A stretch of DNA of 64,000 bases from Burkholderiaceae bacterium (lineage in GTDB: Bacteria > Pseudomonadota > Gammaproteobacteria > Burkholderiales > Burkholderiaceae): NCBI GenBank assembly GCA_947450605.1, contig CANFWB010000001.1:42744-106743 (forward strand), written 5' to 3'. The notes under the pieces are model-generated. The model was not told the DNA's origin. It saw nothing but the letters and a program-made list of their open reading frames with translations, and made no database searches. Below are positions 1 through 64,000 of this stretch, one piece after another; positions within the stretch are counted from its first letter, which is position 1, and each line of letters starts with the position of its first letter. The position numbers and the translations under genes are program-made.

Positions 1-577
1 GATACAAGGCGATGAGATACGGATGGACCGGAAATCGAGACTGAATAGTCAGTGGTAAAAATCGCGGCTCTACCTTGGTGACTTCATATCCATTGGCCGC
101 TAGAAAGTCTGCCAAACTAATATGTGACCAAATGGAGATATGGGTGTAATCATCGAAATACTCTGGAGCGCAGTAGCGATAATTAGGCTGCAGGATGGTT
201 AATTGACCACGGCTACTCAGTTTATGTTTGAGTTGTGCCAGCGTAATGGCAATATCGTTTTGGGTCATGTGCTCAAAAACATTGCTAGCAAATGCAAAAT
301 CAACGCTACCATTCTCCACAGCAGAGAGGTCTGTAATATCTGCCACAATGGTTTGAATGCCCGGCTCGACATGATGAATAAAGCCAGGCCAGCGATCAAC
401 CGCAATCCGTTTTTTGGCCTGTACCTGGTTAATAAAGTGACCATAAGCACACCCAAGATCAAGGACGGTGTCGCCCCCCTTAATCAGACGGCTAAAGTAG
501 AAGCGCCATAAGGACTGCCATAAAATAAGTCGCCTTGGATCATTGATAAAACGAGTATTGTGATAGTGATCTTTCAT
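1..577 (-). CDS. class I SAM-dependent methyltransferase (truncated by window start)
   Basis: Reverse-strand reading from ATG at 577 gives MKDHYHNTRFINDPRRLILWQSLWRFYFSRLIKGGDTVLDLGCAYGHFINQVQ..., with the DLGCAYG SAM motif; no stop before window edge; ATGA overlap with the upstream glycosyltransferase. Confidence 0.75.
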   Translation of the reverse strand, partial: MKDHYHNTRFINDPRRLILWQSLWRFYFSRLIKGGDTVLDLGCAYGHFINQVQAKKRIAVDRWPGFIHHVEPGIQTIVADITDLSAVENGSVDFAFASNVFEHMTQNDIAITLAQLKHKLSSRGQLTILQPNYRYCAPEYFDDYTHISIWSHISLADFLAANGYEVTKVEPRFLPLTIQSRFPVHPYLIALY

Positions 578-1683
578 AAGACCCTCTTCCACCCGAAGGT
601 GATCCCCCTGATCATTGCCGAGCCAACCTGGATGCTGCGCCAATTATTCATATTTCCACCCTTGCTCTTTCCAACGCGAGGATGAAAGGTGATTGGGCAT
701 TCGACCAAGACAATCCCATTTTCTAAAGCAACATCTAACAGGTGGGCATTAAATTCAAGATTGATATCAGGATTGACTAAGGGCAATAAGCGTTTTAAAG
801 CGCTACGATGACACAATTTATAAGTAGTGCCAACATCACTCATAGTGCACCGACCAAAGTGTTTAGCCTCCAGCAACTTTGCCACGAAAATATTGCCATA
901 GAACATAAACGTACTCAGTTGAGTACTATGTTCTCGCAAAGGTTCATTTGTTCGTGTGCCATTCACAATATCTGCATGAGGTGCATAAGCTAAAAGCTTA
1001 TCAATATCCAGAGCCCGAAAGGTGCAATCACCCTCCGATAGAACAATCAGATCAGTATCATCGTATTGGGAAGCCTCTAAAAGGCAACGATGAACACATC
1101 GCCCATATCCTGGCATCACCTCATTAATGGTGATAGCGCCAGCATGTTTAGCATGCTTTAGCGTTTCATCTGTACTGTTATTACTCACCACAATCACGCG
1201 ACGCACATCGGGATGTTGAGAAAAATCTATTACAGCGCGAGCAATACTGGCCTCATCATTGTATGCAGTAAGCGCAACCGTCACCGCCCGATTACGAAGG
1301 GGGGTCATGTTGACTGGTTTTCCTGACCGCTTTATATTAAAAAATACAAAAAAATCAATGAGGGCCAGAGCAAAACTGAGGATGATCGGGATGCCGCTAT
1401 ACCAGACCATGACTTCCTGTACTACCACTAGCCACTGCATTCCAAAGAGATATCGAGGAATACCAAGCATCACACCAAAAAGATATAAAAAGATCCCCAA
1501 TGTAAACAATAAAAGTCCATAGAACAAACATGGGAAATAATGTTTTCTAGTCATCTCAGGGTAAGCAAGCGTGCAACGATGCCAGATCGTGAAGCTTGAA
1601 ATAGTCCATTCAGTGTCGGCGGGCACCTGTTGAACATGGGCATTTTTAAGCAGCACATTAATAGAGTTATTTTGGCATTCCAT
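574..1683 (-). CDS. family 2 glycosyltransferase, membrane-associated (true start may be near 1554, MTRKHYF...)
   Basis: AVTVALTAYNDEASIARAV...VVSNNSTDET...SEGDCTF is GT-A/GT2-like; N-terminal TM segments. Confidence 0.75.
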   Translation of the reverse strand: MECQNNSINVLLKNAHVQQVPADTEWTISSFTIWHRCTLAYPEMTRKHYFPCLFYGLLLFTLGIFLYLFGVMLGIPRYLFGMQWLVVVQEVMVWYSGIPIILSFALALIDFFVFFNIKRSGKPVNMTPLRNRAVTVALTAYNDEASIARAVIDFSQHPDVRRVIVVSNNSTDETLKHAKHAGAITINEVMPGYGRCVHRCLLEASQYDDTDLIVLSEGDCTFRALDIDKLLAYAPHADIVNGTRTNEPLREHSTQLSTFMFYGNIFVAKLLEAKHFGRCTMSDVGTTYKLCHRSALKRLLPLVNPDINLEFNAHLLDVALENGIVLVECPITFHPRVGKSKGGNMNNWRSIQVGSAMIRGITFGWKRVL

Positions 1684-2617
1684 TAAAAATAGGCGTCAGA
1701 GTCTTTCCTATGGTGATAATTGCGGGGCCTAACAACACCGTCATCAAAGCCGGAAAAATACAGAGGATCAGTGGAATAGTCATTTTGACTGGGATAGTAG
1801 CGGCTACCTCTTGAGCCATCATGGCGCGCTTTTCTCTGAGAGCCTCAGAGTGAACTTTTAAAGCGTCTGCAACGCTAGTACCAAAATGTTCAGTCTGAAT
1901 TAACATGGAAACTAGGGCGTGTATATCCTCCAAGCCAGTACGGTCAGCAAGATTTTTCAAGGCTTTTTCACGAGTAGCACCAGTACGTAATTCTAAATTT
2001 AGTATGTGAAACTCTTGCGCAAGCGCTTTACTTTCAATTTGCAACTCCTTACCCACACGCTCAATGGCGGAATCTAACCCTAGACCTGCACCAACGCAAA
2101 CTCGCATCAAATCCAATGCGTTCGGTAAACTTTCAAAAATCTGTTGTTTACGTTCTTTTATTTTTCTTATTAACCATATATCAGGCAGGTAATATCCCAA
2201 TCCAGACAACAAGAAGGCTACTGATACTGTAGTCAGAAAAGAACTAAAAAAATGACCAATTAAGGCAATGATGATGTAGAGAATTGGCAAAATCAGCGTG
2301 AGCACTGTTTTGAGAGAGAAGAACATAATCGCTTCAATCTCACGATAGTATCCGGCACTCATAAATCGCATGCGCGTTACTGAATTCTCCCACTCATCTT
2401 CCGGCATGGAGTAGCGAATCAGCTTTCCAAAGATACGGTTGATCATGACCTCAAGTGGCGTATGCATTGGGTTTAACTGATCCACCACATCCATGCGAAT
2501 ACTAGTGAGCCGCTGATTTAATAAGCGAGCTGAAAAAAAACGAATGATGACGTAGTAACTAGCGCTGGTAATCAATACAAACGCTAATATAAAAATCAAG
2601 ATTCGAATGAGCTCCAT
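1667..2617 (-). CDS. tadC: Tad pilus assembly membrane protein TadC (type II secretion F domain)
   Basis: T2SSF-like sequence (LPNALDLMRVCVGAGLGLDSAIERVGKEL) and Tad synteny. Confidence 0.88.
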   Translation of the reverse strand: MELIRILIFILAFVLITSASYYVIIRFFSARLLNQRLTSIRMDVVDQLNPMHTPLEVMINRIFGKLIRYSMPEDEWENSVTRMRFMSAGYYREIEAIMFFSLKTVLTLILPILYIIIALIGHFFSSFLTTVSVAFLLSGLGYYLPDIWLIRKIKERKQQIFESLPNALDLMRVCVGAGLGLDSAIERVGKELQIESKALAQEFHILNLELRTGATREKALKNLADRTGLEDIHALVSMLIQTEHFGTSVADALKVHSEALREKRAMMAQEVAATIPVKMTIPLILCIFPALMTVLLGPAIITIGKTLTPIFNGMPK

Positions 2618-2625
2618 GAATCTTC

Positions 2626-3597
2626 CTATACCCTAATCTTAGCCATACGTTGCATCCAAATGATCCCTAGGAACATCAGCACGAGGGTATAACCAACCAT
2701 AGCTCTTCCAGTCGGCTCACGCCACAAAACCCCAATAAAGTCTGGTCTTACAATAGTCATTAATAAGGCCACCGCAAAAGGTAAGACACTTAAAATCCAT
2801 GCTGATGAACGCGCCTCTGATGTCATTGCGTGTAAAGTTCTCTTGGCCTGCAGGCGCTCCCGGACTAATTTAGCCACCCCGTTGATGAGGCTTGATAAAT
2901 TACCACCAATTTCCTGATTGACAAATACAGCTACAGCAAAATAGCGCATTTCGGCGCAGTTAATTCTTGCAGATAGATCTGACATGGAATCCTGGATGGA
3001 TCTACCGAAACTAATCTCTTGAAATGTTTTTTGAAATTCTGACGCAATCGGCTCACGAGATTCATTGGCAGCCATCTGCAAGGAGCCGGCGAAAGTATGG
3101 CCAGCCTGCATGGCTCGAGCAATAAAATCTAAAATTTCTGGAAGCTGGGTCTCCAACTTTTCTTGCCGCTTTGTCAATTCATATGTTAGATAAATAGGAG
3201 GCAAGGCAGCACTAATAAAACCACATAGAAGAGCAAGAAGAAAAGATGCGCCTGACTTTAATAATATAAGGTCTGTCGCAATAAATAAAATAGCAACGAT
3301 GAGCATGAACTGATCAAGCCGGATCTCCCACTTGAGTTTATTAATGGCCTCCTGAATTTTCAAAGCAAAAGCATGCTTTCCCAGCCAGGCGTTCAAATGT
3401 ACATTAGAGCTCAGCAAGCTTGGTGCAAGCGGTTTGGAATTCATTCTGAGCTCTTCGCTCGAAATAGCCAATAAACGCCTCTCAATTTTCAGCTGCTTAT
3501 GACCAAAGCGTTTGCTCAAATACGAAAAGAGAGCAAATAAAAATCCCAGCACGAAGCTACTTAGTGCAAAAACTACAAAGATGAACTGCAAGTTCAT
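2626..3597 (-). CDS. tadB: Tad pilus assembly membrane protein TadB
   Basis: T2SSF-like (LPEILDFIARAMQAGHTFAGSLQMAANE) and synteny. Confidence 0.88.
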   Translation of the reverse strand: MNLQFIFVVFALSSFVLGFLFALFSYLSKRFGHKQLKIERRLLAISSEELRMNSKPLAPSLLSSNVHLNAWLGKHAFALKIQEAINKLKWEIRLDQFMLIVAILFIATDLILLKSGASFLLALLCGFISAALPPIYLTYELTKRQEKLETQLPEILDFIARAMQAGHTFAGSLQMAANESREPIASEFQKTFQEISFGRSIQDSMSDLSARINCAEMRYFAVAVFVNQEIGGNLSSLINGVAKLVRERLQAKRTLHAMTSEARSSAWILSVLPFAVALLMTIVRPDFIGVLWREPTGRAMVGYTLVLMFLGIIWMQRMAKIRV

Positions 3598-4956
3598 CTA
3601 TCGCTCCTTTATTCTGCTCGGATCAAAAAGATAATCTGCAAGGGGTGCGCCCCGTGCTTGCAGGCGATCGGCAAATTTAGGCCGGATGCCAGTTGCTCTA
3701 AAGTGTCCAAGCACCGTTCCATCAGGGGCGACACCTGTTTGCTCGAAACAAAAGATTTCCTGCATAGTAATGACGTCACCTTCCATCCCGGTAATTTCCT
3801 GAATACTTAAAATCTTCCTACGACCATCACTTAATCGGGCAATCTGGATAATCACGGAGATACCTGAAACGATTTGCTCGCGTAAGGCCCTTTGCACTAC
3901 ATTGACTCCGGCTAAGCCAACCATATTCTCCAGTCGTGTTAAGGCATCTCGCGCTGAATTCGCATGGATAGTGGTTAATGAGCCCTCATGGCCAGTGTTC
4001 ATAGCCTGCAACATATCAATCACCTCGATACCCCTGACTTCGCCAACAATGATTCGATCTGGGCGCATCCGTAAGGTATTTTTAACCAGGGCTCTCTGAG
4101 TAACCTCCCCTTTACCCTCGATATTAGAGGGGCGAGTCTCAAGTCGTACAACATGAGGTTGCTGCAAACGAAGTTCAGCAGCATCCTCAATGGTGATAAT
4201 GCGTTCATTATCAGGAATATATCCAGACATCACATTGAGTAAAGTGGTTTTGCCACTTCCAGTACCGCCCGAAATAAGAATATTGGTCTTGACCCTGACT
4301 AATGCGCCAATGATCAATGCCATGTCTCCTGTCAACGTTCCATATTCGATTAAATTAGAAACGGTCAAGGGAATCTCTGAGAAACGGCGAATGGATAGGG
4401 CTGGCCCATCGAGCGCCAAAGGGGGAATAATCGCATTGACGCGCGACCCATCAGGCAAACGCGCATCAACCATCGGACTAGACTCGTCAATGCGACGACC
4501 TACTCTTTCAACAATCTTTTCAATGACATTGAGTAGATGTGCATCATTATCGAAATGCACATTAGTGCGCTCAAGTCGCCCCTTACGTTCCACAAAAATC
4601 GTACGGTAGTTGTTGACCAAAATATCCGATATCGAGGGATCAGATATGAGGGGTTCAATAGGCCCAAGCCCAATGATTTCATTTTGAATTTCATATACCA
4701 AATGTGCGAGATTATCATCGCTGATCACGATTTGATCAGAGGTCACTATTTTCCGAATGCAAGACTTGAGATATTCCTTCAACTCAGAATCAACCATGTG
4801 ATCCACTGCAGATAAATCAATGGTTTTCAGCAGGCGATTGTGCAGAGTGGCACGCAGGTTCATAATCCCCTGATCACCCCCCTCTCTTGAGGGTTCTTTC
4901 TTCAAGAAGTCCCCATTACTATTAATGTTTCCCTGAATACGCTCGCGCAGTGACAT
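3598..4956 (-). CDS. cpaF: Tad pilus ATPase TadA/CpaF
   Basis: Walker A ISGGTGSGKTTLLN; RMRPDRIIVGEVRG; HEGSLTTIHANSARDALTRLE. Confidence 0.95.
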   Translation of the reverse strand: MSLRERIQGNINSNGDFLKKEPSREGGDQGIMNLRATLHNRLLKTIDLSAVDHMVDSELKEYLKSCIRKIVTSDQIVISDDNLAHLVYEIQNEIIGLGPIEPLISDPSISDILVNNYRTIFVERKGRLERTNVHFDNDAHLLNVIEKIVERVGRRIDESSPMVDARLPDGSRVNAIIPPLALDGPALSIRRFSEIPLTVSNLIEYGTLTGDMALIIGALVRVKTNILISGGTGSGKTTLLNVMSGYIPDNERIITIEDAAELRLQQPHVVRLETRPSNIEGKGEVTQRALVKNTLRMRPDRIIVGEVRGIEVIDMLQAMNTGHEGSLTTIHANSARDALTRLENMVGLAGVNVVQRALREQIVSGISVIIQIARLSDGRRKILSIQEITGMEGDVITMQEIFCFEQTGVAPDGTVLGHFRATGIRPKFADRLQARGAPLADYLFDPSRIKER

Positions 4957-4973
4957 GTTCTACCTAGACAATA

Positions 4974-6143
4974 TTATTTAAGCCACTTGGAAAACCAAGA
5001 TTCAGCTCGTTCAGTTGCAGGCTGCAACTCCGCAATCTCATGCGCTACCGAACTGAACACCTTGCTGATGGATGCATAAGGCTGGAGCTTTTGAATAGGA
5101 ATGCCTGTATTAGCTGATTCTGTCGCATTCAAAAAATCATTTGGAAATACCCAGTCAATAGATTTCTGAATAGCATTTTCCATCTTATCCAATGAAATAG
5201 CGGATGCGCTATCCATGCGATTCACCACAGTCACAATTTTTTGGGGCTCATATCCAAGCAAATTGAATAAGTGCAGGATTTTTGTCAATGCTCTTAAATA
5301 GGCCATCACTGGCTGAAAGACGACATAAATATTATTGGACCGGTCAAGCACCTTCATAGTGATCGCATCAATTTCCTTTGGCAAATCAACAATGATGTAA
5401 TCAAAGTCCTGAATAGCGACGGTGAGTAAATTATCAATATGTTGTGGCTTGATCCCTACCGCTTTATCAGGACTATCAGGCGCCTGGAGCAAATAATAAT
5501 TATCGGCAACCTGTACCGTAGCTGAAGCGATCACCGTTGAATCCAAACCCGTTTGGCTAATCACATCGCTGAGAGTGCTAGGACCAGCAGCTTCCATCAA
5601 ATAAAAGGAGGCATCCCCAAACTGCATGTGCAGATCTATAAACAGCACTTTTTGCTTGCAATCAGATGCGAGTGCATAGCCTAAATTTCCAGCAATAAAG
5701 GTCGCTCCTGCCCCTCCTTTTGCCGATACAAAGGAAAGGATTTTTCCTCTGGGGCGATAGGTAGATGAAATATACCGACGTGACCTTAATCTTTCGATTG
5801 CCCCCAATAGCTCGCCTTCGGATACAGGGAAGCTGATCACCTCAGATACTCCAGCTCGCATTAACTCGAGCATCTGGCCATTCTTGGTATCACTTGAGGC
5901 AAAAATAATGGCTGGATTAGGGTGCTCTTTGGTGCATGCAGAGATGGCCTTTAAGTCTAATTTAGAAATATTTTCAACATCAATCAGCAGGATATTAGTA
6001 GAAAATAAATCCAGGCGGTCAATATCAAGCTGACCATCACGCCGCTCAAGAAATATAAATTGGTCTTGATGGGCGTTGGTCTCCAAAATTTCTTTGATTT
6101 TGATCAACGATTCTTGGGAACTGGCTATTGCAGCAATCTTCAT
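4974..6143 (-). CDS. cpaE: pilus assembly ATPase CpaE/TadZ (receiver-like + ParA/MinD-like domain)
   Basis: ILSFVSAKGGAGATFIAGNLGYALA deviant Walker A; N-terminal receiver-like region; synteny. Confidence 0.9.
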   Translation of the reverse strand: MKIAAIASSQESLIKIKEILETNAHQDQFIFLERRDGQLDIDRLDLFSTNILLIDVENISKLDLKAISACTKEHPNPAIIFASSDTKNGQMLELMRAGVSEVISFPVSEGELLGAIERLRSRRYISSTYRPRGKILSFVSAKGGAGATFIAGNLGYALASDCKQKVLFIDLHMQFGDASFYLMEAAGPSTLSDVISQTGLDSTVIASATVQVADNYYLLQAPDSPDKAVGIKPQHIDNLLTVAIQDFDYIIVDLPKEIDAITMKVLDRSNNIYVVFQPVMAYLRALTKILHLFNLLGYEPQKIVTVVNRMDSASAISLDKMENAIQKSIDWVFPNDFLNATESANTGIPIQKLQPYASISKVFSSVAHEIAELQPATERAESWFSKWLK

Positions 6144-6458
6144 TTAACGGGCCCCCGAAGAAGTACCCATCGCAGCCCCTGCTGGGTATGTACCACTGCT
6201 GGTTGGCACCCTCACTTCAAAGGACTTTTGATAGTTATCAACGGCACCTTTAGCAGCTCCGCCATCTAGACCAGTGGTGACCTTTTTATTGCCGACGGGT
6301 GCATTGGGATTCACCAATTGATCTTGAATCGCACCATTGATAGTTGATCCAAATTCAGGGGATGTATCCCAAATGGACTGACAGGCGCTCAACATCATGA
6401 AAAGCACCATTGCAAGAGGAATTTTTATTGTCTGATGAAAGTTCACATTCAGTTTCAT
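6144..6458 (-). CDS. small pilus-locus lipoprotein (CpaD/RcpB position)
   Basis: Lipobox MLSAC; located between cpaC and cpaE. Confidence 0.6.
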   Translation of the reverse strand: MKLNVNFHQTIKIPLAMVLFMMLSACQSIWDTSPEFGSTINGAIQDQLVNPNAPVGNKKVTTGLDGGAAKGAVDNYQKSFEVRVPTSSGTYPAGAAMGTSSGAR

Positions 6459-7789
6459 TATTTAGCAGCCTCTTCATTTTTAAGCTCTGGTTTGGAGCCT
6501 TCTAATTGGCCATTCACAAAAAACTCAGCTTGAGTTGGTTGTGTAAATTTATCGGTAGGTAACGTAATTTTGTTTGGCACGGGCTGAACAATATGTGGGG
6601 TCACTACAATTAATAATTCGCTACGATCCGCTTTAAATGAAGCACTTCTAAACAATGCCCCGATGACTGGCAAATTGGCTAAACCCGGAAATGCGCTAAT
6701 GACTTCGGCCACATTATTTTTCATGAGCCCGCCGATAGCAAAACTTTGTCCGTCGTACAGTTGCACTGTAGTAGATGCCTGCCTTGTTGTAATCGATGGC
6801 AGAACAGTCGTTGATGTGCCAGAAGTAACGGTAATTCCTGTGGTATTGACTTCTGACACCTGCGGACTTACCTTTAAATTGATGCGCCCTTCAGACAATA
6901 CCGTGGGGGTAAATTTAACGCCTACTCCATAATTTTGCGCCTGCAGAGTAATCACAGCGCCACCAGTTCCACTGGATTGCGGGACAGGTAAAAATACGAT
7001 ACCCCCAGAGAGAAATTCTCCCTCCTGTCCACTGATAGCCATGATGTTAGGCTCAGCCAAAATCTTTATTAGGCCACTATTGATCTGCGCCTGTAACCAA
7101 GCATTAGTTGTACCCACGGTACCAGTAGCATTAGCAGCAAACCCTAATGGGGCAGTAGCTCCATTGAGCATATTGAAAGAAAAATTCGAGCCCTGTACCT
7201 GTAGCCCTAAAGAATCAGATATGGCCTTATCAATTTCCGCTATTTTGACCTCAATGAGCACCTGAGGGAGATGATCGGTAGTCATCATATTGAGCGCTTT
7301 TTTGCCAGTGTATTCCTGGGCAATGAGCATCGCCTGTTGCACCTTCATTGAATCCGAGACCTGTCCATTCAGTACCAAGGACTCCCCAGCTGAGGATGCA
7401 CGGATATTTTTTTCTCCCGGCATCAATTTTGCGAGCAGACTCTGAAGAGAGGCAACATCAGCTCCAACCGCAATATCTAAAGTAGAAATGTTACCGTTGG
7501 CATGCCATAAAAAAACATTAGTAGCGCCAACTTTTTTTCCTACCAAGTAAATTTGATTTGGGCTGACCACCATCACATCCGCGATCCCCGCATCCCCTAC
7601 TGAAATTCTGGTAATGGGCTGGGCATATTTAAACAGGCGAGATTTTCCGAGGGCGATCTCAATACTAGACACTTTGCCCACCTCTTTAATCACTTCCGCA
7701 TCAGCAGCAAACAGATGGTTTGGCACCATCAACATCCAAATGAAAGAGAGGATGCTGAGCCAGACATTGGTTTTATTCAAAATATTCAT
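6458..7789 (-). CDS. cpaC: Tad secretin CpaC/RcpA
   Basis: Secretin motifs (ITTRQASTTVQLYDGQSFAIGGLMKN; LPVIGALFRS; ELLIVVTPHIV). Confidence 0.93.
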   Translation of the reverse strand: MNILNKTNVWLSILSFIWMLMVPNHLFAADAEVIKEVGKVSSIEIALGKSRLFKYAQPITRISVGDAGIADVMVVSPNQIYLVGKKVGATNVFLWHANGNISTLDIAVGADVASLQSLLAKLMPGEKNIRASSAGESLVLNGQVSDSMKVQQAMLIAQEYTGKKALNMMTTDHLPQVLIEVKIAEIDKAISDSLGLQVQGSNFSFNMLNGATAPLGFAANATGTVGTTNAWLQAQINSGLIKILAEPNIMAISGQEGEFLSGGIVFLPVPQSSGTGGAVITLQAQNYGVGVKFTPTVLSEGRINLKVSPQVSEVNTTGITVTSGTSTTVLPSITTRQASTTVQLYDGQSFAIGGLMKNNVAEVISAFPGLANLPVIGALFRSASFKADRSELLIVVTPHIVQPVPNKITLPTDKFTQPTQAEFFVNGQLEGSKPELKNEEAAK

Positions 7790-7790
7790 A

Positions 7791-8534
7791 TTAATGACCC
7801 AATCCAGATTCCACGCGCACAGAAGTCCCGCGAATCACCTCAACCCCATTTTCACTAGAGGTGCGAGTTTGAGTGGTTTCCACAGCAGAGGATCCCTCTG
7901 TCTGATTACGTAATACAAGGGAAATGTTGCCAGCTAAACGAGCGGCATCCAATGCTTCAACTTGCTGAGGAGTGAGCTCCAAAGTCACCGAACTTACCAG
8001 TCGTGGCTTAGTGTCCTCTGGCACTACTCGATCTTGTGCTACCGCCAGAACGAGTATCCGCTGCAGGATAATTCTAGAATTAAAGTGGCCTACATCATCC
8101 TTACTACTAAACAAGACATCAACATAACTGCCGGGCGTTACAAACCCAGCCACATTCGATACCTCATTAACACCCATTGTCATCGCCCGCTTACCTGTAG
8201 CAATAGCAAAAGCCATACCAGAAGAGGAATTGGCGGAATACAACATACGATCGGTAATGATTTCACCAGCAGCAATATTGACATTAGGGATTCTGCCGAT
8301 GATGTCCTCCATATTACGAATGACACCAATCGGCTGATTAGCCGCCGTCAATTTAACCAGCTTTAATTGCGAGAGGGAGATAGGCGTTCCCATTGCAATA
8401 TTTTCGCCAGCAGTTACTGCTACCACCGTCTTCGAGGCGTCGTCTTCCTTCATAATAAAAGAGGTAAACAAGAGCGCCAGTAAGCCCAACACTGAAGCAA
8501 CAATGAGAGTGATCAGAATGCGTCTATTTTGCAT
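7791..8534 (-). CDS. cpaB: Flp pilus assembly protein CpaB/RcpC
   Basis: SAF-like region (VAVTAGENIAMGTPISLSQLKLV...GFVTPGSYVDVLFS) and synteny. Confidence 0.92.
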   Translation of the reverse strand: MQNRRILITLIVASVLGLLALLFTSFIMKEDDASKTVVAVTAGENIAMGTPISLSQLKLVKLTAANQPIGVIRNMEDIIGRIPNVNIAAGEIITDRMLYSANSSSGMAFAIATGKRAMTMGVNEVSNVAGFVTPGSYVDVLFSSKDDVGHFNSRIILQRILVLAVAQDRVVPEDTKPRLVSSVTLELTPQQVEALDAARLAGNISLVLRNQTEGSSAVETTQTRTSSENGVEVIRGTSVRVESGLGH

Positions 8535-8536
8535 TT

Positions 8537-9001
8537 TTATGGATAATTCAGATTAAAAAGGGTAAAACAGGATCCAGCAGAAATAGCACATGCATATGGA
8601 ATGCGGGCGCTGCTAAATTGCAAACTCATAACCCTGCGGAATGACTGAGCCAAGAGTCCTTTATAAGCAAGGTAAACCAGCACAATCAGGCCACCAAATA
8701 CAGAGGTATATAAAAATGCCAATAGAGCTAGCTTGGGTCCTAAAAAAGCTCCAACTACAGCCATTAACTTAACGTCCCCCGCCCCAATCAACGATTTGGA
8801 ATAGGGATAGAGCAATACTAGAAAGCCAACACAGGCACCAAATATGGAGTTGAGTAACAATCCTGCGCCCCCATTCATATATGACAAGAGAAAAGCTAAA
8901 AGCAGACTCGGGAGAATAAGAATGTTTGGTACTTTATTTGTTAGCAAATCTACAAACGCTGCTAATAAAAGAATCACCAAAAATGGAGCCGTTGCATTCA
9001 T
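8537..9001 (-). CDS. cpaA: prepilin peptidase TadV/CpaA
   Basis: A24-type peptidase features: FVDLLTNKVPN and GAGDVKLMA. Confidence 0.88.
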   Translation of the reverse strand: MNATAPFLVILLLAAFVDLLTNKVPNILILPSLLLAFLLSYMNGGAGLLLNSIFGACVGFLVLLYPYSKSLIGAGDVKLMAVVGAFLGPKLALLAFLYTSVFGGLIVLVYLAYKGLLAQSFRRVMSLQFSSARIPYACAISAGSCFTLFNLNYP

Positions 9002-9138
9002 CCAACCAAACCCTCTCTAGCGGCCTTTATGCTGCGAAGATCGGTTCTATTACCCTATCTGAGCATCGATAAAAGACGCGCGTCTAAACTCTAAATGCAA
9101 TTACACCAACTCACACTTTGGTGTAATTGCTAAAAAAA

Positions 9139-9324
9139 TTAAAGCTTGCTAACCACAGATTGGAATGTAGCGGAAATAGCATTACCCAAGGTTCCAACCA
9201 CGACCGCGATAGCAATTGCAATTCCGGCGGCAATCAGGGCATATTCAACTGCCGTAACACCCTCTTCACGCTTTGCTAAGTCTGAAAAAAATCCTTTAAA
9301 TTTCAAAATAAAGTTTGACATCAT
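9139..9324 (-). CDS. flp: Flp family type IVb pilin
   Basis: FFSDLAKREEGVTAVEYALIAAGIAIAIAVVVGTLG: G/VTAVEYAL processing site typical of Flp pilins. Confidence 0.95.
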   Translation of the reverse strand: MMSNFILKFKGFFSDLAKREEGVTAVEYALIAAGIAIAIAVVVGTLGNAISATFQSVVSKL

Positions 9325-9440
9325 TAATTTCCTTTATAAAAAGTATTGCTTCCTTCATTTACATCTTATAACTTATATATTTCATAATTAAGCATACAAC
9401 TGAATCTTAACTTAATTTCCAATCGAATTGGAAGGGGAAA

Positions 9441-9454
9441 TTGATCTAAGTCAA
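9441..9454. promoter_or_regulatory. FNR/CRP-like box TTGATctaaGTCAA upstream of flp
   Basis: Near match to TTGAT-N4-ATCAA, about 120 bp upstream of the flp start. Confidence 0.45.
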
Positions 9455-9497
9455 ATCAATGCTGGAAAAAAATCGAGGGGAAACCCTAATGCAGCAT

Positions 9498-10757
9498 TCA
9501 AAAACTAAAGTAGGTCATGTAAGGAGCGAAGATTGTCCTGGGGTCTGCGCAACATTCTGGCATTTGGAAAATAAGGCCATAACTTACGCATAGCGAAAAA
9601 AGAAATGCCCTGCCTCTGAATCCCTTGAATAAGCTTAGTTGTATCGATATGGGATTCACGTCGGGTTTAAAAAACATATCAGATCGATGCAAAACAAACA
9701 TCAGTAAGATGAGTTGATTAGAGATCGAAGCAATCCACCTTCCCCAGTCAGAACCCACTAAAAACATGGGCATCAAGACTAAAGAGCCAACAAGTATCCA
9801 ATGTAGATATTGTGTAGATGAGCCATTAATCTTTGGCGGGTCAATTGCAATATATATATACGTTAAAACTAGTGCATTGCCAAAAGCAAAAAAGATCCAT
9901 ATAAAAATACCACCAGAGCTGACGACTCCATACAAAGTACTCAAGTGTTGATTTAATCCCCACCCAAGAGATCCGATAGCCCCAAAAGTAGAGTACGGCG
10001 CTGCCGGCGATAGCTGTAAACGATCTGTCAATGGCAAAGAATCCCAAATCAATTGGCTCATAGCAAGATCACCGTGAAAGACTGAGCAAATCAAAAATAC
10101 GATCAAGGTCTCACAGAAAAGCAAGCCCACTGCCGCTCGTAAATATCGATCCTGAGGCCTTTCTAGCGCGAGTATCCATAGCAGTAGCGCTGATATCGGA
10201 AAGCTCAGAAAAATATATGCCTCATGCACCAACACTAGACTGGGAGTGAAAATAAACAGAGAGGCAAGATAAATTCCAAGCCAATACTTTTGCATAGCAA
10301 ACGATGCAGATTTAATTTGGAGATAAAGCAGGCATTGAATAGCAAAAAAAATAAGGAAAATATTTTCTTTTCGGGTATAAAAGTCTGAAGTCATGCCCAT
10401 GTGGAATATACCGCCCTGAATCAATACGGCTACCAGCAATACATTCGTGTTTCGGATGCCAGACTTTAGGTACACCAGAATAAAAGTACTTGTATAAATT
10501 GCATAGGAAAAAAACATCGCAATATACAGCGGCCTAATTAAACTGCTAGGGCTATATATCCTTAACAAGACCTCACCCAACAAGCCTCTGCGGATGAAAC
10601 CAGCCTGATAATTAATTAACCATTCAGAGATAGGCCATTCATTAAAGCGCGGTACTGAAAAATCTCCAGTCATCCAAAAGTACGACAAGATGAGTGGTAC
10701 TTCAATACAAAGTGCAAGTGCAATAAACCGTACGATTGAGAGGCTGCGACTATTCAT
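9498..10757 (-). CDS. polytopic membrane protein of unknown function
   Basis: Many TM segments; likely start MNSRSLSIVRFIALALCIEV at 10757. Confidence 0.6.
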   Translation of the reverse strand: MNSRSLSIVRFIALALCIEVPLILSYFWMTGDFSVPRFNEWPISEWLINYQAGFIRRGLLGEVLLRIYSPSSLIRPLYIAMFFSYAIYTSTFILVYLKSGIRNTNVLLVAVLIQGGIFHMGMTSDFYTRKENIFLIFFAIQCLLYLQIKSASFAMQKYWLGIYLASLFIFTPSLVLVHEAYIFLSFPISALLLWILALERPQDRYLRAAVGLLFCETLIVFLICSVFHGDLAMSQLIWDSLPLTDRLQLSPAAPYSTFGAIGSLGWGLNQHLSTLYGVVSSGGIFIWIFFAFGNALVLTYIYIAIDPPKINGSSTQYLHWILVGSLVLMPMFLVGSDWGRWIASISNQLILLMFVLHRSDMFFKPDVNPISIQLSLFKGFRGRAFLFSLCVSYGLIFQMPECCADPRTIFAPYMTYFSF

Positions 10758-11223
10758 GATTAAACTCTGAAAAGCTAAATGTAAGCCCTTTTTTGCGGCA
10801 CTGATATCGACCCTTATTTTGAATGAGACGGTCGCCCTGTATGCGTACCTCACTCATCAGAAGCTCACCAGTATTGAGGTTAAGCATTCCTCTGCGATCT
10901 ATGTCGGCGATCTTTTCACATCCATTGAGACGAAAATCCATATGGGATATATTTTTCTCTTGATGACAGATAACATAAGCACCACTGAAGCTTCCCTGAA
11001 GAAATTGAAAAATCTGACCTCCCCATATCTCTAGCATTAAGGGGCCTTTGCCTTGGTATTTTTCTAATGCGATTGCGCTAGAGTTATAAACGATCTGCTC
11101 TGAACTGCCCTCACATAACCAATACACAGGGAATACAGCTTTGTCACACGCAGATAAGAAAAGGCTACTGACAAGCAATATAAGCACCCTGAACATAGCA
11201 GATGACAGTTGGCGTAATCTCAT
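10750..11223 (-). CDS. small putative lipoprotein of unknown function
   Basis: Signal peptide with lipobox LFLSAC; 8-bp overlap with the next gene. Confidence 0.6.
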   Translation of the reverse strand: MRLRQLSSAMFRVLILLVSSLFLSACDKAVFPVYWLCEGSSEQIVYNSSAIALEKYQGKGPLMLEIWGGQIFQFLQGSFSGAYVICHQEKNISHMDFRLNGCEKIADIDRRGMLNLNTGELLMSEVRIQGDRLIQNKGRYQCRKKGLTFSFSEFNHE

Positions 11224-11231
11224 ATCGGGGA

Positions 11232-12743
11232 CTATGGTGCCGGCCTTGCTAAACCACCCTCTGAGGGAGCCAAAGTGAAGATGATGGCAGTCTTATCCTC
11301 ATACCTATTTTTCCATTGCGGATGACTATCAAAATAGGCTCTTGCAGGTGATTCTGGGCGTATCAATACCCACGTAATTCCATGGGACTGGATCACCTTA
11401 TCTAGAGCACCAGGATTACCATCTCGAATGGCCTCCAAATATGGTCCAAGCACCTTTTCGTCATACAAGTCAGCCCTGCCATCAATGAAGACTGGAATAC
11501 CGCGATTGATTAAGTAACCGCCAAATTCATAAGTGTTTAAAACGGGACCACTAATACCCTGGCTTACTGCAAAATCTACCGCATCAATGGGGTGGACCAA
11601 CTTAGAAGGCGCATGATGATTGAAAAACGCGCTGATGATTGTTGCGCTCAGTATTACCAAGCCGCCTATACCAATTGCTTTTTTGGTGGCAAAGCCTGAG
11701 GCTCGCTCAAAAAATTGATCTATCTTTGAGGTGTTTGGCCCGTTTACCAAAAAATATTTCCTGCCAAATGAACTGGCAATCAGCAAAGGAGTCATCAATC
11801 CGAAAATAGAAACATAGCGATTGTGTGTTAGTGCCTGATAAAGCAAGCCCACGATGAGTAGCGCATGAATGAATCGGATTTGGATAAATCCCATTAGAGC
11901 TAATATGAAATAACTTGCCAATGTGATCTCAAGACCACCCAAACCAATAAACTCATATGGCATCCATTCGGTAATCGCACCCAGATGACTTAATTTAAAT
12001 AGAGAAAAAGGAAATAGCAGGCCCTCCCAGCCGAGCGGAGTTAATATGCATGCCCCCACGGCTAATAACCAAAAAATAATCCACTCTCGAAATAATGGCA
12101 TGCGTTTTGACGGGAGGCAGTCCCATAAAGCCTGAACACCCAACGGAATAGCAATCGCTAAGCCAAATACGAAGCTACCATGCAAATTAGCCCACAACAC
12201 CATGAGCGGCAATAAGAACCAAGATGGGCCCCGCCGCTTTTCTGAGGCATTGATCAGAACACTGCACCAAACCAATAGCAGGGGCCACGATAAAACATGA
12301 GGCCGAATCAGCAAATGATTTGCAAGCGCTGAATAAGCTATGGCGGTAAAAAAGATGGCATATATTGGAGGAACACGTTTTAGCAAGAAGCGCAGAAGCA
12401 ATGCCAGCGTGAGCGCAAGCATCAACGCTACCAGCATCACTAACGCCGACCAACCGCCCAAATCATAAAACGTAGCAAGAATGCATTCTGATAGCCACTC
12501 ATGCGCAGTCCAAGCCCCACCTCGCATCGTGTGGGAATAAATATCTACAGCAGGAATAGACCGATGATCTAGTATCCATTGGCCTATAGACAGATGCATG
12601 TAGGTATCCGGATCGACTGAAGTGTGCCAGGAGGATAAAGTCAATAAACCAATACAGGCAATAATGCCCACGATTAAAGGCCACGATAGGCCATAGAAAA
12701 GTGATGGTGAGTTGTTATCTGAATCCAAATACCGCTCTGTCAT
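11232..12743 (-). CDS. polytopic membrane protein, possibly GT-C/PMT-like
   Basis: Large multi-TM ORF with periplasmic-looking C-terminal domain (GPVLNTYEFGGYLINRGIPVFIDGRADLYD). Confidence 0.6.
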   Translation of the reverse strand: MTERYLDSDNNSPSLFYGLSWPLIVGIIACIGLLTLSSWHTSVDPDTYMHLSIGQWILDHRSIPAVDIYSHTMRGGAWTAHEWLSECILATFYDLGGWSALVMLVALMLALTLALLLRFLLKRVPPIYAIFFTAIAYSALANHLLIRPHVLSWPLLLVWCSVLINASEKRRGPSWFLLPLMVLWANLHGSFVFGLAIAIPLGVQALWDCLPSKRMPLFREWIIFWLLAVGACILTPLGWEGLLFPFSLFKLSHLGAITEWMPYEFIGLGGLEITLASYFILALMGFIQIRFIHALLIVGLLYQALTHNRYVSIFGLMTPLLIASSFGRKYFLVNGPNTSKIDQFFERASGFATKKAIGIGGLVILSATIISAFFNHHAPSKLVHPIDAVDFAVSQGISGPVLNTYEFGGYLINRGIPVFIDGRADLYDEKVLGPYLEAIRDGNPGALDKVIQSHGITWVLIRPESPARAYFDSHPQWKNRYEDKTAIIFTLAPSEGGLARPAP

Positions 12744-13062
12744 ATGTTGCTCATAGATAAGCGCCCCCTTAGAGATCGTGCTTATTTAGCTCCTGTAAGC
12801 TTTATCATTTATGATTTTCATAATATATTAAATAATTAAAAAGCCTTAACACACAGATTTATCTCGGATTACCGCTATGCCGCTCCTTGGATCACGATGA
12901 CCCCCAAGACTTTGATCAACTAACTGCTTGCGGGGATATCGGGAATGATAATCACAAGATCTTTTTCGCCATTGTTGATGTAGATGCCTTAATCAAAAAA
13001 TGTTCCCCATTGATTTCCCGCCACCAATCGAGGCGCAGGATAGCCCACTAATATGAATGAAT

Positions 13063-14562
13063 CTATTTGGTGTAAATAACGTATCTATTGCGACCGCCCT
13101 GCTTCGCCTTGTACATTGCCTTGTCGGCCATATCAATCAAATTATCACCCTCATTATCCTTAGTCACAATAATGGTCACCACTCCAACACTGATTGAGAT
13201 ATGGGGGGTGATATCAGGTATAAATTCAAATCGAATAGCGCGCACTGCATCCATAATCTGGTTCGTCAAGATGACGGCTCCAGCCTCATCGGTATTGGGG
13301 AGCACTACTGCAAACTCTTCGCCACCCCAGCGACAACAAATATCCAAGGGACGAGTGACGCAGGCAGAAATCGCAAGCGCGACAGCTTTTAACGCGACAT
13401 CACCACAATCATGCCCATAGTTGTCATTAAAAATCTTGAAATGATCAATGTCGATAAAAAGTGCACTAATGGGATTTTTAGAGCGCATCGACTCTTTCCA
13501 TAATGCCGGAAGCTCAGCATCCAAGGCTCTTCGATTTTTAAGCTGCGTAAGCTCATCAGAATAGGAAAGTTCCATAGCCATGCTATTTCTTACTGCATAT
13601 AAATAAAATCGCCACACCACAACTGTAATTGCTATTCCTGAAAGCAATATATATAAAATTAAGTGGTAGGCCTCCCTAAAAAATGATAGCCGCAGTGAAC
13701 TTCTGGGAATGGAAACACTGGTTTCTAGATTGTGCGCTTCAGAAATTGCGTAAGCTAGATATCGGGCGTGAGGAACTTCTTCTGAGCTTGGGATATACAT
13801 CACCTTACTATGCCCACCATCACGGCGGATAATTTCAGATAGTCCTTGACTGGTTACCGATTGAATTTCATCTTCTTTAGTTAGCTCCGGATAGACAAAG
13901 ACCACATTACCACCTTCAACATGCACCAGTATTTGAAGATCGGATAAACCATCCAATGACTTTTTTAGCGTTTTAGCAATATTATTGGCCACCAACTGCT
14001 GAACAAGAACACCGCGAAATTTACCTTTTTTGTCAACAATGGATTTAGCGATGTGAAAAGTGAATTGCCCAGTAGTGCGAGCAACCACCAAATTTCCGAC
14101 AACAAAAGGCCTATGCGGATTATTTTTCAACACCTGAAAATAGCGTCGATCAGCTAAATTGATTGGATCTACCTCCGCACTATTATTTGTAGCCCGGAGG
14201 ACTCCTTGCTCATCAACATAGAGTGTTAGTAAAAAGGATTTATCAGCAATAAAGGTATTAAACACTCGCTGCCCTAAAGCCATTGCCTTATAAGCAGATT
14301 CCTTTGTGAGTTGACCAGCATTTAATTGCTCAGTGATTTTGGCTAGGTCATATTCCAAAACATTTTGTGCGCTAGCGAGAGAGCCCTCTATGTGCACATT
14401 GGTAATGTTAGCCTCTCTTAGCAGCTCATTAGAGACCCGAATTTCGTAACTAACATAGCTGGAGTAAAGCGCATAAAACGATCCAGCCCCAGTGATGAGG
14501 ATGGTGAATAAATACAATAATAAGTATTGATTACGTATTTTTTTCGTATCAATTGACGGCAT
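13063..14562 (-). CDS. membrane-bound diguanylate cyclase (extracellular Cache-like sensor + GGDEF)
   Basis: Canonical signature WGGEEFAVVLPN; N- and mid TM helices bracketing a sensory region. Confidence 0.9.
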   Translation of the reverse strand: MPSIDTKKIRNQYLLLYLFTILITGAGSFYALYSSYVSYEIRVSNELLREANITNVHIEGSLASAQNVLEYDLAKITEQLNAGQLTKESAYKAMALGQRVFNTFIADKSFLLTLYVDEQGVLRATNNSAEVDPINLADRRYFQVLKNNPHRPFVVGNLVVARTTGQFTFHIAKSIVDKKGKFRGVLVQQLVANNIAKTLKKSLDGLSDLQILVHVEGGNVVFVYPELTKEDEIQSVTSQGLSEIIRRDGGHSKVMYIPSSEEVPHARYLAYAISEAHNLETSVSIPRSSLRLSFFREAYHLILYILLSGIAITVVVWRFYLYAVRNSMAMELSYSDELTQLKNRRALDAELPALWKESMRSKNPISALFIDIDHFKIFNDNYGHDCGDVALKAVALAISACVTRPLDICCRWGGEEFAVVLPNTDEAGAVILTNQIMDAVRAIRFEFIPDITPHISISVGVVTIIVTKDNEGDNLIDMADKAMYKAKQGGRNRYVIYTK

Positions 14563-14583
14563 TCCAGCCTCTTTACTTAAATA

Positions 14584-14802
14584 CTACTCGAATAGATTGA
14601 CTAGATTTTCATGGGCCCACCCCAATAAATCTTCATTTTCAGGCTTTGATAATTCCTTATATAGGATGCTGCTGAGCTTCACAACCCCACCATCGTCGAC
14701 TGTAAAAGGTAGGTCCTTATGGTGATCAGACCCATCTGCAAGCGCTATTTGATCGATGATATTGAGCAATCTCACAGTTTTTTCTTCATGCTCATCGGTC
14801 AT
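14584..14802 (-). CDS. hypothetical small protein
   Basis: 72-aa ORF directly upstream of the GGDEF gene. Confidence 0.4.
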   Translation of the reverse strand: MTDEHEEKTVRLLNIIDQIALADGSDHHKDLPFTVDDGGVVKLSSILYKELSKPENEDLLGWAHENLVNLFE

Positions 14803-14897
14803 TTGTGAAGGCTTTCATATTATGAAATACATAAAATAGGATACATTATATTTTGCTTTAATCAATTATTATTGTTTTAAAGGTTCTTAAAATCGAC

Positions 14898-15236
14898 ATT
14901 ACCGCTAAGCTTTTAGCTTACATAAAATATCTCAAGCTGGAGTCCAGCCTCAATGAGAGGTATGGCTTGGATCACATTCAAGTAGATGTTTTGAATGTGG
15001 TTTTTCTTTCCCTGACCGCCAATCTCACGCCTAAGGTTGGCGATATTCTCTCGCATCGGGAGATTGCCTCCCAGGCAACCATTCATGCTGCACTGAAAAA
15101 ATTGAAACAAAAGAAAATGATTTCTTTTTGGAGCTCTAATGACAGTCGAGCAAAATACGTACAGCTGACCAAGCTTGGACAAAAGCGGTTTGAAACGCTT
15201 GCCGATGCATCCGCAAATGGAGTCAACAAGCATTGA
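14898..15236 (+). CDS. MarR-like winged-helix regulator (start uncertain; non-canonical ATT/ATC suggested)
   Basis: IASQATIHAALKKLKQKKMI...LTKLGQKRF; frame open upstream of ATG 14967 and similar to the ORF at 41883-42209. Confidence 0.55.
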   Translation: MTAKLLAYIKYLKLESSLNERYGLDHIQVDVLNVVFLSLTANLTPKVGDILSHREIASQATIHAALKKLKQKKMISFWSSNDSRAKYVQLTKLGQKRFETLADASANGVNKH

Positions 15237-15300
15237 CCGTAATCCAATAACTTGCTTCTACATTCCACTGCTGAAACACTCAGGATTCAGAGCTATTACA

Positions 15301-17232
15301 TCAAGATTCCGAGCGACTTAGCAATAATTCCCAGCGTTGCAACTTGGTATCTAGATCAGCGGTAATTTCAGATAGTCGGGCCTGCATACTTGCAGCTAGC
15401 TCAGGCTCATTCTTATACAGATCTGGATTACTCATCGCAATGCCAATCTCAGCCTGCTCTGTCTCTAGCACTTCAATTTGCAAAGGCAAAGCCTCGAGCT
15501 CTTGACGCTCTTTGCCATTGAGCTTTTGCGTGCCGCTCTTTGCAACTACGGGCTTAGGCTCAGTCTTAGGCTCAGCTTTTGCTGCTGGCTTGGATTCTGT
15601 TTTCTCAACCGCCTTGGCGCCACCATTGGCAGCGCGAATTTTATCTGAGCGTGCCTTTTGAATCTTCCAGTCTTCGTAACCGCCCTCGTACTCGCGCCAG
15701 AATCCATCGCCTTCATTGGCGATAATGCTGGTCACTACGTTATCTAAGAAGTAACGATCATGACTGACTAAAAAGACAGTGCCCTTATAGTCTTGGAGTA
15801 ATTGCTCGAGCAAATCAAGAGTATCAATATCCAAGTCATTGGTCGGCTCATCCAACACCAAGACGTTGGCAGGTCTTGCAAATAAGCGTGCCAACAATAA
15901 GCGATTACGCTCACCACCAGATAAGGTGCTGACCGGTGAATTAGTGCGCTCTGGTGCAAATAAGAAATCACTCAAGTAACTCTTGACGTGCTTCTTATTG
16001 CCGTTGATTTCAATCCACTCACTACCCGGGCTAATGTAGTCCTCGAGCGATGCATTGAGATCAAGGCCTTCGCGCATCTGATCAAAGTAAGCAACCTCAA
16101 TCCGAGTGCCCATCGTTGCAGTTCCAGAGTCTGGTGCAATAGTGCCGAGAATTAATTTCAGCAGCGTTGTCTTGCCAGCGCCGTTGGGACCTAAGAAGCC
16201 CACCTTATCACCACGCAAAATCGTTGCTGTGAAGTCTTGCACAATAGGACGGCCATAAGACTTAGAGACATTTTGAAGATCGGCTACGATCTTGCCACTT
16301 CTATCGCCGGCGGAGACCGCAAGCTTGACCTGCCCAATCGCATCCCGTCTTTGTGAGCGACTAGTTCGGAGATTTTCTAGACGGGCAATGCGTGCAACGC
16401 TGCGAGTACGCCGAGCCTCAACACCCTTACGAATCCAAACCTCTTCTTGTGCAAGCAATTTATCTGCTCGCGCGTTAGCCAGAGATTCAGAATTCATTTC
16501 CTGATCTTTTAATACTTCGTAGGCCGAGAAATTACCTGGGTAAGTGCGCAATATCCCGCGGTCAAGCTCAACAATCTGCGTACAGACATTGTCCAAGAAA
16601 GCACGATCATGGGTAATTAATATCACTGACCCTTTGTACTCTTTTAATAAGCCCTCTAACCAAGAGATCGAATCTAAATCCAAATGGTTGGTAGGCTCAT
16701 CGAGCAACAATACATCGGGCATCTCCACCAGAGCACGTGCCAGCGCAACGCGCTTCTTAGTGCCTCCAGAGAGGGTGCTAATTTTGAGATCAGCCTCCAA
16801 ATGCAAGCGATCGAGAGTTTCGTGAACGCGCTGCTCCCAATTCCAGCCACTGAGAGCCTCTAGTTGGGACTGCACTTCATCAAGGCGATGGTGGGCAGCA
16901 TCATCCCACTCCCCGATGCTGAGAGCTTCATACTCCTCTCGTAATGCTTTAGCCTGAGCAACACCTTTGGACACTGCATCAAACACAGTCTCCTCCGCTT
17001 CAAATATCGGCTCTTGGGGAACGTAGGCAATACGGAGGCCTTGCTGATATTGCAGCAAGCCATCATCCATTTTTTCTATGCCGGCCAAGATCTTCAATAA
17101 GGAAGATTTTCCAGTGCCATTACGGCCAATTAAGCCAACACGTTCCCCAGATTCCAATGAGAAAGCCGTGTTTGCGAGGAGGTCAACGTGGCCAAAAGCC
17201 AGTTTTGCATCAGTGAGTACGATTAAAGCCAT
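15301..17232 (-). CDS. ABC-F family ATP-binding protein (Uup/YheS-like)
   Basis: Two ABC domains (GRNGTGKSS, LSGGTKKRVALARAL; GPNGAGKTT, LSGGERNRLLLARLF) and charged C-terminal tail. Confidence 0.93.
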   Translation of the reverse strand: MALIVLTDAKLAFGHVDLLANTAFSLESGERVGLIGRNGTGKSSLLKILAGIEKMDDGLLQYQQGLRIAYVPQEPIFEAEETVFDAVSKGVAQAKALREEYEALSIGEWDDAAHHRLDEVQSQLEALSGWNWEQRVHETLDRLHLEADLKISTLSGGTKKRVALARALVEMPDVLLLDEPTNHLDLDSISWLEGLLKEYKGSVILITHDRAFLDNVCTQIVELDRGILRTYPGNFSAYEVLKDQEMNSESLANARADKLLAQEEVWIRKGVEARRTRSVARIARLENLRTSRSQRRDAIGQVKLAVSAGDRSGKIVADLQNVSKSYGRPIVQDFTATILRGDKVGFLGPNGAGKTTLLKLILGTIAPDSGTATMGTRIEVAYFDQMREGLDLNASLEDYISPGSEWIEINGNKKHVKSYLSDFLFAPERTNSPVSTLSGGERNRLLLARLFARPANVLVLDEPTNDLDIDTLDLLEQLLQDYKGTVFLVSHDRYFLDNVVTSIIANEGDGFWREYEGGYEDWKIQKARSDKIRAANGGAKAVEKTESKPAAKAEPKTEPKPVVAKSGTQKLNGKERQELEALPLQIEVLETEQAEIGIAMSNPDLYKNEPELAASMQARLSEITADLDTKLQRWELLLSRSES

Positions 17233-17332
17233 GGCGACATTATCGTCACTTCACTCAAAGTGGTGATATTTCTAATAAACATGGGATTCAGAAGTAGAAT
17301 TTACTCAAGCAATATCCCAAATAAAGCGATAA

Positions 17333-17929
17333 ATGACCTGTAAGCTCAGCCCTGCCGCACCGCGACTTATCCTCTTTGCAGGCCATGCAGGCACAGGTAA
17401 AACCACTTTAGCCAAAAAGGCTTTGCCCCTCATCATCGAGAAGACGGGTGAGGACTTTTTCTTTTTAGACAAAGATACGGTATACGGGGCCTATAGCGCA
17501 CATGTCATGGAGCTCACGTCCAATAGCCCCAATGATCGAGATAGCCCTTTTTATCTCCAGACTCTGAGAGATTGGGAGTACGCCGGACTCATCGCAATTG
17601 CTAAAGAGAATCTTCAACTCGGGGTGAACGTCATCCTGGTGGGTCCGTTTTCTAGGGAGATCCAAAGCGGCAGAATGTTTAACCCAGAAGATCTGGGAGT
17701 GCCTAGCGCATCTAGTATCAAAATCGCTTGGATTGATCTTGACGCAAATGAAGCAAAGCAGCGTATGGAAAAACGCGCTGACCCCAGAGATGAATGGAAA
17801 CTCCAGCATTGGGATCAATACACCAAGCGTAGAGTTGAGCCGCCCAATCACATTGCAATACAGCGGTTTGATAATCAGCACTTTGATGATGCCAAGTTTG
17901 AGAGGCTCATCAATCACTTAACTCAATAA
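17333..17929 (+). CDS. AAA-type ATP-binding/kinase-like protein
   Basis: Walker A LFAGHAGTGKTTLAKK. Confidence 0.7.
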   Translation: MTCKLSPAAPRLILFAGHAGTGKTTLAKKALPLIIEKTGEDFFFLDKDTVYGAYSAHVMELTSNSPNDRDSPFYLQTLRDWEYAGLIAIAKENLQLGVNVILVGPFSREIQSGRMFNPEDLGVPSASSIKIAWIDLDANEAKQRMEKRADPRDEWKLQHWDQYTKRRVEPPNHIAIQRFDNQHFDDAKFERLINHLTQ

Positions 17930-17939
17930 GTGATTGACA

Positions 17940-17975
17940 AAAAAATAGAGCCCCTGAAGGGCCCTATCTCAAGAA
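17940..17975. terminator. hairpin between convergent genes
   Basis: AAAAAAATAGAGCCCctgaaGGGCcCTATCT between the + gene (end 17929) and ompW (end 17991). Confidence 0.45.
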
Positions 17976-17990
17976 CTCAGAACCAAGGAC

Positions 17991-18632
17991 TTAGAACTTG
18001 TAAGTCACGCCAACAGCTGGCATCCATGGGTTCAAAGTCAACTTGCCAGTACCTAATGACGGTGCGGCACTATTGGCATTGGTAACTGTAGACATAGTGG
18101 CGTATTTCACATCAAGGTTTAAGCCCCAATTTTTATCCAACATGTAATCGGCACCAATTTGACCAACCACACCAAAACTAGTATTCGATACTGTCAGGCC
18201 ATTATTTAACTGAGGAAAATTGGAACGATTGCCAAAAATGGTGTAGTTCACACCTGCACCAACGTAAGGTTTAAAAGCGCCCAACTCGGTAAAGTGATAT
18301 TGCAACAGTAATGAAGGTGGAAGTGCTGTAATTGATCCAGTAGTTCCGGGCACTGCATTGGAAACAATGTTCACCTTTTGCGGATAAGTTAACACTAACT
18401 CAGCAGCAATATTTTTGGTAAAGAAATAGCTCACATCAAACTCTGGCAGCCATTGATTTTGAGCTTTGATGTCATAGGTAGAAGCATTTCCGGATTGGCC
18501 ATTTTGCCAATTAGCCGACACTGCACGAATACGAACCATCCAAGGATTTTCTTCTGCTGCTTGTGCGTGAGCGGCGATTGGAGCTAATGAAGCGACTGCT
18601 GCCATGGCTGCTACTAGAGTTTTAATACGCAT
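17991..18632 (-). CDS. ompW: OmpW family outer membrane protein
   Basis: Signal peptide MRIKTLVAAMAAVASLAPIAAHAQA; WMVRIRAV... and C-terminal VGVTYKF typical of OmpW; RBS AAAAGGGG just upstream. Confidence 0.88.
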   Translation of the reverse strand: MRIKTLVAAMAAVASLAPIAAHAQAAEENPWMVRIRAVSANWQNGQSGNASTYDIKAQNQWLPEFDVSYFFTKNIAAELVLTYPQKVNIVSNAVPGTTGSITALPPSLLLQYHFTELGAFKPYVGAGVNYTIFGNRSNFPQLNNGLTVSNTSFGVVGQIGADYMLDKNWGLNLDVKYATMSTVTNANSAAPSLGTGKLTLNPWMPAVGVTYKF

Positions 18633-18696
18633 GATGTACCCCTTTTCTGTTATCAATTTGATGACTCTATTTTCAAAGTGATGTTGGGGCGGCAAT

Positions 18697-18710
18697 TTGA
18701 TGTAAATCAA
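18697..18710. promoter_or_regulatory. FNR box TTGATgtaaATCAA upstream of ompW
   Basis: Exact match to TTGAT-N4-ATCAA. Confidence 0.6.
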
Positions 18711-18768
18711 ATGCAGTAGCTACTGAAATTTTTTATGGGCTTAAAAGCAACACTGTTTTTATGAGTTT

Positions 18769-18782
18769 TTGATCTAGATCAA
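18769..18782. promoter_or_regulatory. second FNR box TTGATctagATCAA in ompW-hemN intergenic
   Basis: Exact match to TTGAT-N4-ATCAA. Confidence 0.6.
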
Positions 18783-18809
18783 ATAGTTCGGGTTGTCAGA
18801 CTTTTTTGA

Positions 18810-20225
18810 TCAAAGCACCTTGGAGTAAGTGCCTCTAGCCAGAGACTCCCTGAGATGACGGTCAAAGGTCATCGCTACACGTCTGGCTAGCAATCTACCT
18901 TTGATGGGTACAACAATCGTAGCGCCCTGCCACTCGAGGAGGCCAGCATCCTCTAGATGTTTGAGTTCCTCAATCTCCGTTTTGAAATAACTTGAGAAAT
19001 CGATGTGATGGGATTGAGCAAACTGCTCTGTATCTAGAGCAAATTGGCACATCAACTCACCAATCAACTCACGGCGGAGTAAATCATCTGTATCTAGCTG
19101 TAGACCCCGAAGCGTTGGTAGATGACCATCATCAATCGCCGCATAGTATTCATCCAGGGTGCGGACATTTTGAGAGTAGCTATCGTCGACCTTCCCAATA
19201 GAGGAAATACCAAAGGCCAGTAGATCGCACTCCGCCTGAGTGGAGTAGCCCTGAAAATTACGGTGTAACTTTCCTTCTTTTTGAGCAATTGCCAGCTCAT
19301 CATCCGGCTTAGCAAAGTGGTCCATACCAATAAACACGTACCCTGCCTCGCCCAATCGCTCAATCGTATTAGACAGAATGTCGAGCTTATCCGCAGCGCC
19401 TGGTAAATCAGCCTCGTCAATTCGGCGCTGAGGTTTAAAGATGTGAGGCAAATGTGCATAGTTATAGACAGAGAGGCGATCTGGACTCATCTTCAGTACT
19501 GCATCGACAGTCTCTTTGAAGGTCTCTGGTGTTTGCTTAGGTAGCCCGTAGATCAGATCTACGCTTCTGGATTTAAATCCATACTGCCTGGACCAATCCA
19601 TGACTGCCTGAGTCTCTTCAATGGTTTGTACGCGATGCACTGCTTGCTGAACCTCTAAATTGAAGTCTTGTACTCCAAGGCTGATACGGTTAAAACCCAA
19701 CTCAGCCAGTAAGGCAATATCAGCCTCGGTCACGCGGCGAGGATCAATCTCAATCGAATACTCACCACCAGGAAGTAAATCAAAATGCTCACGCGTGTGA
19801 TGCATTAACTCAATCATCTCTTCATGGGATAAAAATGTGGGAGTGCCACCGCCCCAGTGCAACTGAGTCACAGGAATTTTTCCCTGAGTACCCATGGCGG
19901 CGCAAACCATCGCCATTTCCTTGGCTAAATACTTGATGTACTTAGCGCTACGTCCGTGGTCTTTTGTGATGATTTTGTTGCAACCACAGTAGTAACAAAT
20001 GTTGGGACAAAACGGCAAATGAAAATATAGCGACAGTGGTTTGTTTACTTTAGCCACACGCTGTAATGCACCCAAATAATCCGCCTCACCAAATTCACCA
20101 TGAAAACGATCGGCGCTGGGATATGAGGTATAGCGCGGTCCATTGATGTCAAACTTTTGCAATAGCTCTGGATGAAAAAGTACTTCTTTTTCATTTGAGC
20201 TAGCCACAGAACCTACTGAACTCAT
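18810..20225 (-). CDS. hemN: oxygen-independent coproporphyrinogen III dehydrogenase
   Basis: YTSYPSADRF, FHLPFCPNICYYCGCNKI radical-SAM motif. Confidence 0.95.
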   Translation of the reverse strand: MSSVGSVASSNEKEVLFHPELLQKFDINGPRYTSYPSADRFHGEFGEADYLGALQRVAKVNKPLSLYFHLPFCPNICYYCGCNKIITKDHGRSAKYIKYLAKEMAMVCAAMGTQGKIPVTQLHWGGGTPTFLSHEEMIELMHHTREHFDLLPGGEYSIEIDPRRVTEADIALLAELGFNRISLGVQDFNLEVQQAVHRVQTIEETQAVMDWSRQYGFKSRSVDLIYGLPKQTPETFKETVDAVLKMSPDRLSVYNYAHLPHIFKPQRRIDEADLPGAADKLDILSNTIERLGEAGYVFIGMDHFAKPDDELAIAQKEGKLHRNFQGYSTQAECDLLAFGISSIGKVDDSYSQNVRTLDEYYAAIDDGHLPTLRGLQLDTDDLLRRELIGELMCQFALDTEQFAQSHHIDFSSYFKTEIEELKHLEDAGLLEWQGATIVVPIKGRLLARRVAMTFDRHLRESLARGTYSKVL

Positions 20226-20244
20226 CAGAAATTAGTCTATTGAA

Positions 20245-21921
20245 TTATTGGGAAAGATAGTCAAGTGCAACTGCTTCTGCTACTTTAATCCCATCCACCC
20301 CTGCCGACAAGATTCCACCAGCATAGCCAGCACCCTCACCCGCAGGATATAAACCCTTGATATTGAGGCTCTGAAAATTTGCGCCTCTTGTAATGCGCAA
20401 TGGAGAAGATGTTCGCGTCTCAATGCCAGTCAGCACAGCATCCTTCATCGAAAAGCCTTTAATCTGCTTCTCAAACGCAGGGATAGCCTCTCGAATCGCT
20501 TCAATTGCATAAGCAGGCAAGGAGTCTGCCAGATCGGTCAGGTGAACTCCAGGCTTATAGGACGGCATCACGCTGCCAAATTCTGTAGAAGCCTTGCCCA
20601 CCAAGAAGTCTCCCACGAGCTGTCCAGGCGCTTCATAGGTCGACCCGCCCAGCTCATATGCTTTTGATTCCAAGGCCCTCTGAAACTCAATCCCAGCCAA
20701 AGGGCCGCCTGGGTAGTCTTCGGGGGTAATTCCGACAACAATGCCAGCGTTGGCATTGCGCTCATTGCGTGAGTATTGACTCATCCCATTCGTCACCACA
20801 CGATTGGGTTCAGATGTAGCGGCAACCACTGTGCCGCCCGGGCACATACAGAAACTGTAGACCGCGCGACCATTCTTGGCATGGTGAACTAACTTATAGT
20901 CAGCTGCGCCAATGAGCTCATTACCCGCATGTGGCCCCAGGCGAGCCTTATCAATCAGTGACTGTGGGTGCTCAATGCGGAAGCCTACCGAAAATGGTTT
21001 CGCCTCCATATAAACACCAGCCGCATGCAGTGCCTCAAAGGTATCGCGTGCGCTATGGCCTAAAGCGAGCACCACATGATTAGCAGCTAAATCAGGCTGC
21101 CCTTCTATTTTGATGCCCGTGATCTGATTATCTTGAATGTCAAAACCAGTCACCTTTTGTGAGAAACGAATTTCTCCACCAAGCTCGATAATTTCTTGGC
21201 GCATTTTTTCAACTACGCCAACTAAGCGGAAAGTGCCGATATGGGGCTTGGCTACATAACGAATTTCTTCTGGAGCACCCGCCTTAATAAACTCACTAAT
21301 CACTTTGCGACCGTAAAACTTGGGATCTTTAATTTGACTATAAAGCTTGCCGTCAGAAAACGTACCCGCTCCACCCTCACCAAACTGGACATTGGACTCG
21401 GGGTTCAGTACATTCTTACGCCAAAGACCCCAAGTATCCTGGGTGCGCTCACGCACTTTCTTACCTCGCTCCAGTACGATCGGCTTAAAGCCCATCTGTG
21501 CCAACACTAAAGCAGCAAAAATTCCACAAGGCCCAAAACCGACGACTACCGGGCGCTCAAAACTGTCCGCCTTGACTTGGGTGGCGTTTGCCACAAAGTG
21601 ATAGCTCGTATCTGGGGATGGCCGCACATGTACATCATTCGCAAATTGCTTGAGTAATTTTTCTTCATCCTTTACCGATAAATCGACGGTATAGATAAAG
21701 GCCAGAGCCACATTCTTTCTGGCGTCATAACTACGCTTAAAGATATCGGTCCGAATTAAGTCTTCAGGCTGGAGATTCAAACGCGTCAAAATCGCCTCTT
21801 CCAATGCCTCTGGGGCATGGCTAATAGGTAGGCGAAGTTCAGTAATACGGATCATGGGTTCTACGATACACAGTAAATGGGGGTGATTTTCGAAATAATA
21901 CTGGCAGAGGCGGGTAAGCAC
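20245..21921 (-). CDS. NAD(P)/FAD-dependent oxidoreductase
   Basis: VVVGFGPCGIFAALVLAQMGFKPIVLERG dinucleotide-binding motif; long FAD-dependent dehydrogenase. Confidence 0.8.
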   Translation of the reverse strand: MLTRLCQYYFENHPHLLCIVEPMIRITELRLPISHAPEALEEAILTRLNLQPEDLIRTDIFKRSYDARKNVALAFIYTVDLSVKDEEKLLKQFANDVHVRPSPDTSYHFVANATQVKADSFERPVVVGFGPCGIFAALVLAQMGFKPIVLERGKKVRERTQDTWGLWRKNVLNPESNVQFGEGGAGTFSDGKLYSQIKDPKFYGRKVISEFIKAGAPEEIRYVAKPHIGTFRLVGVVEKMRQEIIELGGEIRFSQKVTGFDIQDNQITGIKIEGQPDLAANHVVLALGHSARDTFEALHAAGVYMEAKPFSVGFRIEHPQSLIDKARLGPHAGNELIGAADYKLVHHAKNGRAVYSFCMCPGGTVVAATSEPNRVVTNGMSQYSRNERNANAGIVVGITPEDYPGGPLAGIEFQRALESKAYELGGSTYEAPGQLVGDFLVGKASTEFGSVMPSYKPGVHLTDLADSLPAYAIEAIREAIPAFEKQIKGFSMKDAVLTGIETRTSSPLRITRGANFQSLNIKGLYPAGEGAGYAGGILSAGVDGIKVAEAVALDYLSQ

Positions 21922-21943
21922 AGTTTAAAGGCGATAATGCGCC

Positions 21944-22492
21944 ATGGCTCTACGCGCAACTATCCACAAAGCCGACGTCCACGTCGCAGACTCCGACCGC
22001 CACTATTACGGCAGTCACTCCCTCACCATCGCCAAGCATCCATCAGAAACTGAAGAGCGGATGATGGTTCGCATTATTGCCTTTGCCCTGCAAGCCCAAG
22101 AAGATTTGGCCTTTACTAAAGGCCTAAGCGATACGGATGAGCCAGATCTCTGGGTGAAGGATCTCACCGATGCCATTAAGCTCTGGATTGAAATTGGTCA
22201 GCCAGATGAGCGGCGTATCCTCAAAGCCTGTGGGCGATCTGATCAAGTGATCGTCTATTGCTATGGTGGACACACTAGCAAGATCTGGTGGGATGGCATT
22301 GCCAACAAGCTGACTCGTGCACGCAATCTCCAAGTCATCTCCATTCCGGCAGAGCAGGCCAAGGAACTCAATAAGTTAGTGGAACGCAGCATGGTTCTGC
22401 ATGTCAATATTCAAGATGGCGAAGCCTATGTATCTTCAGATATGGGCCAAGTCACCATCACCCCTGAGATTTGGCGCAGCCAGCAACAATGA
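21944..22492 (+). CDS. yaeQ: YaeQ family protein
   Basis: MALRATIHKADVHVADSDRHYYGSHSLTIAKHPSETEERMMVRI is typical YaeQ. Confidence 0.93.
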   Translation: MALRATIHKADVHVADSDRHYYGSHSLTIAKHPSETEERMMVRIIAFALQAQEDLAFTKGLSDTDEPDLWVKDLTDAIKLWIEIGQPDERRILKACGRSDQVIVYCYGGHTSKIWWDGIANKLTRARNLQVISIPAEQAKELNKLVERSMVLHVNIQDGEAYVSSDMGQVTITPEIWRSQQQ

Positions 22493-22905
22493 AGCCTGTA
22501 GTTTTAGACACCAATATCTTGCTCGATATTTTTGTCTTCAATGATGAAAGGGCTGTTGATCTAAAACAAGCAATTCTGGGGCGGCGTATTCAGGCTGTGG
22601 CTAGTCAGAAGACGCTTGCAGAATTTGCTGATGTTCTCTCGCGCCCTCTCTTTAAGCTTGATGAGGAAACTCAGTTGGCTATTCTGGCTCAATGGAAATC
22701 CAACGCACAGCAAGTGGACGATTCCAACTTGGCACCTGCGCCCTGGAAATGCCGAGATACAGATGATCAAATCTTTTTGGATTTAGCCTATCAACTCAGG
22801 CCCACGATACTGATTAGTAAAGACAATGCAGTACTCCAGCTCGCCAATCGAGCAGCTCCAGAAGGCATTCTCATTACCAGCGACTACCAAGCCTTCAAAC
22901 TGTAG
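22489..22905 (+). CDS. PIN-domain protein, putative toxin-like nuclease
   Basis: [14 protein letters not shown] and [14 protein letters not shown] motifs; ATGA overlap with yaeQ. Confidence 0.8.
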
Positions 22906-24010
22906 AGCTAAAGCGCAGACCCTTAGCCGCTTCAGCAGCAATCTCAAACGATTTCAAGCGTGCTTGATGATCAAAGATTTGGCCGGTGATAATAATTTCA
23001 TTGGCGCCAGTTAAATCTAGCCAACGTTGCATCTCGTTTCTTACCGTCTGCATAGACCCGACGGCTGAACAGCGCAAGGCATTAGTCGCAGTGACTTTTT
23101 CATGAGGCTCGCAAAAGTCGTCCAGACTCTCTATTGGCGGCGGTAATTGTCCTCGGGTGTTACGACGCATCCGAATCACATTTTGTTGCAAGGTAGTAAA
23201 TAAGTAACTTGCTTCCTCATCGGTATCAGCAGCCACGACATTCATCAAAAATGCTGAATAGGGTTTAGCCAACTTATCCGAAGGCTTAAACATCTCACGA
23301 TAGATCGGCATGGCATCAAGCAATTGCTCGGGAGCAAAGTGTGAGGCGAACGCATAAGGTAAGCCAAAGTAAGCAGCCAATTGAGCGCCATATAGACTGG
23401 AGCCCAATATCCAAATAGGCACCTCAGTATCAGCGCCCGGAATCGCCCTGACAGCCTGCCCCTCCTGAATCGGCCCAAAATAGTGCTGCAACTCACGCAC
23501 ATCCTGCGGAAAGCGGTCATCACCCCCCAGTAAATCTCGACGTAAGGCTCTTGCCGTCATCTGATCGGTGCCTGGGGCACGACCCAATCCCAACTCAATA
23601 CGACCAGGATAGATCGATACCAGCGTGCCAAACTGCTCTGCAATGACTAATGGAGCATGGTTAGGCAGCATCACCCCGCCCGACCCAACCAAAATAGTTT
23701 TTGTGCCCGCAGCAATATAGCCCACCAAGACTGCCGTCGCTGAACTGGCGTTACCGGTCATATTGTGATGCTCCGCTACCCAATAGCGGGTATAACCCCA
23801 ATTCTCTGCATGCTGCGCAACATCTAAAGAGTTTCGCAAGGCATCTGCAGCGGTAAATCCCTGGGGGATTGGAGATATATCTAGAATGGAGTACGGGACG
23901 CAATTTGTCATCCTTAGATCATACTGAGAAAGCACCTTTTTGACATGAGCAAACCAAAAATGGCCGATGCCGATGACGGCCTCTTTAAGCCGGGCAGTAA
24001 GTTGAAGCAC
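22895..24010 (-). CDS. LLM class flavin-dependent oxidoreductase
   Basis: [53 protein letters not shown] luciferase-like signature. Confidence 0.9.
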
Positions 24011-24166
24011 ATCAAGACTGGCGGGTTTTATAAGGTGGTGTTACTAGCCAATACTGAATCCAACCTTGAGCCAGCCTATGTCTATGAATCTTTACAATCG
24101 CATGATTTTTGGATTAGACCCAAGGCAGAGATGGAAGATGGTCGATTTGAGTTAGTCGATGCCTAA
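23945..24166 (+). CDS. DUF1653-like small protein
   Basis: [18 protein letters not shown]...[24 protein letters not shown]; overlaps the 5' end of the divergent oxidoreductase ORF. Confidence 0.65.
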
Positions 24167-24187
24167 GATAAAGATAGAGGATTTGAA

Positions 24188-24391
24188 ATGACGGAAGATC
24201 GCATCACCAACCTTGAAATCAAGCTGAGCTTTACGGAAGATCTTATTGATCAACTCAATCAGACGATCTACAAGCAACAGCAGCAAATTGAATTTCTGTA
24301 TCGAGAACTGAAGTCGATCAAAGAACAGGCTAGCAGCGGGGATGGCGCAGGCAGCAATAACCCAAAAGATGAAATACCCCCACATTATTAA
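24188..24391 (+). CDS. slyX: SlyX family protein
   Basis: RITNLEIKLSFTEDLIDQLNQTIYKQQQQIEFL...PKDEIPPHY. Confidence 0.85.
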   Translation: MTEDRITNLEIKLSFTEDLIDQLNQTIYKQQQQIEFLYRELKSIKEQASSGDGAGSNNPKDEIPPHY

Positions 24392-24416
24392 AGCCCTTGA
24401 TTAATTATTAATAAAG

Positions 24417-24436
24417 TTATATCATTTTTGATATAA
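24417..24436. promoter_or_regulatory. perfect inverted repeat TTATATCA-TTTT-TGATATAA, probable TA operator
   Basis: 8-bp arms, 4-nt spacer, just upstream of the RelE-like/XRE pair. Confidence 0.6.
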
Positions 24437-24458
24437 TTTATGGACGACTAAATGGATC

Positions 24459-24775
24459 GTGCATACCTTAAATACCACGGTTGATTTAGAGCTCGAAGCA
24501 CTTCCAGCGGATATCAGAAGTCGCTTTATTAGAGTTTCCGGATTGATTGAGCAGTTTGGTCCTCGGGATGTTGGCATGCCTCATATCAAATCCTTAGGTG
24601 CTAAATTTTGGGAAATACGAATCTCTGGCAGGGATGGCATTGCAAGAGGCATTTATATTTATGCGAGTGGGAAAAAAATTATCGTACTGCATGTGTTTAT
24701 GAAAAAACACAGAAAACCCCATCTGCATCTTTAGCGATTGCCGAAAAAAGGGCCAAACAGGCAAATTTAATATGA
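24459..24775 (+). CDS. RelE/HigB-like (Gp49 family) toxin; GTG start; zero frame ends at 24734, conserved C-terminus lies in the -1 frame after an A6 run, ending at TGA 24773-24775
   Basis: ADIRSRFIRVSGLIEQFGP...MPHIKSLGAKFWEIRISGRDGIARGIYIY...IIVLHVFMKK, then KTQKTPSASLAIAEKRAKQANLI* in the -1 frame. Confidence 0.75.
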
Positions 24776-25077
24776 CGAAGATTTCCAATTTACATAAAAA
24801 GTGGATTAAAAATCCTGAGTATAAAAAGGCTTACGATGAATCTCGCGTGAAATTTGAAATTGCTCAAGAGGTGATCGAGGCGCGCATGAAACGTGGATTG
24901 TCCCAGGAAGAGCTGGCAGCACTCATGAGTACATCTCAATCTGCGATAGCCAGACTGGAAAGTGGTGCCGGACTACCATCACTGAGAACCTTAACAAAGC
25001 TTGCAGCAGCAACCAATACTCATATAGAAATTCACTTTAAGCCCATTAAAAATTCGAAGCAAAAATTAGCCGCCTAA
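24772..25077 (+). CDS. XRE family antitoxin (HigA-like)
   Basis: HTH: RMKRGLSQEELAALMSTSQSAIARLESGAGLPSLRTLTKLAAATN; start overlaps the -1-frame toxin stop (ATGA). Confidence 0.87.
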   Translation: MTKISNLHKKWIKNPEYKKAYDESRVKFEIAQEVIEARMKRGLSQEELAALMSTSQSAIARLESGAGLPSLRTLTKLAAATNTHIEIHFKPIKNSKQKLAA

Positions 25078-25141
25078 TCCCTTGCAAAAATCAGTTACGA
25101 TTGATGTAGATTTTAGAAAAACCATCGAAAGGGAGCTCATC

Positions 25142-25489
25142 ATGGGTAACTTAGTACCGTTTTTAGTCCAATGGGGTTTAACCTCTTTATCCCTCTGGGT
25201 TGCCAGCTATCTGTTTAGCGGCCTACGTTTTGCGGATGGCGGATCATTGCTGATCGCAGCCCTGCTGCTTGGATTTGCCAATGCCATTGTCAAGCCATTA
25301 TTAATTCTGTTTACCTTGCCACTGACAGTCCTCACCATGGGATTGTTTTTGCTGGTTGTGAATGCCTTAGTACTGATGTTGGTTTCTGCAGTAGTCAGTG
25401 GCTTCTCAATCTCTAGCTTCTGGACAGCCTTCTTTGCCAGTATCTTTATTTCTTTATTCAGCTTATTTGTGAGCGGAATCCTGTTTTAA
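25142..25489 (+). CDS. phage holin family 4-like membrane protein
   Basis: MGNLVPFLVQWGLTSLSLWVASYLFSGLRFADGGSLLIAALLLGFANAIVKPLLILFTLPLTVLTMGLF. Confidence 0.8.
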   Translation: MGNLVPFLVQWGLTSLSLWVASYLFSGLRFADGGSLLIAALLLGFANAIVKPLLILFTLPLTVLTMGLFLLVVNALVLMLVSAVVSGFSISSFWTAFFASIFISLFSLFVSGILF

Positions 25490-25492
25490 GCA

Positions 25493-27313
25493 TTACTCCG
25501 CCCCAGGGTAAATATCGGACCAGGGGTGGAGCGCTTCGCGGCAGGGATGACTTTTGGTAGTCATCGATCTAGCATTTTCAGCCAGAATAGTTGCGCCCCC
25601 AGTCAATATCCCCAGCCCGATCGAGACGGCGCTATTCACTACTCCAGCTTGGTTGATGCCGGTCTTGGGGTGCATTAATGTTCCACCAATCTTCACTAAG
25701 CCAGCCAAATCTAGGCCGCTAGTAATACCCGATTTTTCTCGAGGCTCAATCGTAAGACTCACCGCCTCTGTTTTTAAGTTGATAGAGCCCGCCAGCACCA
25801 CATCCAATCTATCGGTTTCAGCACCAACGGTATTGGCTATGTTGACTTGCCCATTGTTAATAGGCAGATAGGCAACTGCACACTCCAAAATCGTTTCAGT
25901 AGATTTTTTACGTAAGGGATTCATGGAATCCAATAGGGTGACTGCGAAGTCGCCAGCATCATTCAAAAAGTTGGAGCCCATCTTAGCCTGCTGAATACTC
26001 AGCTGAATCTTGCCACTAGAATTTCCTACCATCTGATGCAGGCTTACTCCCGAAGCTTTTACATCAAAAGCCAACTTCATATTGCCGCCACTCACCTTTG
26101 AGCTTGGGTCAACCCTGGCCAATAAATTTTCGAGCGTGAAATCTTTCGTCACCCCCTTGGCCGATAGTGTGGGATTAGCCGTATTGGTTTGAGAGAGTTT
26201 GATCTGGATATCAGCACTTCCCTTGCCCATCTGCAGTGTCAGATGGGGAATATCAATAACGCTGCCATCCAATTGCACAGTGGCCTGCAAATTTTCTATT
26301 GGCTTGCGCTTTGGTAAACCCAATTCAGCAATATTGATCATCAGCTTCCCCTTGGCTTGAGGCAATGCGTCAAAGGGAATATTCTCATTGCTAAATAAAT
26401 AACGAGACTGTGGCGCCCCAGAGTCCTGGTGCGCCAGCGGCTTCTTGGGTTTGGCGCCTCCCAGAGCCCGGGATGGCTGAGCACTGGTTCCACTGAAAGA
26501 AGGCCAGTCAAATGCTTTCGAAGTCAGCGCTAAATTGACATTGGGTACGGCCTGAGGATTCTTATTCATCTCACCCTGAATCAGCATCGACTTGCCATTC
26601 AGAGTCAAATTCAGGTCCAAGGGAAAACGGCTCGCAGAGACATCCCACTGTTTTAGTAATCCGGAAATTAAACCTGTTTTGCCACTGAGCTCTAAATCTT
26701 GCCCTTGAATCTTCATGCCAAGAGAAATAGCGGTTTTATCGCCACTCTCATTGAATGACAAGCGCTTAATTTGATAGCTCGAAGCTGAGCTCACATCTTG
26801 ATACTGAATCTGGGCATCAAGCACAGAAAGATTCTCCATGAAGATAAAGCCATCAGCATCTGAGGAGCTAGCCACACTACCATCACTAGGAAGGCTGGCG
26901 CCATTCGAGGTCGGCGCATTCATTTCCCAGTTCACTTTACCTAATGCATTTTTCTGCAAAAATAATTCTAGGCCACTGAGTTTCACGCTAGCAATCTCAA
27001 TCCGTTTACTCAGAAGCGGGAGAGTTTTAACCTCCAAATCAATGCGCTTGAGAGTCAGCATCTCAGGCGCATCAGCCCACGCCGCATTACTTAAACTTAA
27101 ACCCTCCGCTGAAACTGAAATTCTCGGAAATAGGCTGAGGCTAACTGGTCCGGAAATCTTTAAATCACGTCCGGTAGCAGACTTGACCGAGATCACCAGC
27201 AATCTAGTCAACTTCGCCGGATCAACTGTTGAGGCGGCATACCACGTGCCCACTCCGCCCAAAAGGATTAGGCCAGCCAGAATGATGAGAATGATCTTGA
27301 GTCTTTTAGTCAT
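25493..27313 (-). CDS. AsmA family protein
   Basis: N-terminal TM followed by VDPAKLTRLLVISVKSATGRDLKISGPVSLSLFPRISVSAEGLSLSNA. Confidence 0.9.
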   Translation of the reverse strand: MTKRLKIILIILAGLILLGGVGTWYAASTVDPAKLTRLLVISVKSATGRDLKISGPVSLSLFPRISVSAEGLSLSNAAWADAPEMLTLKRIDLEVKTLPLLSKRIEIASVKLSGLELFLQKNALGKVNWEMNAPTSNGASLPSDGSVASSSDADGFIFMENLSVLDAQIQYQDVSSASSYQIKRLSFNESGDKTAISLGMKIQGQDLELSGKTGLISGLLKQWDVSASRFPLDLNLTLNGKSMLIQGEMNKNPQAVPNVNLALTSKAFDWPSFSGTSAQPSRALGGAKPKKPLAHQDSGAPQSRYLFSNENIPFDALPQAKGKLMINIAELGLPKRKPIENLQATVQLDGSVIDIPHLTLQMGKGSADIQIKLSQTNTANPTLSAKGVTKDFTLENLLARVDPSSKVSGGNMKLAFDVKASGVSLHQMVGNSSGKIQLSIQQAKMGSNFLNDAGDFAVTLLDSMNPLRKKSTETILECAVAYLPINNGQVNIANTVGAETDRLDVVLAGSINLKTEAVSLTIEPREKSGITSGLDLAGLVKIGGTLMHPKTGINQAGVVNSAVSIGLGILTGGATILAENARSMTTKSHPCREALHPWSDIYPGAE

Positions 27314-27391
27314 TGTGAGTTGATTCTAACTTTATGGATGGCTTGCTAGACTAGAATTCAGTCTTAGATATCCTACGCCAATCATCCCCCT

Positions 27392-27739
27392 ATGAATACC
27401 ACTGCCAATCTTCCTAAATGCCCAGCCTGCCAAGAGGATATGACTTACCCTGACGGCGAAAATTATGTTTGCGCCCAATGCGGCCATGAATGGCCCATAA
27501 CCGCTGTTGCAGAAGAAGATGAAGGCGGTCTGATTGTGAAGGATGCTAATGGCAATTTATTGGCCGATGGCGACACGGTAACGCTCATTAAAGACCTGAA
27601 GGTTAAGGGATCTTCAACTACGCTCAAGGTGGGAAGCAAAATTAAAGGCATTCGCCTGGTTTCAGGTGATCATGAAGTGGATTGCAAAACAGAAGCCGGC
27701 AATATGTTGCTCAAGGCCTGCTTTTTGAAGAAAGCCTAA
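27392..27739 (+). CDS. yjdM: zinc ribbon domain-containing protein YjdM (PhnA-like)
   Basis: LPKCPACQEDMTYPDGENYVCAQCGHEW and KDANGNLLADGDTVTLIKDLKVKGSS. Confidence 0.92.
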   Translation: MNTTANLPKCPACQEDMTYPDGENYVCAQCGHEWPITAVAEEDEGGLIVKDANGNLLADGDTVTLIKDLKVKGSSTTLKVGSKIKGIRLVSGDHEVDCKTEAGNMLLKACFLKKA

Positions 27740-27750
27740 GCCTTAACTAA

Positions 27751-27795
27751 AGAACATCAGACTCAGCTACCGAACCTGATGTTCTGGCATTTTTA
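27751..27795 (+). terminator. stem-loop AGAACATCAG-N15-CTGATGTTCT followed by T-rich tract
   Basis: 10-bp perfect stem just downstream of yjdM. Confidence 0.6.
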
Positions 27796-28008
27796 ACTGC
27801 CAGCCTTTTTCAAGACAGCATAGATCTGATCCTTGAGTAGTAACTTCTCTTTTTTCAAGGTTTCGATCTCCTCAGGGGTGCTCGGCTCCGCATGGGCCTC
27901 CATTTTCTGAATCCGTTGATCTAGGTTGTTGTGTTTATCAAATAAATGAGAAAAGTGACGATCTGATGTTTTTAGCTTGGTAATTAACTCACGGTATTCA
28001 GGGAACAT
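27793..28008 (-). CDS. YdcH/DUF465 family protein
   Basis: FPEYRELITKLKTSDRHFSHLFDKHNNLDQRIQKME...LKKEKLLLKDQIYAVLK. Confidence 0.85.
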   Translation of the reverse strand: MFPEYRELITKLKTSDRHFSHLFDKHNNLDQRIQKMEAHAEPSTPEEIETLKKEKLLLKDQIYAVLKKAGS

Positions 28009-28240
28009 AGATTCTCTTCCGGTTGAGGTTATTCATAACTACACCGCTCCAGTGTAGCAAGATGGGCTCTAAATTCAAGCTACTCCGTCTTTTAAAAGGA
28101 TTAATAAAAACTATCAGGCACTAGACCTTGATATTGCAAGGTAAATACCCATATAGGTATCAGCAACAATGAATGGAAACTGAAGTAATATCCATTTGTG
28201 CGCTAAGCACATTAACTACCAAAAGGAAGGGTAATAGACC

Positions 28241-29131
28241 ATGGCTACAAAGAAGTCTCCAGCAAAAAAGAAAGTAGCTACTAAGGTGGTAAAAAAAGCC
28301 CCTGCAAAGAAAGCCGTTCAGAAAGTTGTCACCAAAAAAGTGCCAGCTAAAAAGGCCGTAAAAAAGGTAGTGAAAAAACCAGCAGCTAAAAAGGTTGTTG
28401 CTAAAAAAGCAATTGCTAAAAAACCGGTAGCTAAGAAGGCAGTAAAAAAGGTTGTGGCGAAGAAGCCTGCAGCCAAAAAACCTGCCGTCAAGAAAACTAC
28501 CAAGAAGTCCGCTAAGGCTAGCGCCCCAAAACAACTGAAAGTCGATCAATATGGGCTCGAGGAAGACGACGAGTTCTATGGCCTGTACTTTGCGAAATCT
28601 ACCAAAAAGGGTTTGGTTGAAGTGAAGCCCTGCACCTTCTCATTGATGTATTGGTGGAAAGGCCTGCTTGGCTACCCTGACATGATCGAAATCTCCAAAG
28701 ATAGCAATACAGCCATGTTGCAATTTGAGTCCACTTTTGGTGGCGGCGATTCCGGTGAAACAGAATTGACAGAAAAAGATGTGTTCGATGTGGACCACAT
28801 TATTGAAGTTGATGAGGAAGAGCAATTAGTTTCTCTCTACTCTTATGTACCGATTCCTGTTCCAGAAAAGCTGATTGGTGCATTAGGCTTATCTATTCTG
28901 AATATCAACCCAGAAACCCGTTATGGCAACTTAGAAATTTGCTCTACGGATAATGAGGATGGACAGAATGAGCACTTCCTTCGCTATCGTGCTGCTACCT
29001 ATTTGCGTGGCGTGAAATCTGGCAAGGTTGAGGCTATTGAAAGCATGGTTACCAATGGCTCAGAATTCTTCGGTCTGGCTTTAGATGCAATGTGTGTGAA
29101 TAAATCTATTAAGAAATGGTTGCTGAGCTAA
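28241..29131 (+). CDS. histone H1-like Lys/Ala-rich N-terminal tail fused to an acidic C-terminal domain of unknown function
   Basis: ~90 aa of KKxxAKK/AKKAVKK repeats, then a ~190-aa non-repetitive acidic domain. Confidence 0.75.
   Translation: MATKKSPAKKKVATKVVKKAPAKKAVQKVVTKKVPAKKAVKKVVKKPAAKKVVAKKAIAKKPVAKKAVKKVVAKKPAAKKPAVKKTTKKSAKASAPKQLKVDQYGLEEDDEFYGLYFAKSTKKGLVEVKPCTFSLMYWWKGLLGYPDMIEISKDSNTAMLQFESTFGGGDSGETELTEKDVFDVDHIIEVDEEEQLVSLYSYVPIPVPEKLIGALGLSILNINPETRYGNLEICSTDNEDGQNEHFLRYRAATYLRGVKSGKVEAIESMVTNGSEFFGLALDAMCVNKSIKKWLLS
28250..28520 (+). repeat. degenerate tandem repeats encoding the (K/A/V)-rich tail
   Basis: Recurring GCTAAAAA(A/G)G-like units. Confidence 0.65.
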
Positions 29132-29156
29132 TCGCTAGCGGTCAACTTAACCTAGA

Positions 29157-29456
29157 TTAATAGGTATTACACATAAAAATGTAGGTCATAGGAAAGCGAT
29201 CGTTCACTGTTTTACGTGTCTCAACAATAGTGGCGCTTCGCTTTCCTAGTTTTTTACACTCCTCTACTGCGGCCACCTGAGCCTCAGTATCTTTCGCGGA
29301 TTTGGGAGCATGCACCCCAACCGTTCCATCAGACTGTCGATAGACCCCAAACTCGCTTGGCGGCGTCGAGCACGCTAATAAAAGAGATCCTGCAGATAAG
29401 GCCAAAATGGATTTGCAAATTTTCATTAGAAAGCCAGGAAATAGAATGGGTATCAA
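29157..29456 (-). CDS. small putative lipoprotein
   Basis: Signal peptide with LLLACS lipobox. Confidence 0.55.
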   Translation of the reverse strand: MIPILFPGFLMKICKSILALSAGSLLLACSTPPSEFGVYRQSDGTVGVHAPKSAKDTEAQVAAVEECKKLGKRSATIVETRKTVNDRFPMTYIFMCNTY

Positions 29457-29472
29457 TCCATTCTAGCGAGTT

Positions 29473-30546
29473 TTACTTGTAACCCACCCGATCCAACAAT
29501 CTTTGGGCAGCAATTTGGTTTTTACCAATGGCCGCAATCGAGATATTCTCCGCTTTAAATGGTCCCAACATTTTCAGCCCTTCATTTTCAATCTTGACCG
29601 ACTTCACTGCGGGCCACTCGTTATTACCGTTGGCAAAATATTCTTGCGCTGAATCGCTGGCCAAGTAATCGAGAAACTGGATGGCTGCTTGAGGATGTGG
29701 AGCGTTCTTGGCGACCCCTCCTCCAGCAATATTGATGTGGGCGCCAGTAGTTTTTTGGTTGGGCCAAACAAATCCAATTTTTGAAACAATGGCCTGGTCT
29801 TCTGGCTTGGTCGAACGCAAGAGTCTGACTAGGTAATAAGTATTGGTTAATGCAACGCCACACTCACCAGACGCAACAGCTTTAATTTGATCGGTATCAC
29901 CACCTCTTGGGGGGCGAGCCATATTTGTTACCACTCCCTTAGCCCACTCTTCAGTTGCAGCCTCACCGCGACGCTCAATCATCGCGCCAATGAGCGACAA
30001 CATATATGGGTGGGCGCCTGAACGCGTGCAAACCTGTCCTTTATTCACCGGGTCAGCCAATTTCTCATAAGTGTCCACATTCTGCGGGCTGACCTTAGCT
30101 TTGTTGTAAACCACCAAGCGCGCTCTAGTCGAAAAACCAAACCAAGTAGAACCCTCTGGATCTGGTTTTGAGCGCAAGTTTGCCGGAATGCGGCTCTCTA
30201 AATAGGGAGACTGAATTGGCTTAAAGAAGCCATCAATTTGTGCGCGCCATAATCTGGCCGCATCCACCATCAAAATAACATCGGCAGGACTATTGGCCCC
30301 TTCGCTTTTTAATCTCTCAGCGAGCGCATTGTCATCCGCTTCAATACGATTAATCTTAATGCCCGTCTTTTTGGTGAAGTCGCTATAGAGCGCCTCATCC
30401 GTCTGGTAATGGCGGGCTGAATAGAGATTTAACTCCTTGGACTCCTGAGCCTGTAGGGGCATGGCTAGGCAGCCACTCAGTAGTAACGCACTAAGACTGA
30501 GAATTTTTTGTATCTGTTGATTTGCCATTGCGGTATTGATGATCAA
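29473..30546 (-). CDS. fbpA: Fe(3+) ABC transporter substrate-binding protein
   Basis: ELNLYSARHYQTDEALYSDFTKKTGIKINRIEADDNALAERLKSEG is typical FutA/FbpA. Confidence 0.92.
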   Translation of the reverse strand: MIINTAMANQQIQKILSLSALLLSGCLAMPLQAQESKELNLYSARHYQTDEALYSDFTKKTGIKINRIEADDNALAERLKSEGANSPADVILMVDAARLWRAQIDGFFKPIQSPYLESRIPANLRSKPDPEGSTWFGFSTRARLVVYNKAKVSPQNVDTYEKLADPVNKGQVCTRSGAHPYMLSLIGAMIERRGEAATEEWAKGVVTNMARPPRGGDTDQIKAVASGECGVALTNTYYLVRLLRSTKPEDQAIVSKIGFVWPNQKTTGAHINIAGGGVAKNAPHPQAAIQFLDYLASDSAQEYFANGNNEWPAVKSVKIENEGLKMLGPFKAENISIAAIGKNQIAAQRLLDRVGYK

Positions 30547-30573
30547 AATTAGAGTAAATCTAATTTATCACAA

Positions 30574-30592
30574 ATACGAATGATTATCAATT
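30574..30592. promoter_or_regulatory. Fur-box-like site
   Basis: Minus-strand AATTGATAATCATTCGTAT carries the core TGATAATCATT; between fbpB end and fbpA start. Confidence 0.5.
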
Positions 30593-32156
30593 AAGATTTA
30601 GAGATCACCCTAGAAAGCAGGAAAACAGGAAAAAGACCAACCAAAACAATGGTTAGGGAAGGTAAAGCCAATTCGGCTAAGCGTTCATCAGCAGCCAATT
30701 GATAGGCTGCAACCGCCAAAGTATCAAAGTTAAATGGGCGTAGCAACAGGGTTGCGGGTAACTCCTTCATGACATCCACAAAGACAAATAGACCTGCAGT
30801 GATCAAGCTACGTTTTAGAAGCGGAATATGTACTCGCTTGAGAATCTGCATCCTAGAGAGCCCCAGCAATGCCGCTGAACCATCCATCGATGGCGTGATG
30901 CGAGAAAGTCCCGTCTCTACGCTTTGTAGACTGGAGGAGAGAAATCGAACTAAATAGGCGTAAACCAATACCAGCAAACTGGCCGACATCCACCAAGCCA
31001 ATTGAAAGATTTCTAAAAAAGAAAGGATGCCGATCGCCAACACGGCACCTGGCAGCGCATATCCAAATCCCAGCAAGCGATTGACCCAGCTTAAGCGTGC
31101 ATTCATTCTCACTGAATAGGCAAAAAATACTGCCAGCAGTACTGAGAGAACAGCAGTCAGAATGGAGACCGATAAGGAATTTCTTAGCCAATCTAAATAC
31201 CGTATGTCGATATTGAGACCTTGCTTATATAGCAACTGCAGCAGTGCAAAGGCGGGCAATAAAAAACCGCACAGCAGTGTGAGGCCACAAAATACAAATG
31301 CAAGCATGGCAGCCTTGCCATGCAATACCTTGGCTAGCGGCCTACTTTGTGATGAAGATGCATAACGTAATTTTGAGCGGCTGCTTTGCTCAACAAAAAA
31401 GATGAGTAAGACAAAGCTTAAAAGGCCCAAAGCAAGTTGAACAGCTGCCACGCGATCCCCAAAGGAAAGCCAGGCTTTAAAGATGCCGGTAGCAAAAGTC
31501 TGGACACCAAAGTAAGACACTGCACCAAAATCTGCCAAGACTTCCATGAGCGCTAAAGCCATACCAGCAAAGATGGCTGGTCTTGCCATGGGTAGGACCA
31601 ACTTGATCAATCCCTGGAATGGGCTGTAGCCCAGCGTTTCTGAAACCTCAATCAATCGACCACTGCGCTCTAAAAATGCAGTGCGTGTAATGAGGTAGAC
31701 ATAAGGAAAGAGGCAGAATGAAAATGACCAGATGGCGCCACTCATCGACCTGGGATCTGGAAAGAACCATAAGGAATCCACGCCAAGCAAAGTGCGCAGC
31801 GTACTTTGTATCGGGCCTGAAAATTGCAAGAGATCCACAAACAGATAGGCCATCACATAGGTGGGTACAGCTAAGGGCAAAATTAAAGCCCACTCAAATA
31901 CTTTCTTACCCGGGAAATCGTAGCTTGCAATAATCCAAGCGTTGCCCACCCCCAAAATAAATACCCCTACCCCGACACCAAGAATGAGCACCAAGCTAGA
32001 GACAATGTAGCCACCAAGTACAAAGTTCCAAAGATGACTGAGGGTGCCCGTAGCCACCAGCGCATTCTCAGAAAAGAGGAATGGCGCTGCCAAGCCGAAG
32101 AGGGGCAAAAATAACAAAAGAGCAAGGGGCACCACAATCCGATTCATCAAATCCAC
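30591..32156 (-). CDS. fbpB: iron ABC transporter permease
   Basis: Fused permease with two BPD-like halves; neighbours fbpA and fbpC. Confidence 0.92.
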   Translation of the reverse strand: MDLMNRIVVPLALLLFLPLFGLAAPFLFSENALVATGTLSHLWNFVLGGYIVSSLVLILGVGVGVFILGVGNAWIIASYDFPGKKVFEWALILPLAVPTYVMAYLFVDLLQFSGPIQSTLRTLLGVDSLWFFPDPRSMSGAIWSFSFCLFPYVYLITRTAFLERSGRLIEVSETLGYSPFQGLIKLVLPMARPAIFAGMALALMEVLADFGAVSYFGVQTFATGIFKAWLSFGDRVAAVQLALGLLSFVLLIFFVEQSSRSKLRYASSSQSRPLAKVLHGKAAMLAFVFCGLTLLCGFLLPAFALLQLLYKQGLNIDIRYLDWLRNSLSVSILTAVLSVLLAVFFAYSVRMNARLSWVNRLLGFGYALPGAVLAIGILSFLEIFQLAWWMSASLLVLVYAYLVRFLSSSLQSVETGLSRITPSMDGSAALLGLSRMQILKRVHIPLLKRSLITAGLFVFVDVMKELPATLLLRPFNFDTLAVAAYQLAADERLAELALPSLTIVLVGLFPVFLLSRVISKS

Positions 32157-32224
32157 AATCCGTTTAGACTCTAGCTAGGTATTTAACCATTAGCGTCATT
32201 AGCATTAATGAGAAAATTATAGGG

Positions 32225-33313
32225 ATGAACTCCGCTCGCACTCTACTTTCCATCAAAGCACTGGAGATTGACTACCCCAGTCGAGACGGCCATGGCCGTG
32301 TAACCGCCGTTAAAGACCTTAACCTGAGCCTTGCCCAAGGTGAGATTGGCTGCTTACTAGGCTCATCCGGGTGCGGAAAATCTACCGTCTTAAGAGCAAT
32401 TTGTGGGTTTGAACCAGTGAAGTCTGGGGAGATTTTGCTACGAGATAAGGTGGTCAGCTCCACCTCGGTCCATCTCCAAACCAACCAAAGAAAAGTGGGC
32501 ATGGTCTTTCAGGACTTCGCCCTCTTTCCACATCTAAGTGTTTTAGAAAATATTGCTTTTGGCTTGCAACACCTACCAAGCGCCAAAAGAGCTTTGCTAG
32601 CCATGGAGTGGCTCAAGAGAGTCTCCCTGGCAGATAAGGCGGATGCCTACCCTCATGAGCTCAGTGGCGGCCAACAACAACGCGTGGCACTGGCAAGAGC
32701 CATGGCTCCAGAGCCTGATTTAATCCTGCTCGATGAACCTTTCTCCAGCTTGGATATTGAACTCAGGGAACGACTTGCGGGTGAGATGCGCGAAATTCTT
32801 AAAGCAAATAACATTACCGCCCTGTTAGTAACGCATGATCAATTTGAGGCCTTTGCTATTGCCGATAAAGTAGGCGTAATGACAGATGGAAAAGTAATTC
32901 AGTGGGATGCTCCATACGAGCTGTATCACAAGCCAGCCAATCGCTATATCGCTGACTTCATTGGTCGTGGCGTATTTGTGAAGGGCATCGTACAGCAACA
33001 CAACAAAGTCAAAATTGAGCTGGGTGAGCTCGATTTAGAAGAAGATCGCAGCAAAGAAGTTGGGAAAGAGATTGATGTTTTATTGCGTGCTGATGATATT
33101 CAGCATGATGACAACAGCACCATGCAAGCAGAGGTGGTACGCAAGACCTTTAGAGGGGCCGACTTTCTATACACCCTCAAACTCGCATCTGGTGTTGAGA
33201 TCTTTGCTTTTGTACCGAGCCACCACGATCATGCGATTGGTGAAAAAATTGGCATCCACTTGGTAGCCGATCACGTTGTGACCTTTTCCGATGAGGCGCC
33301 CCCAACTCACTAG
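32225..33313 (+). CDS. fbpC: iron ABC transporter ATP-binding protein
   Basis: LLGSSGCGKSTVLRAI; ELSGGQQQRVALARAMAPEPDLILLDEPFSSLD. Confidence 0.92.
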   Translation: MNSARTLLSIKALEIDYPSRDGHGRVTAVKDLNLSLAQGEIGCLLGSSGCGKSTVLRAICGFEPVKSGEILLRDKVVSSTSVHLQTNQRKVGMVFQDFALFPHLSVLENIAFGLQHLPSAKRALLAMEWLKRVSLADKADAYPHELSGGQQQRVALARAMAPEPDLILLDEPFSSLDIELRERLAGEMREILKANNITALLVTHDQFEAFAIADKVGVMTDGKVIQWDAPYELYHKPANRYIADFIGRGVFVKGIVQQHNKVKIELGELDLEEDRSKEVGKEIDVLLRADDIQHDDNSTMQAEVVRKTFRGADFLYTLKLASGVEIFAFVPSHHDHAIGEKIGIHLVADHVVTFSDEAPPTH

Positions 33314-34326
33314 TAATATGTGAGCGCAGTCGCTTTGCCCTTGAAAATACGGTAAGAAAACAGCGTATATCCAAGGATGGTGGGTAACACCACGATTGCA
33401 CCCCAGAAAATAACCCAAAGCGACTCAGTGGCTGCTGCCGCTTGCCACAATGTGACCTTGCTAATAATGACGTAAGGAAAAATGCTGTAAGCAATCCCAA
33501 AAAAAGCCAACCAAAAGATGGCAACTACACAGGCAAATGGAAGCCACTCTTGCTGGATAGACTTTTGCTCCAGTGCATTGATAAACCGGTGCGTGAGTAG
33601 AAATAAAATACCAGTAGCAACGGGTATTGGGGAGAGCCAAATGATTTGTGGCCAGGCAAACCACTTATGCATAATTTCAGGACTGAAATAAGGTGTTGCA
33701 AGAGAAACTAAGGCAATACCCAGTCCAGTTAACCAGAGGCTTTTCTTTGCCCATCGAAATGCTTTTTGCTGGAGACTTCCCTCAGTCTTCAAGATTAGCC
33801 AAGCAGACCCTAGCAGCACGTAACCAGCAGGCAAACACAAACCCACCAATAAGGAGAATAGCCATCCTAAAACCCCTGAATCAAATCCCACGATGAGGCG
33901 CCCAATCATGATGCCTTGCGACACAGAGGCAATCAAACTACCAAGATAGAACAATAAATTCCAAAGCGGTTTTTGCTCAATGTTCACTTTGACCCTAAAG
34001 TCAAACGATACACCCCGCAAAATTAGCCCTAGCAACATTACGGCTACTGGTAAATAAAGCTCAGTCAATATCTGCCCATGAGCTAAAGGAAAGGCGACTA
34101 ACAGCAAACCCACACCCAAGACAATCCATGTTTCATTAGCATCCCAAAAAGGCCCAATGGATGCAATCATCATATCTTTGTCTGCATCGGTACCGCGATT
34201 GAGCAGCATCCCAATACCCAAGTCATAGCCATCTAGAACGACGTAGGAAAGCATGGCAATACCCATTGCAACAAAGAAAAATAAAGGCAGCCAAACTGAG
34301 GCTTGAGTGAAGTCCATTGAGCTCAT
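33310..34326 (-). CDS. cydB: cytochrome bd-type ubiquinol oxidase subunit II
   Basis: MLSYVVLDGYDLGIGMLL...GPFWDANETWIVLGVGLLLVAFP. Confidence 0.93.
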   Translation of the reverse strand: MSSMDFTQASVWLPLFFFVAMGIAMLSYVVLDGYDLGIGMLLNRGTDADKDMMIASIGPFWDANETWIVLGVGLLLVAFPLAHGQILTELYLPVAVMLLGLILRGVSFDFRVKVNIEQKPLWNLLFYLGSLIASVSQGIMIGRLIVGFDSGVLGWLFSLLVGLCLPAGYVLLGSAWLILKTEGSLQQKAFRWAKKSLWLTGLGIALVSLATPYFSPEIMHKWFAWPQIIWLSPIPVATGILFLLTHRFINALEQKSIQQEWLPFACVVAIFWLAFFGIAYSIFPYVIISKVTLWQAAAATESLWVIFWGAIVVLPTILGYTLFSYRIFKGKATALTYY

Positions 34327-34329
34327 GAA

Positions 34330-35703
34330 TTAGACTCCAAAAGGGGTAAATGAAGAACCTGTGCTCTTGGGAGCTGGGTGGCTCTGCACATGATTCTCAT
34401 CGGCTTGGCGAGCTAAATAGAACACCACCCATATATAAGCAGATAACAAGCCAGCATACAGGAGCAAATAAGCAAATAAGGTTGAGAAGATCATGCCTGC
34501 TGGCAAGGTCGTCACAGCCTGAGCCGTAGTGAGAACCCCAGTGACCAAATAAGGCTGGCGTCCAATCTCCGTGACATACCAGCCTGACAATACAGCAAGC
34601 CAACCAGAGAAGGTCATGGCCACCAGAACTCTCGCCATCCATTTGGGTAATTGACGATCTTGCCGAAGCTGCCAGCGCCCTACCCAAGAGCATAAGAGCA
34701 TCAGCACACCCATACCAACCATGACCCGAAAAGCAAAGAAAACAGGGGCTACAGGAGGGATCTTATCTCCAAAATCATTTAATCCCTTCACCTCGCCGTC
34801 CAAGCTATGGGTTAAGTACAAAGAGGCTAACTTTGGAACGCTAATCTCATACTGATTGCTGCGTGTTTTTTGATCTGGAACCGCAAAAATGACCGCAGGA
34901 ACACCGGAGCCACCCTCCCAAATTCCTTCCATCGCCGCGAGCTTGGCAGGCTGATGCTGGAGCGTGTTCAGACCATGCATATCGCCAAGCATGATTTGAA
35001 AGGGAATCAAAACCATTGCTACAGTCAGAGATAGTTTCATCACCATCAAATTGGCTGAGGATTGACTGTTACGCAGATAGCGATAAGCAGAGATACCAGC
35101 CAGCAAGAAAGATACTGTCAGAAAAGATGCCAGCATCATGTGCCAAAAACGGTATGGCATTGATGGATTGAAAACAATAGCTAACCAATCGACCGCATAG
35201 GCTTTTCCATCAACCATCTTAAATCCCTGGGGGGTTTGCATCCAGGAATTCAAAACAATGATCCAGAATGCAGACAGACTGGTTCCAAAGGCAACCAAAA
35301 ATGTAGCCACTGTATGAACCAATGGAGAAACTCTTTTGGCGCCAAACAACATGACACCCAAGAAGGTGGCCTCCAAAAAGAAAGCGGTTAATACTTCATA
35401 TGCCAGCAATGGTCCGGCAATATTGCCTACTGTCTCCATATACCCAGGCCAGTTAGTGCCAAACTGGAAACTCATCGTGATGCCACTCACCACACCCAAT
35501 GCAAAGGTTAGGGCAAAAATTTTGACCCAAAATCGGTAGGCTTCATGCCAATGGTCATGGCCAGTGCGAATGTGCTGGATCTTAAAAAAGAATAGAAACC
35601 AACCAAGTGCGATGGAGATCGTTGGAAATAAGATGTGAAATGAAATATTCGCACCAAACTGAATACGGCTAAATAAAAGCGAATCAAGCACGGCAGCTCC
35701 CAA
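34330..35703 (-). CDS. cydA: cytochrome bd-type ubiquinol oxidase subunit I, short form
   Basis: SRIQFGANISFHILFPTISIALGW, GTNWPGYMETVGNIAGPLLAYEVLTAFFLEATFLGVMLFG; 457 aa. Confidence 0.93.
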   Translation of the reverse strand: MGAAVLDSLLFSRIQFGANISFHILFPTISIALGWFLFFFKIQHIRTGHDHWHEAYRFWVKIFALTFALGVVSGITMSFQFGTNWPGYMETVGNIAGPLLAYEVLTAFFLEATFLGVMLFGAKRVSPLVHTVATFLVAFGTSLSAFWIIVLNSWMQTPQGFKMVDGKAYAVDWLAIVFNPSMPYRFWHMMLASFLTVSFLLAGISAYRYLRNSQSSANLMVMKLSLTVAMVLIPFQIMLGDMHGLNTLQHQPAKLAAMEGIWEGGSGVPAVIFAVPDQKTRSNQYEISVPKLASLYLTHSLDGEVKGLNDFGDKIPPVAPVFFAFRVMVGMGVLMLLCSWVGRWQLRQDRQLPKWMARVLVAMTFSGWLAVLSGWYVTEIGRQPYLVTGVLTTAQAVTTLPAGMIFSTLFAYLLLYAGLLSAYIWVVFYLARQADENHVQSHPAPKSTGSSFTPFGV

Positions 35704-35967
35704 GAGATATAAGGGTACTTTTGTATTGTGTCATTAATTTGATATTGCCGTGAGTCCAAAAAATCCTTTTTAAAGGCTGTTTGAGGCAAATACTGAGATG
35801 ACAGAATCAAACAATAAAACGACCTATAAAAAAAGGGGGTACACACCCTTTAATGAAAAGCACCCTACTTTCCAACTCAGCAGAAAATGACAATTTCAGA
35901 TACATTGGTCAGCTAATTGAATCAGCGCAATCACGAATTACCCCTTTAACTCACTACCAATTTTTAT

Positions 35968-36651
35968 ATGAATGATGGCGTCCCCCTCTCGGAAGTAATC
36001 CGCAAACGTATTAAGGCTAAAAAAGCACGCTTTCATGCCAACGACAATATTTCTGCCTTTATTCAGCCGGGGGAATTGGATGCCTTGGTAGAGGAAGTCT
36101 CCGAGAAAATGCAGGCCGTTTTAGAGAGCCTCGTGATTGATACAGAGAGTGATCACAACACCAAAAATACCAGCAAGCGGGTTGCCAAGATGTTTGTGAA
36201 CGAGGTTTTTAATGGTCGCTATGTGGAGCAACCTTCGCTGACAAAATTTCCCAATGTCAGCCACCTCAATGAGTTAATGATTATTGGCCCTATTACAGTC
36301 AGAAGCGCCTGCTCACACCATTTATGCCCAATCATGGGTAGGGTATGGATTGGGATACTGCCAGACAAGAACTCAGCCCTCATTGGACTGTCCAAATACT
36401 CCCGCCTCACCGAGTGGGTCATGTGTCGCCCGCAAATTCAGGAAGAGGCGGTTGTAGAGCTAGCGGATATGATTGAGAAAAAAGTGAAGCCAACGGGTGT
36501 TGCGATTGTGATGGACGCAGATCATTTCTGCATGCAGTGGCGAGGGGTGAAAGACTCAGACTCGAAGATGATCAATAGTGTAATGCGAGGCTCTTTCTTG
36601 AAAGACTCCAATTTGCGTCGAGAATTTTTATCACTGATTGAACGTCGCTAA
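35968..36651 (+). CDS. folE: GTP cyclohydrolase I
   Basis: TSKRVAKMFVNEVFNGRY, CSHHLCPIMGRVWIG, GLSKYSRLTEW. Confidence 0.92.
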   Translation: MNDGVPLSEVIRKRIKAKKARFHANDNISAFIQPGELDALVEEVSEKMQAVLESLVIDTESDHNTKNTSKRVAKMFVNEVFNGRYVEQPSLTKFPNVSHLNELMIIGPITVRSACSHHLCPIMGRVWIGILPDKNSALIGLSKYSRLTEWVMCRPQIQEEAVVELADMIEKKVKPTGVAIVMDADHFCMQWRGVKDSDSKMINSVMRGSFLKDSNLRREFLSLIERR

Positions 36652-36673
36652 TCAAGATCACCAAGAGCGTCCA

Positions 36674-37069
36674 ATGACATCAACGGCCTGTATAGAATTA
36701 AAAGATCTTCATCTGAATGTCCAAATTGGGACGTATGCTCCTGGGGCTACTATCCCCGACCGGCATCTACTGGATCTGACTTTATGGATTAACCCGAGAC
36801 TTATTTTGATCTCAGATGATCTGATGGATCGGGTATTTGATTACGATCCCCTCGTCATTGAAATTGATCGCTTGGCTGCCGATGGTCATTATGAGACCCA
36901 AGAAAGATTGGTCACTAGAATAGTTGAATCATGCGCTCGGTATACCGAAATTCAGTCTCTCGAAATTAGACTTAGTAAAACCCCCGTTCGGGAGGGTTCG
37001 GGCACACTAGGCATCAAGCTAGGTGTCGATGCAAATACCCTCACCAGCATGAGAGCAAGCAAAGCATAG
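36674..37069 (+). CDS. dihydroneopterin aldolase-like protein
   Basis: CIELKDLHLNVQIGTYAPGATIPDRHLLDLTLWI; next to folE. Confidence 0.75.
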   Translation: MTSTACIELKDLHLNVQIGTYAPGATIPDRHLLDLTLWINPRLILISDDLMDRVFDYDPLVIEIDRLAADGHYETQERLVTRIVESCARYTEIQSLEIRLSKTPVREGSGTLGIKLGVDANTLTSMRASKA

Positions 37070-37073
37070 GGGC

Positions 37074-37733
37074 TTAAGCTTCTTCCTGAAGAGCCTCAAC
37101 CAGATGGTCATACTTGAGAAAATTTTCACGATGCCTTCTATAGAATAAAAGCCCCTGATTCAGGCTGGCTACCGTGGCACCCTGCTCGCGCATTTTGTCC
37201 CAGAGATTCCAGTCCTCTTGTGGGTGCACGCCATCAACATACCTTCTTTTGTAGCCAACTTGCTGACCTAGGGCTGTGCGATACATCATCGAGCCATGGT
37301 GCTTTCCTTCTCGGTCCCAATATAAATCCCCTTGATGGGACTTAGTCTCGCCAGGAACGCGATCATGAATCTCTTCTTTTAACTCGCCAGTAACAACAAT
37401 GTCATAGGTAACAATGTCGGCACGAGCATTTGATAATAATTCAATCGCGTCAGATCTAAGCCAGTTATCAGCGCCTATGAAAAGAACATACTCCGTATCC
37501 ACCCTCATTAATACATCATGAAAGTTATCTACCGTCCCCAAATTATGGGATCGAAGAATGTATTCAATATCAGGATACAACCCAGGCAAGTGACCGCAAT
37601 CATGCGCGCCATCATCAACAAATACAATTCTGTTGGGTGCGAGCGTTTGGGATAGGAGGGATTCAATGCAGTGGGCTGCAAGGTGACCGTACTTATAAGA
37701 GGCAATAACGACAGTAATCATATTGCTGGGCAT
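37074..37733 (-). CDS. family 2 glycosyltransferase
   Basis: MITVVIASYKYGHLAAHCIESLLSQTLAPNRIVFVDDGAHD. Confidence 0.85.
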   Translation of the reverse strand: MPSNMITVVIASYKYGHLAAHCIESLLSQTLAPNRIVFVDDGAHDCGHLPGLYPDIEYILRSHNLGTVDNFHDVLMRVDTEYVLFIGADNWLRSDAIELLSNARADIVTYDIVVTGELKEEIHDRVPGETKSHQGDLYWDREGKHHGSMMYRTALGQQVGYKRRYVDGVHPQEDWNLWDKMREQGATVASLNQGLLFYRRHRENFLKYDHLVEALQEEA

Positions 37734-37855
37734 TAGACCATGAAATCATGATGCCTGAATGAAGCCCCGCTTTAAACCCCGCAAATACCCATACGCCCTT
37801 ACAAATAACCCACTTTCTCCTCCAACCCGCGTGATCGAAAAAGACAAATACAGAA

Positions 37856-38527
37856 TTATTTTTTATCGAAGTCTTTACTCTGCAAAAAATGATACTTCTG
37901 TAATTTTCTTGCCTCATCCATACGCATTCCCTCTCGAATATTTTTCCTCACAATATTTTCCTTGGCGGTAATTTCTTCTGCGTAAGTGAGAACTTGTTCC
38001 TGCATTTGACTTGGGATGACTACGACACCATCCGGATCGCCGCAAATGAGATCCCCAGGAATCACATTGACACCCCCGATCTGAATTGGCACCTGCAATC
38101 CAGCCAACTGAATCCGACCCTTGCCCGTTCTCATCCAATATCCACTACTATAGATTGGGTAGTTTAATTGGCGACATAAAGAGACGTCCCGATTAATACC
38201 GTCGATTACCGTGCCCGCCACCTTCCTCTGGTGCGCCATCTCCGTAAGTATGTTTCCCCACGTAGTCATATCATCGCGTCCACGATTATCAATTGCAATC
38301 ACGCTACCTGGAGGAACATCGTCAATATATTCTCCAACGTTGCCGTCTTCATCAAAATTCGCTGGACGATATAAAACAGTGTATGCATGCCCAACCATAC
38401 GGAAGTTAGGATCACAAGCTGAAATTTTGTAGCATTGACCATTGATTCCCGACCGATCCAGTGCGTCACTAATGGCTGCACAATCGAGTCGCTTGGCTCT
38501 TTCGATAAATTGATTTCCTGCGTCCAT
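37856..38527 (-). CDS. RraA family protein / HMG aldolase-like
   Basis: GSVIAIDNRGRDDMTTWGNILTEMAHQRKVAGTVIDGINRDV. Confidence 0.88.
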   Translation of the reverse strand: MDAGNQFIERAKRLDCAAISDALDRSGINGQCYKISACDPNFRMVGHAYTVLYRPANFDEDGNVGEYIDDVPPGSVIAIDNRGRDDMTTWGNILTEMAHQRKVAGTVIDGINRDVSLCRQLNYPIYSSGYWMRTGKGRIQLAGLQVPIQIGGVNVIPGDLICGDPDGVVVIPSQMQEQVLTYAEEITAKENIVRKNIREGMRMDEARKLQKYHFLQSKDFDKK

Positions 38528-38550
38528 ATTCTAAATACCTTTAATAAGAT

Positions 38551-39543
38551 TTAATCGACTGTAATATTTGCGGTCTTAATGACCTTAGACCAATACTGAA
38601 TATCCTTCCGTACCACGGAGTCAAACTGCGCTGAATTCATGTACCGCAACTCAACACCGGATTTCTCAAGCGCTAATTTCACCTGAGGATTCTGAAGCGT
38701 AGTGCGAGCCGCCTCATTTAACGCTGAAACAATTGCCGGTGAAGTGGCGCTCGGAGCGAATATTCCAATCCATGCCTCTAGTTCAAACCCAGGAAAACCT
38801 GCCTCTGCTGAGGTTGGTACATCAGGCATTTGCGGAATACGTTTTTTAGCTGCCACTGCTAATGCCCTCATTTTTCCTTGCTGCACAAATTGCATCAAAG
38901 AGGGAGGAGTTGCCACTGTCATTTGGACGTTACCAGCAATCACATCAAGCATGGCTGGTCCAGCCCCGCGATAGGGAACATGGGTAATATTCAACTGATT
39001 TTGCTGCTTAAAGAGTTCTACGCCTATGTGGGGCACCGAACCATTTCCTGATGTTGCATAGTTGAGTTTTGCTGGATTGGCTTTTGCATAAGCCACAAGC
39101 TCCTGCAAAGTCGTTGCAGGCACGGAGGGGTTAACCGCCAACACATGAGGAGATACAACCAACATGCTTACCGGTGAAAAATCTCTGATTGGATCCCACG
39201 ATAGATTGGAATACATGGATGGGTTCCCTACGTGAAACATTGAATAACCCAAAAGCAATGTGTAACCATCCGGAGCTGACTTAGCCACTGCAGTCGCCGC
39301 AATATTGCCTCCGGCACCCGTTTTATTTTCAATCACAATTGGCTGCCCCAAAATTTTGGTCATCTCAGGCGCTATCATCCGAGCCACTGCGTCAAGTATT
39401 CCCCCGGGAGGAACGGGCACGACTAAAGTAATCGGCTTATCCGGATATGCCGCAGATACCTGCATCGCAATTGCACTGAATCCCATTAGAAGAAGTCTAT
39501 TTAGTCTCATTTGCTGTCTCATTTTTTTTAATTTATTTAGCAC
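38551..39543 (-). CDS. Bug family tripartite tricarboxylate transporter substrate-binding protein
   Basis: YPDKPITLVVPVPPGGILDAVARMIAPEMTKILGQPIVIENKTGAGGNIA. Confidence 0.93.
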   Translation of the reverse strand: MLNKLKKMRQQMRLNRLLLMGFSAIAMQVSAAYPDKPITLVVPVPPGGILDAVARMIAPEMTKILGQPIVIENKTGAGGNIAATAVAKSAPDGYTLLLGYSMFHVGNPSMYSNLSWDPIRDFSPVSMLVVSPHVLAVNPSVPATTLQELVAYAKANPAKLNYATSGNGSVPHIGVELFKQQNQLNITHVPYRGAGPAMLDVIAGNVQMTVATPPSLMQFVQQGKMRALAVAAKKRIPQMPDVPTSAEAGFPGFELEAWIGIFAPSATSPAIVSALNEAARTTLQNPQVKLALEKSGVELRYMNSAQFDSVVRKDIQYWSKVIKTANITVD

Positions 39544-39853
39544 AGCATATATTAAATTACAGAAGCTCTCAGAGTGGCAAGTTCAACTTAAAAATGCAAG
39601 AATTGGGAGTAAGGGGTATATAAAAATCGCACCCAATGGGGCGGGAATGGATTTCGGAAAATAGCGGGGAGCATGGGATTCGAGCCTGTGATAATTTTGA
39701 CCCCAACCCCACTTCGAGACTTCAGCATTTCCCATCCAAATAAATCAACTAGCAACTTGAAATACCCGCACCCCAAGGAATTTTTTAATGAGGATGATTA
39801 ACCGACCCTTTGGAAGAACCCCCTTTGGCTAAATAACTCCCAAGGATAGTCGT

Positions 39854-41692
39854 TTAACTGGAGTGCTCTAGACTTTCCTGAATGACTTTCATAAAGTGCT
39901 CGCCATAGCGCTCCAACTTGGCTTGCCCCACCCCACCAATACGACTGAAGTGATCCAAGGTAGTGGGAGTGGACTTCACCATCTCCTGCAGTGTGCTGTC
40001 ATGAAAAATCACATAGGGTGGCACCCCTTGTTCGCGTGCCAGCTCAGTACGTTTAGTCTTAAGCGCCTCCCACAGGTTTTCATCAGCGATATTACTAAAG
40101 GGATGTGTAGAGCCCTTCTTGGCCCCAGACTTCGTAGCCTTGCTCTTGGAATAGCCCGTTTCTTTGCGCAGCCAAACCTCTTGCTCGCCGCGCAGCACGG
40201 GCAAGGCAATGTTATCTACCAGCTTTAAGCCGCCATGCAATGCAATATCAGCATCTAAATAACCGCCCGCTACCAATTGACGATAAATGCTATTCCACTG
40301 CGCCTGATTAAGTTCAGCGCCAATACCAAACGTACTTACTTGCTCATGAAAGTATTGCTTCACCCTAGGAGTCACTTTGCCCAACAGCACATCAATTAAA
40401 TGGGTCACACCAAAGCGCTGGCCGGTACGGTACACACATGACAATGCTTTTTGCACTTCGTGCGTGGCATTCCAAGTGGCTACTGGCTCTAAACAGTTAT
40501 CGCAGTGACCACAGCTACCTGGATGCGCCTCTCCAAAGTAACGCAAAATCGTTTGATGGCGGCAGGACGTGGATTCACAATAGCCTAGCAGCGCATTGAG
40601 TTTTTGCCGCTCTACCCGCTTACGGTCTTCAGAAGCTTCTCCTGAATCTACCATTTGCCGCAAACTCACCACATCCCCAAACCCATAAGCCATCCAAGCA
40701 TTTGCGGGTAAGCCATCGCGGCCTGCCCGTCCAGTTTCTTGGTAATACCCTTCCATACTTTTGGGCAGATCTAGATGCGCTACAAAGCGGACATTAGGCT
40801 TATCAATACCCATACCAAATGCTACAGTCGCGACCATGATGACGCCCTCTTCACGTAAGAAGCGTTTTTGATTGGCACTGCGTGTTTCCACACTTAAACC
40901 TGCGTGATACGGCATAGCATCCCACCCGCGGTCCTTTAACCATTGCGCAGTTTCATCTACGCTGCGACGCGATAGGCAATAAATAATTCCTGAGTCATCG
41001 GCATGCTCGGCATGTAAAAAGTGCTCTAACTGTTGTTTAGCGCTCTGCTTTTGCAGAACGCGATACTTAATATTGGGACGATCAAAACTAGAGACAAACT
41101 GCTTGGCAGATTCTAGCGAAAGGCGCTCCACAATTTCTGCTCGGGTTGGGGCATCCGCGGTAGCAGTTAGAGCGATACGCGGCACATTAGGAAAGCGCTC
41201 GTGCAACACCGTGAGCTGGCGATATTCTGGGCGGAAATCATGGCCCCATTGCGAAACGCAATGCGCTTCATCAATAGCAAATAATGCAATGCCAGGGCCT
41301 GAATTCAGTCTATCGAGCATTGATAGAAAACTAGAATTCATCAGACGTTCTGGCGCCACATAGATCAAGTCCAAATTTCCAGCCAACAATTGACTGGTCA
41401 CCTTTTGAGATGTAGCCGCATCCAGACTAGAGTTTAGAAATGAAGCCTTTACGCCCAGTTGGGTTAAAGCGTCCACTTGATCCTGCATCAGTGCAATTAA
41501 AGGTGACACTACTACCCCGACGCCGCGACGAACAAGTGAAGGAATTTGATAGCAGAGCGACTTACCGGCGCCGGTAGGCATGAGGACCAAGGCATCCCCG
41601 CCTGCTACTACATGCCCAACAATAGACTCTTGAGCACCCCGAAATTGATCAAAGCCAAAAACATCATGAAGTACTTGGTGGCTCGATTGCAA
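39854..41692 (-). CDS. recQ: ATP-dependent DNA helicase RecQ
   Basis: [36 protein letters not shown]-terminal HRDC-like region. Confidence 0.96.
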
Positions 41693-41730
41693 CAGTCATG
41701 CTCCTTTGTATTACAAACTACGTACAAATA

Positions 41731-41758
41731 AAAAGCCCCACGTCATGCGGGGCTCTTT
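41731..41758 (-). terminator. GC-rich stem-loop with T-run on the minus strand
   Basis: Minus strand GAGCCCCGCATGACGTGGGGCTTTTT. Confidence 0.65.
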
Positions 41759-41882
41759 CAATATTTTCTCTGTAGATACAAATACAGAGTCTGGTTAGCG
41801 GAGAGGGGCCAGATTAGCTGGGGATAGCATTCCATCCTTCAATTGCTGTTGAGTTTTGAATAGTTAGCGCTTCTTCCGCATA

Positions 41883-42209
41883 CTAAGCACCCATCTCTTT
41901 GCCGATCTCATTATAAAACTTAAAAGTCAGCGGCGTAGGAGCAAGATACTTCACGCGCTTATCGGTTGGATCTTCATTGAGCTTGAGTAATTTTTGCGCG
42001 ATCAAGCCCTTCATGGTTTTATGGATAGTGGCAGGTGAAGCAATCTGCGACATATCAATGAGTTCGCGAACTTTAATTGGGGTATTTTGTAAGTGGGATT
42101 GGGTAACGACTCTTAAAATTTTGCATTTTTTTTCATCCATGCCATATTTAGCATGAATTTTTTCTTTCTTATTTGCAAAATTCAAAAATTTAGATACTAA
42201 GGCAACCAT
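41883..42209 (-). CDS. MarR-like winged-helix DNA-binding protein
   Basis: EKIHAKYGMDEKKCKILRVV...MSQIASPATIHKTMKGLIAQKLLKLNEDPTDKRVKYL. Confidence 0.7.
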   Translation of the reverse strand: MVALVSKFLNFANKKEKIHAKYGMDEKKCKILRVVTQSHLQNTPIKVRELIDMSQIASPATIHKTMKGLIAQKLLKLNEDPTDKRVKYLAPTPLTFKFYNEIGKEMGA

Positions 42210-42442
42210 GCCCCCCCCTAATTGACTGCGTAATAAATTCTAGTCCAAAGCCAATGGATATAGTGGATTCATTATGAACTTTAGGGCAATACAGAATTAA
42301 AAAATAGAATGATTACGCTACTTTAACTCACTAAATTACAGCTAAAAATACCGCAAGATGGGGCTAATTACTGAGGCTTTTCAGCAATTGTCTAAAAATA
42401 ATGATAAATTTAGTAATCTTATAAAAAAAATAACTATATATC

Positions 42443-42670
42443 ATGCTCTCATTTCTAAAAGACCTCCTTTTTCCCGCCCACAGTGCATTTGTCATAGAGG
42501 AGCTGGACCACCTCCGCAAAGTGGTGGTGGTAGAAGACAAGCACTTGGGCTTGCGAATAGAAATCCCGACGGGAGATAAGCACTTAAAGAAAGCGGAAAT
42601 CATCGGCCCCTACCAATTGCTGATGACCTATCACGACGGTAGCACTATCAAAAAGCGCATCCTCAAATAG
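42443..42670 (+). CDS. hypothetical small protein
   Basis: 75-aa ORF; no recognisable family. Confidence 0.4.
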   Translation: MLSFLKDLLFPAHSAFVIEELDHLRKVVVVEDKHLGLRIEIPTGDKHLKKAEIIGPYQLLMTYHDGSTIKKRILK

Positions 42671-43050
42671 AAAGTACTCTCAGTCTTTGCCAAGGCCGAA
42701 CTCAAACTCAAGAAGGTATTGAGGTAAAGATGAAGTGCAGATTTTGAAAAACTACCAGCAGCCTCAATAGCGTGACTCTGTAGGGCTCATTCGTTTTTTC
42801 TCCGTATGCACGAAATATCGAGACTAGCTGGCGGAGAGATCGCGATTTGAGCCCTCAGTAGAGTTAGACTCCCACCTCTACAGCATGGCTTTATGCACCG
42901 GTATAGCCAACTTTTATTCATTAAAAACAATAACTTATGAATATTTTGCCAATTCAGAATTGCCTTATGTGGGCTTATGTTGACTCAGTAATGCAATCGC
43001 ATTACCATTGGTAATATGAATTCCCTTCTCACATTTCAAGGGGCACAACC

Positions 43051-43383
43051 ATGAATACTGCCGTACTCGAAGCTGAATCTACCCTCACAGATCGTTACCA
43101 AACCACCGTCCCCGAGCCTATTCGCCAAGTCTTGAAACTCGGCAAGCGCGATAAGGTCCACTACGCTATTTTGGACAATGGAGATGTGCTGATGAGTCGC
43201 GGGCAAAAGGCTGGGTCTGATGATCCAGCGCTTGGAAACTTCCTCCATTTTTTATCTCAAGATCTCGCAGCACATCCCGAGCGTTTACAAGCGCTTGATA
43301 GTGCCTGGGTTGAGCGCTTGCAATCATTAGTGGGAAATGTGCAGTTTGATTTAGATGCACCCCTACCTGATGATGAGGCTTAA
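43051..43383 (+). CDS. prlF: PrlF/SohA-family antitoxin
   Basis: AbrB-like N-terminus ESTLTDRYQTTVPEPIRQVLKLGKRDKVHYAI; followed by YhaV-like gene. Confidence 0.88.
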   Translation: MNTAVLEAESTLTDRYQTTVPEPIRQVLKLGKRDKVHYAILDNGDVLMSRGQKAGSDDPALGNFLHFLSQDLAAHPERLQALDSAWVERLQSLVGNVQFDLDAPLPDDEA

Positions 43384-43874
43384 TTATTTCCATAAAGTCA
43401 TCACCACTCATCATTGCCGGCTGGACCATCTTCGCCCATCCTTTATTTCTTACTCAAGTTCAAGCGCTAACTAATGAAGTAGAAGCGCTCAAGCAAAAGC
43501 ATCCCGCTACTTATCAAAACAAAAATGTAACCAAACGATTGGCTGCGATTTTAAAACTCGCCAATGAAGTCATTCCACAAGATCCCACCCTCCCCCTATA
43601 TCGACAAGGCAATACCCTTGGCGAAGATCATAAGCACTGGTTAAGAGCGAAGTTCTTTCAGCAATATCGATTGTTTTTTCGTTACCACGAGGCAAGCAAA
43701 ATCATTGTGTATGCCTGGGTCAACGATGAGGATACTAAGCGTGCTTATGAAAGTAAGCATGATGCTTACCAAGTATTTTCAAAAATGCTAAAACAAGGTC
43801 ACCCACCAGATGATTGGGAATCGCTGGTAAAAGAAGCCAAAGCAAAATCGCATCAACTTACTCGCATCAAATAA
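43383..43874 (+). CDS. yhaV: YhaV-family toxin (start uncertain: no ATG/GTG/TTG for conserved N-terminus; ATT at 43383 or 43386 possible)
   Basis: GWTIFAHPLF...VEALKQKHPATYQNKNVTKRLAAIL...WLRAKFFQQYRLFFRYHEASKIIVYAWVNDEDTKRAYESKHDAYQVFSKMLKQGHPPDDWESL. Confidence 0.82.
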   Translation: MISIKSSPLIIAGWTIFAHPLFLTQVQALTNEVEALKQKHPATYQNKNVTKRLAAILKLANEVIPQDPTLPLYRQGNTLGEDHKHWLRAKFFQQYRLFFRYHEASKIIVYAWVNDEDTKRAYESKHDAYQVFSKMLKQGHPPDDWESLVKEAKAKSHQLTRIK

Positions 43875-44095
43875 GCTAATTACTGAATTGGGTGGGCATG
43901 ACCCTTTCATGATGGTGCGACATTGCGACTTAAGCGCGTGCAAACCTACCGTAAAAAATGGCTACTAAGAAAAGAAGGTAAATTCCCTAGATGGTTATGT
44001 ATATATGGGTAATAGAAAAACTAGAATAGGCACGAGGCCCATAGCACGCGGGGCTTCATAAAAAATATCCATATAAATCAATAACTTATATACTG

Positions 44096-44187
<92 letters not shown>

Positions 44188-44248
44188 GTACCCTTGATTC
44201 AAATGACTGTAGCCAGCACTACATCATAAACGATAGGAATTGAGGAGC

Positions 44249-44899
44249 TTATTCTGCTTTGGCCAGTCGATCTACCACTCTGCGGGACACATTATGAAGC
44301 CAAGGGTTGGCATTCCAGTGCGCCTGGGCAAAATGATCAATCTGATTTTGATGTTTCAATGTGAGACCAATCACGTCTAGACCCTCCAAGAACATCTGAA
44401 GATGCCTTGGCGACATGGAAAATGTGAACTGATGTTTTGGCGTGCGCACAACCCCATTCTCAATATCAATATCCAACTGAATGGGGCCGAATGCATCATC
44501 AGCCTCTTTCATTAAAGCCTGCACCTGATCTTCTGGCAACACGATCAGCAGCAAGCGATTGCCCATGGCATTGGAATAAAAAATCTCCGCAAAGCTTGAG
44601 GCAATCACTGCCTTAAAACCGTACTGCTGCATCCCCCAAACGGCATGCTCGCGACTAGATCCACACCCATAATTTGGGCCTGCAAGCAACACATCGGTTA
44701 AAGCGTAGGCGGGCTGATTTAAAAAGAAGTCTGACTTTAACTTTCCCTCTTCATCAAAGCGTAAGTCATAAAAAAGCCCATCCTTGAGGCCAGACTTATC
44801 TATACCGCGCAAAAACTGCTTCGGCATTACCTGATCGGTATCGAAATTAGCAATGCGCAAAGGTGCAGCATGCCCTTGAATCATAGTTTGATGAGACAT
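44249..44899 (-). CDS. 3-isopropylmalate dehydratase small subunit-like (LeuD family)
   Basis: FDTDQVMPKQFLRGIDKSGLKDGLFYDLRF, GPNYGCGSSREHAVWGMQQYGFKAVIASSFAEIF. Confidence 0.88.
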   Translation of the reverse strand: MSHQTMIQGHAAPLRIANFDTDQVMPKQFLRGIDKSGLKDGLFYDLRFDEEGKLKSDFFLNQPAYALTDVLLAGPNYGCGSSREHAVWGMQQYGFKAVIASSFAEIFYSNAMGNRLLLIVLPEDQVQALMKEADDAFGPIQLDIDIENGVVRTPKHQFTFSMSPRHLQMFLEGLDVIGLTLKHQNQIDHFAQAHWNANPWLHNVSRRVVDRLAKAE

Positions 44900-44912
44900 T
44901 GATATCGCCTTC

Positions 44913-46316
44913 TTATAACTTACGGACGTCGGTAATTTTTCCAGTAATCGCTGCAGCTGCAGCCATCGCTGGACTCATGAGATGGGTAATTGCTCCTCGA
45001 CCTTGACGCCCCTCAAAATTACGATTCGTGGTTGACGCACAGCGCACTCCTGGTGCGAGCACATCATCATTCATAGCAAGACACATCGAGCAACCTGGGT
45101 TGCGCCACTCAAAGCCAGCGGAAATGAGGATATCAGCAATACCCTCCGCCTCAGCCTGCTCTTTAACCGCCCCGGAGCCAGGCACCACCATTGCGCGAAT
45201 ACCTTTGGCCACTTTTCGATCGCCAATCACCTTGACAACACTTCTCAAATCCTCAATGCGGCCATTTGTGCAAGACCCAATAAATACATGCTGAATTGGA
45301 ACGCCCTCAAGCGTTTGCCCAGCTTGTAATTTGGTGTATCGCAATGCCTGCTCAAGGCTTAAATTTTCAACGGGGTCGGAAAATGAATTCATAAGAGGCA
45401 AAGGGGAACCAATCGCCACCGTTTGATCGGGGCTTGTACCCCAAGTGACATGCGGGGCAACAGCACTGGCATCAAATTGATGCTCAATATCAAATTGGGC
45501 ATCTTGATCAGACTTCAAGCCAGCCCAATACGTGACAGCCTGATCTCTAATCTCACCCGTAATATCTACAGCACGCTGTAATACATAATTTACGGCAGTT
45601 TGATCGGGGGCAATTAATGCACCGCGAGCTCCAGCCTCAACCGCCATATTGCATAAAGTAAAGCGAGCTTCAATACTCAGCGCCTCGATAGCGCTTCCAC
45701 AAAATTCAATGACGCAACCGATTGCACCCTTAGCCCCGATTTTGCCAATAATCATCAAGATCAAATCTTTCGATGTACTACCCATCGGCAAAACACCGTT
45801 GACGGTAATTCTCATATTTTTAGCAAGGCGGTAAACCAAGGTCTGAGTTGCCAGCACATGCTCAACCTCTGATGTCCCAATTCCAAAACCTAAAGTCCCC
45901 AATGCACCATAGGTCGTAGTGTGACTATCTCCGCAAATCACCACCATGCCCGGCCTAATCATTCCGTGCTCTGGTGACACCACATGTTCAATACCTTGCA
46001 GGGCATCGTTCGTGTCAAATATGGGGATCAGATATTTATCGCAATTTTTCTTTAGACTCAGCGCCTGCAATGCCGATGCCGGATCAGCAATAATCCTTGG
46101 AGAAGTATGGTGCGTTGGAATGATGTGACTGACCACCGCCACATTCTGACCGGGAACGGGAACTGTATATCCTTTTTCTTTTAAGCCTGCAAAGGCTTGT
46201 GGACTTGTGTATTCATTCATTAAATGCAAGTCACAAAAGAGCAATACGTTCTCTTGATCCAATACGGTGACCGTATGCGCATCAACCAATTTCTGATACA
46301 AGGTTTTTGCAGTCAT
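44913..46316 (-). CDS. 3-isopropylmalate dehydratase large subunit-like (LeuC family)
   Basis: VICGDSHTTTYGALGTLGFGIGTSEVEHVLATQ, IGSCTNGRIEDLR, NPGCSMCLAMNDD. Confidence 0.9.
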   Translation of the reverse strand: MTAKTLYQKLVDAHTVTVLDQENVLLFCDLHLMNEYTSPQAFAGLKEKGYTVPVPGQNVAVVSHIIPTHHTSPRIIADPASALQALSLKKNCDKYLIPIFDTNDALQGIEHVVSPEHGMIRPGMVVICGDSHTTTYGALGTLGFGIGTSEVEHVLATQTLVYRLAKNMRITVNGVLPMGSTSKDLILMIIGKIGAKGAIGCVIEFCGSAIEALSIEARFTLCNMAVEAGARGALIAPDQTAVNYVLQRAVDITGEIRDQAVTYWAGLKSDQDAQFDIEHQFDASAVAPHVTWGTSPDQTVAIGSPLPLMNSFSDPVENLSLEQALRYTKLQAGQTLEGVPIQHVFIGSCTNGRIEDLRSVVKVIGDRKVAKGIRAMVVPGSGAVKEQAEAEGIADILISAGFEWRNPGCSMCLAMNDDVLAPGVRCASTTNRNFEGRQGRGAITHLMSPAMAAAAAITGKITDVRKL

Positions 46317-46372
46317 ATCAGATCTCTGAAGTAGTTAGGGATGTTGTTGAACTCAAAGACACTCTCATGAAA

Positions 46373-47341
46373 TTAGTTATCCACCTTGATTCCGGCCTTA
46401 GCAATCACATTGCCCCAGAGGTTGTATTCCTTTTTCATATAAGCAGCCATTTCATCGGGGGATGAGGGGGTAGGATCCAGACCTTGCATAATTAACTTCT
46501 CCCGAATTTGCGGATCTCGCAGGGCCTTATTAATGGCAGTATTGAGCTTATTCACGATGGCAGGCGGCATTTTAGGTGGGGCAATAAAGGCATACCAATT
46601 GGCAGCCTCGTAGCCCGGGTAACCCAACTCCGCTATCGTAGGTACATTTGGCAAAGCCTTTGAGCGCTGACGACTGGTTACTGCCAATGCATCCACTTTC
46701 CCAGACTCAATCAATTGCTTTGCGGTAATAATTGTTGCAAACAAAGATGGCACCGTACCGCCCAGCAAATCATTAATTGCAGGACCTCCACCGCGATAAC
46801 CAATATGCATTAATTTTATTTTGGCCGTTGCAGCGAATAGCTCTCCCGCTAAATGACCACCACTACCAGCGCCTGAGCTACCGTAAGCCAAACCGCCCGG
46901 TGTTTTTTCTGCAATAGCAACATACTCAGCCAGCGTTTTTGCCTTGAGAACCTGAGGATTGACGATCAAAGCATTACCTGAAGATACCCCCAACCCAAGC
47001 GGAGTGAGATCTTTTAATGGGTCATAACCTAGTTTGTAAATGTGTGGGCTATAAGCTAAGGGTCCCACTGAACTCAACATAATCAGATAGCCATCAGGGG
47101 TTGCTTTTGAAATGACATCCGTAGCAATGTTGCCGCCAACTCCGGGTTTATTTTCAATGACGACGGGCTGCCCCAATTCCTTGGATACATAAGGAGCAAT
47201 AATTCTGGCTGCAATATCCGTACCGCCACCAGGCGCAAATCCAACATACAGGCGGATGGGTCTTGAGGGATAAGCCTCTTCTGCATACCCCTGCAAAGAG
47301 AAGCAACACAGCAAGAAAAGAGCAATGGATTTAATGGTCAT
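46373..47341 (-). CDS. Bug family tripartite tricarboxylate transporter substrate-binding protein
   Basis: YPSRPIRLYVGFAPGGGTDIAARIIAPYVSKELGQPVVIENKPGVGGNIA. Confidence 0.93.
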   Translation of the reverse strand: MTIKSIALFLLCCFSLQGYAEEAYPSRPIRLYVGFAPGGGTDIAARIIAPYVSKELGQPVVIENKPGVGGNIATDVISKATPDGYLIMLSSVGPLAYSPHIYKLGYDPLKDLTPLGLGVSSGNALIVNPQVLKAKTLAEYVAIAEKTPGGLAYGSSGAGSGGHLAGELFAATAKIKLMHIGYRGGGPAINDLLGGTVPSLFATIITAKQLIESGKVDALAVTSRQRSKALPNVPTIAELGYPGYEAANWYAFIAPPKMPPAIVNKLNTAINKALRDPQIREKLIMQGLDPTPSSPDEMAAYMKKEYNLWGNVIAKAGIKVDN

Positions 47342-47391
47342 GATGATCTCAAATAGGGGTCAAGGGAATTAGATCTCGGATTAGCCAGGAA

Positions 47392-48342
47392 CTAAGCAAT
47401 AAAAGATCGAATGGCTTTATAAATTAAATCGGGGCGCTCTTCCTGCGGGTAATGCCCCGTAGGAATATCGGTACCCTCAAGATCGTCGGCCCACTTACCC
47501 CAAGCTGCCAATGGCGTAAAGTGTCTTCCACAGTGACTGTTGCTTCCCCATAGAACCATAACTGGGCAGGTAATTTTCTTATTGCTTGCCAAGTCGGCGG
47601 TATCCATTTCCAAATCAATGGATACCGTGGCGCGATAGTCCTCGCAAATCGCATGTATTTGCTCCGGCGTAGTGCAGCGGGCATATTCTGCCAAAGCTTC
47701 AGGGGCAAATATTTTTAAGCCAACGCCTTTTTTATTCAGCTTGTAGTTGATGTAGTAATTCAAGTCCCCGCATATTAAGCGCTCTGGGAAAGGCTCTTTT
47801 TGTGCCATGAAAAACCAATGATAGGACTCAAGCCCCCACCCCATCGTGACATTATTCAAGACTTCATGGGTTGGCACGATATCCAAAGGAATGAATTTCG
47901 TTACTACCTCAGGGTGATCCAAGCACATCCTGAAGCCCACACGCGCACCTCGATCATGCCCAACTACAGGAAATGTTGAGAAGCCTAGCTGCGCCATGAC
48001 CTTCACGGCATCATTGGCCATCGTCCGAAACGAGTACTCCGAGTGGTCGCCGCCGCCCAAGGGCTTATCGCTATCGCCATAGCCGCGTAGATCAATTGCA
48101 ACCACCGTAAAGTGCTTAGCCAAGGTTGGGGCAACCTTATGCCAGGTCACATGGGTCAGCGGATTGCCATGAATTAATAAGAGGGGTGGTCCACTACCAC
48201 CAATAACACCATTGATGTTGACACCATCCCCCGGTAATTTGAAAGACTTAAAGCCTTCCATTAAGTTTGCATTATGCGGAATGAGTGGATCAAACTCTAA
48301 AGACTCAATATCAGCAGGAGTATGAATTTTTTTTCTAGTCAC
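47392..48342 (-). CDS. alpha/beta hydrolase, haloacetate dehalogenase-like
   Basis: LRGYGDSDKP, VVGHDRGARVGFRMCLDHP, SYHWFFMAQKEPFPERLI, CEDYRATVSIDLEMD, TGHYPQEERP. Confidence 0.82.
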   Translation of the reverse strand: MTRKKIHTPADIESLEFDPLIPHNANLMEGFKSFKLPGDGVNINGVIGGSGPPLLLIHGNPLTHVTWHKVAPTLAKHFTVVAIDLRGYGDSDKPLGGGDHSEYSFRTMANDAVKVMAQLGFSTFPVVGHDRGARVGFRMCLDHPEVVTKFIPLDIVPTHEVLNNVTMGWGLESYHWFFMAQKEPFPERLICGDLNYYINYKLNKKGVGLKIFAPEALAEYARCTTPEQIHAICEDYRATVSIDLEMDTADLASNKKITCPVMVLWGSNSHCGRHFTPLAAWGKWADDLEGTDIPTGHYPQEERPDLIYKAIRSFIA

Positions 48343-48353
48343 GATGCTCTCTC

Positions 48354-49361
48354 TTACTTATTTTTTCTTGCAGTAGCCAAATTGGCAATCACATCAAAAG
48401 CCCTTTTCATGGCGCCAACGTCTGCAATACCTTTGCCAACAATGTCATAGGCGGTGCCATGGGAAGGCGTGGTGTATAGGGTTTTAAGGCCACCCGTTAG
48501 AGTGACGCCCTCAGAAAAACCGAGCAACTTGGTGGCAATTTGCCCCTGGTCGTGATACATGATGACGACTGCATCAAAATCCCCTGCACGCGCTTTTAAG
48601 AAAACTGTGTCTGATGGAAATGGACCTTCGCATGGCAGATTTTCTGCGCGCAATCTATCTAAGGTCGGCCGAATAATTTCAATCTCTTCCATGCCAAATA
48701 GACCACCCTCTCCATTGTGAGGATTTAGGGCTGCCACTCCAATTCGGGGCTGCGTCTTTCCAAGGCCACGCATAGTCTCATGAGCCAAGCGCAAGGCACC
48801 TTCAATTCTTTCGGGAATAACCAGATCAACGGCTTGACGTAGGCTCACGTGAGAAGTGACACGGAAAGTGCAAAACAGTTTGATTAAATTCACTTCGCCG
48901 TAATAGCCCTCATGATCATTCCACTTGGCAAACATTTCATGCTCATCCCGATACTTCCAGCCGCCTTTATTTAATGCGCCCTTATTCAGTGGCGCAAAGC
49001 AAACTGCATCAATTTTTCCAGCGTGAACCATATCGGTCATCACTTTTAAGGTTTCTCCAGTGAGTCGACCCGACTCGATTGAAGTCAAGCCACGCTCAAT
49101 TAAGCTCGGATCAATATTGTGTAAATCGATCATCTGAATTCCAGGCTTAGACCAATCGACAGAATCGACATCCTCCACCACATTGACTGTCAACTGAATA
49201 TTGGCATCAGCCATACCGAGTTCAAGAACCCTTCGATCCCCAACCACCAAAACCCGAGACTTCTCATGCGTCATCGGATCAGCTAGCAGCTTCACGGCAA
49301 CCTCCGGGCCAATACCGGTTACATCACCCAACATTAGGCCAACAATTGGCTTTTGACTCAT
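48354..49361 (-). CDS. PdxA/PdxA2-like 4-hydroxythreonine-4-phosphate dehydrogenase family protein
   Basis: KPIVGLMLGDVTGIGPEVAVKLL, CFAPLNKGALNKGG, GVAALNPHNGEGGLFGMEEIEIIRP, MYHDQGQIATKLLGF; likely start MSQKP. Confidence 0.88.
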   Translation of the reverse strand: MSQKPIVGLMLGDVTGIGPEVAVKLLADPMTHEKSRVLVVGDRRVLELGMADANIQLTVNVVEDVDSVDWSKPGIQMIDLHNIDPSLIERGLTSIESGRLTGETLKVMTDMVHAGKIDAVCFAPLNKGALNKGGWKYRDEHEMFAKWNDHEGYYGEVNLIKLFCTFRVTSHVSLRQAVDLVIPERIEGALRLAHETMRGLGKTQPRIGVAALNPHNGEGGLFGMEEIEIIRPTLDRLRAENLPCEGPFPSDTVFLKARAGDFDAVVIMYHDQGQIATKLLGFSEGVTLTGGLKTLYTTPSHGTAYDIVGKGIADVGAMKRAFDVIANLATARKNK

Positions 49362-49502
49362 GGAATACCCTTCAGTGAAATAGTTATTCAAATATTTGCC
49401 ACCCAAATACAGCAGCAATTGTGCGGATTTTCTTCATACTAACTGATGAAATTGAGTTTATAGTTAACATTTATTTACAACTTTAGTTACTTAAACTTAA
49501 CT

Positions 49503-50411
49503 ATGAATCAATTCTCAGATATCGCTTTTTTCTCGCTCCTCATTAAAAAAGGTGGCCTCAATAGCGCGGCCCAAGAAATGGGGGTGACACCCCCAGCCGT
49601 CAGTAAGCGCCTCTCCAATCTTGAGGCACGACTCGGCGTGAGACTACTCAATAGAACCACTCGGCGCATTAGCCTAACCCCTGAGGGTGATATCTACCTG
49701 ATAGAGGGAGGCAAGGTACTGAATGACCTTGAAGCTCTGGAGCAATCGATAGCAGGAAGCAAAGTCACTCCAAAGGGAACCATTCGTATCGGCGCAACTC
49801 TGGGATTTGGTCGAAGGTACATTGCGCCAGCACTATCTAAATTTGCTGGCACCTATAAAGATGTTGAGATTCAACTTCACCTTACGGATAAGCCAATTAA
49901 TGCCCTTGAACAAGATATCGATTTATTTATTCATTTCGGCAACTTGCCGGATACAAGGCTGACCTCTCGGATTCTGATCCCCAATAAACGCATTCTTTGC
50001 GCATCCCCCAAATATCTCCAAAGGAATAGTGCACCTCAAACCCCTAAGGATCTAGCTCAACATCAATGCATCTTTCTCAGGGAGAGCAATGAAACGTTCG
50101 GAACCTGGCACTTACACTCTGGCAATAAGCATGAGACGATTAAAGTGCGAGGGCAGCTGACCACCAATGATGGGGAATCAGCCACTGCATGGGCGCTGGA
50201 AGGTCATGGAATTTTATTGCGATCCGTTTGGGAGATTAATCCTCACTTACAGTCAGGCAAACTACAGCAAATACTCGCTGACTGGGACTTGCCATCAGCA
50301 AATATCTCGCTTGTTCTTCCAGAAAAAAAGAATATGTCTGCCGCAGTGCGCGCATTGGTTGATTTTTTAGTGGAAAGCTTTAAAGATTCATCTCTCCATA
50401 AAACAAAATAG
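49503..50411 (+). CDS. LysR family transcriptional regulator
   Basis: GGLNSAAQEMGVTPPAVSKRLSNLEARLGVRLLNRTTRRISLTPEG. Confidence 0.94.
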   Translation: MNQFSDIAFFSLLIKKGGLNSAAQEMGVTPPAVSKRLSNLEARLGVRLLNRTTRRISLTPEGDIYLIEGGKVLNDLEALEQSIAGSKVTPKGTIRIGATLGFGRRYIAPALSKFAGTYKDVEIQLHLTDKPINALEQDIDLFIHFGNLPDTRLTSRILIPNKRILCASPKYLQRNSAPQTPKDLAQHQCIFLRESNETFGTWHLHSGNKHETIKVRGQLTTNDGESATAWALEGHGILLRSVWEINPHLQSGKLQQILADWDLPSANISLVLPEKKNMSAAVRALVDFLVESFKDSSLHKTK

Positions 50412-50433
50412 CCCCGAAAGCACGCTTAAAGAA

Positions 50434-51174
50434 TTATCTAAACGCCATCACGATAATTAAGATGCCGGATGTCAGCATGACTAGCTCCATCAATTGCAAA
50501 AATTGTTTTTCGGAAAGCGTCAGAACAATTTTTTTAGAAAAAATAGAGCCAATCAATACGAACGAGCCAATCAACAAACCTTGAACTATGGCAGTGGAGT
50601 CCAGCAATCCAAGCCGATGGAATACGATGCCCTTGGTAAATAAGATGGCTAAAGTGCTAGTAGCCTCCGTACCAAGGAAGGCCCCCTTACTTAAGCCGTA
50701 GGCCAAGAAGAATGGCGTGTTGATAGCGCCGGTAGTGGCAACAATACCGGTGAGATAGCCAATAAATAGCCCGACAAGCGCCATATGCCATAAGCGCAAA
50801 ACAAAATTTTGCTTGCGCATCCAACGCCTTACCGGAATAAGGGCAATCAGAAAAGTACCGAGTATGAGTTGTACTAAAGTCTCGTTGAGAGACACCAGCG
50901 TGTTAGCTCCCAAGGCAACGGCGGGGATAGCAGTCAAGCTATAAACCAAGCAGGCCTTCCAATCAATCACTCGCCACCACAAAAAAACTCGAGATAGATT
51001 CGCTACAGTCGCGGTAATTGCCATCACTGGAATGGCTTCAATGGGCCCATAAAAATACACCAGTGCAGGCATCAGAATAATGGCAGTTCCAAATCCAATC
51101 ACACCACCAAAAATTCCAGCAAGGAAGCCCAGAAAACCTAAAACGACACTAGCCAAGATTATTTCAAACATCAT
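50434..51174 (-). CDS. TauE/SafE family sulfite/organic-acid exporter-like permease
   Basis: FLAGIFGGVIGFGTAIILMPALVYFYGPIEAIPVMAITA; multi-TM. Confidence 0.88.
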   Translation of the reverse strand: MMFEIILASVVLGFLGFLAGIFGGVIGFGTAIILMPALVYFYGPIEAIPVMAITATVANLSRVFLWWRVIDWKACLVYSLTAIPAVALGANTLVSLNETLVQLILGTFLIALIPVRRWMRKQNFVLRLWHMALVGLFIGYLTGIVATTGAINTPFFLAYGLSKGAFLGTEATSTLAILFTKGIVFHRLGLLDSTAIVQGLLIGSFVLIGSIFSKKIVLTLSEKQFLQLMELVMLTSGILIIVMAFR

Positions 51175-51192
51175 TGCATTTAAATTGAATAG

Positions 51193-52518
<1,326 letters not shown>

Positions 52519-53260
52519 TTAGGGTGTTAGGAGTGCTAATGCGGTACTCATTAAGCTCTAGTTTAAGCGTAAGACTTCAGCGCCCGCAGGTGGCGTAAAG
52601 CTAAAGCGATTGGCGGGTAAATTAACATTGAGCACAATCTTATCCAAAGTCACTAAAACGACGCTTCCCAGGCCGTCAATCAACTCCAGCGCTTTAGGCA
52701 GGCCATTGACCATGCCTACGGAAATCTTGGTATAGGGCAAGTCGTTTCCATTTTTTGCATTGGGATTTTTCTTGGGCGCCAGGGCAACCCATTTCATACC
52801 CAGACGCTCTTCGCCCTCTACTAAATCAAAATGTTGATCCAGGGAGGTTTCGCCAAATAGGATTGCGGCTGGTGTGGTAGCTAAAGCCTGCCCCGCCGGA
52901 CGAAAAGTAGCTTGATTTAAATCCTTATCCCACAGAATGAGTTGCCTCCCATCGGCAATCAACTTTTGCTCGTAGGGCTTTTGGGTCTCCCAAATAAATC
53001 TACCAGGACGCTGAAATACAAAACGCCCTTGGGTTTGACGAATGACCTTTAAACCCTTGTCTTGAGGCTCATTGGCCTTAGGGGCACGTAATTGCTGCTG
53101 AACAAACTCCCCTTCAGCCGTTTTTGAATTGCGCACAAATTGACGTAATTGCTCTGTACCACTGTCACCGTTAGCATAAACAGGGTTGGCGAATAAAGAG
53201 ACTGTGAGGGCACACGCCACAGCGGCCACTACCGATATCAATCTTTGCAAAGTAATGGCC

Positions 53261-56569
<3,309 letters not shown>

Positions 56570-56593
56570 TATCAATTCAGCCAAGGGATCAAC

Positions 56594-56624
56594 AAAAATG
56601 CCTAGCAGTGCTAGGCATTTTTTT
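56594..56624. terminator. palindromic terminator AAAAATGCCTAGCAGTGCTAGGCATTTTTTT (copy 1)
   Basis: Perfect self-complementary stem with flanking A/T tracts; downstream of trxB. Confidence 0.85.
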
Positions 56625-56646
56625 ATTAACAGTTAGATATAAAACA

Positions 56647-56988
56647 CTAAATACTGAGTGCTAGCAATGCAAGCTCAGGCGCCCTATCTAAAATCTTCAG
56701 CAATGCTTTAGCAGCTCCGGTAGGGCTACGTTTGCCCTGCTCCCAGTTTCGGATAGTTTCTAGAGAGACCTCAATTCGATTAGAAAACTCTTGCTGAGAT
56801 AAACCCATTCTCTCTCGCACACCTTTTGCATATTTAGCAGCATCCAACATGGCGCATACATCATCTTGCTGTTGATGCAATTTAATCAATCGCTCAGAAG
56901 TAGCATCAAGCAACTTTTTATCCACAAACCCTTTCGGAAAACTACTAGGGTCATTTAGATCTACGCTAACTCGAGTGATTTTCTTCAT
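56647..56988 (-). CDS. XRE/HigA-like HTH antitoxin paired with BrnT-like toxin
   Basis: AKGVRERMGLSQQEFSNRIEVSLETIRNWEQGKRSPTGAAKALLKIL; overlaps BrnT-like gene end. Confidence 0.82.
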   Translation of the reverse strand: MKKITRVSVDLNDPSSFPKGFVDKKLLDATSERLIKLHQQQDDVCAMLDAAKYAKGVRERMGLSQQEFSNRIEVSLETIRNWEQGKRSPTGAAKALLKILDRAPELALLALSI

Positions 56989-57244
56989 AGTGCTTCACCT
57001 CCCTACGATTTGCCCTTCTCGCTGAAATAATCCTCATAGCCTTAGGCCTTTTTGTGCAAACCACCACAAATACCCTACCCTTTAGCATTCCCATCAATCG
57101 AAAACGTTCTTCCCCATAATCCCAGCGCTGATCTTTTTCTATCAGCAGATTAGGATCTACAAAAATTGATATCACATATGCAAAATCGAAATTTCGAGAG
57201 ATCTGGCATAAGTCACTTTTAGCCATATCCCATTCAAACTCCAT
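56966..57244 (-). CDS. brnT: BrnT-family toxin-like protein
   Basis: MEFEWDMAKSD...IFVDPNLL...YGEERFRLMGMLKGRVFVVVCTKRPKAMRIISARRANRREVKHYEE. Confidence 0.82.
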   Translation of the reverse strand: MEFEWDMAKSDLCQISRNFDFAYVISIFVDPNLLIEKDQRWDYGEERFRLMGMLKGRVFVVVCTKRPKAMRIISARRANRREVKHYEENHSS

Positions 57245-57298
57245 TGACCTAATTGTAGGCCAATGAACTACTCATAGTCAAGTAGCGCCTAACGAAAA

Positions 57299-57327
57299 AA
57301 AAATGCCTAGCAGTGCTAGGCATTTTT
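57299..57327. terminator. palindromic terminator AAAAATGCCTAGCAGTGCTAGGCATTTTT (copy 2)
   Basis: Identical to copy 1 over the hairpin; downstream of hppA on the minus strand. Confidence 0.85.
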
Positions 57328-57352
57328 GTTTATTGCATTTGATTTTTAATCG

Positions 57353-59413
57353 TTAACGACTCACCACCGGCAATAGCGGCACGATCAACAGTGCCACGAT
57401 GTTAATGATCTTGATCAGTGGATTCACTGCGGGGCCGGCTGTATCTTTGTAGGGGTCGCCTACAGTGTCGCCAGTAACAGCCGCTTTGTGCGCCTCGGAT
57501 CCCTTGCCACCGAAATGACCTTCTTCGATATATTTCTTAGCGTTATCCCAGGCACCACCACCAGTACACATAGAGATGGCGACAAACAAACCGGTCACAA
57601 TCGTGCCCATCAGTAAACCACCCAGGGCAGCAGGTCCTAGCAAGAGTCCGACCGCAATAGGTGCCACCACCGGTAACAGTGAGGGAACAATCATTTCTTT
57701 GATTGCGGCAGAGGTCAACATATCCACCGCCTTGCCGTACTCGGGTTTTGCAGTGCCTTCCATAATTCCAGGGATCTCGCGAAACTGACGGCGCACCTCT
57801 TCAACTACCGCACCAGCACAACGCCCAACTGCTTCCATTGCCATCGCGCCAAACAAATACGGAATCATGCCGCCAATAAAGAGGCCGATGATCACCATAT
57901 GGTTTGATAGATCAAATGACACTTGCTGGCCAATGGATTCCAATGCGTGGGTGTAATCGGCAAACAATACCAAGGCAGCCAAACCAGCTGAACCGATTGC
58001 ATAACCCTTAGTGACTGCTTTAGTGGTGTTACCAACTGCATCTAGTGGATCAGTGATATCGCGCACGGATTGTGGCAAGCCAGCCATCTCTGCAATACCA
58101 CCAGCGTTATCGGTAATAGGACCATAGGCATCCAGAGCCACCACAATTCCAGCCATGGACAGCATTGCGGTAGCAGCAATCGCAATGCCATAAATACCGG
58201 CAAGCCAATAAGCCACATAAATCGCAGCGCAAACAAACAGGACGGGATAGGCAGTCGACTTCATCGAGATACCCAAACCTGCAATGATGTTGGTGCCATG
58301 GCCCTTAGTGGAGGCCTCAGCAATATGTTGCACTGGTTTGAATTGGGTGCCCGTGTAGTACTCGGTAATCCAAACTAGACCAGCAGTGAGCACCAAACCC
58401 ACTACAGTAGAGCCAAACAAACGCCACTGACTTCCTGGGATACCGAGGGCATCGTCAGGCATGATGAAATTGGTCACAAAATAGAATGCAACTAAAGAAA
58501 TGCCTCCAGCCACAATTAAACCTTTGTAGAGCGCAGGCATGACATTCTTCATGCCTGGCGTTGCCTTAACAAATGAGCAGCCAACAATCGAGGCAATGAT
58601 CGAAACTCCTCCAAGCACCAGTGGATAAACAATTGCAGCTACCGGAGCAGCAGACACCATGAGTGCACCCAAAACCATCGTCGCAATTAGTGTCACGGCG
58701 TAAGTTTCAAATAAGTCGGCTGCCATACCGGCACAGTCGCCAACGTTATCGCCAACGTTATCGGCAATCACCGCTGGGTTGCGCGGATCATCCTCCGGAA
58801 TACCCGCCTCAACCTTTCCAACCAAGTCCGCGCCAACGTCAGCGCCTTTAGTGAAAATTCCGCCGCCCAATCGCGCGAAGATAGAAATCAAAGAGGAGCC
58901 GAATGCTAAGCCAATCAAGGGGTGCAATACTGATGAAAGGTCTTTCCCTGCGCCAACCGATACTAGGAACATAAAGAAAAGGCCCACACCAAGCAAGCCA
59001 AGGCCTACTACCAACATCCCCGTAATGGCGCCGCCTTTAAATGCCACATTAAGGGCTTCGTTCATCCCTTTAGTAGCAGCCTCCGCAGTACGCACATTCG
59101 CACGCACCGAAACATTCATACCAATAAAGCCGCAAGCCCCGGAAAGCACTGAGCCAATCACAAAGCCAATGGCCGTCGCAAAATCTAAAAATAGGGCTAT
59201 CAGGATAGTGAGGACTACGCCAACAATGGCAATCGTCTTGTATTGGCGCGATAAATAAGCTGCAGCGCCCAGTTGAATTGCTTCAGCAATCTCTTGCATC
59301 TTCGCATTACCGGTACTTTGCTTCAGTATCCACCCGCGCATCACAAAACCATAAATCACGGCTAGAACACCGCATACCAAGGAAAAATACAAGCCTAATG
59401 TGACATTACTCAT
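57353..59413 (-). CDS. hppA: membrane proton-translocating pyrophosphatase
   Basis: [80 protein letters not shown]. Confidence 0.97.
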
Positions 59414-59583
59414 GCTTGAACCCCTTAAAAATTAGATCTACATTGTTTTTATCTGACGCCTACGTCAGCCCACTTCTGAAAGCGATAAACTAGAGCCTAT
59501 AAGCATTATTAGTATGTAGCAGAATTACCACCCCAACTCTTTTGTAAGATCAGGGTATCTACCAATCACCTTCCGGAGTATGT

Positions 59584-60123
59584 ATGAGTCTCGACAACGT
59601 CAAACCAGGTAAAAAAATCCCTGAAAGCTTCAATGTCATCATTGAAATCCCAATGAATGCAGATCCAATCAAGTACGAAGTAGATAAGGAAAGTGGCGCT
59701 ATTTTTGTTGATCGCTTCATGGGCACTGCCATGCATTACCCATGTAACTATGGCTATATCAATAAAACGATTGCTGGTGATGGTGATCCTGTTGACGTTC
59801 TGGTAATTACGCCATTCCCATTGATTCCTGGCGTGGTTGTTAGTTGCCGCGCAATTGGGGTATTGATGATGGAAGATGAAGGCGGTCAAGATGCCAAGTT
59901 ATTGGCCGTTCCAGAAGATAAGATTTTACCAATCTACACCCACTGGCAAAAACCAGAAGATATCAACCCATTGCGTTTAAACCAAATCCAACACTTCTTC
60001 GAGCACTATAAAGATCTCGAGCCAGGCAAGTGGGTCAAAGTACAAGGTTGGGGTGGTGTTGCTGATGCACATAAAGAAATTCTTGAGGGCATTGAGGCAT
60101 ACAACAAAGCACATCAAAGTTAA
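59584..60123 (+). CDS. ppa: inorganic diphosphatase
   Basis: [51 protein letters not shown]. Confidence 0.97.
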
Positions 60124-60147
60124 TTCATATTCATCCTGTTATCCGGA

Positions 60148-61767
60148 GTGAGCTCGCAAAAAATCGCCCTAGCGCAAATCAACCCTCTTCTGGGTGATTT
60201 GCCTGGCAACGCGCAGCTCATCTCTCAAGCCGCTGCAAATGCTTATGCACAAGGCGCAAATATAGTTTTAACGCCAGAGCTCTCACTTACCGGCTACCCC
60301 CCAGAGGATTTACTCTTGCGCCCTGCTTTTATTGAGGCCGCAGAACGTGAGCTCAGCTCTTTAATACTGGAGCTCCAGCAATTTCCTGGGCTCACTGTCA
60401 TCGTTGGCCACCCGAAACAGACTAGTGCGGGATTGCATAACTACGCCTCAGTCATTCGGGATGGCAAAGTGGTTGCTGGCTACGCCAAACAAGAGTTACC
60501 CAATCACGAGGTATTCGATGAGGTACGTTATTTCACACCAGGTAATCAAGCCTGTGTATTTGAAAGTGCTGGCATCCGATTCGGACTGATTCTGTGTGAA
60601 GATGCGTGGCATGCAGGACCTGCAAAGCAAGCGCATGCTGCCGACGCTCAAGTTCTGCTGGTACTGAACGCTTCACCTTATCACCTCCAAAAAGAAAGTC
60701 TACGCATTGAAGTTCTTCGCAAGCATATTGCGATCACCAAAATGCCTTTGGTCTATGTCAATGCGGTTGGCGGGCAGGATGAATTGGTATTTGATGGTGG
60801 ATCCTTTGCACTAAATAATGCAGGTGAAGTGGTCATGGCGATGCCCCAGTTTGAAACCGGCCTTGGCTTTGTAGCTGTCAATGCATCTGGTGATTTAGAG
60901 CAAGGGTTGGTCATTCCACCTGTCAGTGTGGAAGCTCAGGCTTATCAGGCGCTTGTTTTGGGTGTGCGTGACTACGTTCAAAAGAATCACTTTCCTGGCG
61001 TCATCATCGGGCTCTCTGGAGGCGTTGATTCTGCATTGGTGCTAGCGATTGCAGTAGACGCATTAGGCGCCGATCAAGTGCGTACCGTCATGATGGCCTC
61101 TCGCTATACCGCTGATATCTCCTGGATTGATGCACGAGAAATGGCTCAGAATCTGAATGTTCAATACGATGAGATTCCGATTAGTGAACCCGTGGATGCG
61201 TTAGAGCATGCCTTAGCTGAACAATTTAAGGGCTTGAAGTTAGATGCCACCGAAGAAAATATTCAGGCTAGAGTGCGTGGCACTCTTTTAATGGCCCTCT
61301 CTAACAAAACCGGTCGACTCGTCCTCACCACAGGCAATAAAAGCGAAATGGCGGTTGGTTACTGCACCCTCTATGGCGACATGGCTGGTGGCTTTGCAGT
61401 GATTAAAGATATTGCCAAGACTTTGGTCTATCGCTTGTGCGCTTATCGCAACAGCATTGCCCCCATCATTCCGGAGCGGATTCTGACGCGTGCACCTTCT
61501 GCTGAATTGCGCCCAGACCAGACTGATCAAGATAGCCTGCCATCCTATGAAGTATTGGACGGGATTGTCGAGCGTTATATGGAGCAAAACCAATCGATTG
61601 CCCAAATCATTGCTGCTGGGTTTGATCCTGAGAGCGTTGAAAAGGTCACTCGACTGATTAAACTCAACGAATACAAACGTCGCCAAGCGCCTCCTGGCGT
61701 TCGCGTAACCACACGAGCCTTTGGACGCGACTGGCGCTACCCCATCACCTCTCAATTTAGAGCCTAA
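60148..61767 (+). CDS. nadE: glutamine-dependent NAD+ synthetase (GTG start)
   Basis: N-terminal nitrilase domain (LTPELSLTGYPPEDLLLR, GLILCEDAWH) and NadE domain (IGLSGGVDSALVLAIAVDALG, TTGNKSEMAVGYCTLYGDMAGGFAVIKD). Confidence 0.96.
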   Translation: MSSQKIALAQINPLLGDLPGNAQLISQAAANAYAQGANIVLTPELSLTGYPPEDLLLRPAFIEAAERELSSLILELQQFPGLTVIVGHPKQTSAGLHNYASVIRDGKVVAGYAKQELPNHEVFDEVRYFTPGNQACVFESAGIRFGLILCEDAWHAGPAKQAHAADAQVLLVLNASPYHLQKESLRIEVLRKHIAITKMPLVYVNAVGGQDELVFDGGSFALNNAGEVVMAMPQFETGLGFVAVNASGDLEQGLVIPPVSVEAQAYQALVLGVRDYVQKNHFPGVIIGLSGGVDSALVLAIAVDALGADQVRTVMMASRYTADISWIDAREMAQNLNVQYDEIPISEPVDALEHALAEQFKGLKLDATEENIQARVRGTLLMALSNKTGRLVLTTGNKSEMAVGYCTLYGDMAGGFAVIKDIAKTLVYRLCAYRNSIAPIIPERILTRAPSAELRPDQTDQDSLPSYEVLDGIVERYMEQNQSIAQIIAAGFDPESVEKVTRLIKLNEYKRRQAPPGVRVTTRAFGRDWRYPITSQFRA

Positions 61768-61828
61768 GCTGCTCCAAGAAGTCTTTTGGGGTAATTACTT
61801 GCAGTTCTAGGTATGATTACCGTATTAA

Positions 61829-62176
<348 letters not shown>

Positions 62177-62211
62177 AAACCGCTACCCAATAACGCTGGC
62201 TCCTTTTGGAG

Positions 62212-63186
62212 TTAGCGTGGCTGAGAATCCGTCCGATCTGCAAGCGGATTGAGTACCTCAGAGGCTTCCAAAATGAGTGTTTTGATGTCAGGATTGGATA
62301 GGCGCACTTTTGCACCCTGGAAATAGACATCTACCTGATTCAAGCCGGCAGTCAACACTTTAAACGGTGACTTCCCATAAAAAGATGCCCCCACTCCAGG
62401 CTCAACCAGTTTATTTTGAGTCTTGCCCGAAGCATCAATCACGCAAACAATCTGTTTTGATTTGGCTTGAACATAAACCATATCCGCCACTTTACGAGGC
62501 GCCTCTGGCTTGTAGCTTATGATGCCCTCCTCAGCAGGGCAAGCGCCCAAAACCTCCGCAGTACTCGCTGAGGCTGAATTGGCGGTGACTGGCGCGGCGC
62601 CAGGCGCTGACTCAATAGGTGCCACCACCTGGGGTGGAGCAGGCTCAATCATTTCTTCTTTTACGACGATGATTTCTTCTGGCTTATCTGCGAAAAATAA
62701 TGGCTGCAAATTCACCACTGAAAACACTGCAGCGGCAAGTACGCCGAGCCAAAGAAAAATCTTTTTTTGTGAAGTCGATTTTGGCTTGGCAACAGCTCTA
62801 GAAAATGGCGCCTCTTTGACCCGTTCTTTTGTAACTAGCTCTTTTTTTGCTTCTGCAACTACCGCTGCAGGTAACCGCATCTCCCCGACTTGATCTTCGA
62901 GTTCAAGGGCGGCATCTTGTTTTGCATCTAACTTTCCTGGAATCTGTGCGCCGTATTGAAACGCCTCTTCATCGCTTAAATTGAGCAACCTTGCTACTTT
63001 CTTGGCAGCAGTGATTTTAATCTGAGATCCATAAAAGGAACTTGTTTCACCGTTTTCAATTTGTTCAATTTGGCGAGTCGATAGACAGGCCATGCCACCC
63101 AGATCCTTGGCGCTGATACCCAGCTTTTCACGAGCCTTCTTAAAGGCCTCTTTGCAAATTTCAGGAAGCTTAGAGTTTGTAGTCAC
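62212..63186 (-). CDS. RodZ-like helix-turn-helix protein with single TM and C-terminal DUF4115-like domain
   Basis: N-terminal HTH (AREKLGISAKDLGGMACLSTRQIEQIENGETS), TM near residue 150, DVYFQGAKVRLSNP. Confidence 0.65.
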   Translation of the reverse strand: MTTNSKLPEICKEAFKKAREKLGISAKDLGGMACLSTRQIEQIENGETSSFYGSQIKITAAKKVARLLNLSDEEAFQYGAQIPGKLDAKQDAALELEDQVGEMRLPAAVVAEAKKELVTKERVKEAPFSRAVAKPKSTSQKKIFLWLGVLAAAVFSVVNLQPLFFADKPEEIIVVKEEMIEPAPPQVVAPIESAPGAAPVTANSASASTAEVLGACPAEEGIISYKPEAPRKVADMVYVQAKSKQIVCVIDASGKTQNKLVEPGVGASFYGKSPFKVLTAGLNQVDVYFQGAKVRLSNPDIKTLILEASEVLNPLADRTDSQPR

Positions 63187-63267
63187 AAAAGCACTTTAGG
63201 TGATTGATGCATCAAACGGGTACCCCATCATAGTACCTATGCACTACGGGGAAAATTAGCCCAATAG

Positions 63268-63927
63268 CTAGCTATTCTGAATATTTTCAAGGTTGGATTC
63301 AAGGTACTTTGCAACTAATATTTGTAGTGATTCCACATTCATCTTATCCATCACCCTCGCTTTATGAACTTTAATCGTGGCATCCGTAGTTCCCAGTTTG
63401 ATGGCAATATCCTTATTTAGCAATCCTTTGACCAGCCAAAAGCACACCTCCTTCTCTCTCGGCGTTAAGGTAGCGTAGTCCCTCTTGGTTTCGACCTCCT
63501 TCGAAACGCGCTTAAGCTGGCGCCTATCAAAGTCCAGAGCGTCAGCTACGGCCTTCAGCAAATCCTCTAAATTAAAGGGTTTAAAGAGAAAATCCATGGC
63601 GCCCTGTTTCAGGCCCTTCACAATTTGGTGGGGATGACTCTGCCCGCTCACAAACACAATTGGGGTTTTGCGACCCAGTTGCAGGAGTTTTTCCTGTAAA
63701 TCTAGGCCCGTCATATCCGGCATCTGCATATCCAACAAGATCACCGCCGGCGCAACCGGTAGAGAGTGCTCCAAAAATGTCGCCGCAGAGGAAAAGTCCT
63801 CAACGATATAACCAACATCTTTCAGCATCCTGCGCAAAGAGGTGCGCATCGACTCATCGTCGTCAATTAGATAGATGTGACCAACTTTAGTCATTGAATT
63901 TAAAAGAAAAAGTAATAGATAAAGCAA
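63268..63927 (-). CDS. FixJ/TtrR-like response regulator (receiver + LuxR HTH)
   Basis: HIYLIDDDESMRTSLRRMLKDVGY, LLDMQMPDMTGLDLQEKL, LTPREKEVCFWLVKGLLNKDIAIKLGTTDATIKVHKARVMDKM. Confidence 0.92.
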   Translation of the reverse strand: MLYLLLFLLNSMTKVGHIYLIDDDESMRTSLRRMLKDVGYIVEDFSSAATFLEHSLPVAPAVILLDMQMPDMTGLDLQEKLLQLGRKTPIVFVSGQSHPHQIVKGLKQGAMDFLFKPFNLEDLLKAVADALDFDRRQLKRVSKEVETKRDYATLTPREKEVCFWLVKGLLNKDIAIKLGTTDATIKVHKARVMDKMNVESLQILVAKYLESNLENIQNS

Positions 63928-64000
63928 TGTACTGCAGCTTTTTTAGGAAGGATATTAGCCTTCAAGCTAATAATAGGAGTCAATCAGCAAATACAATAGA

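Follow-up and report, generated by a model that had tools for sequence, protein, structure and literature searches.

Probable recent loss of a Gp49/HigB-type toxin, with its antitoxin retained, at a Polynucleobacter-type locus

HigBA of S. pneumoniae and HigB1/HigB-TAC of M. tuberculosis are toxin-antitoxin (TA) systems in which the toxin gene comes first, the toxin has a Gp49 domain and the antitoxin an HTH_3 domain; toxin-then-antitoxin is also the order described for Gp49 modules (PMC11980606; PMC5906591). Catalysis and tRNA contact in HigB-TAC involve loop residues K95, Q98 and K99 as well as helix residues K113 and R117; toxicity is abolished or strongly reduced by the substitutions K95A, K99A and K113A (PMC9098466). 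Loci with a broken toxin and an intact antitoxin have also been described: a parE pseudogene is known from Caulobacter, and a yacB toxin gene with a frameshift from Shigella (PMC7354431). Our literature search found nothing specific on TA loci of Polynucleobacter. The locus analyzed here is like the HigB systems in gene order and domains, and like the Caulobacter and Shigella loci in that its toxin is frameshifted and its antitoxin intact.

The DNA analyzed, referred to as the window, is a 64,000-nucleotide stretch from a freshwater, metagenome-assembled, Polynucleobacter-type genome (1.95 Mb, 86 contigs, 82% complete). The locus lies on the forward strand between slyX (24188-24391) and a holin-superfamily-IV-like gene (25142-25489). 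A Gp49/HigB-type toxin remnant of 91 aa is read in the zero frame from GTG 24459 to the stop at 24732-24734 (24459-24734). An ATG (24699-24701) directly precedes the A6 run (24702-24707) at which comparison with relatives places the frame break, and the remainder of the toxin, TQKTPSASLAIAEKRAKQANLI*, is read in the -1 frame (24707-24775). The TGA of this frame (24773-24775) overlaps the ATG (24772-24774) of an intact 101-aa HTH_3 (XRE/HigA-type) antitoxin (24772-25077) as ATGA. The locus thus has the make-up of a TA module, a Gp49 toxin upstream of an overlapping HTH antitoxin, and on re-reading the window sequence all coordinates of the first-pass annotation were found to be correct.

Against the Pfam Gp49 family (PF05973, gathering cut-off 23.9), the zero frame scores 72.3 bits over profile positions 2-76 of 90 and the -1 read-through 93.7 bits over positions 2-90, a gain of 21 bits; both readings are above the cut-off. 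As the match reaches the end of the profile once the -1 tail is included, the likeness of the C-terminus is not due to chance. These scores bear out the earlier assignment of the toxin as Gp49/HigB-like and, together with the intact relatives described below, the earlier claim that the -1 frame is the ancestral one. An NCBIfam search with the toxin returned no named family. A structure model of the intact toxin from the closest relative (G083; mean pLDDT 75) contains a strand (78-87), a loop and a helix (94-106), and its best Foldseek matches are S. pneumoniae HigB (6af3, 6af4; TM 0.74-0.77) and M. tuberculosis HigB1/HigB-TAC (7awk, 7nbu). The intact toxin therefore has the same fold as 6af3 and 6af4, but identity to the solved HigB members is only about 24%, and the toxin of the window is broken. 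Elsewhere in the same assembly we observed a second, distant Gp49-type gene (L002, G000:C3:15715-15939) whose open frame spans 107 aa.

F85, K87 and K88 are still present in the zero-frame product, which then ends in HRKPHLHL, and the TQKTP loop (Q90, K91, T92, P93) and the C-terminal helix are absent from it. In a weak profile alignment to HigB-TAC (E 0.4-0.5), Q90 and K91 of the genus pair with Q98 and K99, and the segment missing in the window includes the counterparts of these two residues and of helix 3. Because these residues and the helix are missing from the zero-frame product, the toxin of the window is predicted to have lost its toxicity.

A survey of 186 genomes of the genus found 22, the window's own included, with an orthologue of the antitoxin; among the other genomes its identity is 60-97%. 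The toxin is complete in 17 of the 22, where it is 110 aa long, begins at one and the same ATG and has the active-site loop and helix 3 that the toxin product of the window lacks. None of these 17 requires a frameshift, and all of them show the ATGA overlap with the antitoxin, which upholds the coupling proposed in the first-pass annotation. The locus lies between slyX and the holin-like gene in all intact relatives except G028. The A6 run, which had been marked for checking in sister genomes, is not conserved: the closest intact relative by toxin identity (G083, 90%) has A7 at the break site, most others have AAGAAG/AAAAAG or similar, and both run length and composition vary.

The comparison also revealed two lesions upstream of the frame break that had escaped the first-pass annotation. 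The toxin ATG of 17/17 intact relatives is ACG in the window (24444-24446), and GTG 24459, for which no strong start site was seen in the sequence, is a fallback start only. Upstream of the toxin, intact loci carry a tandem TATATCA-TTTTTGACA-TATATCA-ATAT-TGATATAA of two units with a 16-bp period; the window has one 16-bp unit fewer and a single perfect palindrome remaining, TTATATCA-TTTT-TGATATAA (24417-24436, forward strand; chance expectation in the window 0.02). The window has a single copy of this palindrome, and a search of the whole assembly found no other; such a distribution would fit an operator private to this locus, and the palindrome may be the operator that the antitoxin binds. 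A -10-like TATAAT (24432-24437, forward strand), also present in relatives, is retained beside the toxin start position, and transcription could begin from this element near the ancestral start codon.

We consider it likely that the locus is a type II TA locus that recently lost toxin function and was left with an autoregulated orphan antitoxin. Ancestrally it would have been a chromosomal, toxin-first locus whose toxin, by its Gp49/HigB-type family, would be a ribosome-dependent mRNase and whose XRE-type antitoxin would repress its own locus at the palindromic operator. On this reading, and in a putative order, the toxin start codon became ACG, the A run lost one base, which makes any product end in HRKPHLHL without the conserved Q-K-T-P loop and helix, and the tandem operator shrank to a single unit. 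Expression of the antitoxin probably continues from the -10 region that remains, although its translational coupling to the toxin is gone. A frameshifted toxin locus of this sort is ordinary gene decay of a common kind, and the frameshift itself matters little.

The age of the break was approached by counting codon changes private to the window lineage among ten close genomes, where about 74% of random changes would be non-synonymous under neutrality. The zero-frame toxin body has 3 amino acid and 15 synonymous private changes (P ~3e-7 under neutrality), the -1 tail has 3 and 6 (P ~0.01), and the antitoxin has 1 and 22. The mostly synonymous changes in the -1 tail imply that it was read as protein during most of the history of the lineage, and purifying selection in both frames means that the break is recent, or an error, or somehow bypassed. 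Changed codons are denser in the tail (9 of 21) than in the body (18 of 83), a difference that is suggestive (P 0.057). The same data also weigh against a recent loss: if selection lasted until recently, two inactivating lesions within a short time need explaining. In addition, translation could begin at GTG 24459 in place of the missing ATG, in which case the one-base indel, itself possibly an assembly error, would be the sole hard lesion.

Three explanations of the break had been offered at first pass: a sequencing error, a recent inactivating mutation and slippage. Recent inactivation is supported by the lost start codon, by four other breaks of the same toxin described below and by the unconserved A run, while slippage did not stand up and a sequencing error is possible but not favored. 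In the last case, the A run would be misread in a metagenome-assembled genome and the toxin would be truly intact, starting at GTG 24459. The fragmented, 82% complete genome, the one-base homopolymer difference and the purifying selection in both frames fit such an error, but the change of start codon and the loss of 16 bp from the operator are not homopolymer errors, and an isolated error would have had to hit the one gene that also lacks its start codon. Furthermore, a relative assembled as a single contig (G014) breaks the same toxin independently. We also screened 464 kb of the assembly against about 1.3 Mb of G083, and of the 176 shared ORFs nine were flagged, with the toxin the sole frameshifted gene; on inspection the other eight had over-extended starts or ends or were spurious overlapping ORFs. 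One frameshift in 176 shared ORFs rules out an assembly that is error-ridden in general and makes a careless one unlikely. Given this evidence, we regard an error confined to the A run as unlikely.

Ribosomal -1 or transcriptional slippage on A6 would yield some full-length toxin and thereby control its dosage. In favor of this, the -1 frame has no stop before the one in the ATGA coupling and has accumulated mostly synonymous changes, and overlapping frames meet at an A run here as they do in dnaX and IS elements (PMC1088944, PMC5009743). Unlike in those genes, the run is too short, in the wrong phase, without a stimulator and unconserved. The efficient slippery heptamer in E. coli is A_AAA_AAG (PMC5009743), whereas the zero frame at the site reads ATG AAA AAA CAC; its phase, G AAA AAA CAC, offers no efficient X_XXY_YYZ heptamer, and a tandem shift would put the P-site tRNA on GAA, so the site is not A_AAA_AAG-like. 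RNA downstream of A6 folds no better than shuffled sequences (z 0.18), indicating that a stimulatory structure is absent there. On phase, RNA folding and non-conservation together, we rejected programmed -1 frameshifting. Transcriptional slippage in bacteria is generally linked to A or T runs about nine long, in some cases eight (PMC1088944), by which standard A6 is too short; runs of six or more number 107 in the window alone. Neither run length and composition nor the overlapping frames are conserved, the 17 intact relatives need no shift, and the toxin start codon is lost as well. Slippage as a source of full-length toxin is thus very improbable. Indels described for viruses as 'savior' indels provide a model for a related reading, in which the contraction is a regulatory allele and rare slippage on a nearly silent gene would supply trace toxin that tunes the antitoxin operon; we consider this, too, highly unlikely.

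It is also conceivable that the zero-frame 91-aa product is expressed and useful as such, for example as a non-toxic co-repressor that binds the antitoxin. Its body is well conserved and the operator palindrome is retained, but recent loss explains the conservation equally well, truncation of the toxin at this point is seen in none of the relatives, translational coupling is lost and the sequence shows no strong start site for GTG 24459. We therefore give this proposal very little credence.

The preferred reading, recent inactivation of the toxin, gains from what has happened at the same locus elsewhere in the genus. The antitoxin is full length (101 aa) in 22/22 genomes, and in four lineages besides that of the window the toxin is non-functional and the antitoxin kept. 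In G014 (L021/L051) the toxin carries an indel in another A run, while its sister G071 is intact. In G086 an internal deletion has left only the first toxin codons and the start ATG is GTG. The toxin of G081 (L055) is wholly deleted, and a one-unit operator, as in the window, stands directly before the antitoxin. In G063 the promoter and most of the toxin are deleted from the N-terminal side, leaving a C-terminal remnant. In a tree built from the slyX, antitoxin and holin-like genes, whose deep nodes are weakly supported, the five loss lineages are separate tips; G014, G086 and G063 each lie beside an intact sister, and G081 and the window form isolated branches. Five independent toxin losses stand against no antitoxin loss (sign test, 0.06), which is the bias to be expected if the two genes work as a TA pair, and the window locus itself combines a disrupted toxin with a full-length, conserved antitoxin.

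The antitoxins of two of these lineages were also examined for codon changes. That of G063 differs from that of its sister G114 by 18 synonymous and 2 amino acid codons, on a branch along which the toxin loss is undated; this hints that the antitoxin may still be constrained after toxin loss. Private changes in the G081 antitoxin number 8 amino acid and 12 synonymous, with the toxin loss likewise undated on the branch. Unlike the Caulobacter and Shigella precedents, the present case offers five losses of one syntenic locus that can be compared across a genus. One-sided loss of the toxin, five times and by different lesions, is a more useful part of these results than the frameshift, since with it one can test directly, in freshwater bacteria that can be cultivated, why an orphan antitoxin is kept. 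Candidate reasons for retention are anti-addiction, self-regulation and too little time.

Two further regions of the window were noted. A PIN-domain protein (PF13470, PF01850) is encoded at 22489-22905, with no obvious antitoxin partner adjoining; the copy in G083 is 75% identical. Apart from tRNA-Ser(cga) at 44098-44187, the segment from 35704 to 51190 (~15 kb) is unmatched at the DNA level in the corresponding G083 region. It contains genes that, from their translations, we take to be leuC/leuD-like, TctC-like receptor, pdxA-like and hydrolase-type genes, and it probably represents sequence surrounding a tRNA that is variable or specific to the lineage.
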